Origin: Shinisaurus crocodilurus | Taxonomy: Eukaryota > Chordata > Lepidosauria > Squamata > Shinisauridae | Reading direction: 5' to 3' | Assembly: GCA_021292165.1 (NCBI GenBank) | Contig: JAHFWL010000961.1 | Span: forward strand, 62,001-126,000 | DNA: 64,000 nt | Shown here: piece by piece, positions 1-64,000 of the stretch | How the letters are laid out: each line of letters starts with the position of its first letter | Numbering within the stretch: the first letter of the stretch is position 1 | Notes under the pieces: model-generated | Seen by the model: only the letters and a program-made list of their open reading frames with translations | The model's database searches: none | Told to the model about the DNA's origin: nothing | Made by a program: the position numbers and the translations under genes

Positions 1-335
1 TAGAGAACTGACCCCCAGGTAACTAGCTGTGTGCCTGGGAGATCTAAGGAATCAGGTTTTGTTATTTTGCAGCTCTATTACTTTGTACCAAAGTGTCTCT
101 CTCTGCCTTGTTTGCTTCTCTCATTTCCCTATTTTTGTTGTAATATGCTACCTGAATAAACCCGCTTAGGTTTTTACGCCACATGGTGTTTGTAGTTGCT
201 CTGTGGCTTCAGTATCTAAATCCAGGTTACAGACAAAGGGCAAGTCCCTGAACAGAGATGCAAGTAGGATTGCAGACAGCTGAGGCTGGCAGTCTGGTAC
301 CTTGAGATCTCTGGGGGTCTTGGGTCCTTTGGGTA
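1..335 (+). repeat. LTR-like repeat, copy 1
   Basis: Shares blocks with 5070-5435: taccaaagtgtctc, ttttgttgtaat, cctgaataaac and tctgtgg...ctaaatccag. It has a poly(A) signal (aataaa near 155). An R/U5-like LTR part is my best guess; no internal retroviral genes are seen. Confidence 0.5.
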
Positions 336-773
336 GGAAAGGGTGGGTTGTGGCGGGTCAGCCAGCCCCCCCTTCCTCCACAATTTTTATGCTGCTTCTC
401 AGCTCCAAAAGGCTTACATATAATCAATGAATCGAGACAGTCCCTGCCTGCGGGCTTACAACCTAAAAAAAAAAAAGATAGGCATGGCGCAACACACAAG
501 GAAAATGGAAGGGGGGGGGGAACTTATGGGAGTTGCAGTCCAAAATGTCTGGGGGGCACCAGTTTGTCTACCCACTCTCCTAGCCAAAGCGTGCACTGGC
601 CACAGAAAATCTTATTGGTGGGTAGCCCCGTTTGGTTCTGAAACCCTGTAACTCTTCCTGTTCCATTGGGTGCAGTGACTGAATTGGAGCTTTTAGGGGT
701 GGGCTCAGTTTGGGTAGTTTTAACCGCCACCATTTAACCTTTGTTTCTCCCTCCCCCCCCCCCCCCCCGCCAG

Positions 774-1596
774 GCCACAGCCCAGCTGAAGGAGGTCCTG
801 AAGCAGCCCGTGGCATTGTCCCATCTCTGTCACGTGATGTCAAACTCTCAAGATCCCCAGGTAAGTCACAGCAGGGCCAAAGGGTCCAGTCTCCAACCTT
901 TTTGGGCCCGTGAGCACTTTTGGAACTTCGAGAGAGTGTCGTGGGCGCCGTCCACAAGATGGCTGCAGGGGGGTGGGGGTGTTGGGTATCACAGAAATGG
1001 CTGCCGTGGGGGCTATGGCCAGCCATGAAACATTGAGGGCCTCAGAAATAAAGGGCAGGGGAGGCCCCCCATGGGCCCCAGCTGAGGCATTAGATAAATG
1101 AGCAAGGGCGCAATCTTATGTCTTTTTAGACAGAAAATAATCCTACAACTCCCAGCATTCCCCAGCCAGCATAGAATTTTTTTTCTATCTAAGCGTGCAT
1201 AGGATTGCACTCTTAATGTATCCTGTTCCATCTTGCACCCCATCCCTTCCGTAGCTCTTCCAGTGAGAGCAACACTCAAAACCCACAACTGCCAACTTCT
1301 CTCCCCCAACTCCACCCCAATCCTGGCCAAATGTTAGATTTTGTATGCGGTACTTTAAAAACCTGGTTTGGTTTATCTTTCTAAAGTGCCACCCACATGG
1401 CTTTTTCCTACAAGCCAGAACTACCATTCCGGTTTCCCAGAATCCTTGCCGATTCGCCCCGCACCCCTTGCCAGCCTCTCACCTTTGTCTCTCACACTTG
1501 TCTCCTCCTTCCCCAGATCCGGCAATTCGCTGCGGTGCTGGTGCGAAGGCGCCTCACTAAACACTGGAGGAAACTCCACGTGTCTGACCAGGACAT
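774..1596 (+). other. IPO4: IPO4 N-terminal importin-beta (Ran-binding) region, second and third coding exons
   Basis: The exons at 774-860 and 1517-1596 encode the early HEAT region. The second begins IRQFAAVLVRRRL, the typical importin N-terminal motif in which the first HEAT repeats contact RanGTP. The exon at 774 starts in phase 0 after a long C-rich pyrimidine tract (750-770). The initiator exon is therefore upstream of base 1. Confidence 0.9.
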
Positions 1597-4500
1597 GTAA
1601 GTGCTGGGGGAGACATCCTGCAGAACAAGCATGCACTTCTTCCCCCACTCTGTGGCTCAGCATCAGAGGCCTTGCTCTGTTCCCAGGCTTGGGTTCGGTA
1701 AAGCAGGGGTGGCCAACCTGCGGCCCTCCATATTTTGTTGGACTCCAGTTTCCATCAGCCCCAGCCCCTCCCCAGCCAGAGAGGATGGGAGTTGTGGTCC
1801 TATGTGGTGTTGTATTTTTTTAGATCTTTTCACCGCTGCTGGTTTTTACGTTGTCGCTTCATAAAAGCTGTACGTCATGTTTCATCTTGTTGCACTTGGT
1901 CAGGGGTCCTCAAACTTTTTAAACGGGGCCAGTTCATTGTCCCTCAGACTGTTGGGGCCCCCGGGCTATAGTTTGAAAAAAATATGAACGAATGGATCAA
2001 GTAAAAAAAAAGGACTGGGGTCCTCTTTTTTTTACTTGATTAATTGGAAAGTTATTATAAATTAATAATAAATTAATAATAAATTAATTTGCTGTCTAAA
2101 ATTGAAAGACATTAAATTTTAAAAAGGTATAGAAAGGCTTGATTTGCACACTGCACATATCTTATTTGTAGTGCAAAAAACCAATACAATATTTAAAATG
2201 AAGAACAATTTTAATCAACATAAGCTTATTAGTATTTCAATGGGAAGTATGGGCCTGCTTTTGGCTAATGAGATCATAGAATCATAGAATCATAGAAAAG
2301 TAGAGTTGGAAGGGGCCCACAAGGCCATCGAGTCCAACCCCCTGCTCAATGCAGGAATCTAGGTCAAAGCATCTCTGACAGATGTCTGTCCAGCTGCACC
2401 TTGAATGCCTCCAGAGTGGGAGAGCCCACCACCTCCCTAGGTAGTTGATTCCATTGTCTTATTGCTCTGACAGTCAGGAAATTTTTCCTGATGTTTAGGT
2501 GGAATCTAGGTTCCTGTAACTTGAGCCCATTATTCCGTGTCCTGCAAACTGGGATGACCGAGAAGAGATCTTTGCCCTCCTCTGTGTGACATCCCTTCAA
2601 ATACTGGAAGAGTGCGATCATATCTCCCCTCAGTCTCCTCTTCTGAAGGCTAAACATGCCCAGTTCTTTCAGTCTCTCCTCATAGGGCCTTGTTTCCAGT
2701 CCCTTTATCATCCTTGTCAATGTCCGGTTCCATATTTGTCACTGCTAGTCGTAACAAGTGATGCAAGTGTGCATCAGTTAGTCTGGATCTGGTTGGAGAT
2801 TTCAGATGTTTCATTCAGGAAAAAGTCTGTTCACAGACATAGGTGCTGCCAAAGATGGTTGCCATTTTGAGTGCATGGTTCCTGAGATTAAAAGGAAGGA
2901 AGACTGATGGAAGCCTTAACCCTAGTTCTCTGGAGTGAAAGTGAAGGAACACGTCACACACACAACCTTCAGCACTGCTTTAGCAGAGACTGTTCTTCCC
3001 TGGCTCATCATCTCCCACTCCAACAATTGGGAACCCATGGGAGTGGAGGGTGAGAAAAAAGGAAGCAAGCAGCTGTTACGTGGGAAAGGCTTGGCAAGGG
3101 GCGTTCTTTACTCTCCGAACCAAGGTAGGCCAGCAAGGAATTCCCCAGAGAGAAGGGGAACAGGATAGAAGAGCTGGCAGTTATCCCACTCATAACCCAT
3201 CGCAAAGCCTCCCACCAACCACTGCCTCTGTTTCCCCCAAAACAAATGCAAGTCCCAGCCGGATCCTGAACCTGTTTTACTCAGCAGCGAGTCCCACTGA
3301 GGTCAATAGAATTTGCTTCCTGGAATCTGTACTGAGTACTTCAGCAGCAGCGGCCGACGCCCTCCCCCTCCAGAGGTCACACACACGGACCCCGAAACCC
3401 TTCACTCGCACTTAGCCTTGCTCCTCCTGTTCCTAGACTCAGGGTTGGATCCCGATTGAGTCCTACTCCAGAGTAGACCCACCGAAACCAATGGGACTGC
3501 AGTTAAAAGTAACCGCAGCCCCACTGATTTCAATGGGTCTACTCTGGAGTAGGACTCAATCGGGATCCAACCTGCTTTCATAGATTTCATAGATCATAGA
3601 GTTGGAAGGAGCCTACAAGGCTATCGAGTGCAACCCCCTGCTCAATGCAGGAAACTAGAGGAGGGGTCTCCCATCCAAGTAATAACCAGGCCTGACCCTG
3701 CTTAGCTTTCCACGCTCAGACAAGCTGAGCCAGCGTGAGCCACAGGCCTTTGCAGCTCTGTGTTTGAGTACTCACACATGCCGCAGGAGCAAATGCTTCC
3801 CTTCCTCTGTGTCCCAGCCCCTCTGTGCCCACCAACCGGTTTTGCTTTAGCCTCCAGGCAGGCAGGCAGGCAGGCCCAGCCGGCCTGGAGAAGCCTCCTT
3901 CACTCACCACGCATTTCTTGCCGAGGAAGCCGAAGAGGCTCTCGTTCTCTGGCGGGGTGAGCAGCATGGAGCCCATGTTGGCGACCCGCCGCAGCGGCGG
4001 GGGCTGCTGCTGGTTGTTGCTCATTGCGGCGGCCCCCGCCAGCAGGGCCCAGCCAGGACCCCTGCCTCCCCCTCCTCGTCCTCCGCCCGCCAGTCCTGCT
4101 CGTCGCCTCCTCCTCTCCCTCCTCGCCACCGCCGCCTCCTCCGGGCCTGGCCAAGCCTTCTTCGAGCGGCAGCGCCTCGCCGCCGCCTCAGGAGGTGGCG
4201 CCTGAACTGGTGCTGCTGCTGCTGCTGCCCAGGCCGCCGCCGGGCCTGCTCCTCCACTATCACCACCACCACCCACCGCCGCCTCACGAGCAGCCCCTGT
4301 CGCCGCCGCCTTGTCTGCCTGACACGCTGCTGCTGAGGGAGTGCCTGCCCGCCCCGCCGCCGGCTCAGCCTCCCCTTACCCCGCAGGGCGGCCGGCGGCC
4401 GGGCGGCCCACACCCCGCCACCTGCTCAGCCGCCACTCCTCCCCTTCCCCCGCAAGGAACCTCTAGATCGGCCGCCGGGCCGGATGAAAAGACCCGGCGG

Positions 4501-7500
4501 GCCAGAGGTGGCCCGCGGGCCGTAGTTTGAGGACCCCTGCACTTGGTGGTTTTCGGATATTGGGTGGTACAGAAGCGTGATTGTGGAGAAAAAGCAGAAA
4601 AAGCATCAGTATAATCCCAGCTGGGGGCTGGGAAATGCAAAAATGTACATAGCTTCGATGGCACCTCAGAGGCTCCCCTATCTTGATGCCTCCCTGCCAC
4701 AGCCATTCGCGTGCAAATTTGGCCCAAGCCCTCTGGTCATGAGCCACCCCTCCCCTCTGCCTGGGCCAGATGAAGTTCATCCTGATTGGCTAAAGACCCC
4801 TGGGCTACTGAAAGGAGGGGGGGGGAGATCTACACTGCATTTTCGCTCCATAAGACGCACCCACCCCCCAAAAATAGGGGGAAATGTATGCGTGTCTTAT
4901 GGAGCGAATATTGTTAAAAAAAATTTTTTTTTCTAAATTTACCTCTGCGCGCCTCCAACTGGTCCGGGGAAGAGCGGAGGGCTCCTGGGTGGGCATTTGG
5001 TTTAGGTTGTTGGGGTCTGCACGTAAAGAAGCACAGGGTAGGGCTTTTGCCGAGGCAAGCCCTGAAGAGGACCAAACAACCCCCAGGTAAAGGGAGTAAA
5101 GCCTGGGTAGTGATATAGTAAAGGAACTAGCTTTGTTGTTTTGTAGCTCTACTGTGTATACCAAAGTGTCTCCCGACCTTTTCCCCTTCCCTCATTTTCC
5201 ACATTTTGTTGTAATCTGTTTACCTGAAATAAACTTTCCCGGTTTTACCCCACACGGTGTGTGTGTGTGTGTGTGTGGTTCCTCTGTGGTTCGGTGCTAA
5301 ATCCAGTGTACAGACCCAGGGCAAGGCCCCGAGAGAATCGGGTCAAGACGGCAGAGCTAAGGCTGGCAGTCTTGCACCTTTGATCTCTGGTCTTGAGTAA
5401 AGGACCGGTTGGCAGTCCTTTTTCACAGCAGTAAAGAAATCTGATCAATAAATAATACTCCCAAGGTCCCCCGGATCAGCCTTCCCCAGCCTGGTGCTCT
5501 CCAGATGTTTTAGACTTCAGCTCCCACCAAAATGGTCAGGAATGCTGGGCGTCGTCGTCTGGATGACGCCAGGCTGGGGAAGGCTGATCCGGAGCATCGC
5601 AGGGGATCCTGCAGCAGGGGATGTGGACCGGGGTGTGTGTGTTAGGGTGACTGGTTGTGGGGGGGCGGGCTCCTGCATTGCAGCTGACTCTGTGGGCCCC
5701 CGCAGCGCATCTCGGTTCAGTCACTAACAGTGGAAGACCGACAACCTGGTCTTCTGCGCGGGTTCAATGCTAAGGGGGTAGCGAGTCCTGGGGCGGGCCT
5801 TCTCCGAGGTCCCCAGCAACTATCACCCTTAGCCCAGAACAAAGGGATAACTTATAGCCACAAAAGTATCCTTTATAAAACAAGTTTATTTACAAATCAC
5901 CTTCACAAACCCAGACACACGCCAGCAATACAGCTTATCAGTACGGTACAAAGTAGCAAGCAAGAAGTCTCAAGGACACCGTGATTTCAGGGCTCTCAGC
6001 TAGTTAGTTCAGCTCGGGCTCCAGCAGAGGCCCGGTCAACCGCACGCTGCTAGCTGGGTTCCCGGCGGAGGTCCGGTCTACCCAAGCGGCTAGCTGGGTT
6101 CCTGGTGGAGGTCCGGTCTACCCAAGCGGCTTGTGAGTGATTTCAGCTTGGTTTCCCGGGGGTCCGGTCAACCCAAGCGGCCAGTGATTTCAGCTTGGTT
6201 TCCCGGGGTCCGGTCAACCCAAGCGGCCAGTGATTTCAGCTAGCTGGAGCGCGCCGGGTTCTGCTACCCGGGGTTGCCGATCTCTTCGTTCCCTTACCCC
6301 AAGCATGGGGCAAGATTGCTGATCAGGTCCAACAACTCAGTTCCCTTGCGCAGGGTGTTTCATACCTTGGGTTTCAGGTAGCCCCTCCCTCCGTAATCAG
6401 GTGGGTGGCCAATCAGGTGGGTTGCCACCCTCCCTGAGGGGCGGCCTTTTGGGTCAGGTGGGGTGACGCCTTCCTCCTGTGGGGTGGGGTCCCTTTGAAG
6501 CCACTTGCTTAATGGTCCCATCCTGTGGTGTTGAATGGCCCTTTCTTATGGTGCCGAAGTGTCTGCTCTGGGGAGGTATTCAAGTCTTATGTAGATGGGG
6601 CTGATATACGAGAGCATTGACGAACCTGGCGATGCTTCCTGTCTTCCCCCCTGGGGTGATTCTGTGCAGATGTTGTTTGTCCCCTTTGGTCTCTGTGGAG
6701 ACTGGCTGTCTTCCCCCCGCCCCCCCCCCCGGGTCTCCTTCCCCCCACCTTGGTGAGTGTGTGTGTGTGTGTCAGAAAGGGGTTTTAGGTTGGCTTTCTC
6801 CACACTAACGCTGGCCCCCTGCGATCTTGTCTCTTCCAGGCTCAAGACCCTGGTGCTGACCACCCTGCAGCGGGAAACAGAGTGAGTGACTCTTTAAGGC
6901 TGGCCCCGACTTGCGGGGACACCGCCGCAGCATTGTGGCAGCAGAGCCCCCGCTTTGCACGGCGACGGTCTCGGGATGAATCTGGAGGGCTCTAGGAGTT
7001 GGGCCGGGCTGCCTAAAGTCACAACTGTTGCGGGGGCAAATTTGGGTGGGCTTAATAAGGGCCCGGGCAGAAGTCTGTCGAGGGCTGTTCAGCGGGATGT
7101 AAGAACATTCGGAAGAGCCCCGATGCTGGATCAGGCCAAGGGTGCATCTCGTCCAGCATTCTGCTCACACAGTGGGCCAACCAGATGCCCCACGGGAAAC
7201 CCCCCAGCAGGATGTGAGTGCAACAGCACCTTCCCGCCCATGTTCCCCAGCAACTGGAGTACTTCGGTTTCCAGGTCGGGGGGCGATCAACCCCTACACA
7301 GGCCTGTGGCTCACGCTGGCTCAGCTTGTCTGAGCGTGGAAAGCTAAGCAGGGTCAGGCCTGGTTATTACTTGGATGGGAGACCCCCCTCCTCTAGTTCC
7401 CTGCACTGAGCAGGGGGTTGGACTCCATGGCCTTGCAGGCTCCTTCCAACTCTATGATCTATGAATCTAGGAATACCAGGCTCTGGTGGCAAATGACAGG

Positions 7501-7849
7501 GTTCTATCCTAAACCGCTCCTAGATCACAGAACAGTGTTGGTTTTAGGAAGTTACATCTATATGCACATATCCAATATAAAATAAATGTTAACATAGCCA
7601 TATGTTACATAGCCATAATATAATATTGCAAATAGAATTTAAAATAAGCAATAAACAGTCCCTCTAGTGTCACATACAGATTATCATAACTGGTTTCTGT
7701 AGCGGGCTATACAGATCTACAGTACCCTCTCCCAAACGCGTTTCGACCTTAATGGCCTTCCATCAGGGTGGGGTGGGGGATAAACATACACCGCATTTTT
7801 CGCTCCATAAGACGCACCGGACCATGAGATGCACTTACCGTACGGCACG

Positions 7850-7884
<35 letters not shown>

Positions 7885-10800
7885 AATCAGCTGTTCCGCA
7901 GGGAATCAGCTGAGAGGCGGAGGCTTGCCTCGCCCCGCCCAGGAGCCCTCCGCTCTTCCCCGGACCAGCAAAGGAAAGTAAAAAAATAAATTAAAATAAA
8001 AATCAGCTGTTCTGCAGGGAATCAGCTGAGAGGCGGGGGCTTGCCCTGCCCCACCCAGGATCCCTCCGCTCTTCCCCGGACCAGTTGGAGGCGCGCAGAG
8101 GTAAATTTAAAAAAAAATATTTTTTTTTAACAATATTCGCTCCATAAGACACACATACATTTCCCCCTATTTTGGGGGGGGGTGCGTCTTATGGAGCGAA
8201 AAATACGGTCTTAAAGCCCTAATATCTCGTGGTTTAAGATGTCTTACGTAAAACCTGTTAAAAAAAATAGACAGATTTATGCATATCTAAGATATGCAAT
8301 TAATCAAAGAACTTGAAGTCATTAATAGATATATTTACCAGTGAATATTGAACTACTTCAGTTCATGGCGTCCCAACATGCGGTATATATCTGGGTGTAC
8401 TGGATGGGGGAGCTCAACCATTTCCTCCCATGCCTAATTAACATATAACAAAACAAGGTACCTAATATAAATTCTTAACCGACCACAGCAAAATAAAGAA
8501 TATCTCTGGCAGCCTAGGAAGCGTCACACCCACTAAAACTCTTTAAACTCTCTTGACCCGAGATGATACATTCCTTCTGTCACCCTCGGCTGCGGGACTG
8601 TTGCAGACTCTTTTTCAAAAGAGCAAAGAAGTTTATTAATGCTGCGGCCAACTCCTCCGTAGGGCCCATGGACGCCGTGTATACCCGTTTGCTGTCGTGG
8701 CCTGTGTTTAGGTTACACAGGGCAGGTGTGCGATCAGTTTGGCTTAAGGAGAGTGTCCGTAATTATCTGATGCTGGCTGTGTTGTAATGTTAAACTTAAC
8801 AATAAGAGAAACTACATGGCTAAAAATATTGTCCTGACAATAGCCGAATTGCTGCATTCTGCACTAGCTCCAGCTTCCAGCCCAGCCTTAAGGGCAGCCC
8901 CACTTAGGGCACATCGCAGTAATCCAGTCTTGAGGTTACTAGTGCCTGTATCACTGTGGCCAAGCTATCCCTATCCAGGCCCGCATTCATAGATTTCATA
9001 GATCATAGAGTTGGAAGGGGCCTACAAGGCCATCGAGTCCAACCCCCTGCTCAATGCAGGAAACTAGAGGGGTCTGATGAATGAATTGCTTTCTGTATCA
9101 GGCAGAGAGATAGTTGTCCGATTCCTACATTCCTCATCTCTCAGTAGTAGCAGAATGTCCTTTGATATAATAGCCAATGCTGGCGAACCTTCATAAGAAG
9201 CATAAGTACAAACAGTGGCAGCGGCAGAAGTTTTAGCCAAGCGTAGCTTAAAAAGCAAGAGCGCAAGGCTGAAACCATCAGCAAATAGACAAAATAGGAC
9301 GCCGAAGGCCATGAAGGAGTCCCACTATTAGGGCTCACTGCAGTTTAAGTAAAAATAGATAAGGCCCTTCAGTTATAATTAAGTCCTTGTGAAAGAGCAA
9401 AAAAGCCAAAACTTACTGCTCAGGCTCAACTGTGTACAGCGAATAAGTGCAATTTTAAAAAGCGCACACAAAATACTAAAAACGCTAAAAGAAAAGCTAA
9501 AACCTAAAATAAGCTACGGAGCTCAAGACAAAACAAACTCTCAGGCTGCCATCTTGGACTGCAAGTCCATTGTCCATGGCCTCCTTGACGTAGTCTTCCT
9601 TATCTATAATGACCAATACACCCCCTTTATCAGCTGGCTTAAAGAGAATGTTTTGACATTTCTGCCAATTTTTAAGTGCCAGATTTTCTTCCCTGGTCAA
9701 ATTTTGCCACGGAGAGACTGGGTCCCCCCTCCCTCCCCGAGTCGATGTACTTCCTTTGACACCAAATTTATTTATTTATTTATTATATTTATGAATCGCC
9801 CATCTGGCCAGACATCCGGCCACTCTGAGCGATGTACAGTCCAATAAAACATAAGGGGGGGAGGGAACACACACAGTATAAAACACAATTTAAAACAGTA
9901 CAAAACTTAAAAATCCTAACCCACCCCGTATTCCCGCCTGAAAAGCCACGTTTTTAATGCATGGCAGAAGCTAATCAAGGAAGGGGCACAGCGGAGGTCA
10001 CTGGGGAGAGAGTTCCATAAATTGGGGGCTGCCACAGAAAAGGCCCTCCTCCTAGTCCCCACCAGCCTGGTTTCTCTGGCTGATGGGACAGGGAGAAGGC
10101 CGTCCGTGGCAGATCTTATTGAACAGCCTACCTGTATCCTAGGATTTTCAGAAACTGTGTTAAATGTAGATTTGGGTCTAAATGACAGTATGGACTGTCC
10201 CACCCACAGTCCGTTCCCGGAAAGAAATCTGCAAGTCTTCCCTTTATGAAAAGTTGTTGAGAAGTTCTACCATTAACGGTAGGTGGCTGTTCGGTGGAGC
10301 CTCCAGGTCCAGTGGCAATCAACCCCCGAATACCAGGTGCTGGGGGCAAATGGCAGGGGCCAGCTGTTGCCGCCGTGCCCTGCTCGTGGGCTTCCTGGAA
10401 GCGTCTGGCTGTCCTCCGTGGGAGACAGGATACTGGGCTACACGGACCCTTGGTCTGATCCAGGCGGGGCACTCTTGTGTCTCTGTGCGCAGCCGTCCTT
10501 CAGGCCGCCGTGGATGGGAGTGGCTTGGGGGGGAGCTGTGATGGGTAGACACGGGGGTCCGAGCGCTCTGCTCTTCTCTCCCAGCCACAAGGTCTCCTTA
10601 AGCCTGGCCCAGCTGGCTGCCGTCATTCTGAAGAACGAGACGCTGGAGAAATGGCCGCAGATGTTCCAGCTCATCCAGCGCGGGACACGTTCCCAGGACC
10701 CCACCCAGTCCCCGGTACGGTCGGGGGGGGGCTGAGCATCTTCTCGGTGGCTGTGGGGGGGGCTGCCAGTGTGAGGCTTGGCCGACCCCTCCCTGGTATC

Positions 10801-13800
10801 CTGCTGGCCGGCAGGCAAAGACATAATTATTCAGGCTGGACTTCGGCATATAAACCGGCCTGTGGCAGCAAACAAAATAGTTGCGTGCTGTTTATTTCAT
10901 GTATTGTGTGTTCATTTATTTGTTTCTCTGTAAGATTTTGTTTTCAATCTGGATCGTCGGCCGCCTCGAGTTCCATTTTTTTTGGGGGGCGGAATACAGA
11001 CATATTCCGCAAGCGCTGCTGTGGAACGCATCACGGAATTCCTTTAAAAAACAGGGGGATTCCTTTAAAAATACATGATATGATGTATTTTTGGAATATA
11101 GATTAATAATGGATTATGTGGATAGAATTGGTTTTGGCCCCGGGGTGACGGGTGCACTTGTAGTGTATGATTTGTAGGTTTATGTTTTGTGTGTGTGTGT
11201 GTGTGTGTGTATGTGTGCTCTTTAAAAATAAAAAATATAAAACAAAAAAATAAAAAAAAAATAGCCAAAAAAAAAACAGGGGGAACCACCCATTCTCGCC
11301 CTCCCCTTCCCTCTCTCCCCCTTCTGGCTACAGGCAGGCTTGCTGCTGCTGCACTGTGCGCTGGAACTGGACCCCGACGTCTTCGCTCCTCACTACACGG
11401 ATCTCTTGCGCCTCTTCCACCAGACGCTCAACAGCCGGGGCCACCCGGCCATCCTCTACTACTCCCTGCGGAGCCTCACCTCCATGGCGGCTGGGCTGGG
11501 CTCTGATGAGATGGTGGGTCAACAACACGTACTTCTCCTCCTTGTCCCCGCCCGTTCCTAGTTTCGTTTCTTCCCGGCGTGTCCGCGTTCGTGTTCGTGC
11601 GCTTCATTCAGAGGGCCAGCAAAGCACACCGCTAGTAGCAGGCACCTCAAAGGGGCAGGGGAATACTCTGCAAGTATCGGACCAGGAGTGCAGGACTTCC
11701 TTCAGCCCGAGGGCCGAATCCAGTTTCCAAGAAGCCCTTGTGGGCGGGGCACGGTCCAGTAATGGGCGGGGCCGGAATACCAGCGCGTTTAGCTTAAATC
11801 TCTTCCTTCCAATAACTAGGCCTTCGAGCAAAAGCCGGGAAACCACCAAACAGTCTTGGGGAAAGGGGTCCGTGGCCTTCTGGGGGACCTTGGAAGGCTG
11901 GCTTTGGGCCTGAGGTTAGGCACCCCTGTACTAGATAATCCACCAGGCCTGTGGCTCACGCTGGCTCAGCTTGTCTGAGCGTGGAAAGCTAAACGGGGTC
12001 AGGCCTGGTGATTACTTGGATGGGAGACCCCCTCCTCTAGTTTCCTGCATTGAGCAGGGGGTTGGACTCGATGGCCTTGTAGGCCCCTTCCAACTCTTAT
12101 GATCCTATGATTGCTAGGTTTCAGGTGAACACCCCACTGTGCCGTTAGAGAAGGATTTGCCTTGTTGGTATTGGGGGGGGGCGTGTTGTGCTCCTTCAAA
12201 GCGGAGCCATTGGTGGCTTGAGGCAAGCAGCTACTACAGATTGGTAGGACTGTGACCCAATTAACAGGCATTTGCTGGTATTTCTTTAATGCATTAATTT
12301 GTGGATGAGGGAAATGAAATCTGCATACACTTGCCATATTGCTCATAGTGTCTTGGAGGGAAGTGCATGCTTTGTTTTGTAGATGGTGCTTGTATAGGTC
12401 ACCTTAAGATCAGCCTTCCCCAACCTTGGCACCCTCCAGTTGTGTTGTACTACAGCCCCCATAACCTCCACGACCATGCTGGCTGGGGATGATGGGCATT
12501 GTTGTCCCAATGCAGCTGGAAGGCGCTAGTTTGGAGAAAGCTGCCTTGGCTGCATCCCTCCCTCCCTCTTGAGAGCGCAGGGAGAATGCTCAGGGGTATG
12601 TATATATTTATTACATTTCTATACCGCCCGATAGCTGTAGCTCTGTGGGCAGTTCTCAACAATTAAAACCACAAAATACAGCATAAAATACAGTATAAAA
12701 ATTTAAAACTACAGTATATAATAGGAGTAAAAGTCAAAATAAAGCCTAGCAGCAGTACAAGAGAGGTAAATTACAGTCAAAGTTTTAAAACAACAGAGAC
12801 TGAAAGACTAAAATTCCTGGAAAATAAGGAAGTCTTCTGATGCTGGAAAGAGCACAACGTAGGTGCCAGGCGAGCTTCTCTGGGAACAGCACAACCGGGG
12901 TGCCATAGTAGAAAAGGCCCTTTTCTTAGTAGCCACCCACCTGACTTCCTTTGACAGGGGCTCCCGGAAAAGGACCGCTGAAGATGATCTTAGGGTCTGG
13001 GCAGGTATATATGGGAGGAGAACACCAGATGGTGTTGCCTTCTGGAGTTTCTAGAAGTACTTCTATTTATTTATTTTTTATTAACTGCCCTTTTACCTAT
13101 GATGCCTTCTTAGTCGATTTTAAAAAAAAGGTTTTAATCGATCAGTTGATTTAGAAGTTGCAGCCTGACAAAGTTGCGTTCTCTGAAAGGCAAAGCCCCA
13201 CATTTCAGAGCAAGCCGTTACGCCGTTCTTCCCAGTTACCATTCTTAAAACATCTCTTCTGCTCTCCTCCCCCCCCCTCCCGGCCTCCTTTCTGCCTCCC
13301 AGAAGCTGATGTCTTCGATGGTGCCCAAGCTAATATCAGCCATCCGAGAACTGATCATTGTCAATGAGGTGGGAGCTGTGTGTGTGTGTGTGCGTGCGTG
13401 TGCGTGCGTGTGCGGCACTTGCCTACTCTGTATGCTTAGGAATCCCATGAGCCTCGGGAGAAACGCCCACGCGTACCCCGGGTTAGTGGCAAGTTGGTGC
13501 AACCCAACACATCTGATTCAACCTATTTCATGTGCCCTCTTATGCACTGCGTATTGCACTTGGCACGTGTTCTTTCACGTGTTCTTATTTATTTGTGTTT
13601 ATTTATGGTGTTTCTGTGCCACCTTTTTGAAGCCAGCCAAGGTGATTTACACAAAATTCAGTTATATCTATCGATTGATCGATCGATCTCCTTCGGATAT
13701 ATATAAAATAAAGAATACCGTGCTACTCTTACTGTACTCCCCTGTTTGGAAAGGTTACAACATCTGAGATTGTTTAGCTTAGGGGAAAAAAGCGAGTGAG

Positions 13801-16800
13801 GGGAGACATGATAGAGGTGTGCAAAATTATGCCTGGTGTGGAGAAAGTGGACAGGGAGGCATTTCCCCCCCCCCCCTCTCATAACACTAGAACCCAAATA
13901 GGGTCATCCCATGAAGCTGAGTGGTGGGAGATTCAGGTCAGAGAAAAGGAAGGACTTCTTCACACGGCACATAATTAAAATATGGAATTCACTTCCACAA
14001 GATGTGGTGATGGCCACCAATTTGGAGGGCTTTAAAAGGGGATTGGACAAACACATGGAGGAGAAGGCGATCCGTGGCTACTAGTCCTGATGGCTCTATG
14101 CTTCCTCCAGTATCAGAGGCAGGATGCCTATGTATACCATGCCAGGGAACATGGGCGGGAGGGTGCTGTTGCACTCACGTCCTGCTTGTGGGATCCCGTG
14201 GGCAGCTGGTTGGCCACTGTGTGAACAGGATGCTGGACGAGATGGACCCTTGGCCTGATCCAGCAGGGCTCTTCTCGTGTTCTTACCATTTGGGCCCTTG
14301 GCATATGATAGGTATGTATCCGCCGTCTTTTCCTTTACTTTCCTTTCCCTGCTGACCCCCCCCCCCCCCGCCAACAGACCCAGGCTAGCGAAGCGATGGA
14401 GGTCTTTGACGAACTCATGGAAACAGAAGTTGCCATCATTGTTCAGCATCTCCCGGATGTCATTGGCTTCTGCCTGGAGGTGAATATAATGCGGGGGGGG
14501 GGGGGAGGGGGGGGGACGATTCTGCTGTCTTCTGGCGCCCACTTCTGGTTGGAGGTGGAACTGTGTCGAATTTAAAACGACCCACTTTTTTTGGGGGGGC
14601 TACCCTTTTCTAGGTGGCCTCCAGTCAAACATTGGGTGACAACATCCGTGTGAAAGCCTTGTCCTGCATCAGCTTCTTCATCAAACTCAAGGGCAAGGTG
14701 AGAATTACTGGGACCCGGGGCCTGTGCCCTTCCGTGTGCTTTCACGTATCTTGGGGCGGTGGGGCGGGGTCGTTTTCATGCCGGCTTTGCTCCCGGGACA
14801 GACCAGCTCAAGGTCTGCCTCTCCTTCCTTCTCTTTCCAGGCCATCCTGAAGCACAAACTCCTCTCGCCCACCCTGAACGCCCTCTTCCCCATCATGAGC
14901 GCCGAGCCGCCCCCGGGCCAGATGGACGCGGAAGACGAGCAGACGGAGGAGGACATAGAAGACCGGGCCGAAGTCCAGACGCCCAAGCACTACGCAGCCC
15001 AGGTCCTCCGTGGGTCACGCCATGTGGCTTGCCCAAATCCCAGCATGCTCCGGCCGGGCTCCTCGCTGCGCCTGTTGCTTCGTTGCCCCTGAGTGTTATC
15101 CCTCCCGCTCTGGCACCCCGTGGTCGGCCCTGCTGTGTTGCCGACATGCCTCGTTCAGGCCCTGTCTGCTTCTGACCCGGTCCCAGCATGCCTCAGGGTT
15201 TCCCCCCCATCATTGGACGGTGCCTTTGCTGTCTTCAATCCCAGCGTGTCCTGGGTTCTCTTTGACTCAGTCTTGCCTCATCTGGTTCCTGGCCCCTTTC
15301 TCAATCCCAGCATGTCCCTCATGGGGCTGTGCCTCTTCCTTCTTCAGTCCCAGCATCCCCAGCTGGGTCACCTCCTCTCTCCTCAGGCTCCCCCAGCATG
15401 CCTTTCCCCGCTCCCAGCGGGCCTCTCTGCTCATTTGCATTTCTCTCTCCTCGAACAGGTGGTGGACATGTTAGCACTGCACCTTCCCCCGGAGAAACTC
15501 TTCCCCCACCTGGTGAGTGTGAGGGATATTAAAAGTGGGGCCGCCTGAAAATAAGAGGGGGGAGGGCAGAGGAGACGGTTTCAAAACCTCCTCTCCCCCG
15601 TGCAGACGCCTCTGATGGAGCCAGCGCTTCTGAGCCCCAACCCTTACCATCGCAAAGCTGGCCTCATGTGCTTAGCAGTCTTGGCAGAAGGCTGCGGGGA
15701 TCACATCCGGAAGAAGTACGTAGCGGGCACGCCTACCCTTGAGGGGTGGGGTTTTTTTTTCCCCTCTGGGGTCATTGCTGGAGGTTCCGATCCACTTCCA
15801 GTAGTGTCAGTGGTCTTCAACCTCAGGCCAGCGGGCCTAATCCAGCTGACGTGGGGTCCCACTCTGGTCCTCTTGAGTTCCCACGAAGGCCTTCCCCGAA
15901 ACTGGGTGGTTCCCAGCTCTTGCACAGTCATGCCCCCCGCCATACTAACGGGTTCAAATGCCACTCCTAAGGCTTAATTACCGGTATTTCTGGCTCCGCC
16001 TCTTTTGCCCTTAGCTCCGCCCGCCACTAGAATGCGGTCCCCGAGAGCCTCTCCAAAATTGAATTTGGCCCTTGGGCTGAAAGAGGTTCAACACCCCTGT
16101 TGTGCATCCTGTTGCCTCCTCTCAGCTGTTGGGGTCCACCCTTGATACGGACTGGTTTGTTTTCAAATTACCTGTGTGTCCTGCCCGAGACACACAAGGG
16201 CAGCGTGCAAGTCCCCGTCCCCATTTTATCTCCACAACCACCCTGCGAGGTAGATTAAGGCTGAATTCCATTTCGGAGCAGCTCTGGGAAGGGGGCACAT
16301 TTCAGTGGCGGGCGGGGCTGGAGGCCAAAGCGGGGAGGGCCCAAAACCACCAGCGTGTTGTCACTTCTAGCTCTTACTGCCAGGAACTCTGCCTTCGCAG
16401 AGGGATGTCAACCTTTTAGAATGGGGGCGGGGGGCGGGAACTGCCCAAAGGCCGGGAAGCAACCAAATCGTTGGTTGTTTGGCGGGGAAATGAGTGGGCC
16501 AAAACAGAAGAGAAAATATTCTTGACGTGCCTGGGAAAACGTTTATTTTGCCTGATGTGTTTCAGAAGGGACTTCTCCTCCTTCAGGAGCCGCTCACTTT
16601 TCTCTGATTTGTGTCGCGGAAAATCCTTCCGATGCAGCTTCTGTCTTAAAATGCTCAAAAAAGAAAGCAGGGTGGGGGGGCACCCGGCTGAATTTCGCCC
16701 CCAGGCCCAGAGGTTCTGGTCTCCTGTTGCCTATCTTCGACCCTAACCCCCGAGTGCCATGTGGGCAGACTTTGGCTGGCGCCGAAACGCCTCAATCTCA

Positions 16801-19800
16801 ACCCTGTTTCCCATCCAATTTCAGGCACCTGCAGCCCATGCTGCAGGTGGTGTGCCGGGCGCTGTCGGACGAGAACCAGGTGGTGCGCAACGCAGCGCTC
16901 TTCGCCCTGGGGCAGTTCTCTGAGAACCTGCAGGTGGGCCAAATCGAGTGGGGAGAAGGGGGAGCCAGCAGCGGTCAGGGTTGGGTATGCAGCACACCGA
17001 AGGGGGTCCCTCGCTCCTCTTCAGTAGCCTCTCCTTGTAGTGCCCCCTCACCTCGTTCCCAAAAACCTGCCACACTTTTCCTTACAGCAGTCGCCGAAGT
17101 CCGGATGCTTCACTCCCTTTCTTAAGAGGGAGAATTTGCTGAGATGGTGAGAGAAACGGTCCAGCAGCCACTTTCCCCAACCTGCTGCCCTCCAGATGTG
17201 CTTGGGCTACAACTCCCAGCATTCCCCCAGCCAACCAGGATGCTGGGAATTGTAGTCCAGACACATCTGGACGGTGGCAGGTTGGGGGAAGAGGCTGCGG
17301 TCCATTTACCGCCAAATTCTAGGTTTGATGCTGTCAGTTTGGGAAAGTTCCGCTGGGCAGAAAAATGAGCCTTGCTCTTCAGCCAAAAAAAAAAAAAAAA
17401 AAAAAACAGTTCCCAGAGTGGCGTACACAGATTAATAATAAGGCAGTCCCTGGCCTCAGGCTTGCAGTCTAAAAGACATGACATTAAAGGAAGAGGGATT
17501 GGGAGGGAGGAGGAAAAACAAAACTCAGGCATCAGTTCCTAGTTTCAAAGTTCTTGTGGGTGTTCTTTCTGGCAGGGGAGAACGAAACAAGCTCTCTGCA
17601 GCTGTTCCTTCTCTGGCTGATGGATGTGGCCGGGTCAATCTCCCCCTTTCCATGATGCAGGGGGTGCAGCCTCCCAGTAGCCCCTGGGTTCTTTTAGCTG
17701 CATTATTATTGTATTCGCATTATTAACTATTTCTTTGTTTTGAATGTATGAACAGCTTTCTGAAAACCAGAACTGAGTGCCTAAAATGTCTCCCGCCTCT
17801 CTTCTCCCCTAGCCTGACATTGCCCAGTATTCTGATGACATCATGCCCCTGCTGCTACGCTACCTCGAGGGCGTCCATCCGACCCACACCAGCCACATGG
17901 CCAAGGCCTACTATGCCCTGGAGAACTTTGTGGAGAACCTCGGTGAGGATCCCTGGCTGGTTGCATCAGCCTGTTCCCTTCTCCCTCTCTCTCTCTCTCT
18001 TTCCCTCTCTCTCCACATATCACCTACTTCCGCACCCTCTGGCCATAATTCTTTCCCTTTGATCTCCATTTCTGTCCGGAATGGAATGACCACAGCCAGC
18101 CCTGGGCACATTGAGCATTAACAACAAACCAGGAATGGTGAACCGGGAGCAACCCAGTTTGCGATTCCGGATTGTTAAGGGAACAACCAGCCAGGGATCC
18201 TGGTTTTGGCTGACCCATGAAATTCACAATTCCTGGTTGGTTGACCTGGCTGGGTTAGCGGGAGGAGCCAAGTGAGCGCCAACCGACTGCTGCTTGTGTG
18301 TCTTTGTGGGGCGTGTTCCTTCTTCCTTCGTTACCCCAATCCCCCCTTCCTTCTCTCCATACCCCGCACAGAAGAGAAGATCGAGCCGTACCTCCCAGCT
18401 CTGATGGAAAGGATGCTCATGACCTTAAGTTCCCCCGGCAGCCCCCGCACCAAGGAGCTGGCAGTGAGCGCCATCGGAGCCATTGGTACGCCACACCCGC
18501 CCCCCGGGACGCTGCCCTTTCGCCTCATCTGATCAGGTCCCTCTTCATACCTTAAAAGTTGGACCGGCCTCCCTCCAACCAGGGCAGAAACCCCAGAAAG
18601 AGGCAGATAGTCCAAGCTGCCTTCAGATGATTTAGGGGCCGGGCAAGGGTGCCGGACACATGGGGAGCCTCATGTTCAAGGACAGCCTATCATTTCACTA
18701 GGTTTTAAATCCTGTGCTGCTAAGCCCCAATTCTTGCCAGCCTGCATGTTTTCATGGAAAACATGAATTCACGCCTGTTTCATCTGTTGATCTGACCTGG
18801 CCTTCCCCAGCCTGGGGCCCTCCAGACGTGTTGGACTCTGCTGGCTGGCTGGGGGATGCTGGGAGTTGTAATCCAACACGTCTGGAGGGCGCCAGCTTGC
18901 GGAAGGCGGGCTCTGCGAGTTTTCTGCTCCCCAGATGATCATTAACAAAATCCACGGGTCTTGGACTGGAGGGTGATGGGGGTGGCGAGCCCAGGATTCC
19001 TGGGTTCTTTTTAAGGGAGGTGGGGAGCGGATTAGAAGGGGTGAATTGTTTCCCTCCCCCCACAACCCAATCTGGGTACGGCATGTTAGGAACTGGGAGT
19101 CCAAAGCTCTGGATCTCTTCCCCGTGCAAGCCTAACCCCACTCCTCCTCTAGCCCAGGCAGCTCGGGAATCCTTCCTGCTGTACTTCCACACTATCCTGA
19201 AACACCTGATGGGTTACCTGCTTACCACCCGGGAGGATCTCCGACCTGTCCAGATCCAGTCCGTAGGTAAGCAAAACAGGTGATTGATCGCTTTAGGGTT
19301 TTCCTGTCGAGATGAGAAGTTTCCCCGGGCAGGGAGCTGCTGTTTTTTGCCACTGTTGTTGCCGCTTATGCCTCTCCGAAAAGTGCTCTGCACAGCAACG
19401 GATCTGCCCTTATTGATAGCTGTAATCGGGCACGTTGCTTTCTAGATCCCTTAATTCAGAGGCTCTCAGGAAAAAAAAGCTAAGTCCTTCTGGTAGATGT
19501 TTGGATGACTTGCAAGTTGATTGGCAAGGGTTCAAGTCTGGGGGATTAGCGGTTGTGGAGTACCCCTGATAAGTTCCTGGAAATAGACACTCCTTTCTCC
19601 GACCCAACCTCAGTCCCTCCAGTAACACTTTAAACTCTGGACAGGTGAAAGGAAGGACGTCTTCACACAGCGCAGAGTCAAACTGTGGAACTCACTTCCA
19701 CAAGGTGTAGTGATGGCCACCAGTTTGGAGGGCTTTAAAAGGTGGCGGCCCAGCCCGCCTTCTATTGCAGGGGTGTTGAAGCTGAGGCCCGCGGGCAAAA

Positions 19801-22800
19801 TCTGGCCTGCCTAGGGGACCAGTCCGACCCTGCAGGGCTCCCCGGATGGCCTCACCTGGTTCCCCAGTCACCAATTGTTTGGTGGCTTCCCAGCTTTCGT
19901 GCAGTTTTCCCCCCATTCTAAAAGGTTGAGATGCCTCTCCTTAGTTCCTGGCAGTAAGCGCTTTAAGTTAAAACATGCTGGTATTTTTTGCCCCACCCCT
20001 TTCGCCTTTGGCCCCGCCCACCACTGGGATGCAGCCCCCGAGAGCTTCTCCGAAATAGAATTCGGCCCTCGGGCTGAAAGACATTGCCCACCTCTGCTCT
20101 AGTGAAGTCTTCCCCAACCTGGTGCCCTCCAGATGTGTGGGAATACAACTCGCACGTCGCTGGCTGGGGGTGCTGGGAGTTGTAGTCCCACATATCTGGA
20201 GGGCACCGGGTTGGGGAAGGCTTCGGGAGAGCAGGATCTGGCAGCAAATAGATCCCAGTCCATGGGATTTGCCAGTGTGGCGTAGTGGTTAAAGTGTTGG
20301 ACTGGGACTTGGGAGATCCGGGTTCTAGTCCCCGCTCGGCCATGAAGCTCCCTGGGTGACTTTGGACTAGTCCTGGACTCTCAGCCTAGCCTACCTCACA
20401 GGGTTGTTATGAGGATAAAATGGAGAGGGGGAGGATTATGTGCTCTGCCTTGGGTTCCTTGCAGGAAAAAAAGGCGGGGTATAAATAATGAAAATTTGTG
20501 GTGGATAGACTTCGAATTCTTTAGCAAGAGCAGCGATAGCCAGCCCTCTCTCGCGCCCCCCCCCCCAAATGGGGCTGTTAGATGTAGGTCAGTGTGCGGT
20601 TTGTGGGAAGTGGCGGGAAATTTGCCTCGTCTGCCAGGCCTCCATTTTGTGGCCGTCTCCTGCTCCCCATTCCGCCCCCCTTCGTCTTTTCCAACTGGCT
20701 TCCATTGGTGGATCTCGGGGTTCCAGTTTAAAAAAAAAAAAAAGTAGATCCTGGAACCCTGACGCCTGCCCACGCCTGCTTTCACTGTTGGTTGTGCTTC
20801 GCTTTGGGCAAGAATTAATTAATGTAACAGGAGATGCGTGTTGGTCACCGGTCAGCTTCCATGCCTGCTTCAGAGTGCTGGTCCTGGCCTTGAAAGCCCT
20901 CTCTGGCTTAGGACTAGCCCACCTGAAGGAGCAGCTGCTTCTCCCATATGTTCCTGCTCTGTCGCTAAGATCACCTTTGGTGGCTCTTTTCTGGGTGCCG
21001 CTGCCCACAGTGGAGCTTCGTGTGGCTACCACACAGGAAAGAGCCTTCTCTGTGGCGCCCCCCCCCCCCCCCCCCCCCCGTCTGTGGAATGCCCTTTCTA
21101 GGGAGATCTGCCTGGCCTCTTCACTGTATGCATTTAGCCTCCAAACCTTCCTCTTCCAAACCTTTGATCTGTGAACTTTACTGCTGGCTCTTTAATTGGT
21201 TTTGGGTGCAATCCTAGGCACATGTACGCCGAAATAAGTCCTACAACACCCAGCATGGGAGTTGCAGGACTTACTCCCGGGTAGTTGTGGATAAGATTGT
21301 GTGGGTGTAGTAACAGGAATAGGTGGACATTTCATAGTTGTTGTTTGTTTGTTTTTTAATTTTTATTTATATTTTTAAAGAACACACATACACACAAAAA
21401 AACCCATAAACCTACAAATCATACACTACAAGTGCACCCGTCACCCTGGGGCCAAAACCAATTCTATCCACATAATCCATTATTAATCTATATTCCAAAA
21501 ATACATCATATCATGACATGGCTTACTCCCTTTCCCCTTTACTAAAACATAATCTAAAAATGACCCCCATATTTCCTTAAAATTATTTTTCTTTAATTGT
21601 CCCCTTTTACATTTAATACTACATGTTAGTTTATCATTTAAAGCAATATCCCAAACCTCTTTATACCAGTCTATTATTAAATACTGATGTTGAACTTTCC
21701 AATTCCTTGCAATCAATAATCTCCCTGCTGCTAATAAACTTACAATTAGTTCCTTTTTCTCTTGTGAGCACAAAAGTTTCTCCACACACATTTCATAGTT
21801 GTATTTATTTTCGTGGTTTTTGTTTTGGGGGTTTCCTTGAGATTGTAAACTGCCCCCCCCCCCCAAGGTCCTTCGGCAGTTGGGTGGTGCATAAATGCAA
21901 GATATAAATGTGTGTGTGTGTGTGTGTGTGTGTGTGAGTGGGGGGGGGCAACTAGCTCTCCCCCAAGCCCGCCTACCCTTTCCCAGCATCCTCTGCTGCT
22001 CACCTCCCCACCCGCCCCCGTTCCTTCTCCAGAGACGCTGTCTGTCCTCGCCGCCACCATGTCCAGAGACATCTTCCTCCCCGTGGCCGAGGAGTGCTGT
22101 CAGCTGGGGCTGGACCTCTGCGAGAAAGTGGACGATCCGGACTTGCGGAGGTGCACGTAAGTCAACTCCGCCTCTCCCCCCCCCCCCCCATTTGCCTTGG
22201 GAAGCCCCGCAGGCTCTCTGGCAGGGATGTTGAGGAGTCCTTGGTCTCGAGTCTTTGGTCCCGAGTCTCGAGTCCGAGTCTTTGGTCCAAAATGGTGACT
22301 CACGAGTCCCTCCCAAAGCTGACTCCACGAGTCCCTATTAAAATCAATGGGGGTTTCCCCCCCAACAAAATAAGGCTATTTCAGATGTGTGGCTTAAATA
22401 AATTCTAGGCAAAAGGGTGCCTTTTTATTTCAAGTCTGCAACTGATTTTGGCAAGAACAGACCAGGCAGACAAACCCAAAATAACCAGGCAGGCAGAGGA
22501 GGCAGGGAACCCCAAAGCAGGCAGGCAGAGGCAGCCAAACCCAAAATGTCTGAAAGGTTGCATTTTAGGGAAATGATTTTAAAAAATAAACTTGCTGTAC
22601 TTCCTAAAACCTATCCATGTTGCATTGGAGGAACACGATTTTGGAACACGAGTCCTTGGTCTCGAGTCCTGGAGTCCGAGTCCCCATTCCTGCTCTCTGG
22701 ACAATGGGCATGACACGTTCCTCGTACTGTGGACATCCAGTAGACAGGAAAGTTTTGTGCTGTGGGGTTGATTGCACCGGTTTGGGGAAAGGGGCCTTCG

Positions 22801-25800
22801 CTCAGCAGTAGAAAACATCCTTTGCGTGTGGAATACAGGCTGGGAACCCTCAAGCCCGGGGGTGGGTGGTGGTGTCTGAAGCTCCCCCTCCAGGGGTTCC
22901 TCGAAGGCCCCCCCCTCCCCGGCCCCTCCCCCCCTCCCCCCCCAACCACCAATCGCTTGGTGGTTTCCTGCCTTTTGCGCAATTTCCCCTCCATTCTGAA
23001 AGGCTGAAATGCCTCTCCTAAGGCTTCTTGACCCGCAGTAAGAGCTTTAAACAAAAATATGTATGCTGGTATATTTTTTTGTATCTTTGGCCACGCCCAT
23101 TTGGCCTTTGCTCTGCTCACCACTGGAATGCACACACACCCTTCTCCGAAATGGGAGCTCTGTCCCCGGGCTGAAAGGTCTTCTTCCACCGCCTGCGCAG
23201 AAGATCCCAGCTTCCACTTCTGGCATCTCTACTTAAGGTGGTGGGAAAGCCCCTGCCGCAGCCGGCTCACCTGTGCGGCCCGGGCGGCAGCGCCGAAGAA
23301 CCAGGAAGTGATGCGACGGGAGACCCATCGCGTCACTTCCGGCTTTATGAAAATGCTCGTCAGAGAGGCAAGCAGAGGGGCAAGCGGTGTGTGCGTGGGG
23401 GGTGTGCTCGCGAGCTCCAGTGAACACCCCCACCCGCCGTTCGTCCCTCTGCTCGCCTCCCCAACAAGCATTTTCGTGAAACCGGGCGCCGCATGGAGCA
23501 GTTCTTAACAGGTCACAGACCGGTACCAGTCCGTGGCCCGGGGGTTGGGGACCCCTGATTTTGGAAGTTCGACCTAAAGCTGAGAAGTTGATTCCAAACT
23601 GAGGAGTTCCCCTTCCCTTCCAGAGTCAACCGGGCCCCAGCCACGCCCCCTAAGGCGGGCCCTTGTACTTAAGAGCCCATTGCAGAGCGCCTGATCCTTG
23701 TCAGCTGTTCCCTCCTCCTGAGTTGCCCTCTGACACCGGGGTCTGTGAGGCTGGATGCACCCTCCTCCCCATCAGAGAGCTCAGCCTGCTTTCACACCGC
23801 CCCGTTCCTCCCCCCGCCTGTAGAGTCTATCTCTAAAGCTGTTGGCCTTGGTGAGCCAGGTGCCTCTTTCCTCCCTTCCAACTCCCTGTCCGCCCACTCT
23901 TCCTCCCAATCCGTTTCCAGGTCCTCCGCTGCAGGAAGAGTGGGCCCAATCCCTACACAGTGGCCCATCTGGTGAAAAGACAGGTTCAGATGTTTGGTCT
24001 GGAGTCTTTATGCAGCATCAGCCTGACCCTGCAACGATCACTGTTGCCTTATCCCAAGGACCCCTGGCGTTGGCTAACCTTTTTTTTAAAACCAAAGAGA
24101 GGAAAAAAATTCTTAGGTGCCTAGAAAGAATATTTATTTTGCCCAATGCATTTCAGAAACCATCTTCTTCCTCTGTCAGTGGCTGCAATTAAAATTCCGC
24201 CATAAAAGATGGTTAGCATTTTGTATTACTCCTAAAAAGCCAAACATTCTCAAACAGTTGGCGTCGCTGAATGGGGTCCACTAATTACACAGCTTGCAAC
24301 ATTTATCAAGCATACCCATTAACAGATTCATTTTATTACATTCATTGTGAATGTATTTAAAAATTCACTATGTTGAAACTATTTATTTATTTATTATATT
24401 TGTACCCCGCCTTTTTTCCTGAAAGGAACCCAAGGCGGCTTACATAATCCTCCTCCTCCTCTCCATATTATCCTCACAATAACCCTGTGAGGTAGGTTAG
24501 GCTGAGAGTCAGTGACTGGCCCAAAGTCACCCAGTGAGTTTCATGGCCGAGTGGGGACTAGAACCCGGATCTCCTGAGTCCCAGTCCAACACTCTAACCA
24601 CTTTTTATTGTTAGTTTACATCCTAGTTTTTTGCATCTACCCACCTGTGTACGGTATACAAAACTGAAATGTTCAGTTAAAAAAGTTTCTCATTGATGAG
24701 ATAGGTCATATATTGCTCAAAGGTAAAAGCCACTAAAGCATAATTACTAGATGAAGGGCGCAATCCTATGCTGGCTGGGGCATGCTGGCAGTTGTAGGCC
24801 TTTTTTCTGTCTAAACCTGCATAGGATTGCACATTAAGACACTCATAACATCTATTTACATGCAAGAAAATTACATTAACTATACTAAAATGCATCCACT
24901 AATTACATCATCATCTAGTAATTATGCTTTAGTGGCTTTTTATCTCCTAACCATGTTTTATGGCAGAATTTTAATTGCAGCCCTGAATGAAGGAAAAAGA
25001 TGGCTTCTGAAATGCATTGGGCAAAATAAATATTCTTTCCAGGCACCTGAGATTTTTTTTCCCCTCTCTTTTATTTTCGTGGTACACAAGTGCCTTCCCC
25101 TCTCGTTGTTTTACTAACATGCAGTATCTTTTTGTCAACAAACTCAAGTCAGGAGAATTTTTCTCACACGCGCACACACACACACACACGCTCCCACAGT
25201 GCCTTGAGGAAGTATTCACACACACACACCCTTTGACTTTTCCACATCTTGTATCTTGTGTACATCAAGTGGTTACGATGCCAATTAAATCCGTTTCAGT
25301 TCCTGGTTGTGACATAACAAAATGTGGAAAAGTCAAAGGGGGTGGTGGTGAATACTTCTGCAAGGCACTGTACATTTCCCCACACAGGACTGAACCCCTG
25401 TTTAGAAGAAATCAGAGAAGAGAGAAACTCTTTAAGATGAACTCAAGTACAATTTGTCCAGCCCGAACGCATTTTGAATATAACCTTCGTCTGTGGTAAA
25501 ACCGAGTGATATTTCTCGTGTGCTCTATTGGGATTCCTTTGCAATAAAGAGCGCAGGGAAAAATCCCGCTGTTGTCTTCTACCGGCATCCCCGACCGAGA
25601 GCGTATTTGAAGTGTGTTGTGCTGATCAACGTTTTGCTGTGCCTTAGGGCCGCCTTCCCCAAACCTGGTGCCTGCTAGCTGCGTTGGACTGCAACTCCCA
25701 CAATTCCCAGTCGGCGTGGCTGTTGGGAATCATGGGAGTTGTAGTCCAAGATGGCCGAGGGGCTCCACATTTGGGGAAGCCTGCCTTCGGCATCCGTTCC

Positions 25801-26979
25801 ACTCTCGTTCCTGTGCTGGGGCCCTTCCTCTATTCAGCGTCCCATTTTTAGCCACGTTTGGGTGGCTCGTTTTGTCTCGGCGGCGTCAACTCCGGGGCTG
25901 CCCTTTTCAAAATGGCGGCCAGCGAGGCGTCCGGATACTTACCAGGGATCTCTCCTTGCGCTAGGTACAGCCTCTTCGGCTCGCTCTCCTCTGTGCTGGA
26001 GGACGCCATCGCTCCGTACCTGCCACGCATCACCACGCTTATGCTCTATTCCGTCAAATCCACCGAGGGCGTCGAGGTGAGGATGCGACCAGTGGGGGCT
26101 CCCATGTCAGTGGGGCGGTTTATCCACCCAGGGCCTCAGTTTGACCTCCAAAGGAGCCATCTGTGGTGCTGAACCCTATCCCCCAAAATAGGTTCCGCAC
26201 CATGGATAGCTCCTTAAAAGTTCAGGCTACAATAGTTCTGAGGCTGGAGCAGAGCCCACTTCTCCTCTGCTCCCGGAGGAGAGTGAAGCACAGAGCAGGT
26301 CACACATCCATATTAAGGCAGAGAGGACCACCGCTCTGAGTCCACTTCGAGAATAGCGCCTCCTTCACGCCACTGCAGGACTGTTTGTAGGGACCAGCCT
26401 TCCCCCAATCTTGGGCCCCTCGGATGTCTCGGATGACAACTGCTGGAATTCCTGCCCGTTAGCCATGCTGGCTGGGGCTGATGGGAGTCGGGAGTCCAAA
26501 ATATATGGGCGGCACCGGGTCAGGGAAAGCCGCTTCAGTCGATAGGAAGATTCCCACTGGCTTTGAAACTGTTCACAAGTACAGCAGAACATGTTTCCTG
26601 TGGGATCCGCGTTTGTGGCCATCAGATGCATGACTTTGGGACGTACAGACATAATTTGTTTCGTGTGTGTGTGTGTGTATGCATGGGGTGGTCAACTTGC
26701 GGCCTTCCAGACGTTTTAGCCTACAACCCCCAGCAGTGCTAGCCCGCATTGTCAATGGTGAGGCATCATGGGAACTGTAGCCCAAAACATCTGGAGGGGC
26801 CACGAGTTGTCCGCTCCAGATAGGTGGAGATAAAATTGCACGTGTGGATGTATAGAGGAAGAAACTGTATGAACAGTGGGGCCATAAATGGCAACTAGTT
26901 TAACTAAATCTTTAGTTAATTAACTGCGTGGGAAGGGGGATTTTAATTGGTGGGGATGCAATCTTAAGGCACCCCGCTT

Positions 26980-27020
<41 letters not shown>

Positions 27021-29883
27021 GATCAGGTTTGCTACTGGAACGGGGAATGAAAGGAAATATTACAGCTGGGGGTCTTCTGTTCTAGCCACGGCCAGTAACT
27101 TTTGTTTTTTGTTAAATTCGCTCGACTTACGCTTTTGCCCGTCACTATTTTGAAATGGGACCTGTCCTGAGGTCTCGGCGGTGAAGCGTGTTAAGTTTAA
27201 CTGAGTAGCTAAAAGGCCATCTGGTTAACCCAACCTGGTGCCGTCCAGATGCGTTCTACTGCAACTCCCATCATCCCCAGCCAGCATGGGAGTTGCAGTC
27301 GAACACATCTGGAAGGCACCAGGCTTGGGCAGGCCGGGTTAATCATTTCAACTGTCTTTGACGAACAGACCTCCTTCTTCCAAAAGCCACTCAGCGCCCC
27401 ACAGCGCTTGGTGACTATTGCAAAACCAAACAAAAACAATGAATGCTCTGTGCTAACCAACGTGCCCCGGTTTCTCTTTCGTCTGCCTCCCGCGTCCGGC
27501 ACCTGCTTTGCCCAGCCTCAGTTGGGGACCGGGAATTCTTTCCTCTTGTTTGATGACGACGAAGAGGAGGCCGAGGTGGAGGGAGACGAGAGCTTGACCG
27601 ATGACGATGACGACGACGACTCGGAGCTCACGGGGTAGCTACCCGATTTCTCGGGGGGGGGGGGTTGTTGGGGAATTTTCGTTCTGAGAGCATCTAGCTC
27701 ATTCTTCTCCAGCCTTGGGTCCCCAGATGTTTTTGGCCTACAACTCCCAGCATGCCCCAATCTCTTCACTCCAGCTCTATCAATCTCTGTCAATGACCAT
27801 GCTGGGAATTGTAGGCCAAAAACATCTGGGGACCCAAGGTTGGAGAACACTGAACTAGCTTCTTGGGTGGGAATATCTGCAGCTGGGAATATCCAAGGCA
27901 AGAGGCGCAGAACCAGATTGACGTAGCGCCCCCAGTTGTATACCTAGTCCACCCCGTTTTTGAGCCTGTAGCAGGCTTCATGTTTTGAAACCTTTCTCGG
28001 CATCCATATGGACTAGGAACTTGTTCATGAAAGTGAACGTAGTGCTGCTGTGTTTGTTTGTTTGTTTGTTTATTTATTTATTTATTTATACCCTGCCTTT
28101 TTTCCTGCAAGGATCCCAAGGCGGCTTACATAATCCTCCTCCTCCCCTCCATTTTATCCTCACAACAACCCTGTGAGGTAGGTTAGGCTGAGAGTCAGTG
28201 ACTGGCCCAAAGTCACCCAGTGAGTTTCATGGCCGAGTGGGGACTAGAACCCGGATCTCCCGAGTCCCAGTCCGACACTCTCACCACTAGGCCACACTGG
28301 CTCTCAGTTGTTTTTTAATGCCATTCTGGCAACTTTTTCAAAATGAAATCCTCTCTAGGTAGACTTTAGCCTGTAGTCACTGATGGAGTAAGCATTGGGG
28401 AAGTGGGAGGAGAATGAATTGGTACAGGGCGATGGATTTTAATTAAAAAGTTATTAGAAGGGGAACTTCATAACTTGGGGAAGGACGTCAGCAAGGGATT
28501 AAATTGACTGGTGATGCTGTCAGAAGGTCTCCCTTGGGCCCAGCTCTCACAGAGTTGGTCAGCCTGTGGCTGGGCTCTGTCACATGGAACTGAATGTTTG
28601 CGTGCTTTCCCACAGTGACTTATATATCCCTGCCTATAGAAAGGTAGCAGAACCTTTCCCCTGACAAGCTAGTCTTCTGCATGCAGGGATTTTTATTTGT
28701 TTGTCTTTTTGTATGGAGGCGCATTCTATCGCATGAGCCTCCCCGCCACCTGCAATCCAGAGTGGTACAGGCCAGATATGGGTTGATCCACCTCATTGTG
28801 AGCCAGGCCTTGGAGAATGCCCTCAGTGTCCGATTTGGGCAGGTCTTGGATCCCGTTGTCACCAGCAGGGTCAATGAGCCATGTTGAGGGAACTATTACA
28901 GGAAAGAAGGCTTTCTCCGGAAAACAGAAGCGAAGCCCGAATGGGGAGAGCAAAACGGAACACAAACTTGCACAAAAGTTATGCAAACAAGACGATAAGC
29001 GGAGCAAAAAATGGGATTTGGGGGAGCATATTGCTAATAACATGAATGATCAAAGGGCTGAAGCAATTCCCCTGTGAGGAAAGGTTACAATGTTTACGGC
29101 TTTTTTACCTTGGAGAAAAAGATGAGTAAAGTGGGGACATGATTGAGGTGTATAAAATTATGCATTGTGTAGAGAAAGTGGGCAGGGAGACATTTTTCTC
29201 CCTCTTTCATAACATTAAAACCCAGGACCATCCAACAAAGGTGAATGGCGGGAGATTCAGGAGAGATCAAAGGAAGCCCTTCTTCACACAGCGCAGAGTT
29301 GAAACTATGGAATTCATTTCCACAAGCTGTGGTGATGGCCACCACTTTGGATGGCTTTAAAAAGGGGATTGAACAAACACATGGAGGAGAAGGCTATCAA
29401 TGGCTACTAGTCCCAATGACTATATGCTTTCAGTATCGGAGGCAGTGTGCCTATGTACTCCAGTTGCTGGGGAACATGGGCAGGAGGGTGCCATTGCACT
29501 CGCGTCCTGCTTGTGAGTTTCCCATGGGCAGCTGGTTGGCCACTGCGTGAACAGAATGTTGGACTGGATCAGTGTTTCTCAACCTTGGGTCCCCAGATGT
29601 TTTTGGCCTACAACTCCCAGCATGCCCCAGCCAGCTATGCTGGCTGGGGCATGCTGGGAGTTGTAGGCCAAAAACATCTGGGGACCCAAGGTTGAGAAAC
29701 ACTGGACTGGATGAACCCTGCGTCTGATCCAGCACAGCTGTGCGTACGCTCTAGTCTGTGAGGCAACAGTCCCCATCTTCCTCTCTTTCCCCATTCTCTA
29801 CAGGGTGAGTGTGACAAACACGTTTATGGATGAAAAAGAGGATGCCTGTATCGCCTTGGGAGAGATTGCCGCTGGCGCCAGGT

Positions 29884-29921
<38 letters not shown>

Positions 29922-32900
29922 ACACCAGTCGTAGTTTCTTTCCTTTTTTTTGTGGGCTCGTTTGGCGGCTACTGAGAAGAGTTGCGGATGAGCCTGGTGG
30001 GGCAGAGTTCGCACACTCGTGGGCCCTTCGCAGGAAGTGATATCAGAAGAACCTTTAAAATCTGCAGCTCTGCTGAAGGGGCAGGGCAGAGGGAGGGAGG
30101 GGCCAGGCTGGCATAAATTCTTGACAGCCCTTTCTGAACGTTTGGGTACCTCTACTTAAAGCAGTGCTTCTCAAATAGTGGGGCGGGCCCCCCAGGGGGG
30201 GCGCGAGGCTCCGTAAAGGGGGGCTCGTTTGACCTCAGTTAAAAGTTTTTTTAATATTGTGTTCCTTTAAATCCTGTGCTCCTTTAAATCTTTTCTGCTA
30301 CAGTTAATAAAGCTATTCTTTGTTGTAAATTGATCCACATTTCTTTCTTTTTTTATTCTCTTATACGTTAATAAGGATACAGTGTTATGCAGAGGTGTAC
30401 TTATAACAATTTTATAGACAAATGATACTATTTACAGTCGCGCGGGGGGCGCGAAATGTTTTCTTCTTCCTTGGGGGGGGCATGACAGAAAATAATTGAG
30501 AAGCACTGACTTAAAGGAAGCGGTGCCGTCTCTTTGGGGTGGGTGTTGTTGGGGAGCTCGGCTTCCTTGCCTCATGTCGTGGGGAAAGGAAATCGTGAAA
30601 AGGGAGGGGTTGTAAGCACAGAAAGACGGGCCTTGCTAGTGGCAAGGGTAAATCGCTAGTGGGTAGAGATGAGCGCTCTTAGCTCACCCGCAAGTAACCC
30701 CTTTTTTCTGCCAATCTCAGCGTGGCCTTCCTGCCTTATATGGAGAGCAGCTTCCATGAAATCTGCAAGCTGCTGGAGGTAATGGTGGTCCGAAAGAAGC
30801 TGCCCCGGATCTTAAGGGTTGGATGGGCAGGAGGCAGCGGGGTGGGTGGGGGACCACTGGGAGCAGGAGAGGACTGCGGCAGAGCCAGGAAATTCCCCGG
30901 GTGAAGGGTGTCGGACCTGAGAAGTTTCCCATCGCGTATAGGATGTGAGTGTGTGAAACTCTTTATTAGTCCCGGGGTGGGGGGGCGGGGAGAGATTTAA
31001 AACAGGGATGGGGGAACTGCAGGCCCAGGGCCAAATCCTGCCTTCCAGGGTTTCCCAGGTGGCCACAGCTCCTTTCCCACAACCACCACTTGATTGATGG
31101 TTTCCCGGCTTTTGTGCAATCTCCCCCCTCCCCCCTTCTAAAAAGTTGAAATGTCTCTTCTAATGTTTAGTTAATCATGGCAGTAAGAGCTGGAGGGTTT
31201 TTCACTCCCTATTTTGGCCCCGCCCCCTTTGTCTCTGGCCCCGCCCCCTTTGCCTTGGCCCCACCCACCACTGGAATGTGGCCCCTGAGAGCTCCTCCAA
31301 AATGGAATTCGGCCCTTGGGCTGAAAGAGTTCCACACCCCTGCTTTAAGAGGCATCCGCCTCAGCGCAACACTGATTCGCAGAAGCGGCTGCGGCACAAA
31401 TCGGGGATGGGTTAGGAGGGAAAAATAAATGCCAGCCTGAGCCGGATCAGAAGAGGTCCGTCTCCCTCTGGCAAGCGTAAGCCCCACAAACGAGCTGTGG
31501 CGAATGAATCGTGGCAGTTGGAGGGGATCTGGAAACAGGGGACAATGTTCGGGACACGGTGAAAACGGTCCCTGACTTGCCACTTCCGTTCCAGTGCCCC
31601 CACATCAGCGTGCGGAAAGCTGCGTTCGAGGCTCTGGGTCACTTCTGCATCTCGCTGAGCAGGCTTTGTGACCGTGACCCGTCCGAACCCCAGGTCGCTG
31701 GTGAGTGAGTGCCGGGGGGGGACCCTGATCTGAAGCACCCCATTAGAGAGGAAACGGTATGCCGGCAATTTGGGGGAGGAGCCTCAGGTGGGCGAGGGTG
31801 GTAACCGCACTCCTGCAAGGACCTCCCAGAGAAAGGCAAGGCACGCTGTACGGAAGGCATGGAAGACAGACGGGCAGGCGGTGCGGAGTTGCAGGGTGAA
31901 ACTCGGGAATTCGTTTCCAGAAGCTGCGGTGATCGCCGCCAACTTGGATGGCTTTAAAACGGGGTTAGGCGAATTCCTAGAGGAGAAGGCTGTTGATGAT
32001 GGCTACTGCTCATGAAGGCTATCTGTCCCCTCCAGTATCAGAGGCACAATGCCTATGTGCGGCAGTTGCCGGGGAACATGGGCGGGAGGGTGCTGTCGCG
32101 CTATATCCCGCTCGTGGGCTTCCCACGGGCATCTGGTTGTCCGCTGGGCGAGGTGGGCCCTCGGCCCGACCCAGCAGGGCTCTTCCGATGTTCTCACTCT
32201 TTTGGAAACGCGGCCCTTTGACCCCCTTCCTTTCCCAGGCCTCCAGAAGCTTCTGGCCCTGGTGCTGCCGGTTTACATCAAAGGGATCCGGGAGGACAAA
32301 GAGCGCCAGGTGGTGATGGCTCTTCTGGAAATGCTGGAAAAGGTGGTGAAGTCCTGCCGAGGGGAGGCCCTCCACGAACCCGGGCGGCTGGCGGAGCTGT
32401 GTCAGGTGGTCCGGGAAGTGCTGGAGAAAAAAGTGAGTGTTTCGGGGTTGGGGTGGGATGGAACTAGAGCAGTGTTTCTCAACCTTGGGTCCCCAGATGT
32501 TTTTGGCCTACAACTCCCAGCATGCCCCAGCCAGCTATGCTGGCTGGGGCATGCTGGGAGTTGTAGGCCAAAAACATCTGGGGACCCAAGGTTGAGAAAC
32601 ACTGAACTAGAGGAATATAGGAATGCAAGAAGCTGCCATATCGAGTCGGACCCTGGTCTTGTCTAGCCCAGTAATGTCAACACTGACTGGCAGTGACTGT
32701 CCAGGATTTCGGGCAGGGTTTTCCCCCGCCCTGCCTGGAGAGTGGGCAGTTTTCGCTAAAGCAAGCTTTCCAGCCCTACCCTTCATACAGGGCTGTTTCC
32801 CGTCTTAGGCAACCCGTGTTTCACACTCCAAGCTTGCTTTAGGGAAAACCGTTAGATGCCGGGGAAGGACATGACAACAGCCAAGGAAAGAACAGAATTT

Positions 32901-35900
32901 TTTTTTTTGGTCCTTCTTGTTTTGAGTGTGCTTCTCTGATAAACAAAGTTCTCAGTGTACTCTTTATACATTAAGCTTTTTAAAAGCAGCTTCGAGGAAA
33001 AGTAATTTTTGCAACCTTGTATAAATACAAAAAAGAAATGCAATGCGTATCACTTACTCACATTTAGAAATTTCACTTTTTCTACTTAACGTTATTTCTT
33101 GGGTCCGAAAATCCCAAGAGCCGTCGTCCGACCCCTCACCCCATTACTCACCCTCTGGCTTCTGTGGTTTTAACTGTCCATAATCTTTGCAGCGATGAGG
33201 ACTAGAAACCAGTGGTGCGGGGTGGCAAATTTTCCAGTTTTTTTCCCTTCCGGTGCTTTATTTTTCCACGCAAAATTTTCTATTTCATACGTTCAGCAGT
33301 AAGTATGCCCATTGCAAATACAGTATTACGCAAGCTTGGCAGTTTCAGAGCTGTAATTACTGCTTTCTAGGTAATTATCCCTAGCATACATAATGACACT
33401 GAAATACATCTCTGCCTCCGAGTGAAATGGAACTAATAAATAGTGACAGTGAAACGGAAGGTGCCCCGACAAATGTAGTGGAAGGAACTTGAACTCTGTT
33501 GAAATAGAGTGGTTCTCAGCATATCATGCACAGTTCTTTGGGTTGCTCAAATTAATTAGTGTGTCAACAGTTTTCAATACCTTTGTTTGTTTGTTTTCTT
33601 AAATTCAGACAGTGTAAGAGAAGGACTTGTGATTGTCTTTCAGTGTTCACAAGTATTCCAATAATTTGTATTTACTAAATACAGGTAAAATAAACACGCG
33701 GAATTAGATCTCTCTAAGGCAGGGTGAGCAACTTGTGGCCCTCCAGATGTTTTGGCCTGTGGCTTCCATCAGCCCTAGCCAGCATAGCCAATGCTTGAGG
33801 AATCATGGGAGTTGTAGTCCAACACATCTGGAGGGCCACAAGTTGCCCATGCCTGCTTTGGGGCGTCAGGACATTTGCTGATGCAAACTGAATGTTTTCC
33901 TGTGCCAATGACCCTATGCAAATTAACCTAATTTGCCCTGGAAAGTTTTCAGATTCAAAGTTTTCCAGAAAACCCACATTGCTGCTAGAAACTTTTTTTT
34001 AAACATGTGTAAGTGGAACCTGCAACAAACTGTTGCAGCGTGGAGTGCTTCTGTTCAGGATTCCAGCCACTCATTTCCATTCCCGCTTTCCCTCCCCCAG
34101 TTTTCCATTTTCCTCTCCAATAGTTAGCATTCCACAGCCACTGAACATGTGCAGTATTCATTGGGCTGCTTTTAGGTGATTTCTCCCCCCCCCCGCCCAC
34201 CCCCCTTTAGGGCTTCTTTTCCCTAAAAATATTGTGAACTTCTGCAAATCTTGGTGTCCCCCTGAGCCAGCTGAAACCTCCCCCTCATGTGAGGATGGTG
34301 CCGTTTTGGCTACAAAAGCAACCTGAACATCGGAAATAGAGGGAACACCAACACCCCCCGCTGTCCGTGTGTGTGATGCATCAAATTCCAAGCTAGTGCA
34401 GTGTTAACTGGAGCAGCGTGCACTATGCCCAGATGCTCTCCAAACCCGGGGGTTCATTTGGACAGGTATAAACCTTCGCCGTTTTAACAAGCAACCTGCC
34501 ATGTCCCCTTTCCAGACTGCCTGCCAGGACACGGACGTGGAGGAGGAGGAAGATGAGGAGGAGGAAGATGAAGAGGAGGTGAGCATGGGGGGCTGGCAGC
34601 CTCAAACTCCAGCCCGTGTTTACTTCGGGAACCGTGGCTCCTCAGGATTCGGGGGAGGCAGCCTGGAGCGGGAAGGAAAGGGGTGCCGGCGGGCAGCCAG
34701 GCGGTGGGAAGAAATGAACTGCGGAAAGCCCCCCAAAGCAAAAGCAAGCCGTGTAAACGGGGCAGCCGTAGCGAGAGAGTGACCGCGGGCAAGGGCTCAC
34801 GGCTCCGAGAAGCCCAGGCTCCAAGGCTGCTTGAGTGGGGTGCCTTGAACCCTGGCCTGTCCGCTCTTAACGCGCCCGACTAGGGCCTCCCAGCATGCCT
34901 TGCCTCTAACCCAGCAGGGCCCCCTTCAGGAGGAGCGTGCGCATAGGGTGGGGGCTTAGGACTGCAGTCCCTCCTACTCCTACTCCTACTCGAGAGTAAA
35001 CCACGTTGGCGATGGCCCTCGAGTGGTGAGCAAGGGCGGATTGCGGAATGCTGGAGGCGTGGCCGCTGCCGCCACCTCCGGGTAAGGCCTTTGCGCGCCG
35101 GAGGGGAGGAATTGCAGGAACCGGCGGAGACGACTGCTTTTTTTACCCTCTCCCTCCCTCTCTCCCGTCTCCCTCTCTCCCGTCTCCTTCCTCCTCCCAC
35201 TCCCCCAAACCAGGCGGAATATGACCTCATGCTGATCGAGTTCGCCGGCGAGGTGATTCCGACGCTTGCCAAAGTGGCCGGGGGAGAAGCCTTCGCCCCC
35301 TATTTTGCCGGCTTCCTGCCCCTCTTCCTCAATAAGATGGTGAGTCCCGGGGCGCACCGGCCCGTCCGCTGCTTCCTGCCCTTCCGTGAGGCTCCCAGAA
35401 GCACCCCCTGCGCCCGTGACCACCTCTCTCCTTCTGCCCTTTCTTGTCTCAGTATGGCTGACTCCCCGCCAACGCCTTTGCCTCCTTTCCCAAGGCCTCT
35501 TCTTCCTCTCCAGCAGAGGTTTTCCTCAGCCCCCTTTGGGGCTTGGGACGGCTGTTGGGCCTAAATATGTCTGCATTTGTATCTGGAAACACACCCACAC
35601 ACCCCTTCTCCCAGGTTTGCTCCGTTTTTATCCCCACCGCAACCCCGGTAAGGTGAGTTGGGGTTGAGAAAAGAACGCAGATTTCCTAGGTGAATAACTC
35701 CCATCACCCCCAGCCAGCTCTTTCAGAGAAGGTTGTCTGCCAACGCTGACCTTCTCCAGGGTGATAGTGAGTTCCAAGCCCACTAGTCTTAAGTTCTCAC
35801 GCTCCTCAAGTGGACCAAAATAACTGTCTTGTCTCACATGCCCGCAACTGTCGGAGATTTAAAGGCTGTGAGCCGCCTTGGGTCCCAGTGTTGGGAGAAA

Positions 35901-38900
35901 GGCGGGATACAAATAAATATTATAATAATAACAACAACAACAATAATAATAATAATAATAGTGTACACCTAACTGAACTGTCTTATTTTCTAGAATTCCA
36001 AGAATTTGGATGGGGGGGGCCCTTCTGGACTTGTTGCCATATCCGTAGCCCAGAAAGAGAGCCAGGGTGGCGTAGTGGTGAGAGTGTTGGACTGGGAGTC
36101 GGGTGATCCGGGTTCTAGTCCCCGCTCAGCCATGAAACTCACTGGGTGACTTTGGGCCCAGTCACTGACTCTCAGCCTAAGCTACCTCACAGGGTTGTTG
36201 TGAGGATAAAACAGGAGGAGGAGGAGGAGGAGGATTTTGTAAGTCGCCTCGGGTTCCTTGCAGGAAGAAAGGCGGGGTATAAATATAGTAAATAAATAAG
36301 CGGGGTGGGGTGGATCTCTCTCCCTTTCGAGTTACGGGTTCCGCCCTCTCTTTGCCTGCCTCCTTCGTTTCCCTTCCCTTCCTCTCCCGCCGCCCCCCTC
36401 CGCAGAAGCCCAGCTGTAGCTGCGCAGACAAGTCCTTTGCGGTGGGCACCGTGGCGGAAGCGATCCAGGGGCTGGGCCCCGCCTCGAGCTCCTTCGTGCC
36501 GCGCCTGCTGCCGCTGCTGATGGGGGCGGCACGCGACGCAGACAAGGAGGTGCGCAGCAACGCCATCTTCGGGCTGGGCGTGCTGGCAGAGCAGAGCGGG
36601 AAGGCCATGTACGAGTATCCTTCCCTACGATTGCGGAGTGCGCGCGCGTGAGGGGACGGCAGGGCGAAAGAGAGCGCAGCGTGTCTGTTTCTGGGCCTTG
36701 TTGGGGAGGCATGTGGGGGCCAAATCAAGATTGTCTCAATCAGTGTTCTCCAACCTTGGGTCCCCAGATGTTTTTGGCCTACAACTCCCAGCATGCCCCA
36801 GCCAGCTATGCTGGCTGGGGCATACTGGGAGTTGTAGGCCAAAAACATCTGGGGACCCAAGGTTGGAGAACACTGGTCTAAGGCCTGTGGCTCACGCTGG
36901 CTCAGCTTGTCTGAGTGTGGAAAGCTAAGCAGGGTCAGGCCTGGTTATTCCTTGGATGGGAGACCCCTCTAGTTTCCTGCATTGAGCTGGGGGTTTGATT
37001 CAATGGCCTTGTAGGCCCCTTCCAACTCTATGATCTATGAATCTATGAAATCCTACCTGCCTAGGGAAGCGGCCCAGCCCGGCAGGGTTCCCCAGACATA
37101 ACATAAGAAGAGCCCTGCTGGATCAGGGCAAGGGTCCATCTAGTCCGGCATTCTGTTCACACAGTGGCCGACCAGCTGCCCACGGGATCCCACAAGCAAG
37201 ACATGAGTGCAACAGCATCCTCCCGCCCATGTTCCCCAGCGTACTGCCTCTGATACTAGACCACTGACCGTTCGGTGGTTTCCCAGCTTTTGTGCCATTT
37301 TTTTCTCCTGTTCTAAAAGGCTCAAAGCCCCTCTCTCCTAAAGCTTCATTCCTGGCAGTGAGAGCTTTAAATTACAACGTGGTAGAATTCGGGGGTATTT
37401 GGGGTATATTGGCCCCGCCCCCTTTTGCCTTCGGCCCCACCCATCACTGGAATGCGCCCCCCCCGGGAGCTTCTCCAAAGTGGGGGCCAAAAGGGGTTCA
37501 ATGCCCCTGGTCTAAATGGTTTGTGTGTGGTGTGGTGGACTGGGAGTGTCACATCGAGGCCTTCTACACCCTCCCGGCGAGATCTTCCGAGTTCTGGCTT
37601 TCCTCATAACCATCCCCCCCGCCCCCCTGGTTTGATTAACGGCAGTTGCGGGGTGCAGGGGCGAAAGGAAGTCCAGGGCGGATCTCTCGATCTCGCAGAG
37701 AACTTTAAATATAATAATAATAATAATAATAAAGCTTTGCAGTGTTGCCCAATCCGCAGCCCAATTATGCTCTCGGAACAGCTGGGTTCCATAACCCATC
37801 CTTCCCGAACCGGGCGCCCTCCGGATGGGTTGGATTACAACTCCCCTCAGCCCCAGCCAGCTGGCTGGGGGCTGATGGGAGTTGTAGTCCAACCAGTTCG
37901 GGAGAAGGCTGCTTGTAATCTAGTGAATTTGCCAACGTTGGTTTATTCTGCAACATCTGTCACGTGCTCTCCGAGATTCTGTTGCATGCTCTCAGGCCGT
38001 AGGGAGGGTTCAAGGGCGTCGCTGCCGCCGCCCCCCAAACATCATGCTCCCTTTTTTTTTTTCCCTTAACGCCCCCTCCCTCTTCGTCCGGCGCAGACAT
38101 TACCCCAAGCTGCTGGGGCTTTTGTCCAACGTCATCTCTCAGGAGCGAAACAGCCGGGTGGCCGACAACGTCTGCGGAGCCGTCGCCCGGATGGTGATGG
38201 CCAATCCCGCAGGGGTGCCCGTCGGACAGGTGAGAACCGAGTGCGAGTCCTGCCGAGGTGTGCGGGGGCGAGAACGTCGGCCGGTGTGATGCAGAGCCGC
38301 CTTCCGCCCTTCAGTTCGCGCTTCACCCTCGTCCTTCCATTCCCAGCGCTTGCCTTTGCTGCTGCAGCTCTTCTGTTCTTGGTTCGCTGATCTGGAAGAG
38401 CTACCGGGCACTCTCCCAATCAAGGGGAGCAGGGCACAGAACTAGATCCCTTCTTGTGAATTAAAAAGCAAACCTGTGAAATGTATGTTAAACCATTTGT
38501 TTCTCTAGCCCAGTGTTCTCCAACCTTGGGTCCCCAGTCGTTTTTGGCCTACAACTCCCAGCATGCCCCAGCCAGCATAGCTGGCTGGGGCATGCTGGGA
38601 GTTGCAGGCCAAAAACATCTGGGGACCCAAGGTTGGAGAACACTGCTGAGCCTATTTGCCAGGGAGGCTGCTTCCCTCCCCAGCTCTGCCCCTCCTTTTT
38701 TTCTGCCGAGTGCTACGTTATTTTTTCATTCCATTTCTACCTGTAATTTGGGGGCGGAGGGGGCTTTTCCCACACCACGCAGGGAATTTTAATCCGCACA
38801 CGCTCTTTTTAGGGGCATCGGAAGCGGCCTTGTGCTGCGTCAGGCCCTCAATCCATCTAGCCCAGTGTTGTCGACGCCGACTGGTGTTTTGGGCTGGTGT

Positions 38901-40671
38901 TTCCTCGCCCTGTTTGGAGGTGCCAGGGCTTGAACCGGGGGGGCCCTTCTGCATGCAAAGCGGTTGCTGTGGGTCCCGTTTGAGCAAGCAACTGTGGGCA
39001 GTGGATTGGAGCAGGGCGTGGGAGGGTTAGTCATTCTTTTGGACTTAATTAACAGGTGCAGTGTTAATTAAGTATATCCTTCCCCAACCTGGGGCCTTCC
39101 AGATGTGTTGGACTACAATTCCCTTCACCCCCAGCCCTTTGGGGCAAATAGCTCGCTAGATCTGCCATTTGGGCTGCCTCGTGACACTGAAGGGCACGTG
39201 GGTGGGAAGCAGAGAGATGGGCAAATCCTAATTTAGCTCATTTTTCTTGCGAGGCTGCCTCAAAAGAGCAGAAGACACCTGCCCCTTCGATGGCTCTGGA
39301 TGGGAGTGTGAAAGAGCGCCAAAGCAACCCCTAACCCGAGTGCTTCCGGGCGCTCTCTGGCTTTCTCTCCGCAGGTTTTCCCTGTCTTGCTCCACGCCCT
39401 CCCTCTCAAGGAGGACTTTGAGGAATACAAAACGGTCTTCTCTTGCATCAGCTTTATCTACGAACACAATCCACAGCAGGTAGGTCTCGGTGCTTTGCAT
39501 AGTGCCCTCAAGTTTGAGCGAGAGATTTTGCCCAACACCCATCAGGCACACGTCGGTTCGCAACTAGCTTTTAAAAACAGGAAAGCGGGGATTCTGAATT
39601 GAGGTGGGCAGGTGCACCGGGGGTCTCCTTTGGAGCTCTGGAACGTTCTGTGCCTCTGGCCTATGCGGAGACCGTCCCATGGGCGGAATTCCGGGACCGG
39701 CAGCCGTTGGCCATGGCCAGAACATCAGAAGCTACCTTCTGCTGGGTCAGGGTCCTTGTTCTTCCGGCCCATCTTCCCCCAGCCTGGCACGCTCCAGATG
39801 TGTTGGACTACAAACACCCGCTATCCTCTGCGATGGCCACTGTCAGGAACAGAACGCACCCAGCGCCACCAAAGATTCTCAGATACTTCTGTTTCCTCTA
39901 CCAGTGTTTTTGTTTCCACTGCGTGATCCCAGAGTTGTGCAATGCTCCCCACATTCCCCCCCCACACACACATTGGCAGTTTGTGCTTTTAATTTCTGCG
40001 TGCTTCTGTGCATTTGGACCAAATGCGAATATTGCAGGCTGGGAAATCACTGCCGAGGGCATCAGAGGGCGGCGCTTTCACATTCTTCCCGCAAAGGGGA
40101 TTCCCACAGGACTGTGTCGGAAACAACTCTTTCTTTCTTAGGTGTTGCAGCAGGTTGGGGAAATCATTCGAGCCAGCAGCTCCATCCTGGGCAGCAAACA
40201 TCTGCCAGCAGGTACGCACCTCAGGCGTGTGGCGGGTGTGTTGACCTGCCGCCCGTCTGCTTTCTCTCCTGCCCGTTTTTTAGCGCCCGGCCAAAAATGC
40301 CGAGAGGTCTTTTGAAGAGTACTAGTGAGTTGTGGAATGCTTGCCACGCCCCGTGGCTGTGTGCTGCCGAGTGTGATTTGCTCTTTGCCCTGTGATGCGG
40401 GAAGTATTAGTTGAACGATGGGGAAGGTGATTCAGGGAGAAGTTTTAGAAGTCTCTTGTGGGCTTCTGAGCTTCCCAGGGGCGTCGCGTGGCTGTTGCGT
40501 CACCATCACCTTAATGGCACTTTCCTTGTTTTGTTGACAGAGGGCCGGGATGCGCTAGTGACCCTCCTGCGCAGCCTCTCCACCCGCTCCCCGGCCCAGT
40601 TCCAAACGGCCGTGCTCTCGCTGCCTCCGGAAGCCGGCGCCTTGGTCAACACGGCCGTCAGCTCCGCCTGA
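774..40671 (+). CDS. IPO4: Importin-4, 29 of about 30 coding exons (first exon off the left edge)
   Basis: Importin-beta family karyopherin of HEAT repeats; the family member is known to carry histones H3/H4 (with ASF1), ribosomal protein RPS3A and other cargo into the nucleus under Ran control. Exons: 774-860, 1517-1596, 6840-6881, 10585-10714, 11334-11513, 13303-13368, 14378-14479, 14614-14697, 14841-15002, 15459-15512, 15606-15715, 16825-16933, 17813-17942, 18372-18485, 19153-19266, 22033-22156, 25965-26076, 27516-27634, 29804-29881, 30721-30778, 31595-31700, 32239-32432, 34516-34578, 35214-35339, 36406-36614, 38097-38229, 39375-39479, 40142-40211, 40541-40671. They sum to 3192 nt (1063 codons plus TGA) with every junction in phase and AG/GT borders. 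Blocks matching mammalian IPO4 include RNAALFALGQFSENLQ, YALENFVENL, EECCQLGL and EVRSNAIFG. The human protein is 1081 residues, so only about 23 N-terminal residues should be missing. Neighbour REC8 is tail to tail, as in human. Confidence 0.97.
1108..1215. repeat. MITE (gcaatcctatgcaagtttagacag family)
   Basis: gggcgcaatcttatgtcttt and gcgtgcataggattgcactc inverted ends around tacaactcccagcattcccc. Confidence 0.7.
2278..2733 (-). mobile_element. CR1 LINE, 3' end with ORF2 C-terminus
   Basis: The - strand is open for 118 codons (2720-2364) with the CR1 reverse-transcriptase tail motifs YEERLKELGMFSLQKRRLRG, FQYLKG, WNQLPREVV. It ends in the CR1 terminal sequence and ATTCTATG-type octamer repeats (2278-2297). 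It interrupts the hAT element. Confidence 0.9.
2735..2900 (-). pseudogene. hAT transposase C-terminal (dimerisation) domain remnant
   Basis: The - strand reads NLRNHALKMATIFGSTYVCE, then QTFS, a stop, and SRLTDAHLHHLLRLAVTN. FGSTYxCEQxFS and SRLTxxxLxxxLRxA are hallmarks of the hATC domain of Charlie/Tip100-like transposases. At least one in-frame stop is present and the N-terminal part is absent. It lies in the hAT element at 1901-4539 in the expected place, near the end opposite the 5' terminus. Confidence 0.8.
3442..3571. repeat. Palindromic MITE
   Basis: The arms ggttggatcccgattgagtc and its complement (gactcaatcgggatccaacc) flank a second pair around ctactccagagtagaccc / gggtctactctggagtag. 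It is a fold-back element inside the hAT transposon. Confidence 0.75.
3575..3752 (-). mobile_element. 5S rRNA-headed SINE with CR1-type tail
   Basis: The - strand holds gctaagcagggtcaggcctg and acttggatgggagacc, the internal promoter region of 5S rRNA. They are followed by gttgcactcgatagccttgt-like CR1 tail sequence and ATGATCTATGAAATCTATGA repeats. Confidence 0.85.
3908..4024 (-). pseudogene. WASL (N-WASP)-like first coding exon, captured fragment
   Basis: From the ATG at 4024 the - strand encodes 39 residues: MSNNQQQPPPLRRVANMGSM, then LLTPPENESLFGFLGKKCV. N-WASP begins with the same arrangement (QQQPPP, RRV, LLTPxENESLF, FLGKKCV), the start of its WH1/EVH1 domain. The exon ends exactly where the conserved CV is followed by a splice donor (GTGAGTG at 3907-3901), so it is a genomic copy and not a retrocopy. 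The frame is open. No further WASL exon is seen on the - strand down to base 1, and the exon lies inside hAT termini, so I treat it as a captured fragment and not the resident gene. Confidence 0.85.
4025..4470 (-). promoter_or_regulatory. CpG-rich block upstream of the WASL-like exon (captured 5' UTR/promoter)
   Basis: The stretch is very rich in CpG and GGC/GGA-type triplets, unlike the rest of the intron, and directly precedes the ATG at 4024 on the - strand. It resembles the GC-rich 5' UTR and CpG-island promoter typical of a housekeeping gene such as WASL. Whether it is still active cannot be told from sequence. Confidence 0.6.
4838..5060 (+). repeat. MITE with cgctccataagacgcacc end, fragment
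   Basis: Contains tttcgctccataagacgcac and, 40 bases on, its inverted form gtcttatggagcga. It then shares the internal gcctccaactggtccggg / agagcggagggctcctggg blocks, in inverted order, with the copy at 7784-8212. Confidence 0.65.
5070..5435 (+). repeat. LTR-like repeat, copy 2
   Basis: Diverged copy of 1-335 in the same orientation, with taccaaagtgtctc, ttttgttgtaatct, cctgaaataaac and a (GT)n expansion at 5257-5277 at the equivalent of a tggtgtttgt block. Confidence 0.5.
5480..5600. repeat. Palindromic hAT-type MITE (ctccagatgt family)
   Basis: gatcagccttccccagcctgg followed by ctccagatgttttagacttc, with an inverted right end (ccaggctggggaaggctgat) at about 5569-5589. Confidence 0.6.
5840..6000. 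other. Unassigned repeat-like intronic DNA
   Basis: No gene is recognised. The antisense aataaa-like (tttatt) near 5886 and the adjoining tandem array suggest the edge of an LTR on the - strand, but I see no coding region. Confidence 0.3.
6000..6245. repeat. Minisatellite, about 40-50 bp unit, five or so copies
   Basis: Repeated gctagctgggttcc...ggaggtccggtctacccaagcgg and gatttcagcttggtttcccgg...ggtccggtcaacccaagcggc units. The later units differ by only a few bases. Confidence 0.8.
7085..7260 (-). mobile_element. L2/CR1-like LINE 3' fragment
   Basis: - strand copy of a family that recurs at 14190-14285, 37085-37255, 43855-44100 and 61365-61610. Landmarks are the complement of gcaggatgtgagtgcaacagca and cacagtgggccaaccagatg. 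Confidence 0.65.
7301..7478 (+). mobile_element. 5S rRNA-headed SINE with CR1-type tail
   Basis: ggcctgtggctcacgctggc head, gctaagcagggtcaggcctg and acttggatgggagacc (5S internal promoter), then ctgagcagggggttggactc and ccttccaactctatgatcta tail. Confidence 0.88.
7784..8212. repeat. MITE with terminal inverted repeats ccgtatttttcgctccataagacg
   Basis: The termini tttttcgctccataagacgc (about 7796-7815) and gcgtcttatggagcgaaaaa (about 8184-8203) are inverted. The interior has a duplicated aatcagctgttcYgcaggga block and a (TA)n tract at 7850-7881. The superfamily is not assigned. Confidence 0.7.
7850..7881. repeat. (TA)n microsatellite
   Basis: Sixteen TA units within a MITE. Confidence 0.95.
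8213..8980. other. Intronic stretch without recognised gene
   Basis: AT-rich, no exon or repeat family that I can name. An open frame at 8563-8787 (+) has no recognisable motif. Confidence 0.4.
8985..9080 (-). mobile_element. CR1-tail SINE/LINE fragment
   Basis: - strand octamer repeats (catagatttcatagatcatag) and gagttggaaggggcctacaa, the common CR1 terminal sequence, truncated. Confidence 0.75.
9490..9760 (-). mobile_element. Penelope-like element reverse-transcriptase fragment
   Basis: The - strand encodes EENLALKNWQKCQNILFKPADKGG followed by VIIDKEDYVKEAM. The KPADKGGxxVI block is typical of Penelope-like reverse transcriptases. Only this short piece is coding. Confidence 0.7.
9768..10205 (-). 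mobile_element. L2-like LINE 3' end
   Basis: The - strand encodes RRRAFSVAAPNLWNSLPSDL followed by SFCHALKTWLFRREYG, the C-terminus of L2/CR1-group reverse transcriptases. The 3' tail with TAAATAAATAAATA is at 9768-9784. Confidence 0.75.
10255..10470 (+). mobile_element. L2-like LINE/SINE tail fragment
   Basis: aataccaggtgctgggggca, ctgctcgtgggcttcctgg and acccttggtctgatccagg are the landmarks of the L2-like family seen elsewhere in the window. Confidence 0.5.
11085..11235 (+). mobile_element. L1-type LINE 3' UTR fragment with (TG)n
   Basis: tatagattaataatggatta to taggtttatgttttgtgtgt is the inverted counterpart of 21400-21500, where the same sequence follows L1-like ORF2 C-terminal coding DNA. 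It ends in an A-rich tract at 11225-11275. Confidence 0.65.
11690..11930. repeat. hAT-type MITE fragment (gggctgaa family)
   Basis: ttcagcccgagggccgaatcc, a ggggcggggcc core and gcacccctgta match, inverted, the elements at 15808-16103, 19768-20098 and 31009-31342. Confidence 0.6.
11947..12112 (+). mobile_element. 5S rRNA-headed SINE with CR1-type tail
   Basis: ggcctgtggctcacgctggc, gctaaacggggtcaggcctg, attacttggatgggagaccc, then gagcagggggttggactcga and cccttccaactcttatgatc. Confidence 0.88.
12411..12545. repeat. Palindromic MITE (ccctccagatgtg family)
   Basis: ttccccaaccttggcaccctc at the left, ggaggcgctagtttggagaaagctg-like inverted right arm, and an aactcc/ggatgatgggcattgttgtc centre. 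Confidence 0.6.
12600..13070 (-). mobile_element. L2-like LINE 3' fragment
   Basis: tatttattacatttctatac and cgcccgatagctgtagctct with acaattaaaaccacaaaata match the copy at 61690-62110. The body contains gaaaaggcccttttcttagt. Confidence 0.6.
13378..13412. repeat. (GT)n/(GCGT)n microsatellite
   Basis: Alternating gtgtgtgtgcgtgcgtg directly downstream of the IPO4 donor at 13369. Confidence 0.95.
13732..14285 (+). mobile_element. L2-like LINE 3' portion
   Basis: ggaaaggttacaacatctga, ggagacatgatagaggtgtg, ctttaaaaggggattggaca, ggtggccactgtgtgaacag and atggacccttggcctgatcc occur in the same order at 29080-29730. Confidence 0.7.
15020..15420 (+). repeat. Degenerate minisatellite in IPO4 intron
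   Basis: A loose unit of about 60 bases marked by tcccagcatgcc or tcccagcgtgtcc recurs at about 15038, 15181, 15239, 15304, 15349 and 15393. Confidence 0.5.
15808..16103 (+). repeat. hAT-type MITE (caggggtgttgaa family)
   Basis: cagtggtcttcaacctcagg at the left and gggctgaaagaggttcaaca-cccctg at the right form imperfect inverted ends. The interior has the cttaattaccgg / ccgcccgccactagaatgcgg blocks shared by the family. Confidence 0.65.
16500..16662 (+). repeat. Copy of the long-TIR element seen at 24080-25085
   Basis: ttgacgtgcctgggaaaacg, tttattttgcctgatgtgtt, tcagaagggacttctcctcc match the arm sequence at 24115-24175. Confidence 0.55.
17172..17295. repeat. Palindromic MITE (ccctccagatgtg family)
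   Basis: tttccccaacctgctgccctc left arm and ggacggtggcaggttgggggaa right arm, with ctacaactcccagcattcc and its inverse. Confidence 0.75.
18800..18910. repeat. Palindromic MITE (ccctccagatgtg family)
   Basis: ggccttccccagcctggggc left arm, gtctggagggcgccagcttgc right arm, and gctgggagttgtaatccaac inverse core. Confidence 0.75.
19640..19750 (+). mobile_element. L2-like LINE fragment
   Basis: ggacgtcttcacacagcgca, actcacttccacaaggtgta and ggagggctttaaaaggtgg match 13930-14040 and 29275-29365. Confidence 0.6.
19768..20098 (+). repeat. hAT-type MITE (caggggtgttgaa family)
   Basis: Starts caggggtgttgaagctgagg and ends gggctgaaagacattgccca-cctctg, with the shared family core tcgcctttggccccgcccac. 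Confidence 0.65.
20105..20224. repeat. Palindromic MITE (ccctccagatgtg family)
   Basis: tcttccccaacctggtgccc left arm and gggcaccgggttggggaaggc right arm form a near-perfect inverted pair. Confidence 0.8.
20271..20494 (+). mobile_element. Sauria SINE, full-length type
   Basis: A tRNA-like head gccagtgtggcgtagtggtt and ggttctagtccccgctcggc (B box), then tcacagggttgttatgagga and a BovB-type tail ggcggggtataaataatgaa. I recognise it as the squamate Sauria SINE. Confidence 0.9.
20830..21190 (+). mobile_element. L2/CR1-like LINE ORF2 C-terminal fragment
   Basis: The + strand encodes LALKALSGLGLAHLKEQLL, then ERAFSVAPPPPPP, RLWNALSREICLASSLYAFS and TFLFQTFDL, the usual RT C-terminal block. A C homopolymer (21060-21079) interrupts it. 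Confidence 0.75.
21345..21800 (-). mobile_element. L1-type LINE ORF2 C-terminus and 3' UTR
   Basis: The - strand encodes LLAAGRLLIARNWK, WYKEVWDIALNDKLTCSIK and FKEIWGSFLDYVLVKGKG, matching the extreme C-terminus of L1-group ORF2. The 3' UTR follows at 21345-21505. Confidence 0.8.
21909..21936. repeat. (TG)n microsatellite
   Basis: About 14 uninterrupted TG units about 100 bases upstream of the IPO4 exon at 22033. Confidence 0.95.
23335..23555 (+). repeat. hAT-type MITE fragment with internal hairpin
   Basis: Inverted arms gaaaatgctcgtcagagagg (about 23348) and cgcctccccaacaagcattttc (about 23453) form a stem. The right terminus reads cgtggcccgggggttggggacccctg. The end resembles, from memory, mammalian MER1-type hAT ends; this is unverified. 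Confidence 0.55.
24080..25085. repeat. DNA element with about 150-bp terminal inverted repeats
   Basis: Left arm 24082-24240 (gaatatttattttgcccaat, gcatttcagaaaccatcttc, gcaattaaaattccgccata) recurs inverted at 24920-25075. A Sauria SINE (24381-24604) and a short MITE (24755-24840) lie between the arms. The superfamily is unknown to me. Confidence 0.65.
24381..24604 (-). mobile_element. Sauria SINE
   Basis: - strand: tRNA-like head, complement of gggactagaacccggatctc, and tail complement of tatttgtaccccgcc. Its 5' end is cut at ccacttttt. Confidence 0.88.
25196..25372. repeat. Tc1/mariner-type MITE
   Basis: cagtgccttgaggaagtatt (25197-25216) and aatacttctgcaaggcactg (25351-25370) are inverted ends. 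The inner arms ctttgacttttccacatctt and aaatgtggaaaagtcaaagg also pair. Confidence 0.8.
25652..25788. repeat. Palindromic MITE (ccctccagatgtg family)
   Basis: gccttccccaaacctggtgcc left arm, aactcccacaattcccagtc centre and atcatgggagttgtagtcca inverse arm. Confidence 0.65.
26686..26816. repeat. Palindromic hAT-type MITE
   Basis: gtggtcaacttgcggccttc left arm with aacatctggaggggccacga right arm. Confidence 0.65.
26985..27017. repeat. (TA)n microsatellite
   Basis: Sixteen TA units in an IPO4 intron. Confidence 0.95.
27230..27332. repeat. Palindromic MITE (ccctccagatgtg family)
   Basis: ccaacctggtgccgtccaga left arm and tctggaaggcaccaggcttgg right arm. Confidence 0.75.
27516..27634 (+). other. 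IPO4: IPO4 acidic exon (Asp/Glu loop)
   Basis: This exon encodes PQLGTGNSFLLFDDDEE followed by runs of Glu and seven consecutive Asp. Mammalian IPO4 has an equivalent acidic stretch after the FLLFDD motif. Acidic HEAT loops in importins usually contact basic cargo or Ran; the function here is inferred. I chose the acceptor at 27514-27515 rather than the AG at 27520-27521 because the two extra codons (Pro-Gln) match the human PQ. Confidence 0.85.
27703..27856. repeat. hAT hairpin MITE (ccttgggtccccagatg family), diverged copy
   Basis: ccttgggtccccagatgttt / aacatctggggacccaaggt arms with ttctccagcc at the left and tggagaacactg at the right. A longer central loop than the other copies. Confidence 0.8.
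28063..28307 (-). mobile_element. Sauria SINE, full-length type
   Basis: tttatttatttatttatacc tail and ccactaggccacactggctc head on the - strand. Confidence 0.9.
28640..29070. other. Intronic stretch without recognised gene
   Basis: Contains an open frame at 28817-29077 (+) of lysine-rich, unrecognised sequence. I see no family motif. Confidence 0.35.
29075..29750 (+). mobile_element. L2-like LINE 3' portion, interrupted by a hAT hairpin
   Basis: gaggaaaggttacaatgttt, gggacatgattgaggtgtat, ctttaaaaaggggattgaac, ggccactgcgtgaacagaat, then a MITE at 29570-29704, then gaaccctgcgtctgatccag. Confidence 0.75.
29570..29704. mobile_element. hAT hairpin MITE with exact target duplication
   Basis: 135 bp, cagtgtttctcaaccttggg...inverse, nearly perfect palindrome around ccagccagctatgctggctgg. 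The duplication GACTGGAT is exact at 29562-29569 and 29705-29712. Confidence 0.92.
29888..29922. repeat. (TG)n microsatellite at a splice donor
   Basis: Starts six bases after the IPO4 donor at 29882. Confidence 0.95.
30162..30508. mobile_element. hAT MITE, 347 bp, exact target duplication
   Basis: Ends CAGTGCTTCTCAA and TTGAGAAGCACTG, with ACTTAAAG exactly repeated at 30154-30161 and 30509-30516. Confidence 0.9.
31009..31342 (+). repeat. hAT-type MITE (caggggtgttgaa family)
   Basis: Starts cagggatgggggaactgcag and ends gggctgaaagagttccacac-cctg, with a tandem ggccccgccccctttg in the core. Confidence 0.7.
31830..32200 (+). mobile_element. L2-like LINE 3' fragment
   Basis: tggatggctttaaaacgggg, gagaaggctgttgatgatgg, ccggggaacatgggcgggag and gacccagcagggctcttccg, in the family's order. 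It lies just before the IPO4 exon at 32239. Confidence 0.65.
32470..32604. mobile_element. hAT hairpin MITE with exact target duplication
   Basis: Nearly identical in sequence to 29570-29704; AACTAGAG is repeated exactly at 32462-32469 and 32605-32612. Confidence 0.92.
32690..33715. other. Intronic AT-rich stretch without recognised gene
   Basis: No exon, known repeat or convincing open frame found by eye. Confidence 0.4.
33720..33862. repeat. Palindromic hAT-type MITE
   Basis: cagggtgagcaacttgtggccctc left end and gagggccacaagttgcccatgcctg right end. Confidence 0.75.
34516..34578 (+). other. IPO4: IPO4 second acidic exon
   Basis: A 63-nt exon encodes TACQDTDV followed by a run of Glu/Asp. 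It corresponds to the acidic insert of mammalian IPO4 that follows RKTACQDTD and precedes AEYD. Phase is 0 at both ends. Confidence 0.9.
35863..35960 (+). repeat. SINE/LINE tail with AAT-type microsatellite
   Basis: tgagccgccttgggtcccag and aaggcgggatacaaataaat, then (AAT/AAC)n to about 35960. Confidence 0.7.
36055..36300 (+). mobile_element. Sauria SINE, full-length type
   Basis: agccagggtggcgtagtggt, gatccgggttctagtccccg, tcacagggttgttgtgagga and gcggggtataaatatagtaa, in the usual order. Confidence 0.9.
36741..36875. mobile_element. hAT hairpin MITE
   Basis: cagtgttctccaaccttggg and its inverse. The target duplication is partly lost (gtctcaat / gtctaagg) because a 5S SINE begins immediately to the right. 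Confidence 0.88.
36880..37050 (+). mobile_element. 5S rRNA-headed SINE with CR1-type tail
   Basis: ggcctgtggctcacgctggc, gctaagcagggtcaggcctg and ccttggatgggagacc, then the CR1-type tail ending gatctatgaatctatgaaat. Confidence 0.88.
37085..37255 (-). mobile_element. L2-like LINE 3' fragment
   Basis: agagccctgctggatcaggg, cattctgttcacacagtggc and cctcccgcccatgttcccca are the - strand landmarks. Confidence 0.65.
37255..37512 (+). repeat. hAT-type MITE fragment (caggggtgttgaa family)
   Basis: tcggtggtttcccagctttt, aggctcaaagcccctctc, ggccccgcccccttttgcct and gaatgcgccc ending ggggttcaatgcccctg. Confidence 0.6.
37800..37906. repeat. Palindromic MITE (ccctccagatgtg family)
   Basis: gggttggattacaactcccc left arm and ggagttgtagtccaaccagt right arm around ccagccagctggctggggg. 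Confidence 0.7.
38511..38645. mobile_element. hAT hairpin MITE
   Basis: cagtgttctccaaccttggg...inverse, differing from the other copies at a few bases (cagtcg for cagatg). Confidence 0.88.
38650..39370. other. IPO4 intron without recognised gene
   Basis: Only a half MITE at 39078-39135 (ttccccaacctggggccttc). The remainder is unassigned. Confidence 0.4.
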
Positions 40672-41120
40672 GGCGGCAGCAGGGCTGCACTCCCCACCAA
40701 TTTTGCCAAGTCGGCGAGGACTCGGCCCGCAGAGACCGCCGCCCTCCTCCGTCGTACGCCTTGTCCTGTCTGGACTGGTGTCCTTTCATTTCGAGACTGA
40801 CCTCCTCCTAACCCGAAGCGACACTACTGCCCCCCCCCCCCGTGTTCCTGTTGCCAGTTGGCGTCTTCCGGCTCACTGTTGAGCCGGGGTTCTTGTACAC
40901 CTATGACGGTCGTCTAGATCTCAGTCGTTGTCATACATCTCTCGTGCTGGGTTGTTGTGGGGGTGTGTTTTTCTGGGTTGAGTTGTTAAGCCAGTTCCTT
41001 AGAGGGTTACCTTTTTCACACGCAAAAAAAGCTTATCGGGCCCTTCCTATTTGCAAGAGAGTCTCTTTGTCCAGCACACTTCACGGGACGCTCTGCAGAC
41101 ACCACTCAGTTCAGCTAGTA

Positions 41121-41257
41121 GCAGGGCTCTCCAACCGTGGGTCCCCAGATGTTGCTGGACTACAGCTCCCAGAATCCCTTGCCATTAGCCACGCTGGCTG
41201 GGCATGCTGGGAGCTGTAGGCCAGCAACATCTGGGGACCCACGGTTGGAGAGCCCTG
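41121..41257. mobile_element. hAT hairpin MITE in the IPO4 3' UTR
   Basis: gcagggctctccaaccgtgg with ccacggttggagagccctg inverse; agctagta / agctagtg flank it (7 of 8). The arms are about 60 bases. Confidence 0.85.
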
Positions 41258-42559
41258 AGCTAGTGGGACTTAAATGCCTCTCTCTGAACTGCCTTGCCAG
41301 TTCTCTGCCTTTTTGCTTTCTGATAAACGACCCGACCCCACCCACCAGCAGGCATCAGTTGTGAAGGGATCAGTTGCACAGCCAAGCCCATGCGTGGAGA
41401 TCCAAACCAAACGGTCCCGCCCGCGACAGTCGCCCGCACGGTTGGCTTGGACATGTGCCCAGCTCCAAAATCACTCCCGTGTTTATTGTGGCAATGGCAA
41501 ACCTACTGATGAGGTCGAGATAAGTGCAGCAACGTGGTTTGTCGAGACGGGCCACACGTTGGAAGCCCAAATCCGGCTCGGCCGACGTCTCTGTGTCTCC
41601 GTTTGAGTGCCAGGGGGTGGGCGAGCGGCTATAGTCAGCGTGTCCGTTTTCCTCAGGCTGAGCTTGCTCGTTCGCAGATCTGAAGAGTCAAAATGCACAT
41701 TTGGTGAATCGCATGATCAGAAGCGGGGGGGGGGGGGTTGTCGCAAGTGCAAAAAGTCAGATGAACTTGCTGCTCCTTGGCCATTACGGGAAGGGTAGTG
41801 TGTGTGTTTTGTTGTTTCGCCTGTTCCCTTTCTTGCTAACAGAAAGCTTTTGTGTGTGTATGTTATCTGACTCAGATGGTATCTCTTCTAAAGCTGAGCC
41901 AAAAGGGGAGGATGAGTCATAAGAGTTACTGGCTTCAGCTCTGATGTCAAGGTCAAAGAGCCAAAATTCTGCTGTGCACTACACAGCATCCCAGTGTTCA
42001 TTTCCTTCGACCAGTGTGTGGATGTACTGTACAGTGTACACTGACTCAAGTTCTGTAAGTAGAAGCTGGTAGTTCACACGCTGCGTGGCCACAAAATACT
42101 CTTTATTAGGGGATGTCTCACCAGCCATTTCTGTCCTGTTGCCTACACGAAGCTCCGTTGTCTGGTTCTCCCAACAAGTTTGGGAGGGTTTTTTTTTTTT
42201 GTCTCCCTCCTGCTGTTACCAAATGAAGTGGTTTGAGTTTGAGTCCAGTTCTCTTGCCTTCCCTGCCTGGTTGGGAGCCGTTCCCAGAGCTGCTATGCCT
42301 CCGCTCTCCACATTCTCTTGCAAGGGGGGAGTGGGAGCGAGATATATATCTGTTTGCCAAAGTTTAGTGGTCCTTGAAACGGCCACTGAGAGATTATTTT
42401 TGCAAGCGTCTCTTGTAGGTTTTCAGCTGGATCCGTGATGAAATAACGATCTGTTAATCAGCTGTACACCCCCACACATACTTTGTATTTAAGATTTTAA
42501 CCTTCTGGGTTTGGTATTTTTTTGAACGAAAGACTATAAAAATATATTGTGTATCTTGT

Positions 42560-42565
42560 AATAAA
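42560..42565 (+). terminator. IPO4: Probable IPO4 polyadenylation signal
   Basis: AATAAA lies in an A/T-rich context and is followed about 35 bases later by a GT-rich element (gtgcgtgtgtat), the usual downstream signal. It is the first clear AATAAA after the stop codon. Confidence 0.65.
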
Positions 42566-42654
42566 AAATTGTTGCATCTGGACAGGTTTCCCTGAAAGTG
42601 CGTGTGTATAAAACATGAGCCCTGCTATATCAGACCATAGATCCAGCTAGTCCA

Positions 42655-42985
42655 GGCTCTTGGGACGCTCCCGAAGGCCAAATTCTATTTCAGAGAACCT
42701 CTCGGGGGCCCACATTCCACTGGTGGGCAAGGCCAAAAATACTAGCATCCTTTTACTAATGCTTTTACCGTCAGTCACTAGGCCTTAGGAGAAGAGGCAT
42801 GTCAACCTTTTAGACCAGTGTTCTCCAACCTTGGGTCCCCAGATGTTTTTGGCCTACAACTCCCAGCTGTGCTGGCTGGGGCATGCTGGGAGTTGTAGGC
42901 CAAAAACATCTGGGGACCCAAGGTTGGAGAACACTGTTTTAGACCGAGGGGGAAAACTCTGTAAAAGTCAGAATTCCACCAAATA
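42655..42985. repeat. Older hAT-type MITE split by a hairpin MITE
   Basis: cgaaggccaaattctatttc, gcccacattccactggtggg and aggcatgtcaaccttttaga are family pieces (inverted relative to 31009-31342). The element at 42816-42936 interrupts it. Confidence 0.6.
42816..42936. mobile_element. hAT hairpin MITE with exact target duplication
   Basis: 121 bp, shorter centre than its relatives; TTTTAGAC is repeated exactly at 42808-42815 and 42937-42944. It sits between the convergent IPO4 and REC8 ends. Confidence 0.92.
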
Positions 42986-43419
42986 ATCACAAGGGGAAGA
43001 GGCGTACCCAGCTGGAAGAACTGGATTTGGCCCACAAGTAGGGCACATCAAGTCTTGCAGGTGGGTAGGAAACTGGCCCAGGTCACTTCTCTCGAGTTGG
43101 GGTAGGCAAGAAGTGGCCTTCCAGAAGTGGCCATGTGGACAAAATCCCAGCCGTGTGTGCGCGCGCGCGCGCAGTAGTGGGGAGGCAGGCCGAGACAAAA
43201 TAGTTGGCCACCCAAACAAAGAGGCAACAGAAGCTCAGAAGAAGATTCCAGGCAGCCAAACCGCAGCTGACTGACAGTCGCTGGGGACAAGAGTGACCGA
43301 CCTTTCTGTCTGTCCCAGCAAGGCAATTGTGTCTTGTCTTTATTTCTTGCCTGCCAGAAATTCAAAGTGAATTGAATTCAAAGAGGCCTTTAATCACTCT
43401 CCCCTGAAATATATATATA

Positions 43420-43653
43420 TTTAAACACAACAGCTTTATTTAGTTAGAAAATGAGTATTTTTTTTAATAACCAGGATCTACAAATGCAACTTTCTTATCC
43501 AAAAACCAGTTGAAATGAAAAGCTTCTCTCCCATGCCCAGAACTGGATCACAAATTATCTCCTTGAGGAACCCTCTGCATTCCACTCAGTACTGGGACCA
43601 GCAGATCTCTCCCGCTGCCGATGACGGCCTGTCCGAGCGAGGCTTCAGCACTG
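43420..43653 (-). other. REC8: REC8 3' untranslated region
   Basis: This stretch lies between the TAG at 43656-43654 and the first antisense AATAAA. It is short, about 230 bases, with an AT run at 43409-43420. The cleavage site is inferred. Confidence 0.55.
43435..43440 (-). terminator. REC8: Probable REC8 polyadenylation signal
   Basis: TTTATT on the + strand reads AATAAA on the - strand, about 215 bases after the REC8 stop. A second AATAAA lies near 43339-43344. The IPO4 and REC8 transcript ends are then separated by less than 1 kb. Confidence 0.6.
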
Positions 43654-46600
43654 CTAGCGAACAGGGAAACGGGCTCCGGGTTTAATGACAATCTGTCCGT
43701 AGGGCTCCGCTTGCTCCAGGCGCAGGTACTGGGCTGCAGAAAGAACTGTTTGGGGAGCAGGGGGGGGAGAGGGAAGGAAATTGTTTAGGGATTCTGCAGG
43801 AATTGGGTTGCCTATTTGCTTCAGAGCCCAATGCAAGGAGCTGGTACTTAACGCAAGTAGAGCCCTGCTGGATCGGACCAAGGGTCCTTCCAGTCCAGCA
43901 TTCTGTTCACACGGCTGCCCACACGATCCCACAAGCAGGAGATGAGTGCAACAGCACACTCCCGCCCATGTTCCCCGGCGACTGGTGCACATAGGCACAC
44001 TGCCTCTGGTGCTGGAGGTAGCATAGAGCCATCTGGACTAGTAGCCGTTGATAGCCTCCTCCTCCTCCATGAATGTGTCCAATCCCCTGTTAAAGCTGTC
44101 TAGATTGGTGGCCATCACTGCTTGCCTTTCCAGCACTCAACGGCTTGGGACCCAAATACTTGCAGGAGCGCCTGCCCCTCTTATCAGCCTACCCCTGCTC
44201 TTAAGATCTTCAGGGAAGGCTCTTTCCGAAGCACCAGAGCTGCGCATTATGTGACAAGGGAAGGAGTTTTCTGCGTTGTGGGGGTCCATCCTCCCCGTGG
44301 AGTTGGGGCTGGCGTGAACACTGGATTCTTTTCAGCACCAGATCAAAAGCAGCTTGCCCAGGCGGTTTTAAGTTGGCTTATTTTGTGTCTTTTCTGCTCT
44401 TGATGGTTGTACTTTAATGTTGGATGGGGCTGGCCTCAGGAAGGGCTCCTCTGTTCTCAGAAGGTGCCCCTGCCTTATTTGGGGGGGCGGGGGATCCCTC
44501 CCCCTCGCCCCATTCAGCATGGCCCTGTGTGACATTTTCCAGGGCTTGGCCTCGGGAGGCCGGGAAGTCCGCTTCCGCCAGCCCCGCAGCACACGCCCAC
44601 ACCTGAATCTAACCCATCAAACTGCGCCGCCTTTTGATGGTATTGAAGTAAACCACCACCTGGATAGCCGTTGATGAAAGGTGGTCTAAAAATATTCTTA
44701 AATCTATAAACACATACCCAGACACAGGTAGAAAAACCGGCTGGCCACCGCCCGAGATGTGGTGAGGGGCACCAGGTGGTCAAATTCTGTCTCGCCAAAG
44801 TGTTCCAGCTTGGCAGCAACCAACCTGCAAGGAGGAAAGGGTTGCGGCAGCCCTTCCTTTCGCCATCGGCTACGGGTCGGTCGTTTGATGGGTTTACTTC
44901 CCGGCACCAGGAAGAAGCAGCAGAAGCAGAGCGTCTCCTCCATTTCTGCTGCTTTACTCTCTTTATGTGAAGGGCCCCCCCGGGAGGACTGTAGCCTCGG
45001 CCGCCCCTTCCCCAGGATATTTCTGTCTCCACCAAGCAGGGGACAATTCCCCTTTTTGGAAAGGCGAGGAGAGGTGTTTTTTCTTTTATTTTTTTTTTAA
45101 AAACGAAATGGTGGTTCTTTCTACGGAGTGGTGGGCCTCAACAGAACTAGGTTCTCTAGGGCAGGGATGCAGAACCTCAGGCAAGCTGGCCACATTCAAC
45201 CTGCCACCCCCCGCCCCTTTTCCTCCGAACTGCACAGGGTTTCCCCCCATTCTAAAAGGCTGCAATGCCTCTCTTAAGGCCTCGTTGTTGGCAACAAGAG
45301 CTTTAAGCTATACTATGCTGGGGTGGGTGGGGGGGATGTTGTATTTTTTTGGCCCTGCCCACCCACAATGGAATGCAGCCGCCGAGAGCTCCTCCAAAGC
45401 CAAATTCAGTCCTTGGGCTTCACCCCTGGGCCAGGGGGACCCCCGGAAAGTTTGCAAGTCCGGCCGCACCTGCGTATGTAGTCCAGGGTGATCATGTCCG
45501 TATCCAAGGGCAGCTCGAAACTGATTTCCGGGAGTTCAGGTACAGAGGGCAGCACGGCTTCCTCCGGCTCTAGGAGGATCCTGCGGGCGAGGAAGGCGAG
45601 CTCAGGAGAGAGAAGCAGGTCACCGAGCCGCCCACCGGGACAGGAGGCAAAACTAATTTGGGGCCAGGGATGGAAGGATGATCAGCCTCACCTCTCCTCC
45701 ACCATCACCAAGCTAGGGCGAAGTTCTTCCTCGGTAGTCTCGAGGGAAATTTCTGCAAGGGCCAAAAAAAGGAAAGAAATATAGCCGTGTGTTTCAAGGA
45801 CAGCCCCGGTCGAGGGGAGATTCGGCATCTGTGGGACAGGTGGAGGGGTGTAAAACCTTCTTCCAGCCCAAGGGTTGGATTCAATGTCGGAGAAGTTGTT
45901 AGGAGGCTGCATTCCAGGGGTGAGCGGGGCGAAGGTGCCAAAAATACCAGCATGTTTTAGTTTAGAGTTCTTACTGCCAAGTCTTGGAGGAGGCGTTTCA
46001 ACTTTTTAGAATGTGGGGGGGGGGAGGATTGTGCTAAGACCAGGAAACCTGAGGTCCAGCACCTCAGCCCCAGGAGTCTTCGGGATGGAGACCACCCCCT
46101 CTACGCACCTGACGAGCCCACGTGGGGGACGCTCGGTTCTTCAGCTGCTCGCAGCTCCTGCAGGAGGAGGGGGGGCAGAAGAAGAAAGAGGAAGCACTAA
46201 ACATCAGGGACCAGGAATGGAGATCAGCTTCACAAAGTTGCAGGGGTGCGGAGTGGGAGTGCATCACTTTATGAGTAGGTGAGGAAAATGCACTAGCTGG
46301 TAGGTGTGTGAGCCACTCCTGGCACTCCATTGGCTGAGCTGCTGTGATGTCACTGGAAGTTTGCAGACCATCTTAACCGCTCAGCACTGAAACCATAACA
46401 AAGTGGCACAGCCTTCACCAAACCCAGGGCCCCTCCAGATGTGTTGGACTACAACTGCCAGCATCCCCCAGCCAGCTGGAGCCCAAGTTGGGGATGACCA
46501 AACAGGCAATTTAGTGAGGGAGGGGAAGTTTGGTCAAAAGGTGTTTATATTCTGGGGATGCTGGGAGTCCCAACACATTTGAAGGGTGCCAGGATTGGGG

Positions 46601-49600
46601 AAATCTGGGGTAGGAACTACCATTAAATGCCCTGTGAATACGTTGAGGGAGCGGAGCTAACATTTTCGGCTGCTAACGGCAAGTTTTTTCCTCCTCTGAG
46701 AGCTTTCGAGCGTGGTTCTTTACCTCCAACTCGCTAGGGACCTCGGCCCCCCGCACTTCCTCCTCCTCCAACGCTCGCCGCCTGGCATAATCCACACGTT
46801 GGAGGTTGGCACAGCGGGCCCAGAGGTCGTGGAGGGTGGGATGCGTCCATCCTGGGAGAATAAAATGTCAAGAGCTGAGGGGCAGTGCTTAAATTTCTCA
46901 AAAAGGAGAGGCGTGGTGGCTCATATCCTGCCGGCGCATCAGAGTTCTTATTTATTAAATGCCCTTCATCAATAAGGGATCCCATGGCAGTGTACACAGC
47001 ATCAAAAACAAACAAATCCAGTATAAATAGCATACAATTACATATGGGTAGAGCGGTGTTCTCCCACCTTGAGCGATCCCCAGACCCAAGATCAGAAACA
47101 GCTCCGCACTCGAAGCTGGGGATCCGCACTCGGACCCCCTCTGCAGCTGGTGCAGAAATAACTACTGCAGCAGCTGCTTCTCCAAGGTCATAAAAGGGGG
47201 CATTCTAGGAGGAAACGGGGGCCACCAGGATATGACATATCCTGCCGGCGCGCCAGCCTCCTCCCCCTCCCCGCCCAAAGCGTCGCAGCTAGACGGCTGA
47301 AATGAGCCGTCCAGTGGGAGGAGCGGGGAGGTGAAGATTGCCTCCCCGCTCCTCCCGCTCCGCCCATAAGCCTCCCAAGTTTGGAGGCTCACAGGCATCC
47401 CCACTGGATTGCGCCCTAAAAGCCAAATTAAAAACAGCAACTCTTCCACCGGCAAGCCAAACAAAAACACAATAATTCCGTTTTGAAATTATTTGCAAAA
47501 TCCAGGGGATTTTAGACTCTTTTGGGGTGGCGCCCATTCCCCCTAAAGTCTCAGATGCGCCCAATGTAGGAAGAGTCACCCATGTAGGAAGAGTCGCCCA
47601 AGAGGAACTCCCTCCCTAGTGAGCTTCGCCATGCCCCCTCCGTGATGAGCTTCTGCCGTGCATTATAAAACATGGCTGTTCAGGCGGGAATATGGGGTGG
47701 GTTAGGTTTTTAAAAGAACTTTCATATATTGTTTTAATTATTATTATATTTTATTGTATTGTTTTATTGAATTTTAATTGTACATCGTCCAGGGTGGCCG
47801 GATGACCAGCCAGATGGGCGATTAATAAATATAAGAAATAAATAAATAAATAAATTTGGGAATGTTGCTGCCGACATGCGGTTGTGCCTAGTTCAATCTG
47901 CACCCAAGGGCGACTCCCTTAGATTCCAATACGAGGGAACCTGCAGACCTCCAGATTCAGCTGGAGAACCAACTCCCGTTGCCCCTGGCTCTCGGCCAGT
48001 GGTAGTTGGGAGTCCAACAACTTTTGGAGGCCCACGGGTTGCTCAGCCCTGCAAGAGGACAGGCCTTGGGTATGAATCCACCATGGCACAACTGGACTCT
48101 TCTTTTTACACTTGTCACATGAAAAGGAGTCACAAGCATGCCAGGCTCTGGTGGTTGATGATTCTGAAAGGTTCCCCCAGAGGGAGACAAGAGAAAGACG
48201 GGAGGGAGGGTTGTAGAGCCTCTTGCCATCTTTCGCCATCTTTTTTGTACCTCTGCTCCTCTATTAGCAGCTAGCTGGCCCATGCATTTTGAAGCAGGAA
48301 GAACAGGGACAATTCAGGTGCTAGAGGAGATACAAGAGAAGCACAGGTAAACCACAGATGGAGAAAACTGTCCAGAGGTTCTACAATCCTGTCTCCTGTC
48401 TGCATCCAGGAGCGCCTTCAGAATCCTCAACGGAGAGCCTCATTTACATGTGCACTTTTCACATGATACGTGTAACCAGTAGCCAGACCGATGCATTCTG
48501 AGCCTAGTCTGGGTTCAGTTTTAACCCAAACCAGGTTCATTTTGTACACAGTAGCTCTGATGGGGTGTATTCGGAAGACACCCCATCAGAGCTTCAGTGT
48601 ACAAACCTAAATTGGTTTGGGTCAAAATTCTGCATTCAAGGACTTATTATATTTACATCCCGCCTTTTTTCCTGCAAGGAACCCAAGGTGGCTTACATAA
48701 TCCTGCTCCTCTTCTCCATTTTATCCTCACAACAACCCTGTGAGGTAGGTCAGGCTGAGAGTCAGTGACTGGCCCAAAGTCCCCCAGTGAGCTTCATGCC
48801 CGAGTGGGGACTAGAACCCCGATCTTCCAAGTCCCAGTCCGGCACTCTCACCGCTACGCCACACTGGCTCTAAGAATCAGGGTTGCAATTATTTAAATCA
48901 GAATGATTTAAATCAATGATTAAAATCAATAAAAATCAAATTTTTTTGCAAAAAATCATGATTTTTTGCAACCCTGTCGTGTAGGTAGCCTAGTTCTGAT
49001 TAATGTTTTCTGTATAATTTGGTGTTCTTAACTATTAAGTGTAGGCTATTTGTACTTGTGGTTGCCTGAAACTTTGAAATTAATTTTACTTAAAAAATGG
49101 GGGGGGGGGGAATTGATTAAATAAAAAAATCATTTTTTTTTATTTTTTGCAAAAAAAAATCATGCTTTTTTGCAACCCTGCTAAGAATGGCATTAATATG
49201 AGCTTTCCCTAACTTGCTGCCCTCCAGGTGTTTGGGACAACCTCCCATCAGCCTCAGCCAGCACAGGACTGGAGTCTAAGTCACACACACACACACATAC
49301 ACAGGTTGCAGGGGAAGACAACACACACATAGCCCTATCTGGGCTGCTTCACGACCGCTCCAGCCATCTCCAGCTTGCTGCCTGTCTCCCACCTCTTCCT
49401 AGTGATAGAGCAATCGAGTTCCTGGCTTTTCTCTCATCTCTCCTCAGAGATCAGAAATAAACTAGGAAGCGTCTTTCTGTCCGCAGATGCAGGGAGTCTG
49501 GCTGGCCGCCAGAAATGGCTTTGGCGGGCTTCATGCAGCCCATGCGTGGGCCGCGCTTCTCGCTCCCCTAATCCAGGCAATCTGCCTTATTTATTTATTT

Positions 49601-52600
49601 TATTTATTTATTCTATTTATACCCCGTCTTTTTTCCTGAAAGGAACCCAAGGCGGCTTACATAATCCTCCATTTCATCCTCACAACAACCCTGTGAGGTA
49701 GGTGAGGCTGAGAGTCAGTGACTGGCCCAAAGTCACCCAGTGAGTTTCATGGCCGAGCAGGGACTAGAACCCGGATCTCACGAGTCATTGCGGGCTGAGT
49801 TAACATGGGAAGGGATGGTGACTCCCGGGTGACTGGCAGGAGGAGGGGAGATCTAAGATGCAATCCTAGGCAAGTTTAGACAGGAAAAAAGGCCTACAAC
49901 TCCCAGCATGCCCCAGCCAGCTATGCTGGCAGTTGTAGGCCTTTTTCTCTCTCTGTCTAAACCAGTGTTCTCCAACCTTGGGTCCCCAGATGTTTTTGGC
50001 CTACAACTCCCAGCATGCCCCAGCCAGCGTAGCTGGCTGGGGCATGCTGGGAGTTGTAGGCCAAAAACATCTGGGGACCCAAGGTTGGAGAACACTGGTC
50101 TGACTCTAAACTCACTTAGGATTGCATCTTAAATCGCACTCCCTGGTACCACTACCCCTTTGGGCTTGCCACAAACTGGCTGGTGCAAACGGTGCCCGTG
50201 CCAATCCTGATTTCAAGGTGCACAGGCGCCTCTTTGGGACGTTCTCACGCTTTCAGGATAGAATCTGGCTTTGTTCTTGGGCAACTAGGCGCGGCAACAC
50301 ACTCGGCCGCCCACGCGGGGGAGGGGAAAACTGCGGTGGGACTAGCAGAGCCAGAGAGAAGCACTCACCATACGTCGGCGTTCCCAGAAGTTCCGCTGGT
50401 GTCTTCAGCCTCTTGGCTGGCAGCAGCACTGTCTCCTACGCGGAGGAAGGGGAAAAGGCAGGCATCGGTTGCAGCGGCCTTTCTCCAACCTAGTGCCCTC
50501 CAGATGTGTGGGCCTGCAAGCTGGAGATGGTAGTCCAACACATCTGGAAGGGGCCAGGTTGGGAGAAAGCTGAGCGAGAGCAAACGGGATCGGGAACCAG
50601 GCTTTTGTAGCATAGTAGAGTTGGAAGGGGCCTACAAGGCCATCGAGTCCAACCCACTGCCCAATGCGGGAATCTAAGTCAAAGCATCCCCGACAAGATG
50701 GCTGTCCAGCTGCACTTTGAGTGCCTCCAGTGTGGGAGAGCCCACGACCTCCCTAGGTCATTGGTTCCATTGTCGTATTGCTCTAACAGTCAGGAAGTTT
50801 TTCCTGATGTCCAGGCAGAATCCGGCTTCCTGTCACTTGAGCCCATTATTCCGTGTCCTGCACCCTGGGATGGTCGAGAAGAGATCCTGGCCCTCCTCTG
50901 TGTGACAGCCTTTCACGTACTTGAAGAGTGCCATCATATCTGCTTTCTTGGAAGCAGAGGATGCTCAAAAAGAAATTGAGTCCACAACCCTGCGCTAAGG
51001 AAAGACGCAAATCTGCCAACTCCCATCACACTTGTGGCGTGGAAGCCTCCGTCCCCGATTGGCTGAGTGTATGTGCATGCACGGAATGTTCACAAAGGCT
51101 CCAACTGGTCATGGGGGAAGACCCTCAAAATGTCTGCCGTCCAGCCCCTGAAGCGAAAGGCCAAGTGTTGTGTTTTAAGTGAGCCACAATTTTCAGGATC
51201 ATGAATTCTACATTCTGTACCAAATTCTAGCCCTTACCTGTTATTCGGCCTGTGTGCTCATCGTCAAAAACACATTCATGCCACCTTTGTATATTCCATG
51301 TTTTTACTGAAATTAATCCAGGCTGGGACGGAAGCAAGTTTGATGGGTATTTTAACCCCACAGGCTCAATGATCCTGAAACCTACCAGGGGCTGACACTG
51401 TGTTCGCGGGTCCAAGGTCTGTTTCTGGAAACCCTCCCGGGAAATCTGTGTCTCGACATCCAGGAAGCACAGCTGTCTCCTCCGCCTTGCAGGCTGGGCC
51501 GGGGATGGCTCATACTCTGGCAGGTGGAGCTGCAGAGGGGCAAGAGGACTTTCCAGATGCCCTGCGGGGGTTCATCAGGCACCCCGGAGCATCCCCTCCA
51601 GGTCAGGCGTGCGCAAGAGAACTGACCTTCCCTTCCTCTTACCTCTGGGCTCCGCGGAGAGCGTCGCTCTGGCGTGGGACTAACAGGAGGCGAAGGCAGT
51701 AACCGGGGTCCCTCTAGAATGGGCGTCATCTCTACGGGAAACCAGCAAGATTTTGGGTTAGTGAAAATGGCGAGAGACACTCACGTTCTCATCAGCCACT
51801 TCCCAGGGCCACTGGGGCATCAGGTTCTCCAGAGGCTTCACCGCCCCGAGCGCAAGACAGTCGCGGTTTCAGTCACGCCGCCAATGCCATCAAAAGCTGC
51901 CCAGCGCCTTGGACGGCGGCTTGACCCAGAGATTCAACCCCCTCCCCACCAGCCACGAAGAGCACCACCTGCCGTAGCCTTCACCAAAGTGGTGCCCTCC
52001 CAGATGTGATGGACTGCAACTCCCAGGGAATGGTGGGAGTTGCAGTCCAACCAACACATCTGCAGGGCAGCAGGTTGGGGAAGGCTGGCTGGCCAGTTTC
52101 TGCAGACAGAGCTCTACTCAGAGGCAACTCTGCACAGGCCCCGAGCTCTCAAGCTCTACGCCGAGTTGGCAACATTTCCCAGGTCCGAGGGCGAGAAGCA
52201 GGTGAAATTTGCGATTGGATCGCCCAACCTTTTGTTTTCCAGCCTTAAAAGCAGCCATCGGGATCAAGAGGGGTGAGGAGAGAGAGTTAACAGCAGGTAA
52301 ATGGTGCCTTCCTTGGTTAAACTCCCCAATTAAGCTGCCTCCTGCTCCCTGCCCCCCCCCCAAGCCATGGCCCTGATCCAAATTTTCCACACACACACAA
52401 ACATTGTCCTATCTAGCTTGGAAGTTCCCGAGGATTGAACCTGGGAACTCTGCACGCAAAGCACACGTTCTTACCACTAAGCAAGGTTCCACGTTGAGCC
52501 TCCAACCTTTCCAGACAAAGGGAGCCCCGTTTAAGGCCTGTGCAAATGGAATAAGGCCTTGGCCAGCCCTGGGGGGCGGGGGGGAGCAAGCCTCCCCCCT

Positions 52601-55600
52601 CCTGCTAGCAACCCAGACAACTCACCCGAAGGTGGCAGGGGGACTTCCGCCAAGGGCCAGGTCTCCTCCACCAACAGGGGTCCTGTCTCCCTTGCAGCCG
52701 GCAGCTCCTCCCCAACCCTGTCAAATAAAGCGGGTCCATTTTGGTGGCAGGGACGCTTTCCCCGTGGCGCAAGCCGCTGTCACACACCGGATGGCGCGCG
52801 CAAGGGCCTGCAAAGCCTCATGGGACAAAATACGTGTCAGTCTTTGCGGGGTGTTTATTGATGTGCACGGCACTTCATGGAGAGACAGACCAAGGGCGCG
52901 GAAGAGAGACGGTTCCCTGCCTGGAGGAGCTTACAGTCTCATCCTCAAGAGTGGAAGAGACACAGGGCGAGGCGAGAAGGGAGAAGCCAGAGCAGGGGAG
53001 CAAGGGGTCATGTTCTAAAGCAAGGGAGGGGAACCTGGGCCAAATCCAGCCTGCCTGGAAGCCAAATATGCCCCCCCCCCACGGTTGCCCAAATACCCTT
53101 CCCACCCCCAACCATGGATCCTTGGGCAGTTTCCCATCTTTTGGGCAGTTTCCCATCTTTTTGTGCAGTTTTTCCCCCTTCCAAAGGGTTGAAATGCCTC
53201 TCCTAAGGCTTAGTTACTAACAGTAAGAACTTCCAGCTAAAATAAGGCGGGAGTTTTGGCATTTTAGCACTGGGCCCTTTGCCTTGCCCTGTCCACCAAA
53301 AGCAGAATGCGGTTTCTTTCAGCCCTCAGGCTGAAAGAGATTTTTAAAAAAACGCAAGACCTAAAGGGAGATCTCAGTGTAGGATCTCCCAGTCCCAGGG
53401 CTTTTGACTGGACTATTAGCAGCCCAGTGAGGCTTGGAGAAAGGGCGAAAAGGCCTCTCCTACAACAGTTACGTCTCCGCTTTTCAAGGCGGGAGCCAAC
53501 CCCGCATCGCATGGCGGCTGGTATCGTCCAGCTCTTCTAAAGCTCTCCAACTCCCTCACCCCCTTTACCGTGTGGGAGGCGACAGCCCCAAGGACACGAA
53601 AGGCTCTCCCTCTCGGACTTCCTCTGCAGACTCTGAAAAAGAAGAAACCGGGCTGGGAAGGTGGTGGAAAGATGCGAGCAGACTAGCAGAGGTGGATGCG
53701 AAGGTGGAGTGGGAGGGGGGGGGGCGGAGGGGAAGAGACGGGGAGATTGAAAGCAAATGGAAAAAGCAGCACAGTGTAGCAGCCGGCCCGTCCTTGAACG
53801 CTTGACAGAAAGATAAAAGTACAGAAGGCGTTCTCCTTTTCCAGAATTTCCGCGTAAGATTTTGAGGAGCCGACAACTAGGAGGGAGTGCTGCGATCTGG
53901 AGGAGGGGGTGGACTGAGAGCCCCTCTGCTTTGTACCCTTCTTCTCCGAAGCCCCGTAGATGGCATATACCAGCCCCCCCCCCCGCCAAGAGCAGGGTGC
54001 CCTCCAGATGTGCTGAACCACAACTCCCATCATCCCCACCAGCATGAGACGAGAAAGAAGACAACGGCTGCTGTATACACAAAGAGGCTGCCCCCCCTCC
54101 CTCAATGGCTGCCTTACTCCGAGTCAGGCCAGGGTCTGTGGCTGGGGTCATTCCCAGCCCGGGTGGCTCAAGACCCTTCTCCCTGGAAAGATCTGGGCCG
54201 GGGACTGAACCTGGGACCCACCCTCCACATGCAAAGCACGGCTTCTCTGCCGAGCTACGGCTCTTCGTCCCCACCTAGGGGGTCTCAGAGGACCTAAGGG
54301 GCCACTACCAAGGAGGCCAAAGCGTTCCCCATTTTGCAAGGACTGCCAGTGCTTTGAAGTTCCGCCTGGAGGAGAACAGGCAGCTGCGACGTTCTGTGCA
54401 ATGCAGCTGTGCTCCTTAGCCAGATCCCACCCCACCCCCCCATACACACCCTTCGGCCACCCCTCTTTCGCTCTCCTCACCTTCTTCTGCACGCCTTTTT
54501 CGGGGAGAAACCCTGGGCAACGGCGGGGGACTCTCTTCGTCAGGCACCAGAAAGCCCTCCTGCTCGACCAACATGTCGATCTCTCGCACGGTGATCTCGG
54601 GCAGATCTCGTTCACCCTGCAGAAAAGGAGGTTGGGGTGTGTGTGTCTCTTGTGAGTGTTCCCGCCACAAACACTCATCCCACATAACGCGACCAGCCTC
54701 GTACCCGCACGTGCTCACCCCTGACCTGCCGCCCGGACAAGAGTCTTACTTCAATCATCAGCAAGGTGATGGGCTCCGCTTCCTTGAGGGTGATGGCTTC
54801 GGGAGAGACAGTGAGGAGCGGTTCTCCTTTGGAGCAACAGGCATCAGAGATTCGTTAGTTACCTCCTCCTTCACGTAATTCATACCCTGCCTTTTGACCT
54901 ACAACAGCCTTGCCTAACCACAGCTTCCATCATGCCCCAGCCAGCAGGTCGGGGAAAGCTGCTTGAAAGCCTAGCTCTGCAGCCCGAAGGACTAAAAACT
55001 TGCTTTGTTTTTGCCGCTGTTTTTGTTTATAAAGCTGAGACAAACAGGGCATTGTTTTCTGAAGCCACATGCAGGATGCTCAAAGCCTTGCACTGAAAAT
55101 TCGTAGAATTATATTAATAACATTAAGGTACCTTCACTTTCAGGCCGAGCACTGCTTCTGAAGCAGCAAAGCATTCTGGGCCTCTGCAGAGCCCAAAGTG
55201 GGAGGAGCTGGCAACTGTCCTGCAAGGCAAACCCTCTTTCCAAGTGAGCCGATCCGCGTGGAAGGACAACCCATGGGTTGAACAACCCACGGATTGCTGT
55301 GCACGAGCAGGAGAGAGCAGGCACACCGCCTCCGGCGCGCCCGCCACTTCCACTTTTAAAGAACAACCTACAATCAGCCGGGTCACAGGTTTTGAGTGTG
55401 ACGCACGAACTTGGAATGCTGGGTTGTTTGGGGGCGAAACAACCAATGCAGTTAACTCATATTTGCTGTGGGATTAACTGCTGGGTTGTTTTGCCCCTAA
55501 ACAACCCATCGATCTGGGTTCGCATGTCGCGCTGACAACCTCCGATCGTGCCAATGGGAGGTTGTTTCCAGAAAAAGGAAAAGGCTTGTGTGCTGCGGGC

Positions 55601-58486
55601 ACCGTGCTGGGTCTCTCCTGCTCATCCCTGACAGCCCACGGGTTATTTAACCCGCTGTTGATACGTGTGCACCAGGTCATTGGCTTAATATTCGGGGAGA
55701 CAAACGCCCAAGCCCCGTCGGCTGGGGGCTCTACCGGCACTGCACCCACATTCTTATCTGTCTTGGCCTCTCGGTTCCCACTTCACCTGCCCTCCGACGT
55801 TTCGGAGATGGAGGGGATCGTTCCGGCGGGCTTCTTTTCGGGGTGGATGCCTCTAGGATGCAGCGGATCTGGAAAGATGGAGGAGAAAGGGATGGGACGT
55901 CAGCTGCTTCCCTGATCCGTTTCTGGCAGGCTGGCATCCACCAACCATGGATAGAGGGATTGGAGGGAGCCTGTGGGACGGAGGAAGAGACCACCTTACG
56001 TGCGGAATGGACACAGGGCTGGGCAGCACAGGCTCCATTATTCCGAAAAACGGGCTGGGGGCTTCCTCCAGAGCTTCCATCAGGGCCAGCTGATCAGGGA
56101 GTAGCAGCCCCGGCCTGGGGTCAGAAAAATCAGAAATTTAAAAAAACAACAACAGGTTTAATGTTTTATCTACAAAATTTATATACCACTCTATACCCTG
56201 TTCGATTCCTGTGGTGAGTCACAAGGGACCCGCACCCCCCAAAAGCTGTGTATTCTAATTTTTCCCAGAGGGCCTCACATACGTTATTCTAAGGCAGTCT
56301 TTCCCCAATCTCGTGCCCTCCAGGTGTGGTGTTGAACTACAGCACCCATCATGGCCATGCTGACTGGGCCTGATGGGAGCTGTAGTCCAACACCACATCT
56401 GGAAGGCCGAGGTTGGGGAAATGCTTTTCTAAGTAATCCTCCCAACGACCCTGTAAGGTAGGCCAATGCATTTATGGTGGGGGAGGCTGAGAGACAGTAG
56501 CTCCCTATTCAGCTTATGGCAGAGGCAAGATCTGGGACTCCCAGGCTCACAGGTCCCATTCTTATCCATTACCCTAGACCACCCCACAGATGTTTGAACG
56601 TCAACATGAGCAGATAAGCCTCCGGTGTCAACTTTTTGCCACTGAACCACCTCAAAGGATTCTGGGATGTGTTCCCAGGTGCACACTCAGGGCTCCTCAG
56701 AAACACGGTTTGGAAAACACAATCACGACCACCATCCCCCCCCCCCATTAGAGAATGAGGTGATAATTATTCCCAGTCTACGGCAGTGGAAACTGAGGCT
56801 CAAAAAGGAGATGTTCTTGCCCAGGGCCATCCCAGGAACCGAAGGCCAAGCAGGATGTAAATCACTCCCGGCACCCACCCAACCCCTGTGGCAGGGAAAG
56901 GCGATCACTCACTGCTCCAGATCTGTCAAGTCAATACGGATCTGCTGCTGGACCTGGTTGAGCCGTTCCAAGATGTGCTGGATCTCCTCTGACGGGGGGA
57001 AAAACATCAGAATGGAATCAGGGCGACAGGGCCCTTTGGGGATTTAGGAGCAAAAATGTACCGGGGGGTAGAATATGAGTATTTATTTTAAAATATGGGG
57101 GGGGAGAGAGGGTGAGAAGAGCCAAGAAGCCGCAGAAAGCATCGTCGGGAAAAGGCAAAGGGGCAGGTCGCTGGACAGGAGGTCGTACCGACAAGATACC
57201 GGCACTGGCGGTTGTACACAAGGATCACCCCATACTGCAGCTGAGCTGAGAGGTAGAGGGAGAATCGGGGCCGGGGTGCACCCGGCACGGGTGGCGGGAC
57301 CCGGACAAGGATGAAGGCCATGATATCCTCGCTGTAGAGAGAGGAAAACGAACGTTACCACTACAACTGTCTGAGCAGTGCTCCGTTTCATCTGGCCTTT
57401 TCTCCTAGCTACTTTTCTCCATCCATTTGGTCCTCTTTTTCCCTTGGGGATGTGCAAAGAGCTAAGGCACCAGCAGCTCCTATCCCCTCCCCCCCTCCCC
57501 CCCCCGAAGGCCTTCCAGTCGTGTTTTGAGGCTTTGCCAGGCATCACTGACCGACTTTCAAGCCTTATCTTTGCCCACCTTGAGGGCTAGAACCTTGCTT
57601 TTTAAAAGAAATGATTGTACAAAAATTCTGCATGCTGGACGTGCGTGATGGCAGCACTACACAAAGCTTGGATCATGAAGCATCAGAGGACATGCTAGCA
57701 TCTCCTTTCCCCTCACTCTGAAAGGATGGAGGGGCAGAGAGAAGGCTGTGGCTCACGCTGACTCAGCTTGTCTGAGCGTGGAAAGCTAAGCAGGGTCAGG
57801 CCTGGTGATTACTTGGATGGGAGACCCCTCCTCTAGTTTCCTGCACTGAGCAGGGGGTTGGACTCGGGTTGGATAGCCTTGTAGGCTCCTTCCAACTCTT
57901 ATGATCTATGAAATCTATGTCCTGTCATCTGCATGGCTATCAGCCATGTGAGTCAGATTTGTTCCAACAATTCTGCCAGTTAACCAGGAGGAGGAAAGTA
58001 TAGGAAGCTGCTTTCTATCTGGTCTGGCTGTGTCTCTCTCTAGCTCAGTGTCTTGACTGGTAGCGGCTCCCCTTTTAACTGGAGATGCCCGGGATAAAAC
58101 TTAGGGCCTTTGCCATGCAAAGCAGGTGATCCACCACTACACTTCACTCCCTTGACCAATCCTTCCATGTTTTAAGAAAACAAATCCCTCCAGATCGTCC
58201 ATCTCTTGCACATGTCATCCTCTCAAGCGATCATCATGGCTCACCAGGTTTGTGGGACATTGACTTTCAGGTACTCCCGCTTCAACAGTTTGGTTGCTCC
58301 AGTCGCCGCCAACCTGGGAGACACGGGAGCGTCAGTATGGGAAGGGTGGAGTCAGGAGGGTGGCTGACAAAGTCCTGCCTGTGCAATCAACCCCTTTCCA
58401 CCCCCCACCCCCACAAAGCAAAGTCATTACCAAATCGTAGCAAAGCATCCTGTGTGGCGTTGCAAAACATTGGGATAATAGAACAT
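43654..58486 (-). CDS. REC8: REC8 meiotic cohesin kleisin, complete, 19 coding exons
   Basis: Alpha-kleisin of meiotic cohesin, bridging SMC3 (N-terminus) and SMC1 (C-terminus) and holding sister chromatids until separase cuts it. Coding exons in transcript order: 58486-58431, 58313-58245, 57331-57189, 56988-56913, 56114-56000, 55868-55787, 54826-54750, 54616-54481, 53632-53569, 52717-52626, 51731-51643, 51529-51386, 50435-50369, 46851-46724, 46157-46109, 45752-45692, 45580-45470, 44824-44718, 43745-43654. Total 1758 nt: 585 codons plus TAG, all phases consistent. The start MFYYPNVLQRHTGCFATIW matches mammalian REC8, and the end matches its C-terminus (EQAEPYGQIVIKPGARF). The human protein is 547 residues; the extra length is in the Pro/Glu-rich middle. 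Two acceptors (54826 and 53632) have in-frame alternatives 3 and 9 nt away. Confidence 0.97.
43855..44110 (-). mobile_element. L2-like LINE 3' fragment in REC8 intron
   Basis: agagccctgctggatcggac, cattctgttcacac, agatgagtgcaacagcacac and atgaatgtgtccaatcccct on the - strand landmarks. Confidence 0.65.
44120..44440 (+). mobile_element. L2/CR1-like LINE fragment
   Basis: caacggcttgggacccaaat, cttgcaggagcgcctgcccc and ggttttaagttggcttattt resemble RT C-terminal coding DNA of the type at 20830-21190, decayed. Confidence 0.45.
45160..45430 (+). repeat. hAT-type MITE fragment (caggggtgttgaa family)
   Basis: gcagggatgcagaacctcag left, ggccctgcccacccacaatg core, ttcagtccttgggcttcacccctg right. Confidence 0.6.
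46109..46851 (-). other. REC8: REC8 candidate separase-cleavage region (exons 14-15)
   Basis: Exon 14 (46851-46724) ends with a Glu-rich run holding EEVR (Arg about residue 437). The junction with exon 15 makes EELR (Arg about residue 449), which aligns with human EVPR in the segment before EPSV. Separase substrates share an E-x-x-R motif. A further EEVR occurs at about residue 258 (exon 9). Cleavage is inferred from motif and alignment only. Confidence 0.5.
46412..46600. repeat. Palindromic MITE with central expansion
   Basis: ttcaccaaacccagggcccc / ccagatgtgttggactacaa left arm. The right arm ggtgccaggattggggaaat lies after an unrelated centre. Confidence 0.5.
47655..47857 (+). mobile_element. 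L2-like LINE 3' tail
   Basis: ggctgttcaggcgggaatat, tgtacatcgtccagggtggc, cagatgggcgattaataaat and (AAAT)n; inverted relative to 9768-9990. Confidence 0.65.
48497..48645. repeat. Fold-back MITE
   Basis: tagctctgatggggtgt and acaccccatcagagctt form a tight stem, continued by gtacac / gtgtac and ttgggtt / aaccca type arms. Confidence 0.7.
48642..48873 (-). mobile_element. Sauria SINE
   Basis: - strand copy with catcccgccttttttcctgc tail and gctacgccacactggctcta head. Confidence 0.88.
48878..49180. mobile_element. hAT MITE, exact target duplication
   Basis: Ends CAGGGTTGCAA and TTGCAACCCTG; CTAAGAAT is repeated exactly at 48870-48877 and 49181-49188. The interior is made of aaatcatgattttttgca-type inverted pieces. 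Confidence 0.88.
49584..49788 (-). mobile_element. Sauria SINE, 5'-truncated
   Basis: attctatttataccccgtct tail and cggatctcacgagtc; the tRNA-like head is missing beyond 49788. Confidence 0.85.
49858..50131. mobile_element. MITE (gcaatcctatgcaagtttagacag family) split by a hAT hairpin
   Basis: agatgcaatcctaggcaagtttagaca at the left and tcacttaggattgcatctt at the right are inverted ends. The hairpin at 49963-50097 is inserted between its arms. Confidence 0.8.
49963..50097. mobile_element. hAT hairpin MITE nested in another MITE
   Basis: cagtgttctccaaccttggg...inverse, nearly the same as 36741-36875. Confidence 0.9.
50483..50575. repeat. Palindromic MITE (ccctccagatgtg family)
   Basis: ctttctccaacctagtgccc and ggggccaggttgggagaaag inverted arms. 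Confidence 0.75.
50611..50965 (-). mobile_element. CR1 LINE 3' fragment in REC8 intron
   Basis: gagttggaaggggcctacaa, gcccattattccgtgtcctg and gtgacagcctttcacgtact match, on the - strand, the copy at 2278-2733. Confidence 0.85.
51969..52088. repeat. Palindromic MITE (ccctccagatgtg family)
   Basis: cagatgtgatggactgcaac left arm and ggagttgcagtccaaccaac plus gggcagcaggttggggaagg right arm. Confidence 0.7.
53020..53342 (+). repeat. hAT-type MITE fragment (caggggtgttgaa family)
   Basis: agggaggggaacctgggcca left, gggttgaaatgcctctccta centre, tcaggctgaaagagat right, with a short tandem of gggcagtttcccatctttt. Confidence 0.55.
55250..55665. repeat. Terminal-inverted-repeat MITE
   Basis: caacccacggattgctgtgcacgagcagga at the left and tcctgctcatccctgacagcccacgggtta at the right are inverted. 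An internal ggttgttt / aaacaacc pair lies near 55425-55505. Confidence 0.6.
56289..56424. repeat. Palindromic MITE (ccctccagatgtg family)
   Basis: gtctttccccaatctcgtgcc left arm with ggaaggccgaggttggggaaa right arm. Confidence 0.75.
56913..58486 (-). other. REC8: REC8 N-terminal kleisin domain (SMC3-binding), exons 1-4
   Basis: Residues 1-115 comprise the MFYYPNVLQRHTGCFATIW start, WLAATGATKLLKREYLKVNV, the conserved PRPRFSLYLSAQLQYGVILV block and the helix EEIQHILERLNQVQQQIRID. This is the Rad21/Rec8 N-terminal fold, which binds the SMC3 neck. The ATG has ccacc just before it (A at -3), a strong initiation context. Confidence 0.93.
57748..57918 (+). mobile_element. 5S rRNA-headed SINE with CR1-type tail
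   Basis: ggctgtggctcacgctgact, gctaagcagggtcaggcctg, acttggatgggagacc, then gagcagggggttggactcgg and ccttccaactcttatgatct. Confidence 0.88.
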
Positions 58487-58492
58487 GGTGGA
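58478..58492 (-). promoter_or_regulatory. REC8: REC8 translation start context
   Basis: Reading the - strand, ttccaccATGttc gives A at -3, close to the Kozak consensus. The codons after it encode MFYYPNVL, so this is the start rather than any later Met. Confidence 0.8.
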
Positions 58493-58599
58493 ACAGTTGC
58501 TCGCCCTTTTCTGGCGGTGAGGTTGTTGTGAGACTTCCAGATACCCCTAAACTCTTGGGGAGGGGGAGTGATTTACCCCCCACAAATGATGGCCTTTCC

Positions 58600-59875
58600 C
58601 CAGGAACAAGGCACTGACTAAATTATTGCAGTTGTATTTGGGTTCAGTTCTCAAGAGTCGCTGAACCTTCTTCCTAGATTTAGTAACATTCCCAAGTAAC
58701 CTACAAAATACTGGGTTTGTGTTAACTCCCCAAATCTCAGTGACTCAGCATTGAACCCCAAAATTAAGATGGGACTGTTCTTCCTCAAAACTAATTTGAG
58801 TTATTTCATTGTGAAGCGGACAGAAGCCTGTAATCAAGCCAATTCAACTTCCGTATCCAATTAATTGAGATGGTAACAGTGACCTGCCAAAGGAGCGAGA
58901 CTGTGGGTGACTTTTATGAATGACAGTGTAATGACATGGGCAACTTGAATAAGTGAACAGGCAGACAAGGAATTTATTCAAGCAGAGAATGTCCCATTTA
59001 GTGGCAATATTAATTCAAATGGTCAATTAAGAGATATCATTACAATCTAGAAACCAGTTAAGACAGGATCACAACAAACATATAATTTGTTATGTAAGAA
59101 AAGAATAGCAAACCCCAATGAAACACACTATTAAGAATAAATCTTACAATCTTAATTAATGGGAGGAAAATACAGATATCAGCCAGGACTAATGTAATCA
59201 GTGAGAGGAATTAGCAAGAATTAATAAGCAAGCAAGCAAACAGGAATTCATCAGCAATTAACTTGAAGCAACAATTAACAGCATGTGAACATGGCTAATA
59301 AGCGGGAGATAGATGGAAGTAGCAGATTAATAAACTGAAACCATAAATTAAAGAGGGTTTAATAAACATATGCACTACTAAGAGGAAAGTAGTAGCAAAA
59401 GTATTTGAAATGGGCAAATGAGTAAGCAGGATCACAAACACAATAAGGAATGGGCAGGTGGGTATAATTAAGGCATCTATTAACTAGACACAGGCAGTTT
59501 TATATTAGAGAAAATATGAGCCATTGAGCATAGCTGCATTAGGGTCAGAGAAATGCCCCAACGTAAGAATGGTTTGATTCTCTTTAAATTATCTGGCTAC
59601 AGCAAGGCTTAAATACCATTGAAAACTGAAGGGGAAAGAGAATTAATCAGCAGGGCAATATATATACACCAGGGGTAGTCAAGCTACCTCTACTAGTGAT
59701 TAATAGATCCCTAGCACTAAATAAGCATCCAGTAAATTAATTCGGTCACAAATATATCCATTAAATGGAGTGGAACTTGGGACTCAGCACCACTAGGGGC
59801 TACTATTAATGGGAAGCAAGACTTTTAAAAGGGCAAGATGCCTCTAAAAGAATTTTAAAAAACCAGGCACCACCA
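58600..59875. other. REC8 upstream region without recognised gene
   Basis: AT-rich, with frequent aataagcaag / aattaa words but no clear unit. No exon, LINE or SINE is recognised. Confidence 0.4.
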
Positions 59876-59881
59876 TCCCTA

Positions 59882-59919
59882 CGCGCCCCGCGCCCCGCGC
59901 CCCGCGCCCCGCGCCCCTT
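59882..59919 (+). repeat. GC minisatellite, 7-bp unit (GCGCCCC)n
   Basis: Five successive cgcgccc-type units immediately after AT-rich DNA. Confidence 0.9.
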
Positions 59920-59933
59920 CCTAAATAGGACCT

Positions 59934-60430
59934 CACTCCAATCCCCAGAATCAAGCTTACGAGTGGCAAGCCACAGCCTGGCCTATAAAAGAATCAGTTC
60001 GGACCAATCACTGCTGTCTTCCGGCGTTCTGACCAATGAAATTATCTCCCTCTTTTAACCGCCTTAGCCAATCAATACATGGGAAGCCACGTGGAAAAAC
60101 TTCTCTTCCCCCTCAGCTTGGAGACATAACTCCAATCAAATCGCTGTATTCCCCGTTCCTTACCTTCCACAGGGTTCCAACCAATCGGGTAGCTCTGCTG
60201 CACGTGGTAGGTTTGAGTACCAAAACAATACACGCCCCTGCCCTCCATTCCTCGCCCATCAGATTGGGTTGAGGCAAGAAGCACGCAGGCTCCTCAGGGT
60301 TCTAGCCAATATCTCCCATATTAATGAATTGTCGTTACGGTCTTTCTTGAAGTTCTTGGCACACCGATCCCGCCCACTGCCAAGCCTAGCAAATGAGATG
60401 AAGGAACTTGGTCAGGAGATTGTCCAATCA
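59934..60430 (+). promoter_or_regulatory. Cluster of eight CCAAT boxes with a TATA-like box
   Basis: CCAAT at about 59938, 60004, 60030, 60068, 60133, 60180, 60307 and 60424, and ctataaaag near 59981-59989. The spacing (about 25-125 bases) and the adjoining GC array suggest a promoter or LTR U3-like region. The gene or element it serves is not identified; it lies 1.5-2 kb upstream of the REC8 ATG. Confidence 0.45.
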
Positions 60431-60609
60431 CAGAGAAAGGGCCGTTTTCCCTCCAATTTCTCCTCAGGAATCCCAGCAGAGACAACATATCAGTTGATGG
60501 GAAGAGTATTAAATCACACTTTCTCCATAAACCAACATCCGAACTATAAAATGGTTAATAATAAAAGGATTAACAATTAAAACGTACTCAAACACTTTGG
60601 GGCCCGTCA

Positions 60610-60745
60610 TTCTCTCAGCCCAGCAGCCTACCTCACAGGGCTGTTGTGAGGGCAAGGGGGGGTGTATGGGGGGGGCATGTAAGCCACCCTGAGCGCCTCA
60701 GGAAAAGCAGGAGAGAAATATCGTAAATAAATGATAAAGAAGCAG
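60610..60745 (+). mobile_element. Sauria SINE 3' half
   Basis: cctacctcacagggctgttg, gtaagccaccctgagcgcct and gagagaaatatcgtaaataa. Confidence 0.75.
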
Positions 60746-61060
60746 ACGTATTTTCCAGCATGGGATTTTTTCCTCCTTTTATTTGCTTATTGTAATATTT
60801 CTATACTGCTAAGTATAGAAAAATAATAATCCCTAAGCGGTTTACATATACATATTAAAATCAGATTTAAAATATTAATATTAAAATCAGATTTAAAATA
60901 CATTTTTTTAAAAAAAAATCCAATTACAATAATAATATACAGCAGTACAGTGGAGTGGCCTGTTTAATTTAATTACAAGCTAGGGTGAACCAGTGGCTTT
61001 CAGGAGGCATTTGAAAGACGCCGCATTTTACAATTTAGTTTTAATTTATTTAGCTTAGAT

Positions 61061-61176
61061 CAGTGTTCTCCAACCTTGGGTCCCCAGATGTTTTTGGCCT
61101 ACAATTCCCAGCATGGGCATGCATGCTGGGAGTTGTAGGCCAAAAACATCTGGGGACCCAAGGTTGGAGAACACTG
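61061..61176. mobile_element. hAT hairpin MITE
   Basis: cagtgttctccaaccttggg...inverse; gcttagat / ggttagat flank it (7 of 8). Confidence 0.9.
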
Positions 61177-61364
61177 GGTTAGATAAAGCCAAAAAGGTTT
61201 TGACAACTTATAAGAGTTTTAAGTATTAGAATTAAAGGGTGTTCATTAGGGCCAAATATGAATATCAACCGTGATATATAATGTGATAAAATAAATGTTA
61301 AAGAATTAAAATGTAGGAGTCACCAACTGACAGCAGGGAGGAGGAGAGACCTGTTCAATTAACA

Positions 61365-61615
61365 TAACATAAGAATTGCCCGGCTGGATCAGACCAAGGG
61401 TCCATGTAGTCAAGCATTCTGTTCACACAGTGACCAACCAGCTGCCCAGAGGAAACCCACAGATAGGACATGAGTGCAACAGCACCCTCCCGCCCATGTT
61501 CCCCAGCATACTGTCTCTGATACTGGAGATACCATATAACCATGAGGACTAGTAGCCATTGATAGCCTTCTCCATGAATTTGTCTAACTCCCTTTTAAAC
61601 CCCCTTTAACACCCC
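61365..61615 (-). mobile_element. L2-like LINE 3' fragment
   Basis: gcccggctggatcagaccaa, cattctgttcacacagtgac, gacatgagtgcaacagcacc and ccatgaatttgtctaactcc on - strand landmarks. Confidence 0.7.
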
Positions 61616-61684
61616 TTTACTTGTCGGCCAGTTTCTAGAAAATCAAGGACAAAGCAACGTCAACCATTTTATTTTAAAATGGCA

Positions 61685-62110
61685 CACCTTTATTTATCTA
61701 TTTATTTATTACATTTCTATACTTCCCAATAGCTGAAGCTCTCTGGGCAGTTCACAACAATTAAGACCATAAAATACAGCATAAGATACACTATATAAAT
61801 TTAAAACGACAGTATAAAATAGAAGTAAAAACCAAAGTAAAACCTAGCAGCAATGCAAAGATTAAAATACAATAAGGGTGCAATCTATGCAAGTTTAGAC
61901 AGAAAAACAGTCCTACAACTCCCAGCATGCCCCAGCCAAGCTGGGGCCTATTTTTCTGTCTAAACTTGCATAGGATTGCGCCTTAACAGATCTAAAACAG
62001 AAATAGAATGACTAAAATGCTTGGGAAAATAGGGAGATCTTCACCTGGTGCTAGAAAGAACATAATGTAAGCACCAGGCAAGCCTTTCTGGGAAGCTCAT
62101 CCCACAGTCA
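61685..62110 (-). mobile_element. L2-like LINE 3' fragment
   Basis: tttattacatttctatactt and cccaatagctgaagctctct match 12605-12650. The body is interrupted by the MITE at 61874-61984. Confidence 0.6.
61874..61984. repeat. MITE (gcaatcctatgcaagtttagacag family)
   Basis: gggtgcaatctatgcaagtt and aacttgcataggattgcgcc inverted ends, with cagaaaaac / tttttctg next inside. Confidence 0.8.
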
Positions 62111-62488
62111 GGGTGCCACAACAAAGAAGGCCGTCTTTTCTGGGGGATGCTGGGAGTTGTCATCCAACACATCAGGAGGGTACCTGGTTAGGGAAGGCGG
62201 TCTTATGGGAAGAGACAGCTTTTTGCATGGGGCTCTGCTCCTGGACTTGCCGAAAACCACTGAGCTTTGCCCACAGAACCACCAAAACAAACCCATCGCT
62301 ACCTGAAATATTTCAAGAGTCCAATGATGATGATGATGATTTCAAGAGTCGGCCCTGGCAACCTTAACATAACTTACTGGCTTTGAATAATGATTTTTAA
62401 TTTATTTTTTAATGGGGAAATGCAAAATGGTTATATCGCTGCCCTGAACACTGGAGGAGTGGGAATTCAGTTCCCACTGGAGGGCACC

Positions 62489-62617
62489 TTCCCCGACCTG
62501 CTGCTCCCCAGATGTTTTGGACTACAACTCCCAAATTTCCCGATTATCGGCCACGCTGGCTGGGGCTGGTGGTAACTGAAGTCCAAAACATCTGGAGAGG
62601 ACCAGGTTGGCGAAGAC
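62489..62617. repeat. Palindromic MITE (ccctccagatgtg family)
   Basis: ttccccgacctgctgctccc left arm and tctggagaggaccaggttgg right arm. Confidence 0.7.
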
Positions 62618-62639
62618 TGAATTAAGTCAATTAACCAAT

Positions 62640-63500
62640 TAACCATTCCCGCAGACAGAACCCCAGTGGAACAGTGCATGACGGATGAACATGCCTGCTA
62701 TGAATCAGCCGACTCAAGCAGGGTAACAACCTCCCAGAAAACATTGAAAGGAAACCACAGGAAACGTTGGTGACTCATCCAACACACTACCACAACCCTT
62801 TTACCAGGAATTGTCCAAATCTGACTGTGGCAACTTGCTTCTAAATCAGCCTCCTAAGGACAACTTGACCTGGGGCAGAACTGGCTGATTTTGGGCGTGG
62901 TTTTGCAGTTGTTTGGTGAAACATGAAAACACTCATTTCAGAGATCCCAACTGTAATATTATTTGGCCATTCTGCTTGCTTAATACTATGGTGAAAAACC
63001 TCTGGCTTTCAAATCAGGAACAGCCGTTTCAGTTGTCTCTGGGGGCCGAGGAAGTTCAGAAGTTCACAAGAGATTTAAAAAGAAAATCAGTGCAAGGATT
63101 CTGTTGCTTAAATGATTATTATTATTTTTTAAATCGCTTTTGAAGAAAGCAAATGCCTGGAAAATTCATTTCAATTCAAATTATTCTATGAAAATCGTTG
63201 ACACCCAAGGGGGCATTAGCGAATTCTCTCAAAAACACGGCGGTTTCTGGGTAAAAATACACTTTGGGCGTAGTAGCAGAACAATGCAGATCTGTAATGG
63301 ACAGGGTTTGGGGCTTTGTGGAATTGATGTGACAGGAAAAGCAAAGAGAGAGATAAAAGGCAGTCAGAACAGATTGAGGGGAGAAAACTCAGGGATGAAC
63401 TAGCAGATGAAAAACAGGAAGATATAGCCAGGCCTTTGAATGATTCCACATTTCTAGCAGTTGACGTAATGCAAACTACATGCTAAAACTGTTGGCACTG
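62640..63500. other. Right-edge stretch without recognised gene
   Basis: No exon or repeat that I can name. Open frames at 62913-63143 and 63140-63403 have no recognisable motif. Confidence 0.4.
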
Positions 63501-63569
63501 TAATGCTCTTATACAACTCTGTGGTGTTCCCACATTGTGGGCTTCTGTGCATGGAACTGGTCACCCCAA

Positions 63570-63860
63570 ATCAAAGAGGGTATTGCAGAGTTGGAAAAGG
63601 GCAAGCTAACGGATAAGGAGAATGAAGCACAGCATCTTTTCCCTTTGAGGAAGCGTGAAAACGTTTGGGGCTTTTTAATTAAAAAAAAAAAAAAAGACAA
63701 GCAAAGGGGGACATGAACCAGGTTTATAAACCGATGTGGAGACACAGACAGGGTTTCGCCCCCCCCTCCCTCTCATATAAACATTAGAACTTGGGGACAT
63801 CTAATGAAATGGATGGGCAGCAGGAGATCGAGGATTCAAATAGACCAGGGATGGGCAACT
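63570..63860 (+). mobile_element. L2-like LINE fragment
   Basis: gggggacatgaaccaggttt, gacagggtttcgcc and aacttggggacatctaatga parallel 29130-29250, ending against unrelated sequence. Confidence 0.5.
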
Positions 63861-64000
63861 TCCAGGAGCTGGGGGGGGGGGCTACATTGCCCCTCCCCCA
63901 GAACCCACCAGGGGCTGCACCCCTGCTCTACCACAGCGACCTTGTTTACAAGTGGAATCACGCTCCCGGGAGGCTTGTGGGATCCCTGAAGTAGATCAAA

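Follow-up and report, generated by a model that had tools for sequence, protein, structure and literature searches.

The window, i.e., the whole stretch of DNA analysed (64,000 nt), contains at positions 1901-4539 a hAT element bounded by perfect 16-bp terminal inverted repeats (TIRs) and flanked by an 8-bp target-site duplication (TSD), CACTTGGT, read directly at 1893-1900 and 4540-4547. Scanned over the entire window at 0 mismatches, the TIR motif occurs at two places only, 1901-1916 and 4524-4539. The element carries the first coding exon of WASL, in antisense orientation to the host gene IPO4, and is organized as follows.

774..860, + strand: importin-4 host exon (matches residues 24-52 of 7unk_A, E 0.07)
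1517..1597, + strand: importin-4 host exon (matches residues 53-75 of 7unk_A, E 0.004)
1893..1900, no strand: TSD, left copy, CACTTGGT (identical TSD at the second contig, L010)
1901..1916, + strand: left TIR, 3′ end of the parental hAT (motif scan)
1901..2274, - strand: hAT 3′ region, common to family copies and WASL-less relatives (alignment)
2275..2715, no strand: LINE-like insertion, on C459
2716..2889, - strand: remnant of the transposase C-terminus (NLRNHALKMATIFGSTYVCEQTFS...), its frame interrupted by a stop in the window copy
2890..4100, - strand: WASL-derived segment, colinear with the resident gene, containing the later insertion 3579-3747
2890..3907, - strand: 5′ portion of WASL intron 1, about 850 bp long when that insertion is discounted
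3443..3572, no strand: palindromic repeat with 63-nt arms, present in the resident WASL intron too
3579..3747, no strand: insertion specific to the window locus (C459 and C2 contigs; 30 loci aligned)
3902..3907, - strand: splice donor GTGAGT (read directly)
3908..4024, - strand: WASL coding exon 1, 39 codons, open (translation, PDB match and resident comparison)
4025..4100, - strand: WASL sequence adjoining the ATG, presumed 5′UTR (79 bp in the resident gene)
4101..4462, no strand: GC/CpG-rich block, present in the family (composition; element positions 78-439)
4463..4539, - strand: hAT 5′ end (77 bp), sharing 84-87% identity with the initial 77 bp of an intact relative
4524..4539, - strand: right TIR (motif scan)
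4540..4547, no strand: TSD, right copy, CACTTGGT

The two host exons match consecutive importin-4 residues, so the placement of the element in an IPO4 intron holds. The identical insertion, with the same TSD and colinear flanks, is found on C459 and at C2:296.2 Mb (L009 and L010, counted as one insertion), and its presence on this second contig rules out an assembly join inside the element, which had been named beforehand as a possible objection. Segments 2275-2715 and 3579-3747 are later insertions into the window copy; neither belongs to the element core at the remaining loci of the alignment. The former, which we take to be CR1-like, occurs neither in the counterpart of the window copy on the C2 contig nor in the remaining long copies of the alignment. 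At gathering thresholds, Rfam gave nothing inside the element and one tRNA match elsewhere. The original prediction of a hAT element with perfect 16-bp TIRs and an exact 8-bp duplication outside them, inserted in an IPO4 intron, was borne out, and both kinds of ends agree with those described for the hAT superfamily (8-bp TSD, TIRs of 10-25 bp; PMC3942097).

On the minus strand, the frame 4024-3908 encodes MSNNQQQPPPLRRVANMGSMLLTPPENESLFGFLGKKCV and is followed by GTGAGT; its product matches N-WASP in the PDB (6uhc_H, E 2.9e-10), which confirms the 39-codon N-WASP first exon with its donor recognized at the outset. The resident WASL gene is located on C4, with exon 1 at C4:213427149 and exon 2 at C4:213447941. 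The captured piece corresponds to one colinear segment of about 1,040 bp of this gene (C4:213426983-213428025; element positions 440-1481). It reaches from 79 bp upstream of the start codon through coding exon 1 and its splice donor to a point about 850 bp into intron 1, the palindromic repeat of which travelled along. Because WASL intron 1 sequence is carried, an mRNA-derived pseudogene is ruled out and the earlier deduction of a genomic source stands; however, the extent first assigned to the WASL part (3757-4470) was wrong at both ends, as the alignment to the resident gene covers 2890-4100. Two outcomes that would have spoken against a capture did not materialize: WASL continues on C4 instead of from the window exon, and no WASL fragment was seen beyond the hAT ends, the surroundings of resident exon 1 (4 kb) containing no further element part. 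The parental copy thus stands without a flanking element over these 4 kb, short weak stretches excepted.

The search of the same genome for further copies, as had been proposed, revealed dozens of them, and a single-copy capture is thereby ruled out. An exon-end pattern occurs at 56 sites (the resident WASL and 55 others), the reversed control giving 0, and 40 places score at E 1e-129 or better (the best 40 of 527 first-look candidates scored). Element sequence lies beside the WASL piece at 50 of the 55 non-resident sites (29 in a first set, 21/21 in a second), and hAT-end matches adjoin it at the other five (C4:5.74-5.78 Mb and C919). The 3′ capture junction is present in 23/30 loci, the remaining seven being five copies of a short subfamily, L027 and L034. 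A list of 67 places includes the resident gene, alternate contigs and local duplicates, so that independent insertions number fewer than 66; the copy searches scored the best candidates only, and more copies may exist.

The CpG-rich block at 4101-4462 (GC 0.75, CpG o/e 0.78 in the window copy) had been taken for the captured WASL promoter, a view that is not supported, as WASL homology begins 79 bp upstream of the ATG. Compared by blastn with 1.5 kb of resident upstream DNA, the block gives only short, weak, non-colinear matches on both strands, the best of which (41 bp, 78%, E 1e-4) is on the same strand, and capture of the WASL promoter is rejected on this ground. Against the intact relative past the shared first 77 bp, the best blastn match is 41 bp at 80% on the opposite strand (E 4e-6); it falls within GC-rich repeats of that relative. 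A block 39-mer finds 34 matches in the genome, all at WASL-element loci or truncated or deleted derivatives; a second block pattern matches only the window insertion on its two contigs, which is uninformative on the source of the block, and a Pfam search with the plus-strand frame that crosses the block gave nothing. Since no source was found for the block, the capture scenario is incomplete in its 5′ half.

It is conceivable, if rather improbable, that the block would be a working promoter, from WASL or from a second captured gene, and that the copies would drive chimeric transcripts as promoter-plus-exon cassettes. Besides the composition of the block and its 41-bp same-strand match, the state of the exons is in keeping with such a role: GTGAGT is kept in 48/52 exons read, and ATG, frame and GT donor are all kept in 32/52 loci (31/51 sites), in a non-random sample of which 20 exons come from the exon-end pattern list, which demands a nearly intact exon end (the rule-based count was 33 intact; L034, with compensating indels and out of frame inside, was removed). 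The bat element HelibatN3, with NUBPL, offers a described precedent (PMC4778049). However, the remaining matches to WASL upstream DNA are not colinear, and, per cell, changes at CpG positions are 8.6 to 8.9 times as frequent as elsewhere, a pattern expected for germline-methylated DNA. This fast CpG decay suggests germline methylation of the copies, which by default are likely to be silent, methylated relics; some copies that lie in introns in the sense direction could nevertheless provide host transcripts with an ATG and 39 N-WASP residues. That the hAT would act as a genome-wide dispenser of a first coding exon with a strong splice donor, whose copies in sense introns or upstream of genes would yield chimeric transcripts and proteins with an N-WASP N-terminus, is a speculation to which we give little credence; the CpG-rich block, as a second capture from another source, might then be what drives them. 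A protein search for products starting with the exon returned five proteins from seven candidates, two annotated as WASL (Podarcis, Naja) and three raw frames; the latter were interpreted as first exons of the resident WASL genes in other animals, and none was read as an element copy.

We consider it very unlikely that the exon has been kept by selection on an element-encoded N-WASP fragment or fusion. Counted by cells, non-CpG third codon positions do change about twice as often as first and second positions (55 against 34 and 30; 28/861 against 12/915 and 13/949 in another codon-position count), but cell counts are inflated by inherited changes. When distinct non-CpG changes are counted, 54 are nonsynonymous, 17 synonymous and two stops, where the mutation spectrum of the flanks predicts 43.8, 17.1 and 2.0, i.e., with no nonsynonymous deficit, and the signs of selection on intact exons are not firm.

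TSDs were surveyed at 29 distinct sites (L009-L038); both TIRs are in view at 24 of them, which further argues against WASL fragments running past the hAT ends. At these 24 sites, 17 TSDs are exact and all different, five have one mismatch and two (L014 and L020) do not match. A central TA is found in 18 of 23 TSDs, one of which belongs to the intact relative and the others to 22 element copies; the hAT Buster group, at most a candidate affiliation here, has the TSD consensus nnnTAnnn. It is scarcely credible that segmental duplication of a single element, or artefacts of assembly around it, produced the copies, for while the shared TSD and flanks of C459 and C2:296.2 Mb, the three copies clustered at C4:5.74-5.78 Mb, the two copies on C919 and the unmatched TSDs of L014 and L020 would suit such an origin, the distinct TSDs at many sites and on many contigs refute it for the family as a whole.

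The genome also contains relatives that lack WASL. The parent-type pattern gave 52 matches, two of which lie on WASL copies (L030, L032), leaving 50; all six of those fetched run upstream into transposase codons, the other 44 being judged by pattern letters alone. One WASL-less relative is intact: it is 5.1 kb long, has both TIRs, is flanked on either side by the TSD GCTTAAAC and contains a transposase frame of 603 codons. Its transposase stays below the cut-off for PF05699 (E 0.011) and found no useful match in a PDB search; full-length proteins closely related to it are annotated as GTF2IRD2-like or hAT C-terminal dimerisation, and PF05699 is present in some of them. The 603-codon frame and these annotated proteins together agree with what is expected of an autonomous relative, a hAT transposase with a C-terminal dimerisation domain. 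Mobilisation of the WASL copies by its transposase is likely, as the shared ends suggest; given the 84-87% identity over the first 77 bp, a different copy may be the closer source of the mobilising enzyme.

Taken together, the ends and distinct TSDs, the colinearity with resident WASL, the 3′ junction that copies have in common and the WASL-less relatives make it very probable that the window element is one copy of a multicopy, non-autonomous Pack-hAT family carrying the start of the host WASL gene, which likely arose by one founding capture and was likely spread by the transposase of intact relatives. In the proposed course of events, synthesis on a parental hAT under repair or replication would have jumped to WASL intron 1 at a microhomology of 2 bp (TT). 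A match of this length is easily yielded by chance. The 5′ part, together with the bulk of the transposase gene, would have been replaced in this switch with orientation unchanged, so that no more than the final 70 codons of the transposase and the 3′ end would remain of the parent. Cut-and-paste in trans would then have multiplied the product, and internal deletions may have given rise to the shorter subfamily of 1.2-1.5 kb. The source gene, the capture junction, WASL-less relatives (one with its transposase frame open over the full length) and dozens of copies occur together in one genome, so that the order of events can be read from it, and exon shuffling by a cut-and-paste element is directly testable there with RNA data.

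Helitrons are not known to have TIRs or TSDs, and they use another transposition chemistry than hAT elements; the WASL element has both TIRs and TSDs, unlike a Helitron-type capture. It nevertheless resembles HelibatN3 of Myotis bats, which has captured the promoter of NUBPL along with its first codons and a splice donor (PMC4778049), in that a host gene start with its splice donor has been amplified in a vertebrate genome as a potential exon trap; HelibatN3 carries a promoter, whereas that of WASL was not found in the WASL hAT. By description only, the family is also like OposCharlie1 (OC1), a hAT with a 602-aa transposase and a 5′ subterminal block (positions 66-447) that differs between lineages, to be compared with the CpG block at element positions 78-439 and the transposase of about 600 aa; the autonomous consensus OC1_Das is 2,571 bp long, against 5.1 kb for the intact relative (PMC3621081). 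Capture of gene fragments between TIRs is shared with the Pack-MULE and Pack-TYPE elements, including maize Pack-hATs, whose hosts, as described, are plants, whereas the host here has a vertebrate-type genome (PMC8903248).

Literature searches among openly licensed papers, judged by title and abstract opening, listed none that describes this WASL-carrying family. A survey of Pack-TIRs in 100 reference animal genomes found 370 of them, most commonly hATs (208/370), with a median captured fragment of 224 bp and a proposed template-switch origin (PMC8277862). Only four were multicopy, which makes such gene-capturing elements very rare in animals; Ssk-FB4, with four copies in fly populations, comes in addition to these, and the frog example described in detail, hAT-N8_XT with a piece of the CAPSL 5′UTR, shows three transposition events (Tan et al. 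2021, PMC8277862). Like these, the WASL family has TIRs and TSDs, a non-TE fragment, a parental copy elsewhere and several copies of the same chimeric structure with differing TSDs; unlike them, it keeps the exon-end pattern at 55 non-resident sites and holds about 1,040 bp of captured DNA, with a whole coding exon 1, its donor and about 850 bp of intron. The original prediction held a vertebrate hAT with a captured promoter and exon to be unusual, which applies to the copy number but not to the kind of element, vertebrate Pack-hATs being already known (PMC8277862): the WASL element is a Pack-hAT, of a known kind and of unusual copy number.

The element at window 1901-4539 is bounded by perfect 16-bp terminal inverted repeats (TIRs), with CACTTGGT abutting both sides, and the TIR motif occurs without mismatch at these two places only within the 64-kb window. 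Between the TIRs, a minus-strand frame (4024-3908) comprises 39 codons matching N-WASP (PDB 6uhc_H, E 2.9e-10) and is directly followed by GTGAGT; the annotated WASL proteins closest to this exon in a protein search are those of one lizard and one snake. Since the window exons 774-860 (E 0.07) and 1517-1597 (E 0.004) match neighbouring residues of importin-4, the element sits in an IPO4 intron and, judging from these matches, the WASL exon lies inside it in antisense orientation to IPO4. The TIRs with their exact 8-bp duplication, the exon ending at its splice donor and the IPO4 location all stand as originally described. Elsewhere in the window, a minus-strand tRNA match (48797-48868), barely over the Rfam gathering score, is a tRNA gene or a tRNA-derived repeat.

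This composite hAT with a captured gene start is present at many sites with hAT-type target site duplications (TSDs). When searched against its own 2.19-Gb genome, the whole element yielded at least 210 matches (best 40 of 6640 candidates scored) and the WASL piece alone at least 76 (best 40 of 527 scored), and merging the matches listed by these and two further searches, one of them with the exon-end pattern below, gives at least 67 places, the resident WASL gene among them. A 37-nt pattern spanning the end of exon 1 and the donor (≤3 mismatches) gave 56 genome matches vs. 0 for the reversed control, i.e., the resident gene and 55 others. Non-WASL element sequence adjoins the exon at 50 of these 55 sites, all on fetched loci (29 loci and 21/21 loci), and hAT-end matches adjoin the other five (C4:5.74-5.78 Mb and contig C919). 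The 30 loci fetched represent 29 sites, L009 and L010 being two contigs of one insertion. Both TIRs are present at 24 of the 29, where the 8-bp TSDs are exact and mutually different (17 sites), differ by one mismatch (5) or do not match (2); a central TA is found in 18 of 23 TSDs, the intact relative counted in. Copies at C4:5740033, 5755667, and 5775259, 15-20 kb apart, carry identical private changes and, with two more at C919:369237 and 399673, resemble a cluster of local duplicates with a second contig.

The resident WASL locus was found on contig C4, with exon 2 at C4:213447941 (WH1-domain search, 25/25 candidates scored, plus translation of the loci) and exon 1 on the same strand 20.8 kb upstream, at C4:213427149 (pattern search). 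A single colinear alignment block (1,078 columns, 90% identity to the family consensus) links element positions 440-1481 with C4:213426983-213428025; it covers the exon together with 79 bp preceding the ATG and ~850 bp of intron 1. In its exon, the resident gene departs from the consensus at a single base, in residue 15 (T vs. A). In the 4 kb fetched at resident exon 1, the rest of the consensus had no match at the same threshold, and the CpG block of the window copy had one 41-bp, 78% match. A palindromic repeat with 63-nt arms (window 3443-3572) also occurs in the resident WASL intron and has been copied along with the hAT family as passenger sequence.

Compared with other copies, the window copy contains two extra pieces, 2275-2715 and 3579-3747. 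A contig at C2:296.2 Mb is colinear with the window through the flanks (95.6-98.8%) and has 3579-3747 without 2275-2715; it and C459, the contig whose positions 62001-126000 make up the window, are read as two haplotypes. The 2275-2715 piece is LINE-like and, being absent where C2 carries the same hAT insertion, is likely a heterozygous insertion. A shorter subfamily of five copies (L033 and L035-L038) is devoid of the element middle.

Components of the 2,029-bp core (window copy minus the two extra pieces)
77 bp: hAT 5′ end
362 bp: GC-rich block
~1,040 bp: WASL-derived segment
~550 bp: hAT 3′ region, starting within the transposase C-terminus

The CpG-rich block (4101-4462; GC 0.75 and CpG observed/expected 0.78 over element positions 76-440) had been proposed to be a captured host promoter. 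Against 1.5 kb fetched upstream of resident WASL, it gave by blastn only short, weak, non-colinear matches (best 41 bp, 78%, same strand). A 39-mer from the block occurs at 34 places in the genome, 31 of them at previously recognised WASL elements; L062 and L064, which also carry it, are truncated WASL elements, and L063 (C3:89126201-89128000), which within roughly 450 bp has the two TIRs, the 3′ end and the block but no WASL, either arose by deletion or is left over from a form that predates the capture. Because the block lacks any long or colinear match to the WASL upstream DNA fetched and the 39-mer places are WASL elements or derivatives, capture of the WASL promoter is not supported. Beyond the first 77 bp common to the element and its intact WASL-less relative, blastn of the block against that relative likewise gave short matches only (best 41 bp, 80%, opposite strand, inside the relative's own GC-rich repeats). 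For OC1 hATs, a 5′ subterminal block differing from lineage to lineage is reported (positions 66-447; PMC3621081); as it stands at nearly the same place as the CpG block, an independent 5′ acquisition is plausible by analogy. A long, open, Pro- and His-rich plus-strand frame (HYHHHHPPPPHEQ) runs through the block opposite to WASL, with no Pfam match, and the block is possibly a second captured piece.

A pattern built so as to exclude the WASL junction had 52 sites, two of which are WASL copies (L030 and L032) and 50 are not. All six WASL-less sites fetched extend upstream into transposase codons, and the 3′ TIR is visible in five. The intact relative, L056 with its upstream piece L061 (C3:128970645-128976677), spans 5.1 kb and has two TIRs (one with a single mismatch, the other with none), GCTTAAAC as TSD on both sides, a 603-codon frame open from stop to stop, and a 5′ region of 135-bp tandem repeats with its own GC-rich stretch. 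Close relatives of the 603-codon protein are annotated as GTF2IRD2-like or hAT proteins. Proteins from a turtle (Pelusios), a frog (Pelodytes), a salamander (Ambystoma), a gecko (Paroedura), and a bat (Myotis) match the transposase at L056:2-1714 along the entire query with 85-89% identity, a pattern that suggests horizontal transfer.

Read in the WASL sense, the element retains transposase only from NLRNHALK onward. WASL CCTTCCTTTT/CAGC and parental TCTT/AATCTC are joined as CCTTCCTTTTAATCTC (slashes mark the junction), TT being common to both. Given that this junction is found in 23 of 30 loci and that the seven others are mostly of the short subfamily (five short copies, L027 and L034), the simplest reading is that one capture founded the WASL-hAT copies. 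We infer that the WASL piece would have been gained by template switching while a parental hAT was being repaired or replicated, a step modelled on the FoSTeST model of template switching (PMC8277862), and that the composite element would then have been mobilised in trans.

Among 52 loci read for the fate of the exon (two being the same insertion and 20 picked from the exon-end pattern list), the ATG is kept in 42, the frame in 43, and GTGAGT in 48, and 45 have no stop. Intact exons (ATG, frame, no stop, GT) number 33 of 52 by rule, or 32 after dropping L034, which passes the rule yet is out of frame inside. Of the distinct non-CpG exon changes (51 sites), 54 are nonsynonymous (43.8 expected under the flank spectrum), 17 are synonymous (17.1 expected), and 2 create stops (2.0 expected). 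By cells, third codon positions change ~2 times as often as first or second ones, which could hint at constraint or merely at inherited changes, and we claim no selection. Changes per cell at CpG exceed those at other positions 8.6-fold in the exon and 8.9-fold in the flank, as would be expected for germline-methylated copies.

Vertebrate Pack-hATs are already known, multicopy ones being rare (four multicopy cases; PMC8277862), and the WASL-hAT family joins the latter. In HelibatN3 of bats, a captured gene start with its donor can serve as an exon trap (PMC4778049). The WASL-hAT family is distinctive by its copy number, by its complete coding first exon with a donor and a long intron piece, and by the presence in one genome of the source gene, the daughters, and relatives that lack WASL and bear an open transposase frame.
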